A DNA stretch of 35,335 nucleotides, taken from the NCBI GenBank assembly GCA_030019025.1, contig JASEFR010000014.1, forward strand, positions 1 to 35,335, written 5' to 3'. The position numbers and the translations under genes are program-made. Of the stretch, positions 1 to 35,335 are shown piece after piece. The notes below the pieces were generated by a model. That model saw only the letters and a list, made by a program, of their open reading frames with translations, made no database searches and was not told the origin of the DNA. The first letter of the stretch is position 1. Each line of letters opens with the position of its first letter. The stretch is from a bacterium (GTDB lineage: Bacteria; Hydrothermota; Hydrothermia; UBA1063).

Positions 1-1043
<1,043 letters not shown>

Positions 1044-1073
1044 CCTACCTCAACCACTTTCGTCTTATTTATT

Positions 1074-1191
1074 CCCGGGCTGCCATGCCGGAGGGGAAAC
1101 ACCCGGTTCCATTCCGAACCCGGAAGTTAAGCCCTCCAGGGCCGATGGTACTGCACCCGCGAGGGTGTGGGAGAGTAGGTCGCAGCCCGGG
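1074..1191 (+). rRNA. 5S ribosomal RNA
   Basis: The terminal stem is visible: CCCGGGC at 1074-1080 pairs with GCCCGGG at 1185-1191, giving a 118-base RNA. The interior carries the conserved 5S core ATTCCGAACCCGGAAGTTAAG (about 1111-1131) and ends in the GGGAGAGTAGGTCGC block. It follows the 23S gene by about 30 bases with no tRNA between, the usual bacterial 23S-5S order. Confidence 0.95.
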
Positions 1192-1210
1192 TTACAAATT
1201 TCTATTTAAT

Positions 1211-1246
1211 TTTTCATGAAACTTTTTAAAAATGAAAACATTTTTT
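1211..1246 (+). terminator. possible weak rRNA-operon terminator (AT-rich hairpin plus T run)
   Basis: TTTTCAT at 1211-1217 can pair with ATGAAAA at 1232-1238, followed by six Ts at 1241-1246. The 7-bp stem is AT-rich with a 14-base loop, so it is a weak candidate. It overlaps the proposed first codons of the SH3-like gene, so either the hairpin is incidental or that gene's start is further downstream. Confidence 0.25.
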
Positions 1247-1614
1247 CCAGAGGTTCCGGAAGTTTTTTCTGGAAAGAAGGTAAATATTTCAGGTACTTCA
1301 AACATGGAATTTGGGTTTTGGCGATTTTGCTGATGATCTGTTCTCTATTTAGAAAGCCTAATTTATACGAGAAACCCGGTCTGAAAATGGCGTTTGCGCC
1401 GGAAGTAAAAAGTGACATGAAAAAGTATTCCCTTTCGGTTCCTTTATATTCAAAACCTGACAAAGGCTCTGAGATACTTAAAAGTTACACAAATGTTGAT
1501 GAGCACTTTATTTTTCTCGAGCGCTTCAAGGGACAATGGATAAAAGTTGTTGATCAAGATGGGGATACTGGGTGGGTTTCTTCTTATTTACTTCGTTTTG
1601 TTCCTGGGAAGTAG
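1216..1614 (+). CDS. small membrane-anchored SH3-like domain protein
   Basis: The predicted product is 132 residues. A basic N-terminus (1-29) is followed by a single hydrophobic segment (about 31-46, GIWVLAILLMICSLF) and then a C-terminal domain (about 70-132) that looks like a bacterial SH3 (SH3b) fold, with LSVPLYSKPDKGSEIL, a WIKVV strand and the closing GDTGWVSSYLL. Such domains often bind cell-wall peptides or act as scaffolds; the partner here is unknown. The start is uncertain: it lies 24 bases after the 5S gene, has no Shine-Dalgarno sequence and sits within an AT-rich hairpin. A later start such as the TTG at 1318 would keep the SH3 domain but shorten the anchor. Its stop codon abuts the ATG of the reductase gene, so the two are probably cotranscribed. 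Confidence 0.6.
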   Translation: MKLFKNENIFSRGSGSFFWKEGKYFRYFKHGIWVLAILLMICSLFRKPNLYEKPGLKMAFAPEVKSDMKKYSLSVPLYSKPDKGSEILKSYTNVDEHFIFLERFKGQWIKVVDQDGDTGWVSSYLLRFVPGK

Positions 1615-2799
1615 ATGGTTTCAACACAGCAAATTTATGACGTAATTGTTATCGGTGGAGGTCCTGCAGGAAGCTCAACTGCTTATCATTTTGCAGGTTC
1701 CGGTAGAAAAATCCTTATTGTTGAAAAGGATCGCGAGGTGGGCAGAAATATTCTATGTGCAGAGGGGGTTTCAAAAGGATTCCACGATCTCGTTAAACCT
1801 GAGCGTGGAATAGCATCAGAAATTAAAAAGATAAGAATCATTGTTGAAAATGAGGTTGATTTTACAGTACTTTCCAAGGATTCTTTTGGATTTGTCCTTG
1901 AGCGGAAGATTTTTGACCGATTACTTTTCGAAAGGGCTGTAGAAAAAGGTGCTGTACCGCTTATCAATTCAAGGTTTTTTGACCTCAGAAGAGATGGCGA
2001 CTACTATAAGGTTTTTGTAAATCGGGGTGGTCAAACTCAAGAGTTTCTTTCCAGATATGTGGTAGGCGCTGATGGACCGGGTTCCGGCGTCGGCTTGAAG
2101 GCGGGTATCAGGGCTGAGTTGAAAGAAGGCTTTGTTCATTACTGCTCCCAGGTATACCTTTTTGATGAAAGCATTGAAGCAGATACCATTGTCTTCTACT
2201 ATTCTGAAAAACTTACTCCTGGTGGCTATGGGTGGATATTTCCTAAAAGGAAGGGATTTGCCAATGTGGGCGTGGGTGTTGATACTTCATGGTCTTCTGC
2301 CGAAATGGGCTTAACCCTTTTCCTTGAAAATTATTTCCCTAAGGGGAAAATTCTGGGAAGTTTAAAGGGTGTTGTTCCGTGGGGAGGACTTGAAGAAGAG
2401 GTTTATAAGGATGGAGTTTTTTTAGTGGGCGATGCGGGAAGGCTTGCGGATCCTATGTCGGGTGGTGGAATCGCTAACGCTTACATCTCCGGAAAAATTG
2501 CTGCAGAATCAATAATTGAAGGTAATCCAGAGTCTTATTCTGATAGGTTGAAAAAGGTTCTGGGTAGGGATTATCAGATTTCAACTCTGGTAAAAAAGGT
2601 TTTTTACTCTTTGAAACGAGAAGAACTTGTTGAGGTTTTCAAAGATTTGAGCAGGAATTTAGATGGGCAGTATCTGGAAGACATAAATGCGGTATCTGCT
2701 TTAAAATTGGTTCTAAGTGTTTCCCCAAGACTGTTTGGCGTTTTGCTTTCCTATGGGGGTAGTAAAATAAATGAGTTTATACGAAAGATTGTTTCATAA
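1615..2799 (+). CDS. geranylgeranyl reductase family FAD-dependent oxidoreductase
   Basis: The product is a 394-residue flavoprotein of the geranylgeranyl reductase / digeranylgeranylglycerophospholipid reductase family. These enzymes use FAD to saturate double bonds of isoprenoid chains, either in prenylated lipids or in geranylgeranyl diphosphate. Visible motifs are the dinucleotide fold GGGPAG at residues 14-19 with the acidic ribose-binding residue E37, the family substrate motif PGGYGWIFP (202-210), and the second FAD block GDAGRLADPMSGGGI (272-286). Length is typical. The ATG directly follows the TAG of the SH3-like gene, and the 3' end overlaps the GGGP synthase gene by 29 bases, indicating translational coupling. 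Adjacency to GGGP synthase favours a membrane ether-lipid reductase over a menaquinone or tocopherol-type role, but substrate assignment is inference. Confidence 0.85.
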   Translation: MVSTQQIYDVIVIGGGPAGSSTAYHFAGSGRKILIVEKDREVGRNILCAEGVSKGFHDLVKPERGIASEIKKIRIIVENEVDFTVLSKDSFGFVLERKIFDRLLFERAVEKGAVPLINSRFFDLRRDGDYYKVFVNRGGQTQEFLSRYVVGADGPGSGVGLKAGIRAELKEGFVHYCSQVYLFDESIEADTIVFYYSEKLTPGGYGWIFPKRKGFANVGVGVDTSWSSAEMGLTLFLENYFPKGKILGSLKGVVPWGGLEEEVYKDGVFLVGDAGRLADPMSGGGIANAYISGKIAAESIIEGNPESYSDRLKKVLGRDYQISTLVKKVFYSLKREELVEVFKDLSRNLDGQYLEDINAVSALKLVLSVSPRLFGVLLSYGGSKINEFIRKIVS

Positions 2800-3490
2800 T
2801 GGCGAAAAGAAGAAGGTCTTGGTCCTCTTAGACCCAGATAAGCTCAATGATGAGAAAGTTTTTAAAATACTTTCTCTTTATGAGAATCAAGAGAAGGTTT
2901 TAGGCTTTCTTGTAGGAAGTAGCCTCCTTGTCAGGTCCGATATGGAAGACTTCATTAGCAGGCTAAAGAGTAATACCTCTAAGCCCGTTATTATCTTCCC
3001 GGGGTCCCATTGCCAGGTGGTTAAAGGTGCAGACGCCATTTTGTTTCTCTCTCTTTTGAGCGGAAGGAATCCACAGTATTTGATTGATGAACAGGTGAAA
3101 ATGGCCCCTCTTGTAAAGAGGTATGGACTTGAGGCAATTCCGACTGCCTATCTTCTTTTCGATTCCGGTAAAACCACAACGGTGGAATTTGTATCCGGTA
3201 CCCGTCCTTTACCGCGAGATAAGGTGGATTTAGCAGTAGCCCATGCACTGGCCGCAGAATATCTTGGATTTAAACTGTTGTACCTTGAGGCGGGTTCTGG
3301 CGCACTAAATCCTGTACCAGGTGAGGTCATAAGAAATATTAAAGATAGCGTTAACATTCCCCTAATTGTGGGGGGAGGTTTGAATACGGAGGAGAAAATT
3401 TTGAGAGCCTTTGAAAACGGCGCTGATTTTGTAGTTATAGGGAATAAACTGGAAGAAGATCCAGAGTTTTTGAGGAGGTTATATGGTTAA
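2771..3490 (+). CDS. geranylgeranylglyceryl phosphate synthase family protein (PcrB/GGGPS, TIM barrel)
   Basis: This 239-residue protein belongs to the family that joins a prenyl diphosphate to sn-glycerol-1-phosphate by an ether bond, the first committed step of archaeal membrane lipid synthesis. The TIM-barrel signatures are present: VLLDPDK near the N-terminus (18-24), IPTAYLLFDSG (123-133), DLAVAHALAAEYLG (153-166), the phosphate-binding YLEAGSGA (171-178), GGGLN (201-205) and VIGNKLEED (222-230). The extended AHALA...YLEAGSGA pattern resembles the group shared by some archaea and FCB-group bacteria rather than Bacillus heptaprenyl-type PcrB; this is a judgement by eye. The gene overlaps the GG-reductase gene upstream and the HD gene downstream. 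Chain length (C20 versus others) cannot be read from sequence alone. Confidence 0.85.
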   Translation: MSLYERLFHNGEKKKVLVLLDPDKLNDEKVFKILSLYENQEKVLGFLVGSSLLVRSDMEDFISRLKSNTSKPVIIFPGSHCQVVKGADAILFLSLLSGRNPQYLIDEQVKMAPLVKRYGLEAIPTAYLLFDSGKTTTVEFVSGTRPLPRDKVDLAVAHALAAEYLGFKLLYLEAGSGALNPVPGEVIRNIKDSVNIPLIVGGGLNTEEKILRAFENGADFVVIGNKLEEDPEFLRRLYG

Positions 3491-4160
3491 ACTGACGTAT
3501 CAAGACCTACTTCACGATGAAGAAGTCGTTACTTACGTAAAAAAGGCTGATGCCCAATTGGAGGCAATGGGTTATACAGAGCATGGACTTAGGCATGTAA
3601 CTTGGGTTGCGAAAAGAACAGGTCAAATTCTTGAAATGCTCGGTTATGGTGAAAATTTGAAAAAGCTTGGAGAGATTGCAGGCCTTCTACACGATGTAGG
3701 CAATCTCGTTAACAGGGAGCATCATGCGCAGGTTGGTGCCATTATTGCAGGTGACCTTCTCAGGCGCAGGGGATTTCCGGTGGATCAGGTTGCGGACGTG
3801 ATGATGGCTATTGGAAATCATCATGAAGAGGATGGCTTTCCCTCTTCGATCCTTTCTGCTGCCCTGATACTGGCTGACAAAGCGGATGTACATAGAAGCA
3901 GAGTGAGAAAAATAGGAAATATATGGGAAAATTTGAAGGTAGATATCCACGATAGGGTGAATTTTGCTGCAACGAGTTCTAAAATATTGGTTGACCCTGA
4001 GAAGAGGTCAATAACCTATGAAATTGAAATTGATACCAACATTGCACCTGTTGTAGAATTTTTCCAGATTTTTATGTCAAGGGTAATGGTTGCCCATCGA
4101 GCAGCTAAAACCCTCGATGCGGTTTTTCATCTGTATATCAATAATACCCCGATGATTTAG
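3483..4160 (+). CDS. HD-domain phosphohydrolase family protein
   Basis: The product has 225 residues with an HD metal-dependent hydrolase domain. Candidate metal ligands are H38 (GLRHV), the H70-D71 pair (GLLHDVG), H80/H81, H113/H114 (IGNHHEE) and D132 (LADKADVH). The family includes nucleotide and cyclic-nucleotide phosphohydrolases; the substrate here is not evident. The C-terminal 70 residues, starting around VRKIGNIWENLKVD, are not a recognisable second domain. The ATG has a strong GAGGAGG ribosome site inside the end of the GGGP synthase gene and overlaps it by 8 bases. The rho gene follows after 10 bases, so it belongs to the same transcription unit. Function is unassigned. Confidence 0.8.
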   Translation: MVKLTYQDLLHDEEVVTYVKKADAQLEAMGYTEHGLRHVTWVAKRTGQILEMLGYGENLKKLGEIAGLLHDVGNLVNREHHAQVGAIIAGDLLRRRGFPVDQVADVMMAIGNHHEEDGFPSSILSAALILADKADVHRSRVRKIGNIWENLKVDIHDRVNFAATSSKILVDPEKRSITYEIEIDTNIAPVVEFFQIFMSRVMVAHRAAKTLDAVFHLYINNTPMI

Positions 4161-4170
4161 GAGGGAGGAA

Positions 4171-5475
4171 ATGTTCGACGTTAAAGAGTTGGAAAAGAAG
4201 AAATTGAGCGAGCTTTATGAGATAGCAAAGGAGCTGTCCATTGAAAATTACGAGGAGCTCAGGAAGAAAGATCTCATTGAGAAAATTCTTGAGCACCAGG
4301 CAGCACAAAATGGCATAAAGTATTGTGAAGGCGTTCTCGAGATTATTGAACAGGAGAAGGAAGGAGAAAAGGGTAGGAAGTCGATATTTGGATTCCTTCG
4401 AAAAAAAGAGAAAAATTACGCGCCAAGTGATGATGATATTTACGTATCCTATGCTACCATCAAATCTTATGGGTTGAGAGAGGGTGATCACGTTGTCGGA
4501 TATGCCAAAAAACTTAAGGAAGGCGATAAGAGCATGGCCCTGACTCAGATTGAGAGGGTTAACGGAAAATTACCAGAAGAATTAAGGTCGAGGCCCCAAT
4601 TTGAAGAGCTGGTTCCCTTCTACCCAACCAGAAAATTCAATTTGGAGATACCAAACGAAAACGATATTTCCATGAGGATTGTTGATCTTTTTGTTCCCAT
4701 TGGTATGGGACAAAGGGGACTCATTGTTTCCCCTCCGAGGGCTGGTAAAACGGTTCTTTTACAGAAAATAGCCAATTCAATTTTGAAGAATCACAGAGAT
4801 GAGGTAAAACTTATTGTGCTTTTGATTGACGAGAGGCCTGAAGAAGTGACCGACTTTAAGAGAAATGTGGACGCGGATGAGATTATAAGCTCTACCTTTG
4901 ACATGCCGGCGGAGAGGCACACTAAAGTTGCAGAAATCGTCCTTGAAAGGGCAAAAAGACTTGTAGAGTTAGGAGAAAATGTTGTAATACTTCTTGATTC
5001 CTTAACCAGATTAGCACGAGCCTACAATGTGGTGACACCGCATTCGGGTAGGACCTTGTCGGGTGGTATAGATTCAACTGCTCTTGTTAAACCCAAGAAG
5101 TTTTTCGGGGCTGCAAGAAATATTGAAGGTGGAGGGTCTCTTACAATTATTGCTACTGCGTTAATTGAAACGGGTTCGAAGATGGATGAAGTGATCTTTG
5201 AGGAGTTTAAGGGAACGGGAAACATGGAGCTGGTTCTCGATAGAAGGCTTGCGGATAGAAGAATTTTCCCTGCAATAGATCTTAATAAGTCTGGTACAAG
5301 AAGGGAAGAGCTACTCCTTGACCGGGAGGTTTTGAGACGCATATGGGCGATCCGTAAGGTACTTTCTGAGCTGGATCCAATTGATGCTATGCTTCGACTT
5401 CAGAGCAAGATGCAAATATTTACGAATAATGCTGAGTTTATCGAGCACGTTTACGATGAGTTTGTTGAGGTCTAA
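4171..5475 (+). CDS. rho: transcription termination factor Rho
   Basis: This 434-residue hexameric RNA helicase terminates transcription. An N-terminal helical Rho_N region (about 5-45) precedes the OB-fold RNA-binding domain, with GVLEII and YAPSDDDIYVS, and then the RecA-like ATPase domain. The P-loop is SPPRAGKT (187-194), followed by LIVLLIDERPEEVTD and the Walker B strand VVILLDSLTRLARAYN; the R-loop GGGSLTIIATALIETGSKMD is present. Within the OB fold, about ten Lys/Glu-rich residues (about 61-71) separate GVLEII from the conserved FGFLR, a longer loop than in most Rho proteins. A strong AGGAGGGAGG ribosome site precedes the ATG. Confidence 0.97.
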   Translation: MFDVKELEKKKLSELYEIAKELSIENYEELRKKDLIEKILEHQAAQNGIKYCEGVLEIIEQEKEGEKGRKSIFGFLRKKEKNYAPSDDDIYVSYATIKSYGLREGDHVVGYAKKLKEGDKSMALTQIERVNGKLPEELRSRPQFEELVPFYPTRKFNLEIPNENDISMRIVDLFVPIGMGQRGLIVSPPRAGKTVLLQKIANSILKNHRDEVKLIVLLIDERPEEVTDFKRNVDADEIISSTFDMPAERHTKVAEIVLERAKRLVELGENVVILLDSLTRLARAYNVVTPHSGRTLSGGIDSTALVKPKKFFGAARNIEGGGSLTIIATALIETGSKMDEVIFEEFKGTGNMELVLDRRLADRRIFPAIDLNKSGTRREELLLDREVLRRIWAIRKVLSELDPIDAMLRLQSKMQIFTNNAEFIEHVYDEFVEV

Positions 5476-5478
5476 TTG

Positions 5479-6273
5479 ATGTCTCGACGGAGACTTTCTC
5501 AGGTTTTCCTTACCGATACAAATATTCTCAAGAAAATTGTAGAGGATGCGGGCGTTAAGGAGGGTGAGTGGGTCCTGGAAGTAGGTCCAGGAAAGGGATA
5601 TCTTACTTCAGAACTTTTGAAAGCGGGAGCAAAGATCATTGCGATTGAGGTTGACGAGGAACTTTTTAGATTTTTGCAAAAGGATTTTATTCTCTTTGTG
5701 GATGATAGGCTGTTCCTCTTTAACGCAGACTTTTTAAAGGTTGATTTGAAGGAAATTTTGAGCAAGTTTGGAATTTCCGAGCTTAAGGTAATATCTAACA
5801 TTCCATATCACATTACAACTCCCATACTGGAAAAGTTGATTTATAATAGACAATATTTCCCAGAGATTTACTTGACTGTACAACGGGAAGTAGCAGAAAG
5901 GATTACTGCATCACCCGGGAACAAGGTCTACGGTTCGCTTACCGTGTTCGTTAACCTTTACTATACTCCCCATATAGAATTCAATATTTCGAGGTATTGC
6001 TTTCATCCCGTTCCCCTTGTAAACTCAGCTTTCCTTAAACTGCTTAGGAAAGAAGAGGTTAAGGATATGAGAGACCTTGAAAGGTTTGTTCGCAGACTCT
6101 TTGAAGGGAGAAGGAAGAAATTGAGGACCCTTTTGAGGGCTATGGGGTATTACGCTCCTTCCTTGGAAGCAATTTTCCCAAGTTACCTCGATAAGAGACC
6201 CGAGGAGTTGACTATCTCAGATTTTGAAAATATTTTCCGGGAATGTGTGCCCGTCAAGGATAAGGTTCAATAA
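5479..6273 (+). CDS. rsmA: 16S rRNA dimethyladenosine transferase (RsmA/KsgA)
   Basis: The 264-residue product is the SAM-dependent enzyme that dimethylates two adjacent adenosines in the 3'-terminal hairpin of 16S rRNA. The family opening LSQVFLTDTNIL, the SAM-binding loop VLEVGPGKGYLT (GPGKG at 36-40), the acidic AIEVDEEL and the catalytic NIPY (107-110) are all visible. A TTG lies just before it at 5476, but the ATG at 5479 is preferred because of the TTGAGG ribosome site about eight bases upstream. It starts three bases after the rho stop codon. Its last 57 bases overlap the convergent cinA gene, so the C-terminal tail and the cinA tail share DNA. Confidence 0.95.
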   Translation: MSRRRLSQVFLTDTNILKKIVEDAGVKEGEWVLEVGPGKGYLTSELLKAGAKIIAIEVDEELFRFLQKDFILFVDDRLFLFNADFLKVDLKEILSKFGISELKVISNIPYHITTPILEKLIYNRQYFPEIYLTVQREVAERITASPGNKVYGSLTVFVNLYYTPHIEFNISRYCFHPVPLVNSAFLKLLRKEEVKDMRDLERFVRRLFEGRRKKLRTLLRAMGYYAPSLEAIFPSYLDKRPEELTISDFENIFRECVPVKDKVQ

Positions 6274-7440
6274 GTACAGGGATTCTAAGGCGCTTTTTAG
6301 TTTTATCTCTGTTCTTGTGCCACCAAAAATCCGCTGAAATACATAAGTTTCTCTGTTTGTTGTTATTCCAAGGTATACGAGCCCTACTGGTTTTTGAGGA
6401 GTTCCCCCTGTAGGGCCTGCAATGCCTGTTATGGAAATACCAAAGTCGGTTTTAAAGAGATCCCTGGCATTAATTGCCATATAGAAAGCACATTCCTTTG
6501 AAACCGCTCCATGTTTTCTGATAATGGCTTCGGGAACTTTAAGTATATTTATTTTAGCTTCATTTGAATAGGTTACAACGGCACCCACAAAGTAATCAGA
6601 ACTTCCTGGTACATTGGTTATGAGATTGCCCAAAAGTCCGCCGGTACAAGATTCCGCCGTTGCCACTGTGGATTTTCGATTTCTAAGTTTATCTCCGATA
6701 ATTTCTTCGATGTTCTTTAGGTCTGTGGTGTATACGTTTTTACTGAGTTTGTTGATTACAGATTTTGAAATTGTATCTATAAATTCTGCACTATTTGAGC
6801 TCAGGAAGATGTCAACGCCTCTGATATGCGGGTATAAACCCGATTCTACGGATTTGAGCTCCCCTTCACATTTTTCCAGAATTTCATTTTCTTTTAGTCC
6901 ATAGGTCCTTATATATTTCCAATAAAGCTCTTTTTTAACGAATTTTTCTAAGAACTCGCTTAAGATCTCTTTGGCCTCGCTTGGTGGGCCAGGCAGGAGT
7001 AAAATAGTCGTGTTTTGAACGGTGAGTTTCAGCCCTGGTGCAATCCCACGGGGGTTATCAAGGATTTCTGAGTCACTTGGGATTATTGCGTATTTTTTAA
7101 GGCTTTCTGTCTCAGGTATGTTGTATTTTTTAAACTTTTCTTTCAGTGAGTGGTAAAGGCTTTCGGAGAAGGTTAAACCTATGTTAAGAGCTTTGGCAAT
7201 GGCCTCTTTTGTGACATCATCGTGGGTTGGGCCTAAACCGCCTGTAACTATTAAAAGATCAATCTCACCTATATAGTTTTCAATTTCACGAACAATGATG
7301 TCTTTATCGTCGGGTAAAACGGTATTTTTTTTTACCGTTATCCCTTTAATAAAAAGAATCTTTGATAGTTCTTGCAAATTTAAGTTTGCCACAACGCCCC
7401 TTAAAAGTTCACTACCTATATTTATAATTACAGCTTTCAT
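6217..7440 (-). CDS. cinA: CinA family protein (nicotinamide-nucleotide amidase / MoaB-like fusion)
   Basis: The product has about 407 residues and the two-domain CinA architecture. The N-terminal MoaB/MogA-like domain (IINIGSELLRG, TGGLGPTHDDVTKEA) is linked to ADP-ribose/NAD-metabolite hydrolysis in the family. The C-terminal amidase domain (TAESCTGG, VPGSSDYFVGAVVTYSN, GIAGPTGG) deamidates nicotinamide mononucleotide. The ATG at 7440 begins at the conserved N-terminus MKAVIINIGSE; an in-frame GTG at 7476 would add 12 residues that do not resemble the family. There is no Shine-Dalgarno before 7440, but a TAAAAT box lies seven bases upstream, suggesting a leaderless mRNA. The gene is alone on this strand, convergent to rsmA and divergent from groES. 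Confidence 0.93.
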   Translation of the reverse strand: MKAVIINIGSELLRGVVANLNLQELSKILFIKGITVKKNTVLPDDKDIIVREIENYIGEIDLLIVTGGLGPTHDDVTKEAIAKALNIGLTFSESLYHSLKEKFKKYNIPETESLKKYAIIPSDSEILDNPRGIAPGLKLTVQNTTILLLPGPPSEAKEILSEFLEKFVKKELYWKYIRTYGLKENEILEKCEGELKSVESGLYPHIRGVDIFLSSNSAEFIDTISKSVINKLSKNVYTTDLKNIEEIIGDKLRNRKSTVATAESCTGGLLGNLITNVPGSSDYFVGAVVTYSNEAKINILKVPEAIIRKHGAVSKECAFYMAINARDLFKTDFGISITGIAGPTGGTPQKPVGLVYLGITTNRETYVFQRIFGGTRTEIKLKSALESLYLLNLILDGHTFPENIFKI

Positions 7441-7513
7441 GGTAAGAATTTTACTACCGTTTGCCTGTTCATTCACCCCTTGTGAACCATTTCTCAGATA
7501 TTTTAAGGCCCCC

Positions 7514-7541
7514 TTTACAATTCATACCAATTAACTATATT
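7514..7541 (+). promoter_or_regulatory. putative sigma70-type promoter for groES-groEL
   Basis: TTTACA at 7514-7519 and TATATT at 7536-7541 are separated by 16 bases, about 40 bases before the groES start. No CIRCE inverted repeat (TTAGCACTC...GAGTGCTAA) is visible in 7441-7580, so HrcA control is not supported here. The -10 region is very AT-rich, so the exact hexamer is uncertain. Confidence 0.45.
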
Positions 7542-7580
7542 TAATATAACATCAATTTCGCTCTAAAAGGAGGTGGATAT

Positions 7581-7871
7581 ATGAAGCTCAGACCGCTGGC
7601 AGATAGAGTTGTTATAAAAAGGATAGAGGAGGAAGAGGTCAAGAAAGGAGGAATCATTATTCCCGATACAGCAAAAGAAAAACCCCAGAAAGGGGAGGTT
7701 ATTGCTGTTGGTCCAGGAAGACTTGACGAAAAAGGAAACCGAATTCCTCTTGAGGTAAAGGTTGGAGATAAAGTCCTCTTCTCAAAGTATGCAGGTACAG
7801 AAGTCAAAGTGGGTGACGAAGAATACTTGGTAATGAGAGAGGACGATATTCTTTGCATAATAGAGGGTTAA
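7581..7871 (+). CDS. groES: co-chaperonin GroES
   Basis: The 96-residue protein is the heptameric lid of the GroEL folding chamber in the cytoplasm. It shows the family opening [17 protein letters not shown], the mobile-loop region [20 protein letters not shown] and the closing [13 protein letters not shown]. Length is typical. A textbook AAAAGGAGGTG ribosome site precedes the ATG. It is followed after 14 bases by groEL with its own GGAGG site, so the pair forms the standard groESL operon. Confidence 0.98.
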
Positions 7872-7885
7872 AAAGGAGGTAGGAA

Positions 7886-9508
7886 ATGGCAGCAAAAGAA
7901 ATTATCTTTGATGAAGAGGGTAGAAGGGCGTTATTAAGGGGTGTCGAAAAGTTATCAAAGGCTGTGAAAGCCACCCTTGGCCCTGCTGGAAGAAATGTTA
8001 TTCTTGAAAAGAAATTCGGTTCTCCAACAATTACCAAAGACGGTGTCACCGTTGCTAAGGAAATTGAATTGCCAGATCCCTTTGAGAATCTTGGCGCGCA
8101 GCTGGTCAGAGAAGTGGCTTCCAAGACTTCAGATGTTGCAGGTGATGGTACAACCACAGCAACGATTCTTGCTGAAGCTATTTTCAGAAGCGGACTGAAG
8201 TATATTGCTTCTGGAGCCAACGCTATTGAGATTAAGAGAGGTATTGATATTGCGGTTGATAAGGTTGTTGAAGAACTTAAGAAGATGTCAAGAGAGGTTC
8301 AGGGAAGAAAAGAGATATCCGAAGTTGCCTCGATTTCTGCTAATAACGACAAGGAAATCGGAGAAAAGATTGCTGAGGCGATGGATAAGGTTGGTAAAGA
8401 TGGTGTTATAACTGTTGAAGAGGCTAAGGGTATTGAAACATACGTTGAAATAGTGGAAGGGATGCAATTTGATAGGGGTTATATTTCCCCTTACTTTGTT
8501 ACCAATCCCGAGAAGATGGAATGTGTCCTTGAGGATCCTTACATTCTAATTTACGATAAGAAGATCTCCTCCATCAGAGACATCCTTCCCGTTTTAGAAA
8601 AGGTTGCTCAGCAAGGTAAACCAATCCTTGTAATTGCTGAGGATGTAGAGGGTGAAGCCCTTGCCACCCTTGTTGTGAACAAAATTAGAGGTGTTCTCCA
8701 AGCCTGTGCGGTTAAGGCACCGGGCTATGGCGACAGAAGAAAGGCTATGCTTGAGGATATTGCTATACTGACTGGTGGAAAGGTGATTTCCGAAGAGGCT
8801 GGTATGAAACTTGAATCCGCTCAGCTCAGTGACCTCGGCAGAGCCAAGAGGGTTGTTGTAGATAAAGATAACACAACCATTGTTGAGGGTTATGGTTCTA
8901 AAGAGAATATTAAGGCCAGGATTGCACAGATAAAGGCTCAGATTGAAGAGACCAAGTCCGATTACGATAGAGAGAAATTGCAGGAAAGACTTGCAAAACT
9001 TGCTGGTGGCGTTGCAGTGATTTATGTGGGTGCTGCTACTGAGACTGAGATGAAGGAGAAGAAGGCTAGAATTGAAGACGCCCTTCATGCAACTAAGGCT
9101 GCTGTTGAAGAAGGTATCGTACCTGGTGGCGGCGTTGCTTACATAAGGGCAAAGAAGGCACTTGAAAACCTTAAGCTGGAAGGTGATAAGCAGTTTGGTG
9201 TTGAAATTATAAAGCAGGCCCTTGTTGAACCGCTGAAACAGATTGCAGAGAACGCGGGCTACAACGGTGCAATTATTGCTGAGAAGGTTGAACAGTTGCC
9301 GGAAACACACGGCTTTGATGCCCTTACTGGTGAATTTAAGGATATGATTGAGGCTGGTATTATTGACCCTACAAAGGTTGAAAGAATTGCTATCCAAAAT
9401 GCTGCTTCTATTGCTGGTCTCCTTCTTACCACTGAGGCCCTCGTCACAGAAATTAAAGAGAAGAAGAAAGAAAACGTGCCACCCGCTGGCGGATATGACG
9501 AGTTCTAA
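7886..9508 (+). CDS. groEL: chaperonin GroEL (Hsp60)
   Basis: This 540-residue protein forms the tetradecameric ATP-driven folding chamber. ATP-binding and hinge segments are clear: [46 protein letters not shown] and [17 protein letters not shown]. The signature [19 protein letters not shown] appears here as [19 protein letters not shown]. The C-terminus ends in [12 protein letters not shown] and lacks the GGM repeats found in many GroELs, so the chamber-floor tail is short. A perfect hairpin at 9511-9547 begins just after the stop codon. The long minus-strand open frame across this gene is its shadow. Confidence 0.99.
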
Positions 9509-9510
9509 AT

Positions 9511-9557
9511 AAGTTTTTGGGCGGGGCTTCGCCCCGCCCAAAAACTTTTCTTTTTAT
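9511..9557. terminator. strong rho-independent terminator or attenuator after groEL
   Basis: The 17-base arms at 9511-9527 and 9531-9547 are perfect inverted repeats around a TTC loop, with a GGGCGGGGC core, followed by TTTTCTTTTT. The A- and T-flanked stem could act in both directions. Only about 20 bases separate it from the fmdB start, and its tail runs into the AGGAGGG ribosome site. I see no separate promoter between the hairpin and fmdB, so partial read-through from groESL may feed the downstream genes. Confidence 0.85.
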
Positions 9558-9567
9558 AGGAGGGTTT

Positions 9568-9798
9568 ATGCCAATCTTTGAATTTAAATGCAAAAATTGC
9601 GGTTGGGTATTTGAAGAACTTTATAACAATGGGGATCCACTTCCTACAAAGTGTCCTAAGTGTGGTGGAGAGCTTGTTAGGGTTTATAGTGGAAGTGTGG
9701 GTTTGAGCTTTAAGGGTTCAGGTTTCTATGTGAATGATTACGGTAAATCTTGCTCAACTTGTAATGCTTCAACGGAAGAAAGTTCTGATAAGAAGTAA
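9568..9798 (+). CDS. FmdB-family zinc-ribbon protein
   Basis: The 76-residue protein has a putative zinc ribbon of the FmdB/regulatory type at its N-terminus: C8-x2-C11 and C29-x2-C32 within PIFEFKCKNCGWVFEEL and PTKCPKCGGEL. A further C62-x2-C65 sits near the C-terminus. The middle VGLSFKGSGFYVNDYGK matches the usual tail of this small family. Its function is not established; it was named from a putative regulator of formamidase genes. The ATG at 9568 has a TAGGAGGG ribosome site; an in-frame GTG-type extension to 9517 would lie inside the terminator hairpin and is rejected. It precedes grpE by eight bases. Confidence 0.85.
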   Translation: MPIFEFKCKNCGWVFEELYNNGDPLPTKCPKCGGELVRVYSGSVGLSFKGSGFYVNDYGKSCSTCNASTEESSDKK

Positions 9799-9806
9799 GA
9801 AGTGAT

Positions 9807-10316
9807 ATGAAGGAGCACTGGGTGAAGAAGTTGAAAAAGGAGTTAGAAGAGTTAAATAACCGTATAACTGAGTTAGAAAAAGAAAGGGATAATTTTAAGG
9901 ATTTGTTTTTAAGGAAAGCAGCAGAATTTGAAAACTACAAGAAATTGATGAAAGAGGAGTGGCAAAAAAATATTGACTTCGCAAACGAGCGAATTATCCG
10001 AAATCTATTGTCTGTGCTTGACCACTTCCGCCTTGCCCTTAAAACTCCAACCAGTGATGAGGTTTTTAAAAAAGGCGTAGAAATGATATACAACGAACTT
10101 TTGCAGGTTTTACGTATGGAAGGTCTCGAGCTGGTGAGCGGAAGTGGTGGAGATTTTGATGAGAAAATACACGAGGTTATTGAGCTTGTAGAAACAAATG
10201 AGCTTCCTCCTGGAAAGATAGTGGAGGAAGTCCAACCAGGCTATATTTTACGGGGCAAGTTGATTCGCCCTGCAAGGGTTAAGGTTTCTAAAGAAAAAAA
10301 GCAGGAAAATAACTGA
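9807..10316 (+). CDS. grpE: nucleotide exchange factor GrpE
   Basis: The 169-residue co-chaperone drives ADP release from DnaK. A long charged coiled coil (about 5-60, [20 protein letters not shown]) leads to the motif [10 protein letters not shown] and the helical/beta domain with [23 protein letters not shown] and a closing [18 protein letters not shown]. Length is slightly short but normal. It lies immediately upstream of dnaK and dnaJ. No hrcA repressor gene precedes it; fmdB occupies that position. Confidence 0.95.
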
Positions 10317-10336
10317 ATTTTTGGGAGGGGATGCCT

Positions 10337-12232
10337 ATGGCAATGAAAGAAAAAATAATCGGAATCGACCTTGGAACTACCAATTCTGCGGTTGCAGTGG
10401 TTATTGGTGGTGATCCAGTGGTTATTACCAACAAAGAAGGTGAAAGGATAACACCTTCTATCGTAGCTTTTAAGGGTCAAGAGGTCCTTGTCGGGTCAAT
10501 CGCCAAGAGACAGGCAATTCTTAACTCCGAAAATACGGTCTTTTCAGTAAAGAGATTCATGGGTAAGAGGTATGACGAGGCTGAGGTTGATATCAGGAGA
10601 GTTCCATATAAGGTGGTTAGAGGGAAAAATGATAGGGTTGAAATCTACATACCTGCCATTGGGAGGAATGTGACCCCTGAAGAGATCTCTTCCAAGATTC
10701 TTGCCTATATGAAAGAAATCGCTGAAATTTATCTAAATGAACCTGTTAAAAAGGCTGTAATTACCGTCCCTGCACACTTTAACGACGCCCAAAGGCAGGC
10801 TACGAAAGATGCCGGAATTATAGCAGGCCTTGAGGTTGTAAGGGTTTTCCCTGAACCCACAGCAGCTGCTCTTGCTTATGGATTGGATAAGACGGACAGG
10901 ACCATAAGGGTTGCTGTTTACGACCTCGGAGGAGGTACCTTTGATATTTCGATCCTTGAGCTGGATCAGGGAGTTTTTGAGGTTAAGGCGACTTCCGGTG
11001 ATACGCACCTTGGGGGTGACGACATTGATCAGCGAATTATAGACTGGCTAATTGAGGAATTCAGAAAGGAAACGGGTATTGACCTCAGGAGTGATAGGAA
11101 TGCTCTGCAAAGACTTAAAGATGCGGCTGAAAAAGCCAAGAAAGAATTGTCCACTCTTATGGAAACTCAAATTTCTCTACCTTTCATAACTTCCGACGCC
11201 TCCGGTCCAAAGCATCTGGAAAGGGTTCTTACGAGGTCTCGTCTTGAGGCTATGTCTATGGATTTGATTGAAAGAACCATCGAAATTTGCAAACATGCTT
11301 TAGAAGATGCGAAACTCAGGCCGCAGGATATTGATGAAGTTATTTTAGTTGGCGGTCAGACCAGGATGCCTCTGGTACAACAGAAAGTCAGAGAGTTCTT
11401 TGGAAAAGAACCCCATAAAGGCATAAATCCAGATGAAGTGGTTGCAGTGGGTGCTGCAATTCAGGGCGCCATCATAGCAGGCGAATACCAAGATAAAGAC
11501 ATCGTGCTTCTTGACGTTGTGCCACTTTCTCTTGGAGTGGAAACCCTTGGTGGTATTTTTGATGTGGTAATTCCTCGTAATACAACAATACCTACAAGAA
11601 AATCTAAGATCTATACCACTGCAGAAGATAACCAGACTTCCGTCCTTATTAAAGTGTATCAGGGTGAGAGGCCGATTGCATCGGAGAACAGATTGCTTGG
11701 TCAGTTTGAGCTGATGGGAATTCCACCTGCTCCGAGAGGTACGCCTCAGATTGAAGTCACCTTTGATATAGATGCGGATGGAATTTTGCACGTTTCTGCT
11801 GTTGATAAAGCCACTAATAAAGAAAGCTCTATCAAGATACATGCACGGACCGGGTTGACTCAAGAAGAGATTGAAAAAATGGTACAGGAAGCTGAAAGAT
11901 ACAAAGAAGAGGACCGCAAGAGAAAAGAGCTTATTGAGCTTAGAAATCAGGCTGATGCTTACGTTTATGCGGTGGAGAAAGGGTTAAGAGACATGCACGA
12001 GAAGATAACTGAAGATCAGAAGAAGAGAGTTGAAGAGGCACTAAACAGGCTAAAGGAATCTTTGAAGGGTGATGATTTCAACAAGATCAGGCAGGATTTT
12101 GAGGAGCTTCAGAGGGTGTGGTCACAGGTGGCTCAAGAAGTTTACGCAAAATATGGAAACAGCGCACAAACGGGTACGACCGAGGGGAAGAAGGATAAAC
12201 CCGACGACACAGATTATGAAGTGGTGAAATAA
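10337..12232 (+). CDS. dnaK: molecular chaperone DnaK (Hsp70)
   Basis: The 631-residue product is an ATP-dependent Hsp70. The nucleotide-binding domain shows [51 protein letters not shown] and [14 protein letters not shown]. The linker [13 protein letters not shown] leads to the substrate-binding domain and a helical lid. The tail ends DDTDYEVVK, a variant of the usual EEVD-like bacterial tail. An ATG at 10331 is only two bases from the GGGAGG ribosome site; the in-frame ATG at 10337 has about eight bases of spacing and is preferred. The TAA stop shares its last A with the dnaJ ATG, indicating translational coupling. Confidence 0.98.
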
Positions 12233-13386
12233 TGGCTAAAAAAGACTATTATGAAATTTTGGGGGTTCCTCGGGATGCGTCCCCCGAAGAGATAAAAAAG
12301 GCCTACAGGAAACTGGCGATAAAGTATCATCCTGATAGAAATCCTGAAAATAGAAAAGAAGCAGAGGAAAAATTTAAAGAGATAAGCGAAGCATATGAGG
12401 TGCTCATTGACCCCGAAAAACGAAGACTCTATGACATGTACGGGCATGAAGGGGTTAAGACGAGATTCCAGCAGGGTGATTTTACCTGGAGAGACTTTAC
12501 GCACTTTGATGACCTGAGAGACATATTCAAAGACCTTGGATTTGGATTTGATTTCTTTGATGAGTTTTTCGGAGATTTTTTTGGTTTTAACACTCGTAGA
12601 GGAACGCGAAGACAGCGTGTCAAGGTAAGAGGGGAGGATATTCAGATTACCCTTCCAGTGACCCTGGAGGAAATATATCGTGGTGATGTAAAAAAGATTA
12701 GGCTTAAAAGGCTGGAGATATGTGATTCCTGCCACGGGACGGGAAGTTTAGATGGGAAGGTGGAGACCTGTAGTGTCTGCAAAGGTTCGGGTGTAGTAAG
12801 AGAGGTGTCTTCGACTTTTTTCGGACAATTTATTAGGGAAACAGTATGCCCTCAATGTAAGGGTGAAGGCAAGGTAATAGTTAATCCTTGTCCCAAGTGC
12901 AATGGTTCAGGAAGGGTGCGTGAAGATAAGGAGATTGAGTTTAGGATACCGAAAGGCATCAGAGACCGCGAGTACTTTATACTCACCGGTGAAGGCCATG
13001 CGGGACCAAGAGGCGGTGAAAGGGGGAATTTGATTGTAACCATCTCAGAAAAGCCACATGAGATTTTTGTAAGAGATAAAGAGGACCTCCATGTTGGAAT
13101 CAATGTTACCTATTCCGAGCTGGTTCTGGGTAAGGAGCTCGAATTTACCCATCTTGATGGGAGAAAATTAAAAATTAAAATTTTGCCAGGAACGGCACCG
13201 GGTGAAACTATTCGACTTAAAGGATATGGTATGGAGAGAAATGGGTATAGAGGTGACTTATTTTTTCACATTAAATTAGTAGTTCCTACAAAACCTTCAA
13301 AGGAATATCGAGAGTTGGTTCAGCAAATGCAAAAAGAGGAAGAGGAGGTGATGGAAAGAGTTCCAAGATTCGCAAAACCCTCATGA
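12232..13386 (+). CDS. dnaJ: molecular chaperone DnaJ (Hsp40, type I)
   Basis: The 384-residue protein stimulates the ATPase of DnaK. The J domain (about 4-70) includes [17 protein letters not shown] with the essential HPD. The usual Gly/Phe linker is replaced by a Phe/Asp-rich stretch (about 80-120, with [16 protein letters not shown]) that has fewer glycines than normal. Four zinc motifs follow: [24 protein letters not shown] and CPKCNGSG, then the C-terminal substrate-binding domains. It overlaps dnaK by one base and rsmE by four, so the three are translationally coupled. Confidence 0.98.
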
Positions 13387-14108
13387 ATTCCGCTTTCTAT
13401 CAGGAAAAGGTTGAAAATACCCTGCTGGTTAAAGATAAAGAGGAATTTCACCATCTTGTAAAGGTAAGGCGAGTTAGAAAAGGCGAAATTATCAGGCTTA
13501 TTGACGGGAAGGGTAATGAGTTTATTGCGCGAGTTGATGAGATAAATTTACGTGGCCGAGTTTTAAAAGCAACAATACTTGAGCATCATTTGAAAAAACA
13601 CGAATTACCTTTTAAAATTACACTTGCCTTTTCTCCATTAGCGGACGGGAAGGCGAACGATTATTTAATAGAAAAATGTACTGAGCTTGGTGTAAATGGA
13701 TTTGTACCTGTATTATTTGAAAGAAGCGTTAAAAAGCGTTTCAGGTTAGAGAGGTGGTCGAGAATAGCGAGAGAAGCTGTAAAGCAAAGCAATCGTTCCA
13801 CAGTACCAACTATTGTTGAACCGATAAGTTTTCCTGAACTTTTGAAAATAGAGGGATTCCAGCATAAGTTTTTTGGGTATTTGGAGGGTAATCCCCTCGA
13901 TTGTGAAACTTCTATATTGGGTGACACTTTAATTGTAATTGGGCCCGAGGGTGATTTGACGAGCAAAGAGGTTGAGGCCCTCTTGAAAGCAGGGTTCACT
14001 GGTTTCAGGTTTGGTGAAACTGTCTTAAAGGCTGAGACCGCAGCGGTGGCTTTAGCCACTTTAATTATTTTTAGAATGGGGGGCACTATAAAAATTAAAA
14101 GGAGGTGA
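13383..14108 (+). CDS. rsmE: 16S rRNA (uracil(1498)-N(3))-methyltransferase RsmE
   Basis: The 241-residue SPOUT-class enzyme methylates U1498 of 16S rRNA. It shows the N-terminal PUA-like part ([22 protein letters not shown]), the middle [26 protein letters not shown] with [10 protein letters not shown], and the C-terminal knotted SAM site [37 protein letters not shown]. The ATGA overlap with the dnaJ stop shows coupling. Location after dnaJ is common in bacteria. Confidence 0.95.
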
Positions 14109-14113
14109 TTTCT

Positions 14114-14311
14114 GTGTCTGGCGTTAGACTGCGTGATGGCGAAAGTTTTGAAAGCCTTCTAAAAAGATTCAGAAAGGTTGTGGCTGCTGATGGCATTCTT
14201 CAAGATGTCAAAAAATATCAGTATTATGAAAAACCTTCTGAGAAAAAGAAGAAAGAACTTCTGGCAGCAAGAAGGCGAATGCTTCGTAAAATGAGGAGAA
14301 ATGAGGAGTAA
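14114..14311 (+). CDS. rpsU: 30S ribosomal protein S21
   Basis: The 65-residue basic protein matches S21: a GVRLRDGESFESLLKRFRKV opening, YYEKPSEKKKKELLAARRR and a Lys/Arg-rich tail. The start was set by the ribosome site GGAGG (14101-14105): a GTG at 14105 overlaps that site and is unlikely, while the in-frame GTG at 14114 has eight bases of spacing. The ribosome site lies inside the last codons of rsmE. It begins the rpsU-(mutS2)-dnaG-rpoD block, a variant of the macromolecular synthesis operon known from enterobacteria. Confidence 0.93.
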   Translation: MSGVRLRDGESFESLLKRFRKVVAADGILQDVKKYQYYEKPSEKKKKELLAARRRMLRKMRRNEE

Positions 14312-16256
14312 AACCCTCGAAAGATTAGAGTTTGAAAAGCTCAAGGAGATATTGAAATCCTATATCTTATCTCCTTGTGGGATAGAGCAGATAGAGAGCC
14401 TTATGCCGGGAAAGAACAAAGAAGAGGTAAAGGATATTTTTGAAAAGACGCAGATGATTGAAAAGGCTATTCATAAAGGCATGAGGCTCGACTTCTCAAA
14501 ATTTTCTGATATAAAAAAGGCCTTAGGAAGAGCCAGCACAGGTGCCCCCCTTTCTTTTAAAGAGATAAGAGATATAGGTGATTTCATAGAAGGTTACACA
14601 AGATTATATGAGTCACTCTCAGATTCATGCGATTTTCTTCTTAGTCCGGAGGTTTTGAAGTCCTTAAAAAAACAGATATTTTCAATGGTGAGCGAAGATG
14701 GGGAACTCAGGATAGACGCTACTCCCGAGCTTTATAGGATAAAACAAAAGGTTATCTCACTGAGAAGTGAGATATACGAGGTAATGACTAAAATTTTGAG
14801 AAAACTGGAAGCCGATGGTATTGTGCGTGAGGCTGTAATAACTATCAGGAATGGTAGGTTTGTAATTCCTTTGATTGCTAATTTTAAAACTGATGGTATA
14901 ATCCACGGCTATTCTAAGAGTAGTGAAACGGTTTACGTGGAGCCGATTGAAGTTGTTAGTCTTCAAAACAGCTACGTGAGGGCTGTGGAAGAGGAAAAAG
15001 AAGAGATTGATCGTATAAGGCGCGACCTCAGTGAAAGGATTGGAAAGCTTTCAGACGCCCTCTATTCTGTATGGGAATATGTAGGTAAGCTTGAATTGTA
15101 TTATGCCCTTGCCAATTTTAAAGCCGACTATAGGTGCGAGTACCCGGAATTTTCGAAAGATTTTATTGAAATTGTCAATGGTTATCATCCGTTATTGGTT
15201 AGTACGATGGGTTTTGATAAAGTTGTTCCACTGAATTTGTATATTGATAAGAGGGTCTTTCTTGTTTCGGGCCCTAACGCAGGTGGGAAAACCGTTCTTT
15301 TGAAAACTGTTGGACTTTTTCACCTTATGGCAACGGCTGGGATTCCCGTGCCTGCTGAAAAAGCGGTGCTTATGTTTTCTGAAGATGTTTTTGCAGTAGG
15401 TTTCCAAGATGAACAGGATTTGGTTGAGGGGGAATCGAGCTTTACCTCTTATATAAGAGAGATCATTGAAGTTCTGGCAGAGGCAAAAGAAGGTGACCTT
15501 GTGCTTTTTGACGAGTTGATTTCAAGCACAGATCCTCAGGAAGCCTCAGGCATTGCTTATGCGGTTCTTGAACACCTCTTATCTAAAGGTTTGTGGGTTT
15601 TGGGTAATACGCATCTAACTACCTTGAAGTTGCTGGTTTCTCAGAATGAAGAAATGTTAAACGCTTCAATGGAGTTTGACCCTATATTACAGAGGCCCAC
15701 ATATAAAGTAAAAGTGGGCGAGATAGGAGTCAGTCATGCTTTTGAAATTGCAGAAAAAACGGGGTTACCTCAAGAAATTATCGCTAAGGCAAAAGGGTAT
15801 GTCCAAGGTGAGTCGGCTATACTGGATAGCGTAATCAAGAATTTGAAGGAAAAGGAAGCCCTATATGAAAAACTTTCCGCCGAATATAGGGAAAAGCTTA
15901 CCTCTCTTGAAGAAAAACTTAAAAGGGCAGAAAAGATTGGAAAGGAAACCGCACAGAAGATAGTTGCCAGCGCCCGGGAAGAGGTAGACAAATTACTGAA
16001 GGAAATAAGGAGAGAAGAAAACAGGGATAAAATCAAGCAGGTTGCAAGGGAAGTTAAGAAAGAGCTGATTGAAATGGAGAAAAACTACGAACTTGAATTG
16101 AAGCCTGCTGCTGACTTTATATTAGAAAGAGAGTATTTCATTAAGCCGGTAGGGGTTATGGGAGTTTTGAAAGAAGTTAGGCGTGATAAAGCCCTTATAC
16201 AGATAGGAAAAACTTTTATGGAGGTTCCCCTTAGTTACCTTTATGAGAAAGGATAA
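14301..16256 (+). CDS. mutS2: MutS2-like ATPase lacking the C-terminal Smr nuclease domain
   Basis: The 651-residue protein has the MutS2 order: an N-terminal helical/clamp region (1-310), a MutS ATPase domain with Walker A GPNAGGKT (324-331) and Walker B LVLFDE (400-405), a long coiled coil (about 500-600) and a short KOW-like end (about 613-647). Typical MutS2 proteins run to about 780 residues and end in a Smr endonuclease domain, which is absent here; dnaG begins 14 bases before the stop. ATPase motifs also deviate, with DELISSTDPQEA for the usual DELGSGTDPxEG, and NTHLTTLKLL for TTHY-type. MutS2 acts in recombination control or rescue of collided ribosomes; without Smr the nucleolytic step would be missing. 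It overlaps rpsU by 11 bases. Confidence 0.85.
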   Translation: MRSKTLERLEFEKLKEILKSYILSPCGIEQIESLMPGKNKEEVKDIFEKTQMIEKAIHKGMRLDFSKFSDIKKALGRASTGAPLSFKEIRDIGDFIEGYTRLYESLSDSCDFLLSPEVLKSLKKQIFSMVSEDGELRIDATPELYRIKQKVISLRSEIYEVMTKILRKLEADGIVREAVITIRNGRFVIPLIANFKTDGIIHGYSKSSETVYVEPIEVVSLQNSYVRAVEEEKEEIDRIRRDLSERIGKLSDALYSVWEYVGKLELYYALANFKADYRCEYPEFSKDFIEIVNGYHPLLVSTMGFDKVVPLNLYIDKRVFLVSGPNAGGKTVLLKTVGLFHLMATAGIPVPAEKAVLMFSEDVFAVGFQDEQDLVEGESSFTSYIREIIEVLAEAKEGDLVLFDELISSTDPQEASGIAYAVLEHLLSKGLWVLGNTHLTTLKLLVSQNEEMLNASMEFDPILQRPTYKVKVGEIGVSHAFEIAEKTGLPQEIIAKAKGYVQGESAILDSVIKNLKEKEALYEKLSAEYREKLTSLEEKLKRAEKIGKETAQKIVASAREEVDKLLKEIRREENRDKIKQVAREVKKELIEMEKNYELELKPAADFILEREYFIKPVGVMGVLKEVRRDKALIQIGKTFMEVPLSYLYEKG

Positions 16257-17886
16257 TTTTAGAGAGGTAATTGAGAGAATTCGCGCTTCGGTATCGATAG
16301 TCGATATCATAGGTAACTATGTTCAGCTCAAAAAAACGGGAAAATCTTATAGAGGACTTTGTCCCTTCCATGCAGAAAAAACTCCGTCCTTTTATGTAGA
16401 TCCGGAAAAGGGGCTGTATCACTGTTTTGGTTGCGGTGCATCGGGCAACGTTTTTACCTTTCTGATGAAGAAAGAGGGATTGTCTTTTGCAGAGGCTGTA
16501 AGAGAACTGGCAAAGATCGCGGGTATTAAAATTGTTGAAGAGATTAAAAGCAGTAAAGAGCTTTTGCTCCTTAAGGAAGCGAAGGCCTATTTTCAGAAAG
16601 TTTTGAATGAATCTGAAGAAGGCATACCAGTTTTAAACTATCTCAAACAAAGAAAAGTTACAACGGAGGCGATTCTTACCTTTGGGTTGGGTTACGCCTC
16701 TGGCGGAGGGTTGGTCACCTATTTGAAGAATAAGGGGTTTGATTTCTATAGCATGTTGAAGGTTGGATTAATAAAAGAAAATCCGCGAGGCGGTTATTCT
16801 GAATTCTTCCAAGATAGGCTTATTATACCAATTTATGATCATTTTGGAAATGTTGTGGCCTTTGGCGGTCGTGCTATGAAAGAATCTGACGAGCCCAAAT
16901 ACTTAAATACGCCGGAAACAGAGTTTTTCAGCAAAGGAGAGATACTTTTTGGATATTATACAAATAGAAAGGACTTAAAGGAATCTGGAATCCCAGTAGT
17001 GGTAGAGGGTTACTTTGATGTCATGGCACTTTTCATGATGGGAATCAAAAGAGGTGTCGCTCCTATGGGCACAGCTTTAACGGAGGATCATTCGAATTTC
17101 ATATCATCCCAGTTTTCAAAGGCAATTCTGCTTTTTGACAGTGATGAGGCAGGGAAAAGGGCAACATTAAGGAGTATTAAAGTTCTTCTTGAAAAGGGTG
17201 TTATACCTTTAATTGCAAATTTAGACTTTTCAAAGGACCCTGCTGAGGCATGGGAGAATGGAAGGATTGAAGAGGTAGCCAAGGCCCTTGACAGTGCGGT
17301 TGATTTTGCTAAATATATATTACGCATAAGCACTACGATTGAGGAAAGGGCATCAAATGTGAGGGATTTGCTGGAATCTGTACAAAAAATTGAAAATCCT
17401 GTTTTGAGAAAGGATTTTGGTGATTTAGTAGCTAAAGCCTTTGGCATTGGCTCTGTGGGATTAAATGAGGTTTTGAAATTGCTCAGTGGGCACAGGAAGG
17501 AAAGTGTTATTACGGGGGTTGATTTTTCACTTGCTGTTTCTGCCCTGATAGATTCTGAAATTAGGGAAGTATTATTAAGTGAGCTATCGGCGGAGGATTT
17601 TTTGAGTGAGGATGCAAAAACTATTTATGTGGCTTTGAAGGAGGGCAAAACGCCCGAGGAGGTTATATCGGAGCATCCTCGCTCAAGCAAGATAGTTGAA
17701 TACGCAATGAAGTACCTTGGGGAAATGAACGATAAAGTGAGGGGTGAAATTATCAAGAAAATTAGAGATATTCGAGCCTCAAAGGTTAGGCAAATGTTAT
17801 TAAAACAGAGGCTCGAAAACAAGGAAAATATTGAAAAAATTTTGGTCGAGTACTTTAAGAGCAAAAAGGAAAATATGGGGGGATAA
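16243..17886 (+). CDS. dnaG: DNA primase DnaG
   Basis: The 547-residue primase makes RNA primers for replication. The CHC2 zinc finger has C40, H43, C61 and C64 ([23 protein letters not shown]). The catalytic core includes FGLGYASGG and the [19 protein letters not shown] motif, then the Toprim residues EGYFDV (255-260) and [10 protein letters not shown] (296-305). The C-terminal part (about 420-547) should be the DnaB-interacting region, though it is poorly conserved by eye. The start overlaps the 3' end of mutS2 by 14 bases. The next gene is rpoD, two bases after the stop. Confidence 0.97.
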
Positions 17887-17888
17887 TT

Positions 17889-19526
17889 ATGGAAACCTTG
17901 TTTGAAGATAAAAAATTCAGGGAGTTTATTGAAAAGGCGAAAAAGGAAAAGAAAGTTACCTTCGATGAGCTTGAGAAGGTTTTGCAATATCCGGTTGGTA
18001 CTGAGCAATTTGAAGAGGTTATGATGGCGCTTCAGGAAGAGGGGATTGAAGTTCACGAATCTTTCAGAGCAAGGAAAAAGAAAAGGTTTGACCATGATAT
18101 TTTGGAAAAGGAAGAGTTTTCTCAGATAAGGGATGATCCTACCAAGACCTATTTGAAACAAGTTTCTCATCTTAGTTTGCTTACTAAAGAGGAGGAGCAA
18201 GAATATTCTAAAATGATCGATGAGGCGAGGAGAGGTATAGTTCGCGAGCTTTTTGCTACCCCCTATGGAATTGAGAGATTTTATATGCTTATAAGGCAAT
18301 GTTTAGATGGTTTTATCCCTATAGAGGAGCTTGTTCAAGTAGATTCACACTACTGGACATCAAGGGAGATGAATAAGAAAGAGAAAAACAGAGTGGAGAA
18401 AAGCTTTCGCGAGCTCAAAAAGCTAATTGAAGAGTACCAGAGTCTGTCTTTCTCAAAAGAAAAGGAAAAAATGGCGAAAAAGATTGCAGAAAAAATTGAA
18501 AAGATATCTCCAAGGTTTTCTGTGGTTAAAGATATATTTTTTAAGTTTGAGGAAGAAATCAACAATATTAGAGAGTTTTATGAGAGGTTGAATGCACTAA
18601 GGGCTGAAGAGGAGGAATTGAAGAATAAACCTCACAAAACTCCCAGGGATTTGGAAAGAGTTGGCGAACTAATGTATGTTATGAGGGAGACTGCAGGTGC
18701 GCTGGAGCAAAGAATTGGAAAAATCGGTATGTCCTATGATGAAGCGGACAAGGTTTATGCGAGCCTTAGGGAGTATTTCGCAAGGCTTGAGTTTGCTAAG
18801 TGTAAGATGGTCGAAGGTAACGTGAGGTTGGTGATCGATATCGCGAAAAAGTTCATGAATAGGGGGCTCGAGTTTGGTGATTTGATTCAGGAAGGTAACC
18901 TCGGTTTAATCAAGGCTGTCGAAAAATTCGATTACCGAAGAGGATTCAAATTCTCCACTTATGCTACTTGGTGGATTAAACAATCCATCTCAAGGGCAAT
19001 AGCTGACCAGTCAAGGGTTATAAGAATCCCTATCCACATGATTGAAACTATAACTAAAATTAACAGGGCTATCAAATATTTAATGCAAGAGCTTGATAGG
19101 GAACCTACTTATGAGGAAATTGCAGAGGCTACCAACCTGACCGTTGAAAAGGTGAAACAGGCTCTGGAAGCACAGAAGGAACCAATTTCAATGGATAAAC
19201 CGATTGATCACGACGAGAAATCTATAATTGCTGAATATATCGTTGATAGAGAAAATAATCCGCTTGAGTATGCAAAAGAGTTTATATTGAAAGAACGTCT
19301 TGAAGAGGTTCTCCAAACCTTATCCAAAAGAGAAAGGAAGATTCTTGAATACAGGTTTGGGCTAAATGGCCATCCACCTAAAACGCTTGAGGAGGTTGGA
19401 GCGATTTTCGGCATTACGAGGGAAAGGGTAAGGCAGATTGAGGCGAAGGCTATTAAGAGATTGCAACATCCTATGAGAATGCAAAGACTCAGACAATTAA
19501 TTGAACCCCCTGATTTTAATCAGTAA
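17889..19526 (+). CDS. rpoD: RNA polymerase primary sigma factor RpoD
   Basis: This 545-residue sigma70 directs housekeeping transcription. A region 1.1-like N-terminus (about 1-60) is followed by region 1.2 ([20 protein letters not shown]), a nonconserved charged stretch (about 120-280), and region 2 ([56 protein letters not shown]). Region 3 has [10 protein letters not shown], and region 4 has [24 protein letters not shown]. The canonical region 2.4 and 4.2 sequences agree with the TTGAcN/TATAAT-like promoters seen in this window. Its stop codon shares one base with the ispDF ATG. Confidence 0.98.
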
Positions 19527-20662
19527 TGTCAGAGTTTTCTGCAATTGTAGTTGCTGCTGGTCAGGGTAAAAGGTTTGGTGGAGATAAAGCATTTGTTGAA
19601 GTTTTTGGAAAATACCTTGTAGAATATTCCCTTGAAGTATTCGAAAGACATCCTCTTATTTCAGAAGTTGTTCTTGTGTTAAGCAGGCAGAACATCGCAA
19701 AGGGCGAGGAATTAAAGGCAAAGTTTCATAAGCTTACTTCCATTGTTGAAGGAGGGGCAGAAAGAAGTGAATCTGTTCGCAATGGGGTCCGCGAAGCAAA
19801 GGGTGAGTATGTATTGATCCACGACTCTGCAAGGGCCAATGTTAGCAAAGAAATAGTAAACAATGTGATAGCCGGCCTTAAAGAGTTTGATGCGGTGGTT
19901 CCGGGAATTCCCGTAAGGGATACCGTAGGTTACTTTGAGTCGGAAATTTTTTCTACCCAATTGGAAAGAGATAATCTGTATTTGATTCAAACTCCACAGG
20001 GTTTTAGGAGGAAATTGCTCCTTAAATGCTATGAAAAAGCGCAGAAAACATATACTGACGAATCAACTATGGTTTTTGACCTTTTGGGAATAAGGGCAAA
20101 GGTTGTGGAGGGCAGTTTTGAAAATTTTAAAATCACATATCCGGAGGATCTCGTCCATTTCAAAAAATTATTGGGAGGGGAGATGGGATTGAGGGTGGGT
20201 CTGGGCTATGACTCCCATAGGCTTGAACAGGGCAAGACTTTGATCCTTGGCGGAGTTGTTGTTTCAAAGGAAATTGGTCCTGTTGCTCATTCCGATGGAG
20301 ATTGTTTGGTACACTCAATCATTGATGCGTTTCTTGGCGCTGTGGGGGATAGGGATATTGGATACCATTTTCCTGACAGCGATCCCAAATTTGCTGGTGT
20401 TTCAAGCTTAAAACTTCTTGGAGAGATCCTGGAAAAGTGGAAAAGCAGAGTGGAGATAATTAACGTTGACTCCTTTGTTAAACTGGAAAAGCCAAAGATT
20501 CGAGACTTGATACCAGAGATGAAGGGAAAAATTTCAAGGATTCTTGAAATCGCTCCAGAGAGAATTAACATAAAGGCAAAGACGGGAGAGATGGTAGGCC
20601 CTGTTGGCGAATCCCGGCTTATTGAATGTGAAACAATTATTCTTCTGAGATTTAAATCCTAA
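19526..20662 (+). CDS. ispDF: bifunctional IspD/IspF (MEP isoprenoid pathway)
   Basis: The 378-residue protein fuses two MEP-pathway enzymes. Residues 1-219 are IspD (MEP cytidylyltransferase) with VVAAGQGKRFGGDK, IHDSAR and QTPQGFRRKLL; residues 221-378 are IspF (cyclodiphosphate synthase) with metal ligands D229 and H231 (GYDSHRL), the HSDGDCLVHS block with H263, and GDRDIGYHFPDSDP. The fusion skips IspE between the two steps, as in other known IspDF proteins. An in-frame ATG at codon 220 (20183) is preceded by GGGAGGGG, so free IspF might also be made. It is the last gene of the operon; its TAA overlaps the stop of the convergent PhoU-like gene. Confidence 0.95.
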   Translation: MSEFSAIVVAAGQGKRFGGDKAFVEVFGKYLVEYSLEVFERHPLISEVVLVLSRQNIAKGEELKAKFHKLTSIVEGGAERSESVRNGVREAKGEYVLIHDSARANVSKEIVNNVIAGLKEFDAVVPGIPVRDTVGYFESEIFSTQLERDNLYLIQTPQGFRRKLLLKCYEKAQKTYTDESTMVFDLLGIRAKVVEGSFENFKITYPEDLVHFKKLLGGEMGLRVGLGYDSHRLEQGKTLILGGVVVSKEIGPVAHSDGDCLVHSIIDAFLGAVGDRDIGYHFPDSDPKFAGVSSLKLLGEILEKWKSRVEIINVDSFVKLEKPKIRDLIPEMKGKISRILEIAPERINIKAKTGEMVGPVGESRLIECETIILLRFKS

Positions 20663-21324
20663 AATTCACTTTCAGGTTGGAAACTTATTTTGGGATAGGG
20701 GTTAACTATAGATGAGGCAACATTTTTAATGTGAGCACTAACCCTTTTGAGATATCTTGTTAATAGAGCTATTATTATTGCCTTCCTTGGCTTCAGGGAA
20801 TCATCTTTTGAAACTTCCCTAAGCAATTCTTCCAGGACTTTATTTATTTCCAAATGTTTTTTCATAACGTATTCAGCCTTCTCTTCATCAGCTTCCTTAA
20901 GGGCTAAATAGGTTACGTCAAATTCGTGTGAAATGTCCTCGGAAATCTTTTTTAGTTTATTTATGTAGGAATCTTCGTCAAGTTTTTCAGGGTATATTTC
21001 AATAAGTTCAAACATGTTTTTACAATAATCTCCAATTCGCTCGATGTCAATTATGATACTGCTTAAAGAAAGGGCATAGGCAATATCCACTTTATCCGCG
21101 CCAAAAACAAGGTGTTTTAGAATCTTTTCTCTAATTTCTATTTCCCGTTTGTTTACCTTTTTATCGATAGAGTAAGGGTCAAAGCCTTCTTCAACTGCTT
21201 CGAATAGAAACTTGTTGGTCTCAATGTACATATATTTTACCTGGATCAACATTTCAAGGCCTTCTTCAAAGGCCTCCTGGAGCAAGGTTTTCCCTCTTAA
21301 AAGATCCCACAGTTTCCTTTTCAT
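20659..21324 (-). CDS. PhoU-like domain protein
   Basis: The 221-residue all-helical protein carries the PhoU metal-cluster motifs twice: IDIERIGDYCKNM in the first half and RYLKRVSAHIKNVASS in the second. PhoU proteins modulate phosphate uptake and signalling. Its ATG overlaps the end of the upstream Na/Pi cotransporter gene by four bases (ATGA), so the two are coupled, and a role in controlling that transporter is the natural inference. The stop overlaps the ispDF stop in a tail-to-tail arrangement of four bases. Confidence 0.88.
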   Translation of the reverse strand: MKRKLWDLLRGKTLLQEAFEEGLEMLIQVKYMYIETNKFLFEAVEEGFDPYSIDKKVNKREIEIREKILKHLVFGADKVDIAYALSLSSIIIDIERIGDYCKNMFELIEIYPEKLDEDSYINKLKKISEDISHEFDVTYLALKEADEEKAEYVMKKHLEINKVLEELLREVSKDDSLKPRKAIIIALLTRYLKRVSAHIKNVASSIVNPYPKISFQPESEF

Positions 21325-22391
21325 CTTCTACCTCCTAACCATATTATAATGGCTGGTACCACATAAAAGATTATAATAGTATACAGTAATGCAATAACCT
21401 TCCTTTTTGTTGCAATCTTGGCAAAAATCTTCGCTATCTTCACAGGTAGCTCCCTGTAAATAAGTGTATTAAGTATTACGCCATATGTATTGAAAAGCAA
21501 GTGTGTAAAGGCGATTGCCAGCGCCGCCGGGCTTTTTGTGATTAAGGCTGCGAGAATTGCAGTAATAGTGGTTCCAATGTTTGCTCCCATTGTATAGTAA
21601 AAGATCCTCCTAAGGTCAAGAAGGTCAACAGCAGCAAGAGGAACTGCAAGGGAGGTTGTACAGGAACTGGATTGGACAATGGAAGTCAATACAAGTCCAG
21701 AGATAAACGAAGTTCTTGTGTTTTTGAAGAAAATGGTGTTGAGATATCGGTCCACATATTTTTTAGAGATTTTTGTCATGCTTTTTACAATGTATTTAAG
21801 TGAGATTAGTAAAACTGTCACAGCAATTAGGATAACGGCAAGAGGATACTTTTTAAGAGGGGAGCTTAAAAGGAGCTTTATAAGCGGTTCAAGGATAATT
21901 TTTAATGGAGATACAAACTTAAACCCCCCCATGTTTTTAAAGAGATGGGCCAAAAAATTAGCTGATTTTTCAAGAGGGTGAAAGAAGTGCTCTAAAGGGA
22001 GGAAGGTAAAGGCAGACAAAAGGTTGAAAAAATCGTGAACGGTCGCAGCCTGAATAGCTTTTTCAAACTCTTTTCCTTTTTTAAGATGGGCAAGGGATAT
22101 CAGGGTGTTTGTTACCGTAGTACCTATATTGGCTCCCATGATCATTGGAATTGCATTTCTGATATTTAAAGTTCCAGCTGCTATTAAGCTAACAATAATG
22201 GAAGTGGTGGATGAGGATGATTGTAAGATTGCGGTTGCGAGGAGACCTGTGGAAAAACCCACTAAAGGGTGTGCAGTGTTCTGAATTAGCATATTTGCAA
22301 AACCGCTACCGAGAAGTTGGAATCCCTTTGATAAAAGCTCAATGCTGAAAAAGAAAAAATAAAAGGAAATCAAAAGAATCAAACCGTACAT
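21321..22391 (-). CDS. Na+/phosphate cotransporter family membrane protein
   Basis: The 356-residue, highly hydrophobic protein has the internal repeat of Na/Pi cotransporters (NptA/type II). The hallmark QSSS segments occur in both halves: TAILQSSSSTTSIIVSLIAAG with MGANIGTTVTNTL, and SIVQSSSCTTSLAVPLAA with MGANIGTTITAIL. It likely imports phosphate, or exports it, driven by sodium. Many relatives carry a fused C-terminal PhoU domain; here that domain is a separate overlapping gene. No Shine-Dalgarno precedes the ATG, but a promoter-like pair ends six bases before it, suggesting a leaderless mRNA. Confidence 0.9.
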   Translation of the reverse strand: MYGLILLISFYFFFFSIELLSKGFQLLGSGFANMLIQNTAHPLVGFSTGLLATAILQSSSSTTSIIVSLIAAGTLNIRNAIPMIMGANIGTTVTNTLISLAHLKKGKEFEKAIQAATVHDFFNLLSAFTFLPLEHFFHPLEKSANFLAHLFKNMGGFKFVSPLKIILEPLIKLLLSSPLKKYPLAVILIAVTVLLISLKYIVKSMTKISKKYVDRYLNTIFFKNTRTSFISGLVLTSIVQSSSCTTSLAVPLAAVDLLDLRRIFYYTMGANIGTTITAILAALITKSPAALAIAFTHLLFNTYGVILNTLIYRELPVKIAKIFAKIATKRKVIALLYTIIIFYVVPAIIIWLGGRR

Positions 22392-22397
22392 GAAATA

Positions 22398-22426
22398 ATG
22401 TTAAAGAGGTGTGCTTGAATAATCAA
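22398..22426 (-). promoter_or_regulatory. putative promoter of the Na/Pi cotransporter gene (leaderless type)
   Basis: On the minus strand TTGATT (22426-22421), a 17-base spacer and TAACAT (22403-22398) are followed by six bases and then the ATG at 22391. The expected transcription start therefore falls on or next to the A of the start codon, and no ribosome site is present. The same -10 hexamer, spacer length and ATG distance recur at 33187-33215. Confidence 0.5.
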
Positions 22427-22577
22427 AGAAATTAGGAGTTTTCTATTATATTTTAAGTTCCATAGCTTCATGAGAAAGTCATTTTAAAGGGGGGATGGCT
22501 TGCCCAGAAGTCGCTATAGGATAAATTGGAGCCGATGTTTTAAATTAGTGAAAATTTTTAGTGAGTTAATTTGGTAT

Positions 22578-22606
22578 TTGACTCGACGTTTTTTTTACAA
22601 TTAATC
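22578..22606 (+). promoter_or_regulatory. possible promoter of the small Cys-rich gene
   Basis: TTGACT (22578-22583) and TTAATC (22601-22606) are 17 bases apart, with a run of eight Ts in the spacer. The -35 is good and the -10 is weak. It would give a leader of about 32 bases carrying the strong ribosome site of the 22645 gene. Confidence 0.35.
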
Positions 22607-22644
22607 GGTCGCCTCGAGGTGGCAAAACCAAAAGGAGGTGCAAT

Positions 22645-22788
22645 ATGATAAACATACTAACTGATATTGTAGTATCAAGGACCCAGAAGGCATGTGTATG
22701 TGTGTGCCTGTCTCCTGGATGCCAATACAGTGAAGACTACTTGATGGGATATACAGATGGTTATGCTGATGGAACGTTAGATCGTTAG
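22645..22788 (+). CDS. small Cys-rich protein with GX3G repeat, unknown function
   Basis: This 47-codon open frame is too short for usual gene finding but has a near-perfect ribosome site (AAAGGAGGTG, six bases before the ATG). The peptide has a short N-terminal part, then four close cysteines (C17, C19, C21, C26 in ACVCVCLSPGC) and a glycine/aspartate/tyrosine tail GYTDGYADG, with glycines spaced by three (G35, G39, G43). The cysteines could bind a metal or form disulfides; the GX3G pattern recalls the Yae1-type repeat. No modifying enzyme or transporter adjoins it. A candidate promoter lies upstream and a strong hairpin starts 10 bases after the stop. The antisense frame is longer but lacks a ribosome site. 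Function is unknown. Confidence 0.6.
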   Translation: MINILTDIVVSRTQKACVCVCLSPGCQYSEDYLMGYTDGYADGTLDR

Positions 22789-22797
22789 GAATGAGCA

Positions 22798-22831
22798 GGT
22801 ACCCGATGTCCGGCGCCAGACATCGGGTACC
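22798..22831. repeat. perfect 13-bp inverted repeat (hairpin) after the small gene
   Basis: GGTACCCGATGTC at 22798-22810 is the exact reverse complement of 22819-22831, with an eight-base loop. It is GC-rich in an AT-rich gap and starts 10 bases after the small gene's stop. No T run follows, so it is not a standard terminator; it may stabilise the mRNA 3' end, or be a protein-binding site. Confidence 0.75.
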
Positions 22832-22834
22832 CGA

Positions 22835-22852
22835 GTATATTGTGGAATATAC
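22835..22852. repeat. second short inverted repeat next to the 13-bp hairpin
   Basis: GTATATT (22835-22841) pairs with AATATAC (22846-22852) around a GTGG loop, only three bases after the previous hairpin. The two together form a compact tandem-hairpin block. Role unknown. Confidence 0.5.
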
Positions 22853-23270
22853 GGCTACAGGGATGAGAAAAAATTGGTTTAAAGAAGGCACTTTCAAAAT
22901 TTCCCAACCGCCGAATTAGGTCGGTTCCCCTGTGAGAAAAAAAGGCGAAAATATACATAAATAAGTTGAAAGCACAGATGAAGTTGGTAAAGGCTATTAA
23001 GGGTATGTTGATTAAAGAGAGGAAAGGTTATTTAGAAAAAGCCTGATACTAAGGGTATTGGAAATCTCTGAGAACAATATGCGGAAACTTTCTCAGTGTA
23101 ATGTATTATATAAAGGGTAAAATTTGAAAAGAAGTAAGAAAAGGCGTTAAAAGACATTTTTCTAAGTTAATTTTTGTATCCCTGGGATGCAGTTTTAAGT
23201 TTTTGAAACATCATCGTGTGTAAAGGAAGATGAGACTTTTCAGGAAGAATTGTTTTTTGGAAACGCTGCA
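22853..23270. other. AT-rich non-coding gap
   Basis: No convincing gene is visible in this stretch of about 420 bases. Frames of 18 and 22 codons (starting near 22862 and 22979) lack ribosome sites. An inverted repeat CTGAGAA (23068-23074) / TTCTCAG (23090-23096) with a 15-base loop, and an AACCG...CGGTT repeat near 22910-22925, are the only structures I can point to. I could not match it to tmRNA, RNase P, SRP RNA or a riboswitch by eye. The similar stretch at 22427-22577 also shows no gene. Confidence 0.5.
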
Positions 23271-23273
23271 GGA

Positions 23274-23302
23274 TTGACCGTTAAAACTGATTGGGTTATA
23301 AT
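23274..23302 (+). promoter_or_regulatory. near-consensus sigma70 promoter of the outer-membrane-type gene
   Basis: TTGACC at 23274-23279 and a perfect TATAAT at 23297-23302 are separated by 17 bases. The expected start near 23309 gives a leader of about 17 bases that contains the AAGGAGGG ribosome site of the gene at 23326. This is the best promoter match in the window and suggests strong expression. Confidence 0.8.
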
Positions 23303-23325
23303 TAAAACACATATAAGGAGGGTGT

Positions 23326-24120
23326 ATGAAGAAAGTGCTGATGTTAGTGTTAACAATAGGAGTGTTGGGTGCCCAGACCCTTGATGAACGTGTTGAAAAT
23401 ATGGCTGTTTCTCTTACCGACAAGGCTGCAGCCCTGATTTCTTCTGGGGTAATATCCAATGCGGGATGCAAAGGCGGATTGCCTCACTTTAACCTGGGTG
23501 TTGCTGCGAATGCCAGTTGGTTTAAGTTTACCAATCCTATTAATTCTGAAGAAATATCTTTCCCTGCTGTCTTCCCATACATATACGGTGAAGTCGGGCT
23601 CTTTAAGGGTTTCTCTTTTACTCCCCTTTTAAGGGGACTTTTTGCGGTTGATGTAATTGGTAAATACGCTCCAACACTCATTAAATCCGATTACTTTGAG
23701 GAATCTCCCTATCTCATTGGTTACGGTTTAAAAGTTCAAGTTCTAAAAGACCAGCTTGTTCCTCCCACTCCTGCTGTCTCGGTTGCCCTCATTAATCACG
23801 AATACAAAAACCTCACTTTTAAATTTGATACCCTCTATACAAGCCTGAGTCTTAAGGATCTTTCAATCAGAGCTTCTGTCTCCAAAAACGTTCTTTTTAT
23901 AACTCCTTATCTTGGAGCGAGTTACGATATTTATTCATTGAACACAAATTATTGGACGACGAGTGACTCCACCAGAAAGGAAATACAAGCAGTTGAAAAC
24001 AATACCCTTTCTTATTTTGGCGGTATAGAGTTCAAAATTCTGGTGATTAAAGGGTATCTTGAAGGCTCGTATAGAAGCAACAGGTTTGGCCTTACACTTG
24101 GGTTTAAAGCAGGTATATAA
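23326..24120 (+). CDS. secreted, probable outer-membrane beta-barrel protein, unknown function
   Basis: The 264-residue product starts with a signal peptide (MKKVLMLVLTIGVLGA, likely cut after A16). The mature part has repeated alternating hydrophobic/polar strands with aromatic ends, such as FPYIYGEVGLFKGFSFTPLL, LFITPYLGASYDIY and FGLTLGFKAGI at the C-terminus, as expected for an outer-membrane barrel. A short helical stretch (about 20-45) precedes the first strand. I recognise no specific family. Its near-consensus promoter and strong ribosome site suggest an abundant envelope protein. The trkH-type gene starts 40 bases downstream and may be cotranscribed. Confidence 0.7.
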   Translation: MKKVLMLVLTIGVLGAQTLDERVENMAVSLTDKAAALISSGVISNAGCKGGLPHFNLGVAANASWFKFTNPINSEEISFPAVFPYIYGEVGLFKGFSFTPLLRGLFAVDVIGKYAPTLIKSDYFEESPYLIGYGLKVQVLKDQLVPPTPAVSVALINHEYKNLTFKFDTLYTSLSLKDLSIRASVSKNVLFITPYLGASYDIYSLNTNYWTTSDSTRKEIQAVENNTLSYFGGIEFKILVIKGYLEGSYRSNRFGLTLGFKAGI

Positions 24121-24160
24121 TATAGCTGGTTAGATAAATTCTCTTCAAAACTGTAATTTT

Positions 24161-25555
24161 ATGGAACGGCGAGCCTTTTTGCTTCTCGTGTTGGGTTACT
24201 TTTCTGCCATATTTTTGGGGTCATTACTTTTACTGTTACCTTTTTCAAGGCGTGGGCCGCTGTGTTTTACCGATGCTTTCTTTACAGCAACATCTGCTAT
24301 ATGCGTGACCGGTTTAATTGTGAAAGATACACCTGTGTTTTTCACTTTGTTTGGGAAAGCTGTTATCCTTACTTTGATTCAGCTTGGCGGTATCGGTTAT
24401 ATGAGTGTAGCGGGCGTATTATTGCATCGATTGAGAAGGAGCTTGATTCTTCCAGAGATGATGGCCCAGGGATTTCCCGAACTTAAGCCCGGTTTTGCTT
24501 TTTATTTTGCCAAACGGGTGGTGATTTATACTTTGGTTATTGAGTCCATTGGAATAATATTGTTGTTCTTTGCTTTTTTAAAATATTTTCCACCAATTCT
24601 TGCTTTTCAACACGCGGTATTTCAGGCTATTTCCGCTTTTTGTAATGCAGGATTTTCAACTTTTTCCAATTCGTTGATGTCTTTTCGAGGCGACCCTTTT
24701 GTAAATTTTGTTGTTATCCTGTTAATAATAACAGGCGGGCTGGGATTCTTTGTCCTTAATGAATTAAAGGAATTTTTCAAAAGTAGAGTGGAATTGCTTA
24801 AAAAATTTGTAAGAAAAGATTCAGGCGAGAGGATTTCAGGAAAAACCTTCCGGTTTTCCACCCATACGCGGGCCGTTTTTACGTGGACGATTATCCTTGT
24901 CGTTGGGGGATTTATTTTAATTTTATTCCTCGAGATAAACAACGGTTTCAGAAACTTTTCAACTTCAGAAAAGATTTTGGCAGCACTTTTTCAGTCTGTT
25001 ACTCCTCGAACCTGCGGTTTTAATACCGTTGATTTCTCTCTTCTTGCGCCTGCGACATTAAGTTTAATTATGCTTCTTATGTATATAGGTGGAAGTCCAG
25101 GTGGGACCGCGGGAGGAGTTAAAACGAATACTTTTGCTCTTGCTTTTTTGTGGATTTTTCACCACCTTAGGGGATACAAAAATGTTTATTTATTCAAGAG
25201 AAGAATTTCTGATGCAGCGGTAGAAAAGGCAATTTTGATTTTAATTCTTTCCTCCACCTATCTGTTCATTAGTTACTTTTTAATTGTGTCTTTTGACAAG
25301 TATGTGCTTTCACTCCACACTCCCATAGAAATAGCTTTTGAGACCGTTTCAGCCTTTGGTACAGTGGGCCTTTCAACTGGCTCTCGTGTTTTCAATAATG
25401 TAAGTCTTTCTGCCGATTTCAATATACTTTCCAAGTGGATTATAATTTTACTTATGATAATTGGTAAGGTTGGTGTTCTTTCGGTGGCTACCTACATGAT
25501 AGAAAGGACTAAGATAGAGATAGGCTATCCGGAAGACAGATATATAGTGGGGTGA
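24161..25555 (+). CDS. TrkH/KtrB-type potassium uptake membrane subunit
   Basis: The 464-residue membrane protein belongs to the TrkH/TrkG/KtrB family of K+ translocating subunits. The four pore-loop repeats are visible with their selectivity glycines: AICVTGLIVKD, FCNAGFSTFSNS, TPRTCGFNTVDF and AFGTVGLSTGS, with the GGSPGGTAGGVKTNTFAL segment following the third. The gene starts with ATG but has no obvious ribosome site; a TTACA/TATATA-like pair 17 bases apart (24091-24119) in the end of the previous gene may be its promoter, at low confidence. Six bases after the stop begins the regulatory NAD-binding subunit, so the pair forms a Trk/Ktr system. Confidence 0.93.
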   Translation: MERRAFLLLVLGYFSAIFLGSLLLLLPFSRRGPLCFTDAFFTATSAICVTGLIVKDTPVFFTLFGKAVILTLIQLGGIGYMSVAGVLLHRLRRSLILPEMMAQGFPELKPGFAFYFAKRVVIYTLVIESIGIILLFFAFLKYFPPILAFQHAVFQAISAFCNAGFSTFSNSLMSFRGDPFVNFVVILLIITGGLGFFVLNELKEFFKSRVELLKKFVRKDSGERISGKTFRFSTHTRAVFTWTIILVVGGFILILFLEINNGFRNFSTSEKILAALFQSVTPRTCGFNTVDFSLLAPATLSLIMLLMYIGGSPGGTAGGVKTNTFALAFLWIFHHLRGYKNVYLFKRRISDAAVEKAILILILSSTYLFISYFLIVSFDKYVLSLHTPIEIAFETVSAFGTVGLSTGSRVFNNVSLSADFNILSKWIIILLMIIGKVGVLSVATYMIERTKIEIGYPEDRYIVG

Positions 25556-25561
25556 ATTTAT

Positions 25562-26290
25562 ATGAACATTCTTGTTATCGGTGCTGGAAGGTTTGGAAGG
25601 TCATTAGCAGAAGTGTTTATGCGGGAAAATCACACTGTTGTTCTGGTGGATAAAAACGAAAATAAAATAAAGGGAATGGAAGACAGGGTTTCCCAAGCGG
25701 TAATTCTTGATAGTACAGAAGAGGAAGCCTTAGCTCGCTTAAATTTAGAGGACTTTGATTACGTTTTCCTATGCATTTCTGAAATTTCAGCATCAATCTT
25801 GACTGCACAAATATTGCAGGATAGAAAGATTAAAAATGTTTATGCTAAAGCCTCAAATGATGTGCATGCAAAAATTTTATCCCGGCTTGGGGTATCCAGG
25901 GTTATTCAGCCCGAAAAACAGTCCGCAGAGAGACTGGCTATGAGTATAATGTGGGGAACTGTTGAGCTTGCAGACCTCCTCAGGAAGAAGAATGTCATGA
26001 TATCCACTGTTGATGTCCCGAGAAATTTCCAAAAGAAGTCACTGAGTGAACTTGAGATAAGAAAAAAATTCGGTCTTTATGTCATTGCCGTTGAGAGGAA
26101 TGAACCAATTGTTGTGGGAGATGGCTCCGAACCTGAGGATGGGACAAAAATCGGTGTTTCTACTAAAACCGTCACATACGTCTTACCCGATGGTGGGTTT
26201 GAAATAGAAAGGACTGACAAGCTCATTGTGATAGGAACTCGTGAAAACATTGAGAAGTTTGTAAACTATGTTTCAAAAGAAGCCGAGTAA
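25562..26290 (+). CDS. TrkA/KtrA-type potassium uptake regulatory subunit
   Basis: The 242-residue cytoplasmic protein has an N-terminal RCK Rossmann domain (VIGAGRFGRSLAEVF, then VVLVDKNENKIKGME with the acidic adenine-ribose residue) and a C-terminal TrkA_C-like domain (about 150-240) ending in TDKLIVIGTRENIEKF. It binds nucleotides and gates the adjacent TrkH-type channel. One RCK unit is present, as in KtrA, rather than the two of E. coli TrkA. A GGGGTGA ribosome site precedes the ATG. The next gene starts inside its last 23 bases. Confidence 0.92.
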   Translation: MNILVIGAGRFGRSLAEVFMRENHTVVLVDKNENKIKGMEDRVSQAVILDSTEEEALARLNLEDFDYVFLCISEISASILTAQILQDRKIKNVYAKASNDVHAKILSRLGVSRVIQPEKQSAERLAMSIMWGTVELADLLRKKNVMISTVDVPRNFQKKSLSELEIRKKFGLYVIAVERNEPIVVGDGSEPEDGTKIGVSTKTVTYVLPDGGFEIERTDKLIVIGTRENIEKFVNYVSKEAE

Positions 26291-26597
26291 AAAAGAGATT
26301 TCAACCTACTCTAATGAGGAACTCTTTGAATTCTTCAAAGAGTCTCTTTTTGAAGGAAATTTTGATTTAGCCGAAAAATGCATAAGCGAGCTATTAAGTA
26401 GGGTTGAATCCAATCAGGTTAAATCGGAAGAGGAAAAACTTAAGTACTATAAGGCGATGGGGATTTTCCAGGAAATGGTTAATAACGAAGAACTTGCCAG
26501 GGAATACTTCTTAAAAAGTCTCGAAATAAAACCAGATGACGAAGAGACATTAAACCACCTTAGAAAATTGTCAGGTCTGGAAGAACAGGGTGAATAG
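26268..26597 (+). CDS. small TPR-like helical protein
   Basis: The 109-residue protein is rich in Glu and Lys and appears all-helical. The segment KYYKAMGIFQEMVNNEELAREYFLKSLEIKPDDEETL is not given in full here but its last part, AREYFLKSLEIKPDDEE, matches the tail of a tetratricopeptide repeat; an earlier half-repeat around residues 20-45 is weaker. TPR proteins are adaptors; no partner is evident. It overlaps the TrkA-type gene by 23 bases and the ZIP transporter gene by 8, so it sits within a tightly coupled operon. No ribosome site stands out. Confidence 0.65.
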   Translation: MFQKKPSKKEISTYSNEELFEFFKESLFEGNFDLAEKCISELLSRVESNQVKSEEEKLKYYKAMGIFQEMVNNEELAREYFLKSLEIKPDDEETLNHLRKLSGLEEQGE

Positions 26598-27330
26598 CGT
26601 ATTAGCTGGCTTCTTAGCTTCTTTGTTTGCTGGTCTCGCTACAACCCTTGGTGCTTTATTTCTTATTTTAAAGGTTAAATTTGGTCCCAAGAGTATGCCT
26701 TTGTTCCTTGGACTCTCTGGTGGAATTATGTTTTCTGCCTCTATTTTCAGCCTTCTTATTCCCGCTCTCAGTAAAGGTGTCCTTATTCCAGTGCTTTTGG
26801 CTTTTCTCTTTGGAGCTTTTTTTGTCGATTTCTTGGATACTATTATTCCTCACGAGCATTTTATAAAAGGACTGGAGGGCCCTTCTTCAAGACTTAAAAT
26901 GGTATCACTTATTCTTTTAACGATGTTAATTCACAATTTTCCTGAGGGAATGGCAGTTGGAATCTCTTTTGCAAAAGGTATTTCCCCCTCTGCAATTTCC
27001 CTCGCAGTAGCTATAGGTTTGCAGAACATTCCTGAAGGTGCAGCGGTTGCTCTACCCCTCTTCAGCCTCGGTATGAGCAGAAGTAGAGCGATTTTTATAG
27101 CGTTTCTAACTGGAATGGTCGAGCCAGTAGCTGGTCTTTTGGGGGTTTCCCTCGGAATACTTTTCTCAAAGCTTTTACCTTACCTTATGGCTTTTGCCTC
27201 AGGGGCAATGGTCTACGTTGTAAGTGATGAAATGATTCCTGAATCCCACACCCATGGTTCAGAGAAGGTTGCAACCTTCTCTTTTATGTTGGGCTTTGTA
27301 GTAATGACCCTTTTGGATAACCTTTTTTAG
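26590..27330 (+). CDS. ZIP family divalent metal transporter
   Basis: The 246-residue membrane protein has about eight hydrophobic helices and the ZIP metal-binding motifs HNFPEGMAVGIS in helix 4 and QNIPEGAAVALPL in helix 5. ZIP proteins import zinc, iron or related divalent metals; specificity cannot be read here. A histidine-containing DTIIPHEHF precedes helix 4 and ESHTHGSEK lies before the last helix. The start is a GTG that overlaps the TPR-like gene by eight bases. The following prenyl synthase gene begins nine bases after the stop. Confidence 0.9.
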   Translation: MNSVLAGFLASLFAGLATTLGALFLILKVKFGPKSMPLFLGLSGGIMFSASIFSLLIPALSKGVLIPVLLAFLFGAFFVDFLDTIIPHEHFIKGLEGPSSRLKMVSLILLTMLIHNFPEGMAVGISFAKGISPSAISLAVAIGLQNIPEGAAVALPLFSLGMSRSRAIFIAFLTGMVEPVAGLLGVSLGILFSKLLPYLMAFASGAMVYVVSDEMIPESHTHGSEKVATFSFMLGFVVMTLLDNLF

Positions 27331-27338
27331 GGGGGTAA

Positions 27339-28223
27339 GTGGAGATTTTAGAGTACATAGAACAAAAAAGTGAACTCGTCAACAGAAAGTTGGAGGAGTT
27401 TTTTCCCCAGAATGCTAAGGGGGTCCCCTTACTAAGGGAGTCAATGCGATATTCCCTTTTCGCTGGTGGCAAAAGGCTGCGCCCAGTTCTGTGCATATTG
27501 GGATATGAACTGTGTGGTGGAAAAAAGGAGGAAGAAATTTTACCTCAGGCTTGTGCCCTTGAAATGATCCATACTTTCACACTCGTTCACGATGATCTGC
27601 CTGCAATGGATAATGACGACTTTCGTCGTGGAAAACCGACAAATCACAGGGTATATGGTGAAGCTATGGCGATTCTTGCTGGTGATGCCCTTTTTATTGA
27701 GGCTATCGGGTTGTTTTTAAAAGGCCCGTTAAGTGCAGAGATTAAAATTAAGATGTTAAATGAGCTTGTGGATGCACTTGGCGTAGACGGAGTCATTGGA
27801 GGACAGGTGCTGGACTTAAAGGCTGAGGGAAAGGTTCACACTCAAAGGTTGGTTGAAAATATCCATTTAAGGAAGACAGCACGGTTTATTGAGGCCTCCA
27901 TTGTAATTGGAGCTATAGGCTCAGGGATTGACGAATCTATTGTGGAAGGTTTCAGAAGAATTGGAAGAAAACTGGGTCTGCTTTTCCAAATCGTGGATGA
28001 TATCCTTGACGAAACGGCAGAGGACGAAGAGCTTGGTAAAAAAGCTAAGAAAGACAGAGAAAGGGGAAAGTGCACCTATCCCTCCGTGTTGGGACTTGAA
28101 AGGTCCTATGATGTAGCGAGGGAACTGGTAAGGGATATTAAAGTGGAGGCTAAGAGTATTCTGGGAGATAAAAGCAAATTATTAGAAGGACTTGCGGATT
28201 ATTTTCTTTCCAGGAGGAAGTGA
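27339..28223 (+). CDS. polyprenyl (probably farnesyl) diphosphate synthase
   Basis: The 294-residue trans-prenyltransferase condenses isopentenyl diphosphate with allylic primers. The first Asp-rich motif is DDLPAMD (85-91), with the two-residue insertion of bacterial type II enzymes; the second is VDDILDE in helix H. Other conserved parts are GGKRLRP (43-49), GKPTNHRVYGEA and GGQVLDL. The residue five before the first Asp motif is F80 (HTFTLVHDD), as in E. coli IspA (Tyr there); an aromatic residue at this position favours C15 rather than C20 product. A GTG start with a GGGGG site is used. It could feed quinones, undecaprenyl phosphate or the GGGPS step, directly or after elongation. Confidence 0.9.
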   Translation: MEILEYIEQKSELVNRKLEEFFPQNAKGVPLLRESMRYSLFAGGKRLRPVLCILGYELCGGKKEEEILPQACALEMIHTFTLVHDDLPAMDNDDFRRGKPTNHRVYGEAMAILAGDALFIEAIGLFLKGPLSAEIKIKMLNELVDALGVDGVIGGQVLDLKAEGKVHTQRLVENIHLRKTARFIEASIVIGAIGSGIDESIVEGFRRIGRKLGLLFQIVDDILDETAEDEELGKKAKKDRERGKCTYPSVLGLERSYDVARELVRDIKVEAKSILGDKSKLLEGLADYFLSRRK

Positions 28224-28682
28224 TTGGTTTTAAAAGAAATTTTTTCAAATCCCTTCTGGCTACTCCCTCTCTTGACTGGTTTCATCGCTCAGATGATAAA
28301 ATTTGTGATTTACAGCATTAAGGAGAAGAGGCCTGCCTTTTCCTGGCTTTTCAGCACCGGAGGAATGCCCAGTGCCCATTCCGCTGCCGTTTCCTGTCTT
28401 TCAGTGATCACTGGAAAGCATTATGGTTTTAGTTCTCCTATATTCGGTATCACATTGTATTTCAGTCTAATCATTATGTATGACGCTGCAGGCATTCGCA
28501 GGGCGGCGGGAGAACATGCCGAACTTCTAAATATCATAGTAGAAGAGTTAATGGGAAAAAATAAGGCCCTTGGCAGAGAGAAGTTAAAAGAGTTCCTTGG
28601 CCATTCTCCCTTGGAGGTTTTGGTAGGAGCAATTTTGGGAATTCTTCTTTCATTAATTTATATCAAGATGAGGTGGGTATGA
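28224..28682 (+). CDS. DUF212 / divergent PAP2-like membrane protein
   Basis: The 152-residue protein matches the divergent PAP2 (DUF212, YuiD-type) family. It has several membrane helices and the motifs FIAQMIKFVIYS, STGGMPSAHSAAV (a PAP2-like phosphatase box) and MYDAAGIRRAAGEHAELLN. PAP2 enzymes remove phosphate from lipids or prenyl diphosphates; activity of this divergent subfamily is not proven. A TTG start is used with CAGGAGG upstream. Location directly after the prenyl synthase, one base from its stop, makes a role in prenyl phosphate metabolism attractive, but this is inference. Confidence 0.82.
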   Translation: MVLKEIFSNPFWLLPLLTGFIAQMIKFVIYSIKEKRPAFSWLFSTGGMPSAHSAAVSCLSVITGKHYGFSSPIFGITLYFSLIIMYDAAGIRRAAGEHAELLNIIVEELMGKNKALGREKLKEFLGHSPLEVLVGAILGILLSLIYIKMRWV

Positions 28683-29305
28683 GGTGGCTTGATTTTCTTC
28701 TTGTCTTACCAGGTATTCTTCTTGCGTTAACTATCCATGAATATTTTCATGGGTATGTGGCCTATAAACTGGGGGATCCTACCCCTCGTTTGAAGGGCAG
28801 ACTCACATTAAATCCCCTCGCACATATAGACCCCGTTGGATTTGTTGCGCTTCTTTTTCTTCATTTTGGATGGGCAAAACCGGTTCCCATTAATCCATAC
28901 AACTTGAGGAATCCTCGGAGAGATGTGGTGCTGGTCTCACTGGCTGGTCCATTTTCAAATCTTATTTCAGCGTTTCTTGTAGGTTTTACGTTGAGAATAT
29001 TTGCGTACAGATTCTTGCTTTACACAACTTTCGGGGCGATGATTGTGAACTTTGTAGTGATCAGTGCCGCTTTAGCTTTTTTTAATTTAATTCCTATTCC
29101 TCCTCTTGATGGGTGGCATGTCCTTGAGTATTTTCTTCCCCCTGGAGGGTTTAAGAACTTCATGAGGCAATATGGATACTACATCCTTCTGATTTTGGTT
29201 GTTCTTTCAGCTCTCGGTTTTCCACTTTTGGGAATGTACATAAGCATTACTGTAAAATTTTTCACGCGATTAGTTTTTGGTCATCTTTTGCCTTTGAATC
29301 TTTAA
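28679..29305 (+). CDS. M50 family (site-2 protease-like) membrane metalloprotease
   Basis: The 208-residue protein has about five to six membrane segments and the zinc-protease motif HEYFHG (H20, E21, H24). The third-ligand motif is present as FNLIPIPPLDGWHVLEYF. It resembles the short, PDZ-less YwhC/FtsH-associated subgroup rather than RseP. Substrate is unknown. Two starts compete: GTG at 28673 and ATG at 28679; the ATG is placed five bases after GAGG and is preferred, though the GTG cannot be excluded. The start overlaps the DUF212 gene. Confidence 0.88.
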   Translation: MRWLDFLLVLPGILLALTIHEYFHGYVAYKLGDPTPRLKGRLTLNPLAHIDPVGFVALLFLHFGWAKPVPINPYNLRNPRRDVVLVSLAGPFSNLISAFLVGFTLRIFAYRFLLYTTFGAMIVNFVVISAALAFFNLIPIPPLDGWHVLEYFLPPGGFKNFMRQYGYYILLILVVLSALGFPLLGMYISITVKFFTRLVFGHLLPLNL

Positions 29306-29326
29306 ACTTTTCTTTGGAGGTGTGAG

Positions 29327-30304
29327 GTGGGTGTCAGAATTTTGGGAATAGGGTCTTATTTACCTGAAAAAATACTTACAAATGAAGACCTTGAGAAAAT
29401 GGTTGAAACCTCCGACGAATGGATAGTGGAAAGGACAGGCATTAAGGAAAGACATATAGCTGGTCCCGATGAGGCTACCTCTGATCTTGCTTATAGAGCA
29501 AGCTTAAAGGCCTTAAAAAAAGCTGGTATCACGCCTCAGCAGATTGACGGAATAATCGTTGCCGCTGCCTCTCCAGACTATCTTTTCCCCGCTACAGCGT
29601 GTATTTTACAGGCTAAACTGGGCGCTAAGAAGGCCATGTGTTTTGATATAGAAGCAGCATGCCCTGGATTCGTTTACGCCCTTGAGATTGCAAGGGGGCT
29701 TTTATCTCTTCCAAATTACAGGTACATCTTAATTGTTGGTGCAGAAACCCTTTCCCGACTTGTGGACTTCAGTGATAGGAATACCTGTGTTCTTTTTGGG
29801 GATGGTGCCGGTGCAGCAGTAGTAACCAAGGATGATTCTGAGAGCGATGTGCTTGCCTCTTATTTAAAGGGAAATGGCGAGGTACATGAGTTACTTATGC
29901 TCCCTGCTGGGGCAGCAAGGAAGCCTGCGTCTGAAAAAACTGTAAGTGGAAAAGAACATTATATAAAGATGCAGGGGAGAGAAGTGTTTAAGTATGCTGT
30001 GATGGGAATGCAGGAAGCCGCTGAGAAAGTTTTAGAGAAGGCTGGTATAATGTCAGAGGATATTGACTGGCTTGTCCCTCATCAAGCCAACGTAAGAATA
30101 ATTGATGCCACAAGGGAGAGACTTGGAATACCACGGGAAAAGGTGTATATTAACATTGAGAAGACAGGCAATACCAGTGCAGCATCAATTCCTATTGCCC
30201 TTGCGGAAATGGACGAAAAGGGCCTTTTGAAGAGAGGGCAGAGGGTTCTGCTTGTATCTTTTGGTGCGGGATTTATCTATGGAGCGATCTTACTGAGATG
30301 GTAA
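29327..30304 (+). CDS. fabH: beta-ketoacyl-ACP synthase III FabH
   Basis: The 325-residue condensing enzyme starts fatty-acid synthesis by joining an acyl-CoA primer to malonyl-ACP. The Cys-His-Asn triad is C112 (IEAACPGFVYALE), H252 (VPHQANVRIID) and N282 (KTGNTSAASIPI). ETSDEWIVERTGIKERHIA is the family N-terminal motif. A GTG start follows GGAGGTG. Its presence shows that fatty acids are made too, so ether isoprenoid lipids would not be the sole lipid class. It overlaps the HAD gene by seven bases. Confidence 0.96.
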   Translation: MGVRILGIGSYLPEKILTNEDLEKMVETSDEWIVERTGIKERHIAGPDEATSDLAYRASLKALKKAGITPQQIDGIIVAAASPDYLFPATACILQAKLGAKKAMCFDIEAACPGFVYALEIARGLLSLPNYRYILIVGAETLSRLVDFSDRNTCVLFGDGAGAAVVTKDDSESDVLASYLKGNGEVHELLMLPAGAARKPASEKTVSGKEHYIKMQGREVFKYAVMGMQEAAEKVLEKAGIMSEDIDWLVPHQANVRIIDATRERLGIPREKVYINIEKTGNTSAASIPIALAEMDEKGLLKRGQRVLLVSFGAGFIYGAILLRW

Positions 30305-31080
30305 AAGGATTTTTGATAGACCTTGATGGGACTCTCTACATTGGCAACCAGCCTGTGAGGGGATCAAGGGAACTTGTTGATTTTTTAAAGGAAAATAACA
30401 TTCCCTTTCTTTTTTTAACAAACAATTCAACGAGAACCCCGGAACAGGTTGCAGAGAAACTGGAAAAGATGGGGATTCAGGTCAACCCTTCTAAGATTTA
30501 TACTTCAGCAAATACCCTTGCTGATTATTTACGGGAGCATTATGAGGGTCATCACAGCGCATATGTAATTGGAGAAGATGGCGTTTTGAGAGAGCTGGAG
30601 AGTCTTGGTTGGAAGATAGTGAAAGATTATAAGGAGGCAGAGTTTGTTATAGTCGGACTTGATCGAGAGGTTACTTATGAAAAACTGAAACAGGCGGTTT
30701 TGGCAATCCAGAAGGGTGCCACTTTCATTGCCTGCAACAGGGATTCTTCTTTTCCAACTCCAGAAGGATTTCTTCCCGGAGCGGGTGCCATCGTAAATGC
30801 AATAACCACAGTGGTTGGAGTAGAACCCCTTGTGCTTGGAAAACCTAATGAGTACATAATAAGGTACGCTGTTAAAAGGCTTGGAGTTTCTTTAGAAAGC
30901 ACAGCTATTGTGGGTGACAGACTGGATACGGACATCGCACTCGGTAAGAAAATGGGGATGGTGACCATCCTCGTTCTTACAGGGGTTCGCAAAAACGAAG
31001 ATCAGATAGAAGAAATTAAGCCCGATTTTGTCTTTGAAGATGTAGGTGAATTATGGAAAAATATTTACAGGTTGCTTTAA
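30298..31080 (+). CDS. HAD-superfamily phosphatase, NagD-like
   Basis: The 260-residue protein is a class IIA HAD hydrolase. It shows motif I FLIDLDGTLYIGNQ, motif II LTNNSTRTPEQVAEKL, and motif III/IV in LGKPNEYI and VGDRLDTDIALGKKMGM. Relatives (NagD, AraL, PNPase-like, phosphoglycolate phosphatases) dephosphorylate sugar or glycerol phosphates; the substrate here is not known. The start overlaps fabH by seven bases and the end overlaps the next gene by 28. Confidence 0.9.
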   Translation: MVKGFLIDLDGTLYIGNQPVRGSRELVDFLKENNIPFLFLTNNSTRTPEQVAEKLEKMGIQVNPSKIYTSANTLADYLREHYEGHHSAYVIGEDGVLRELESLGWKIVKDYKEAEFVIVGLDREVTYEKLKQAVLAIQKGATFIACNRDSSFPTPEGFLPGAGAIVNAITTVVGVEPLVLGKPNEYIIRYAVKRLGVSLESTAIVGDRLDTDIALGKKMGMVTILVLTGVRKNEDQIEEIKPDFVFEDVGELWKNIYRLL

Positions 31081-31847
31081 AGGCTGTGAGGGAAGCCGGG
31101 AATTTTTTAAGGGATCACTTTGGAAAGGTTCTCGACATTCATGCCGAAGAGAAGAAAGCAAATGACCTTGTTTCTTTCGTAGATAGAGAGACGGAAGAAA
31201 TTATAAAGGACATAATATGGAAAGAGTTTCCAGACCACCAATTTATTGGTGAAGAACCCGGGAGTAGCAAAAAGGTAGCCCAACTCGCCTGGGTTATTGA
31301 TCCCCTTGATGGGACAAAGAATTTCCTTTCGGGGATAGACATTTTTGCAATCTCCTGCGCCCTTTTGGAGGAAGGAGAACCTATTGTAGGTGTTGTCTTT
31401 AATCCTGTTAAAAGTGAACTTTTTTACGCCCTTAGAGGGAGAGGGGCTTTTAAAAACGGTAAGAAAATTGGAATCAACAATAATCTACCTATCGAAAGGA
31501 CTCTTTTCGCCACTGCATTTCCATTTAGAGAAAAATCTAAGTTTGATTTTTTGAATGAGGTTTTTAAGAGGCTCTATAAAAAATTTTCAGACGTGAGAAG
31601 ATTGGGCTCTGCTTCCCTTGACCTTTGTTATGTCGCGGAAGGGATCTTTTCTGCATTCTATGAGTATGGACTTTCCATTTGGGATATTGCTGCAGGTGCG
31701 TTGATCGTAAGAGAAGCGGGTGGAGTTGTTAAAGATTTTTCCGGCGGAAATGATTACTTGAGATCTGGTAATATCGTTGCGGGAAGAGAGGATGCGGTTA
31801 CCCTTGTACTTGATGCTTTAAGGGAGGCAAGATGGAGTTTGCCATAA
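31053..31847 (+). CDS. inositol monophosphatase family protein
   Basis: The 264-residue phosphatase has the family metal sites: GEEPGSS, IDPLDGTKNFLSG and SIWDIAAGALIVREAGG, with LVSFVDRETEEIIKDII near the N-terminus. The family includes inositol-1-phosphatase, SuhB, fructose-1,6-bisphosphatase and PAP phosphatase, which are hard to separate by eye. It overlaps the HAD gene by 28 bases and the CCA-type gene by 16, showing tight coupling. Confidence 0.9.
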   Translation: MEKYLQVALKAVREAGNFLRDHFGKVLDIHAEEKKANDLVSFVDRETEEIIKDIIWKEFPDHQFIGEEPGSSKKVAQLAWVIDPLDGTKNFLSGIDIFAISCALLEEGEPIVGVVFNPVKSELFYALRGRGAFKNGKKIGINNNLPIERTLFATAFPFREKSKFDFLNEVFKRLYKKFSDVRRLGSASLDLCYVAEGIFSAFYEYGLSIWDIAAGALIVREAGGVVKDFSGGNDYLRSGNIVAGREDAVTLVLDALREARWSLP

Positions 31848-33190
31848 AGATTCCTACTATTGACGAGGAGATTGTAAACAGCTTTAAAATCTATCTGGTG
31901 GGAGGCTCTTTAAGGGATGCAATTCTTGGAAGGGAGATTAACGACTATGATCTGGTTTTAGAGGGTGATATAGATCCTTTTTTGAAACTGTACAAAAGGA
32001 AACATCCTGAATCTACCCTTTTTCCTCTCTCAGAAGAAGACGAGGAGTACAGAATTGTCATTACAGAGGATCTTTGGCTTGATATCACTTCCGTTAAGGG
32101 TAAGGATATATATGAGGATTTGAAGAAACGGGATTTTACAGTTAACGCCATAGCAATGGATTTAAGGAGTGGTAAAATCATCGACCCTGTGGGTGGATGG
32201 AAAGATATTGAGCAAAGAGTTATAAGGCTCATTAGTCCTTTAAATTTAATTCAGGATCCCTTGAGAATCCTGAGAGCGTACAGGTTTAGCGCTGTTCTCG
32301 GTTTTGAAATCGGACCTGAAACACGTTTTTATTTGAAGGAGCTCTCTCCGCTTTTGTCTTTTAAGATAGTTGCCGGTGAACGCATAAGATATGAGCTTTT
32401 TCTTATTTTGCTGACGGATAATTCTTCAAAGACAATAGAACTCATGGCTGAAGACGGGGTTCTATTTTCGGTTTTCCCAGAACTTTCTCCCATGAAGCAT
32501 ACTTCACAGCGATACTATAACGAACAAAACCTTCTATATCATACAATTAAAGCCCTTGCAAACTTTGAAAAAATTCTGGTGGAGAAAGATGAAAAATATG
32601 AAAAAGAACTTGGGTGGATTTTTAAGCTTGCAGTTTTGTTGCATGACATTGGAAAGCCACAAACGATTAGTTTTGATGAAGAGGGGAATACCCATTTTTA
32701 TGGTCATGATAGGGTTGGAGCCGAAATTGTTGAAAGTATTGCTGAAAGATTAAAACTGTCAAAAAGAGAGAGAAATACACTAAAAAAACTGGTGAAGCAC
32801 CACATGTATCCTCATTTACTGGCTGCTCAGCAGGTTCTCACTGAGCGAGCTGTAAATCGCTACTTAAGGCGTATGGAAGAACTGGCCTTTCCACTTCTCG
32901 ATATGGCTATTGCCGACGCCCTTGCTTCACCACCAAGGGGTGAAGGTATACTCCCGTACCACGAATTTCGCGCAAAGATAATTAAAGTTATTGAAGAGAA
33001 GGCAAAGGTTACCCAGGGAAGACTGGTTACAGGGGATGATCTGATAGAGCTCGGACTTAAGCCGGGTCCCATTTTTAAAAAAATACTTGCAGAGATTGAT
33101 GATTTGATTGCAGAGGGGAGGATTCATTCCAAAGAAGAAGCACTGGATTTCATTAGGAAAAATTATGTGCAAGAGTCCGGTACGCTTTGA
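31832..33190 (+). CDS. CCA-adding / poly(A) polymerase-family nucleotidyltransferase with HD domain
   Basis: The 452-residue class II tRNA nucleotidyltransferase-like protein has the catalytic head YLVGGSLRDAILGREINDYD (GGSLRD 24-29, D38 and D40), the RDFTVNAIAMD motif (100-110) and DPLRILRAYRFSA (142-154). A C-terminal HD domain contains LLHDIGKP (H271, D272) and FYGHDRVGAEI. Such enzymes add or repair the 3' CCA of tRNA or polyadenylate RNA; some lineages split CC- and A-addition, so the exact activity is open. It starts inside the previous gene. The TGA stop lies inside the promoter proposed for the next gene. Confidence 0.92.
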   Translation: MEFAIKIPTIDEEIVNSFKIYLVGGSLRDAILGREINDYDLVLEGDIDPFLKLYKRKHPESTLFPLSEEDEEYRIVITEDLWLDITSVKGKDIYEDLKKRDFTVNAIAMDLRSGKIIDPVGGWKDIEQRVIRLISPLNLIQDPLRILRAYRFSAVLGFEIGPETRFYLKELSPLLSFKIVAGERIRYELFLILLTDNSSKTIELMAEDGVLFSVFPELSPMKHTSQRYYNEQNLLYHTIKALANFEKILVEKDEKYEKELGWIFKLAVLLHDIGKPQTISFDEEGNTHFYGHDRVGAEIVESIAERLKLSKRERNTLKKLVKHHMYPHLLAAQQVLTERAVNRYLRRMEELAFPLLDMAIADALASPPRGEGILPYHEFRAKIIKVIEEKAKVTQGRLVTGDDLIELGLKPGPIFKKILAEIDDLIAEGRIHSKEEALDFIRKNYVQESGTL

Positions 33191-33215
33191 AAATCCACGA
33201 CTTTTTTATTAACAT
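33187..33215 (+). promoter_or_regulatory. putative promoter of the SprA-like gene (leaderless type)
   Basis: TTGAAA (33187-33192), a 17-base spacer and TAACAT (33210-33215) are followed by six bases and the ATG at 33222. No ribosome site is present. The layout matches the minus-strand promoter at 22398-22426 in hexamer, spacer and distance to ATG. The -35 overlaps the stop codon of the upstream gene. Confidence 0.5.
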
Positions 33216-33221
33216 TATCTA

Positions 33222-35335
33222 ATGAACTCGCTTGTTTTGGTTTTTCAACTTCTTTTCTCTTTTGGTTTATTTGACGATCCCTTCTATCAGTATCTCAGAA
33301 ACAGTTATGGCATTTTTGACAGTGTTTATGTAGAGGAGAACCTCGTTTATTTCGGGAAGTACAAGGGGACTGAAGAGATAGTTTTAGACTCTGCTGTTTC
33401 CTACGATCGTTTTAAAATGGCGAGAACAAGAGAGATTATCTACAGAAACCTTATTGAGAGGCAAAGCGAAAATTTAGAGACTGCATCTAAAACCACAGGT
33501 AGCAGAGGAGTAATTCCTACTATACAAATTCCTGTTTACATGCCTCCTTCCTTTTCCTTTCTTGGCAAAGAAGGTGCGAAGATTGACATTGACGGAACCC
33601 AGTCGGTTAGACTCAGTTTTGAAAAAAACGTTACCCATGATCCATTAAGTTACATTGGTAAAGGAACTTCAAGTTACTTTAACCCCCAGCTGGAGCAACA
33701 GTTGAGGCTAAGTTTAAATGCTTTTATTGGAAGCAAATTGAGTGTAAACATTGACCACGATTCGGAGAGGCAGGACGAGACGAAAAATAAAGTGATTGTG
33801 AAATTTCAGGGTGAGGAAGATGATGTCGTAAAACTCATTGAACTTGGTGATACGAGGGTGACTTTACCATCAACGCGATTTGCAAGTTTTCCCGGCCAGA
33901 CAAAAGAGGGACTTTTTGGCTTTAATTCTCTATTCCAATTTGGTCCTTTAAAAATCCAGGCTATAGCTACAAGGGAAAAAGGAGAAAGCCAAACTACGAG
34001 TCTTTCAAGAGGTGCAGTGCAGGATAGCTTCTTGCTTTATGGGAAGGATTTCGAAAAATTCAGATTTTTCTACATCCCTGAAGCCGAGTCAATAGTGTCT
34101 ATTCAGGTCTTCATTGATGAGCAGAGGGGAATACAGCCGGGAAAAACAATACCAGGATTTGCCTATTTCTATGGGTATGACAGTGCTACGGGGATGTACT
34201 TGCCCGACTCCGCACTCAAAGAGTATGGGAATTTCAAAGCCCTTATCTATGGAGAAGATTTTATCTATTATCCGGATTCAAAAGTTCTTGAACTTGCCAC
34301 AAGAGCGGGTGAAAACTACGTTATTGCAGTATCTTACCAAACGAGTACTGGAAGGCGTGTAGGTGTTTTGGCAGATACGATTCTTGACAGTTTAAGGTTG
34401 GTGAAGCCTTCCAGTTATCCTCTTTACATTGATTCCCTTTTTACCAGGTCAGACACCTTGAAAGCTCAATTGTGGAATACAATGCTTATGAACATATACG
34501 ATGTAAGGGCTTCTTATATAACTCCTGAGAATATCGATATTCAAATTGGTAGGGACTCCTCTGGCGTGATAGTTTGGGGGGAAAATGGACGGAGTTATCT
34601 TAATATTCTTGGAGTTGACGAAAACAATGATGGAAAGGTTGACCTGGTGAGGCAGGTTGGTCAGAACACTATTGATATTCTGGATCTAAATAAAGGAATT
34701 CTGATCTTTCCCATTTCCAGGCCGTTTATTTATGATTCGCTGAGCAGTCCGGATTCCTTAATCTACAAAAAAACGAGATTTTCTTATAGTGAGGGAACGA
34801 AATACGTTATAAAAGTTATCAAGAGGCAAATATCCCGAGAGATATACCTGAATCAGAGTAATATCCTTGAAAACAGTGAGGTTGTAAAGTACAACGGTAG
34901 AGTATTGGAGAGGGGAAAAGATTACACGATCGATTACAGCTTGGGAAAAATCATTATAAATGATGAGAACATTCTCAGAGACCCAAATGCAAGGATTGAT
35001 ATCTCTTTTGATTATGCGCCTCTTTTCAGTATAAAGGATAAATCCCTCTGGGGAATGAGGTTTGAAGTTCCTTTAACTGCCGATTTAAAAATAGGTGGCA
35101 GTCTCATGGGCAGGTCCGAGTCTTCGCCCGTAAAGAGGCCATCTATTGGAAGTGAACCTACAAGAAGTGTTGTGGGAGAACTTGATTTAATTTTAGATAC
35201 AAAAGTTCCCCAACTAACTGATTTGTTTAATAAAGTCAGTTTTAATAAGACTCAGGCACCATCAACTCTTAGAATTCAGGGCGAAATAGCAAGGTCATAC
35301 CCAAACCCCAATACTAAAAACTTCGCTTACATTGA
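33222..35335 (+). CDS. SprA-like outer-membrane protein, N-terminal part (cut by window end)
   Basis: An open frame of at least 704 codons runs from ATG 33222 to the window edge with no stop. It begins with a hydrophobic stretch (MNSLVLVFQLLFSFGLFD), probably a signal peptide. The order of segments matches the N-terminal half of SprA (Sov), the giant translocon barrel of the type IX secretion system: NPQLEQQLRLSLNAFIGSKL, the acidic VKFQGEEDDVVKLIELGDT followed by LPSTRFASFPGQTKEGLFGF, then IATREKGESQTTSL, and later VVKYNGRVLERGKDYTIDY with GKIIINDENILRDPNARIDI. SprA is usually above 2,000 residues, so most of the barrel lies beyond the window. Assignment is from motif order by eye. Whether it exports proteins or is a SprA-derived barrel in a cell without the full system cannot be told here. 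Confidence 0.75.
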   Translation, partial: MNSLVLVFQLLFSFGLFDDPFYQYLRNSYGIFDSVYVEENLVYFGKYKGTEEIVLDSAVSYDRFKMARTREIIYRNLIERQSENLETASKTTGSRGVIPTIQIPVYMPPSFSFLGKEGAKIDIDGTQSVRLSFEKNVTHDPLSYIGKGTSSYFNPQLEQQLRLSLNAFIGSKLSVNIDHDSERQDETKNKVIVKFQGEEDDVVKLIELGDTRVTLPSTRFASFPGQTKEGLFGFNSLFQFGPLKIQAIATREKGESQTTSLSRGAVQDSFLLYGKDFEKFRFFYIPEAESIVSIQVFIDEQRGIQPGKTIPGFAYFYGYDSATGMYLPDSALKEYGNFKALIYGEDFIYYPDSKVLELATRAGENYVIAVSYQTSTGRRVGVLADTILDSLRLVKPSSYPLYIDSLFTRSDTLKAQLWNTMLMNIYDVRASYITPENIDIQIGRDSSGVIVWGENGRSYLNILGVDENNDGKVDLVRQVGQNTIDILDLNKGILIFPISRPFIYDSLSSPDSLIYKKTRFSYSEGTKYVIKVIKRQISREIYLNQSNILENSEVVKYNGRVLERGKDYTIDYSLGKIIINDENILRDPNARIDISFDYAPLFSIKDKSLWGMRFEVPLTADLKIGGSLMGRSESSPVKRPSIGSEPTRSVVGELDLILDTKVPQLTDLFNKVSFNKTQAPSTLRIQGEIARSYPNPNTKNFAYI

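Follow-up and report, generated by a model that had tools for sequence, protein, structure and literature searches.

Archaea build their membranes from isoprenoid ethers on G1P and bacteria from fatty-acid esters on G3P, and this lipid divide is a central problem in the early evolution of cells. Mixed membranes have been suggested to exist in nature, although to our knowledge none has been isolated. In this regard, two overlapping genes of archaeal lipid type in a bacterium raise the question of whether the host can make an archaeal-style ether lipid beside its own lipids. The genes lie in a stretch of 35,335 nucleotides (hereafter the window), which opens contig C14 in a 1.73 Mb genome that is 98.9% complete.

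An earlier note on this DNA had placed overlapping geranylgeranyl reductase (GGR) and GGGP synthase-family genes at 1615-3490 in a bacterial setting. Both open reading frames were found there, on the + strand and sharing 29 nt: GGR at 1615-2799 (394 aa) and GGGP synthase (GGGPS) at 2771-3490 (239 aa). After the 23S and 5S rRNA genes, they belong to an almost gapless run on the + strand, SH3-GGR-GGGPS-HD-rho. It opens with a gene for a small SH3-domain protein (1216-1614, +; PF06347/PF08239), which also adjoins GGR in the other genomes of the window's family. Since the stop codon of this SH3 gene stands immediately before the GGR start codon, and since the HD-domain gene between GGGPS and rho (3483-4160, +; PF01966) shares 8 nt with GGGPS, the run from the SH3 gene to the transcription termination factor gene rho (4171-5475, +) is likely a single transcript. 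The HD gene occupies the same place in five families of the phylum (f1, f2, f5, f8 and f11). Direct reading also bore out the bacterial surroundings, which comprise groEL, rpoD, fabH, ispDF and a prenyl synthase gene besides the rRNA genes and rho.

The GGGPS protein scored 187 bits with TIGR01769 (phosphoglycerol geranylgeranyltransferase; cut-off 161.6), 156 against 113 with TIGR01768, and 267 bits with PRK04169.1-2 (cut-off 247). Its best PDB chain was 4JEJ (E 1e-59), followed by 4MM1, and we take these two to be the enzymes of Flavobacterium johnsoniae and Methanothermobacter, respectively, whose GGGPS are described as group IIb and group IIa (PMC9385802). With 4JEJ, the closest solved relative, the window protein shares the conserved Tyr/Tyr/Glu residues, intact phosphate-binding loops and a medium-sized residue, Val83, at the site that corresponds to the chain-length limiter of group II. 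Its AYLLFD (126) and YLEAGSGA (171) align with GYLVVE and YLEAGSGA of MtGGGPS. Unlike group II as described, F. johnsoniae included, the window protein and its family have Asn (IGN) in place of Thr, as group I also does. Bacillus PcrB, the heptaprenylglyceryl phosphate synthase, shares the superfamily and fold but belongs to group I, and an identity of this type was rejected at 21 bits with NF003197 against a cut-off of 260. By these matches the window protein is a group-II GGGP synthase, with predicted C20 transfer to G1P.

The assignment of GGR is broader. It scored 211 bits with the NCBIfam subfamily model TIGR02032 (cut-off 158.8), the only grade that it passes, and also matched Pfam GGR_cat; no equivalog cut-off was reached, including those of the archaeal archaeol reductases (NF041160, 153 against 780; NF041080, 110 against 580). 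Among the specific models, the Thermoplasmatales archaeol reductase scored highest (153), followed by BchP/ChlP (124 and 62) and MenJ (57). All five archaeal GGR motifs listed in PMC10821996 are present, namely GxGxxG (14-19), the catalytic Cys within LCAEGVS (47-53), RxxFD (97-101), PxxYxWxFP (202-210) and LxGD (270-273). The closest solved relative, the archaeol reductase of Thermoplasma acidophilum (3OZ2, digeranylgeranylglycerophospholipid reductase; E 7e-43), has the GGR motifs in common with the window protein; the alignment is limited to roughly the first 310 residues, and the window protein differs in its bacterial host and in the overlap of its gene with GGGPS. A reductase of MenJ/ChlP type was rejected (MenJ 57 against 700, ChlP 62 against 505). 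Moreover, a genome search found neither MqnA nor a UbiA protein of MenA grade, which makes a quinone an unlikely substrate. The earlier note had named a PcrB-type synthase and a menaquinone- or chlorophyll-type reductase as evidence that would speak against an ether lipid, and the model scores point away from both.

The same note had seen neither a UbiA-type DGGGP synthase (DGGGPS) nor G1P dehydrogenase (G1PDH) in the window, and had called for a genome search for these two and CarS. The search recovered a candidate for the first of the three. Two UbiA proteins are encoded in the genome, and one of them (L001, on contig C7 of G000) has as its sole strong PDB match the Methanocaldococcus DGGGP synthase 6M31 (E 9e-22, nearly full length). 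Both Asp motifs of this closest solved relative are intact in L001, NxxxDxxxD at 57-65 and DxxDxxxD at 176-183. L001 stays below the NCBIfam equivalog cut-offs, its best model being GGGP geranylgeranyltransferase (NF009521, 132 against 296). Ten N at L001:1484-1493 break the 3' end of the gene, so the C-terminus of the DGGGPS-like protein is uncertain. The second UbiA protein, L002, scored much lower than L001 with the DGGGPS models and was rejected.

G1PDH was found nowhere in the host genome, and its model NF002022 matched nothing in the five genomes of the family (94-100% complete). The sole PF13685 match, L003, was set aside as an ordinary Fe-alcohol dehydrogenase; it lies near a gene reading like aldehyde ferredoxin oxidoreductase. 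CarS was likewise not found in the host genome, and four borderline matches elsewhere in the phylum (26-28 bits) were rejected. Tes was not found, the search giving generic radical-SAM scores with a best value in the phylum of 95 against 450. Thus both CarS and Tes, the two markers of a complete archaeal phospholipid and tetraether pathway, were missing. On the bacterial side, three copies of PlsY in the genome and FabH in the window indicate that the host very probably makes ester lipids, and GGGPS, DGGGPS-like and GGR genes therefore stand together with an ester-lipid pathway in one bacterial genome.

As for isoprenoid supply, the earlier note's IspDF of the MEP pathway was confirmed by direct reading of its translation (19526-20662, +). 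The prenyl diphosphate synthase (27339-28223, +; PF00348) is also present, but it offers less support than had been implied. It scored 300 bits with the FPP synthase model NF045485 (cut-off 275) and 292 with the GGPP CrtE model (cut-off 460), and a bulky Phe stands five residues upstream of the first Asp-rich motif. It looks like a C15 enzyme that need not produce the C20 substrate, and GGPP may or may not be supplied by it.

This inventory resembles that of Ca. Cloacimonetes and other FCB bacteria, in which GGGPS, DGGGPS-type UbiA, GGR, isoprenoid and prenyl synthase genes also occur beside ester-lipid genes. GGGPS and DGGGPS of Ca. Cloacimonetes, the best-studied of the FCB cases, yielded archaeal-type lipids in E. 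coli, and these bacteria lack both G1PDH and CarS (Villanueva et al., PMC7852524), as does the window's genome. An own source of G1P (EgsA/AraM), missing from the window's family, is therefore not strictly defining. The two systems differ in that GGGPS lies near DGGGPS in Ca. Cloacimonetes, whereas in the window it overlaps GGR and DGGGPS is encoded elsewhere; in addition, other families of the window's phylum carry a G1PDH-like gene, unlike Ca. Cloacimonetes. Judged by gene content, the window's genome appears to be a further case of the FCB-type archaeal ether-lipid gene set.

The coupling of the two genes extends well beyond the window. In 27 genomes of 10 families, GGR is the immediate upstream neighbour of GGGPS and shares its strand; the search coordinates give 26 of these genomes (9 families), and the fetched locus adds G130 of f31. 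This recurrence cannot be put down to chance. The frames overlap by 4-77 nt in the fetched loci, counted from longest-ORF starts, except in G002, in which GGR is doubled and the GGGPS frame is short, perhaps through mis-assembly. The pair precedes HD-rho in f1, f2, f5 and f11 and rho in f3; it lies between alaS and ispE in f12, adjoins alaS in f14, and in f28 and f29 follows an 850-residue gene that we took as alaS from its size and place. Its recurrence in two settings that are unrelated to each other, rho and alaS, points to a functional unit rather than to inherited gene order alone. We found no description of this coupling in the literature searched, and its conservation is an addition to the known FCB-type bacterial ether-lipid gene sets. 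DGGGPS adjoined GGGPS in none of the loci examined. Two families depart from the common picture. The GGR beside GGGPS in f3 (L121, L151) has diverged greatly and does not have PxxYxWxFP in its exact form, and f8 (L145, L146) retains GGGPS-HD-rho without GGR or DGGGPS; its strongly diverged GGGPS, which sits on a very long branch, has perhaps gained a new function or is decaying.

We then considered co-occurrence over 147 genomes of the phylum. GGGPS exceeded its cut-off in 84 of them, while L001-like UbiA (at 1e-8), GGR (at 1e-20) and G1PDH-like genes were found in 90, 104 and 68, respectively. In the association tables, which score 90 genomes as GGGPS-positive because fragments and weak matches are included, GGGPS and DGGGPS-like genes occurred together in 80 genomes, GGGPS only in 10, DGGGPS-like only in 10 and neither in 47 (Fisher p 9e-19); the corresponding counts for GGGPS and GGR were 83, 7, 21 and 36 (p 6e-13), and GGGPS was associated with G1PDH at p 3e-8, all of these values overstating the evidence since they ignore the relatedness of the genomes. 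What can be read from the sequences themselves is which three enzymes these are, that their catalytic motifs are kept, that GGR and GGGPS are coupled and that the genes co-occur over the phylum. All four genes are present in 53 of the 147 genomes, with G1PDH coming from families other than the window's. This is unlike the survey of Coleman et al., in which G1PDH, GGGPS and DGGGPS shared a genome only in Firmicutes, Actinobacteria and Fibrobacteres (PMC6431249).

The G1PDH-like genes deserve caution. Six of their proteins scored 290-361 bits with the G1PDH model, below the curated cut-off of 413, and 79-129 with that of glycerol dehydrogenase. The nearest PDB entry of one of these proteins, L109, was 3CE9, whose depositor name is glycerol dehydrogenase, followed by entries named G1P dehydrogenase. 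In f4, f2 and f18 (L169, L172 and L177) the gene adjoins a nucleotidyltransferase gene, and in L177 (f18) a CDP-alcohol phosphatidyltransferase gene is also beside it. G1P in these three families may be activated to a CDP-glycerol-like compound and may have another use, for example as an activated glycerol head group or a solute. Given these neighbours, and since f18 and f19 have G1PDH without GGGPS, co-occurrence with G1PDH is no proof of ether lipids. Both f18 and f19 also encode proteins of 713-755 aa (L160:3337-5535, L161:2911-5178, L163:2054-4192) in which a GGR-like flavoprotein and a polyprenyl diphosphate synthase are fused, and such a protein might by itself supply reduced prenyl diphosphate.

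Separate trees of GGR and GGGPS gave the same order within the genus, ((window, G053), (G051, G052)), which fits joint vertical descent. Each window protein also nests in a wider clade of the phylum, which speaks against a recent import of either from archaea; since the archaeal sequences at hand were pieces of PDB alignments, the trees neither date nor direct any transfer. The GGGPS-linked GGRs of f1, f2, f5 and f11, which keep the archaeal catalytic motif, form a well-supported clade together with the GGRs of f9.

On balance, we consider it fairly probable that GGR and GGGPS carry out the final saturation and the first ether-bond steps, respectively, of an archaeol-type isoprenoid glycerol ether lipid made beside ester lipids. 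GGGPS would couple GGPP to glycerol phosphate, forming the first ether bond of GGGP; the unlinked UbiA protein L001 would add a second GGPP chain to give DGGGP; and GGR with FAD would saturate the chains. Head group attachment would presumably fall to bacterial CDP-alcohol enzymes, the route put forward for Ca. Cloacimonetes (PMC7852524). Since the cell also makes ester lipids, its membrane would contain both types. The enzyme activities, the lipid product and its membrane role are what we infer here, and the saturated prenyl-glycerol ether suggested by the earlier note finds support in gene content. Weighing against this reading are the lack of G1PDH and CarS, the unlinked DGGGPS, the C15-like prenyl synthase, the L001 score and the subfamily-only grade of GGR.

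Among other explanations, the pair may make a single-chain or minor ether, such as saturated geranylgeranylglycerol or its phosphate, serving as an anchor or signalling lipid while the UbiA protein acts on another substrate. We regard this as unlikely. It would account for GGR alone being linked to GGGPS, it has an analogue in the heptaprenylglyceryl lipid of Bacillus, and it suits a host without CarS; AraM and PcrB of B. subtilis yield small quantities of an ether lipid of unknown role (cited in PMC13400652). On the other hand, L001 has an archaeal DGGGP synthase as its best match over nearly its full length, and DGGGPS-like genes track GGGPS through the phylum. We see little probability that GGR has another isoprenoid (quinone, polyprenol or GGPP itself) as its main substrate, with GGGPS running in reverse or catabolically, the overlap then reflecting a shared isoprenoid supply. 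GGR does occur without GGGPS in f6, f7, f16, f18 and f19, and catabolism was proposed by Coleman et al. for genomes lacking G1PDH (PMC6431249), but the missing quinone genes, the single clade of motif-retaining, GGGPS-linked GGRs and the mostly overlapping adjacency in 10 families all argue otherwise. Archaeal-type enzymes within a metagenome-derived genome could also suggest that the genes come from an archaeon of the sample, as contaminants or by recent transfer; with the genes placed between bacterial rRNA and rho on a single contig, the same gene order recurring in four further genomes of the family, and their position inside a clade of the phylum in either tree, this is extremely improbable.

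The archaeol-type reading leaves the glycerol phosphate to be accounted for, and a family without G1PDH has three options: G1P by another route, G3P in its place, or an enzyme that has been repurposed. One proposal, which we hold to be unlikely, is that the window's family uses an adapted GGGPS to make saturated isoprenoid diethers on G3P, the mirror image of archaeol, or else makes them on G1P supplied by some other enzyme. If true, this would be a natural mixed membrane of a new kind, and we know of no cell in which such a membrane has yet been seen.

Widely in this phylum the genes for the first and last enzymes are retained as an overlapping pair that goes with DGGGPS, and in many genomes with G1PDH, which gives good reason to think that the pathway is selected as a working unit. 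The finding broadens a case that is known but still to be proven, namely that some bacteria may produce lipids of archaeal style, and with close relatives that have or lack G1PDH, and f8 lacking the partner genes, the phylum offers a natural experiment on it.
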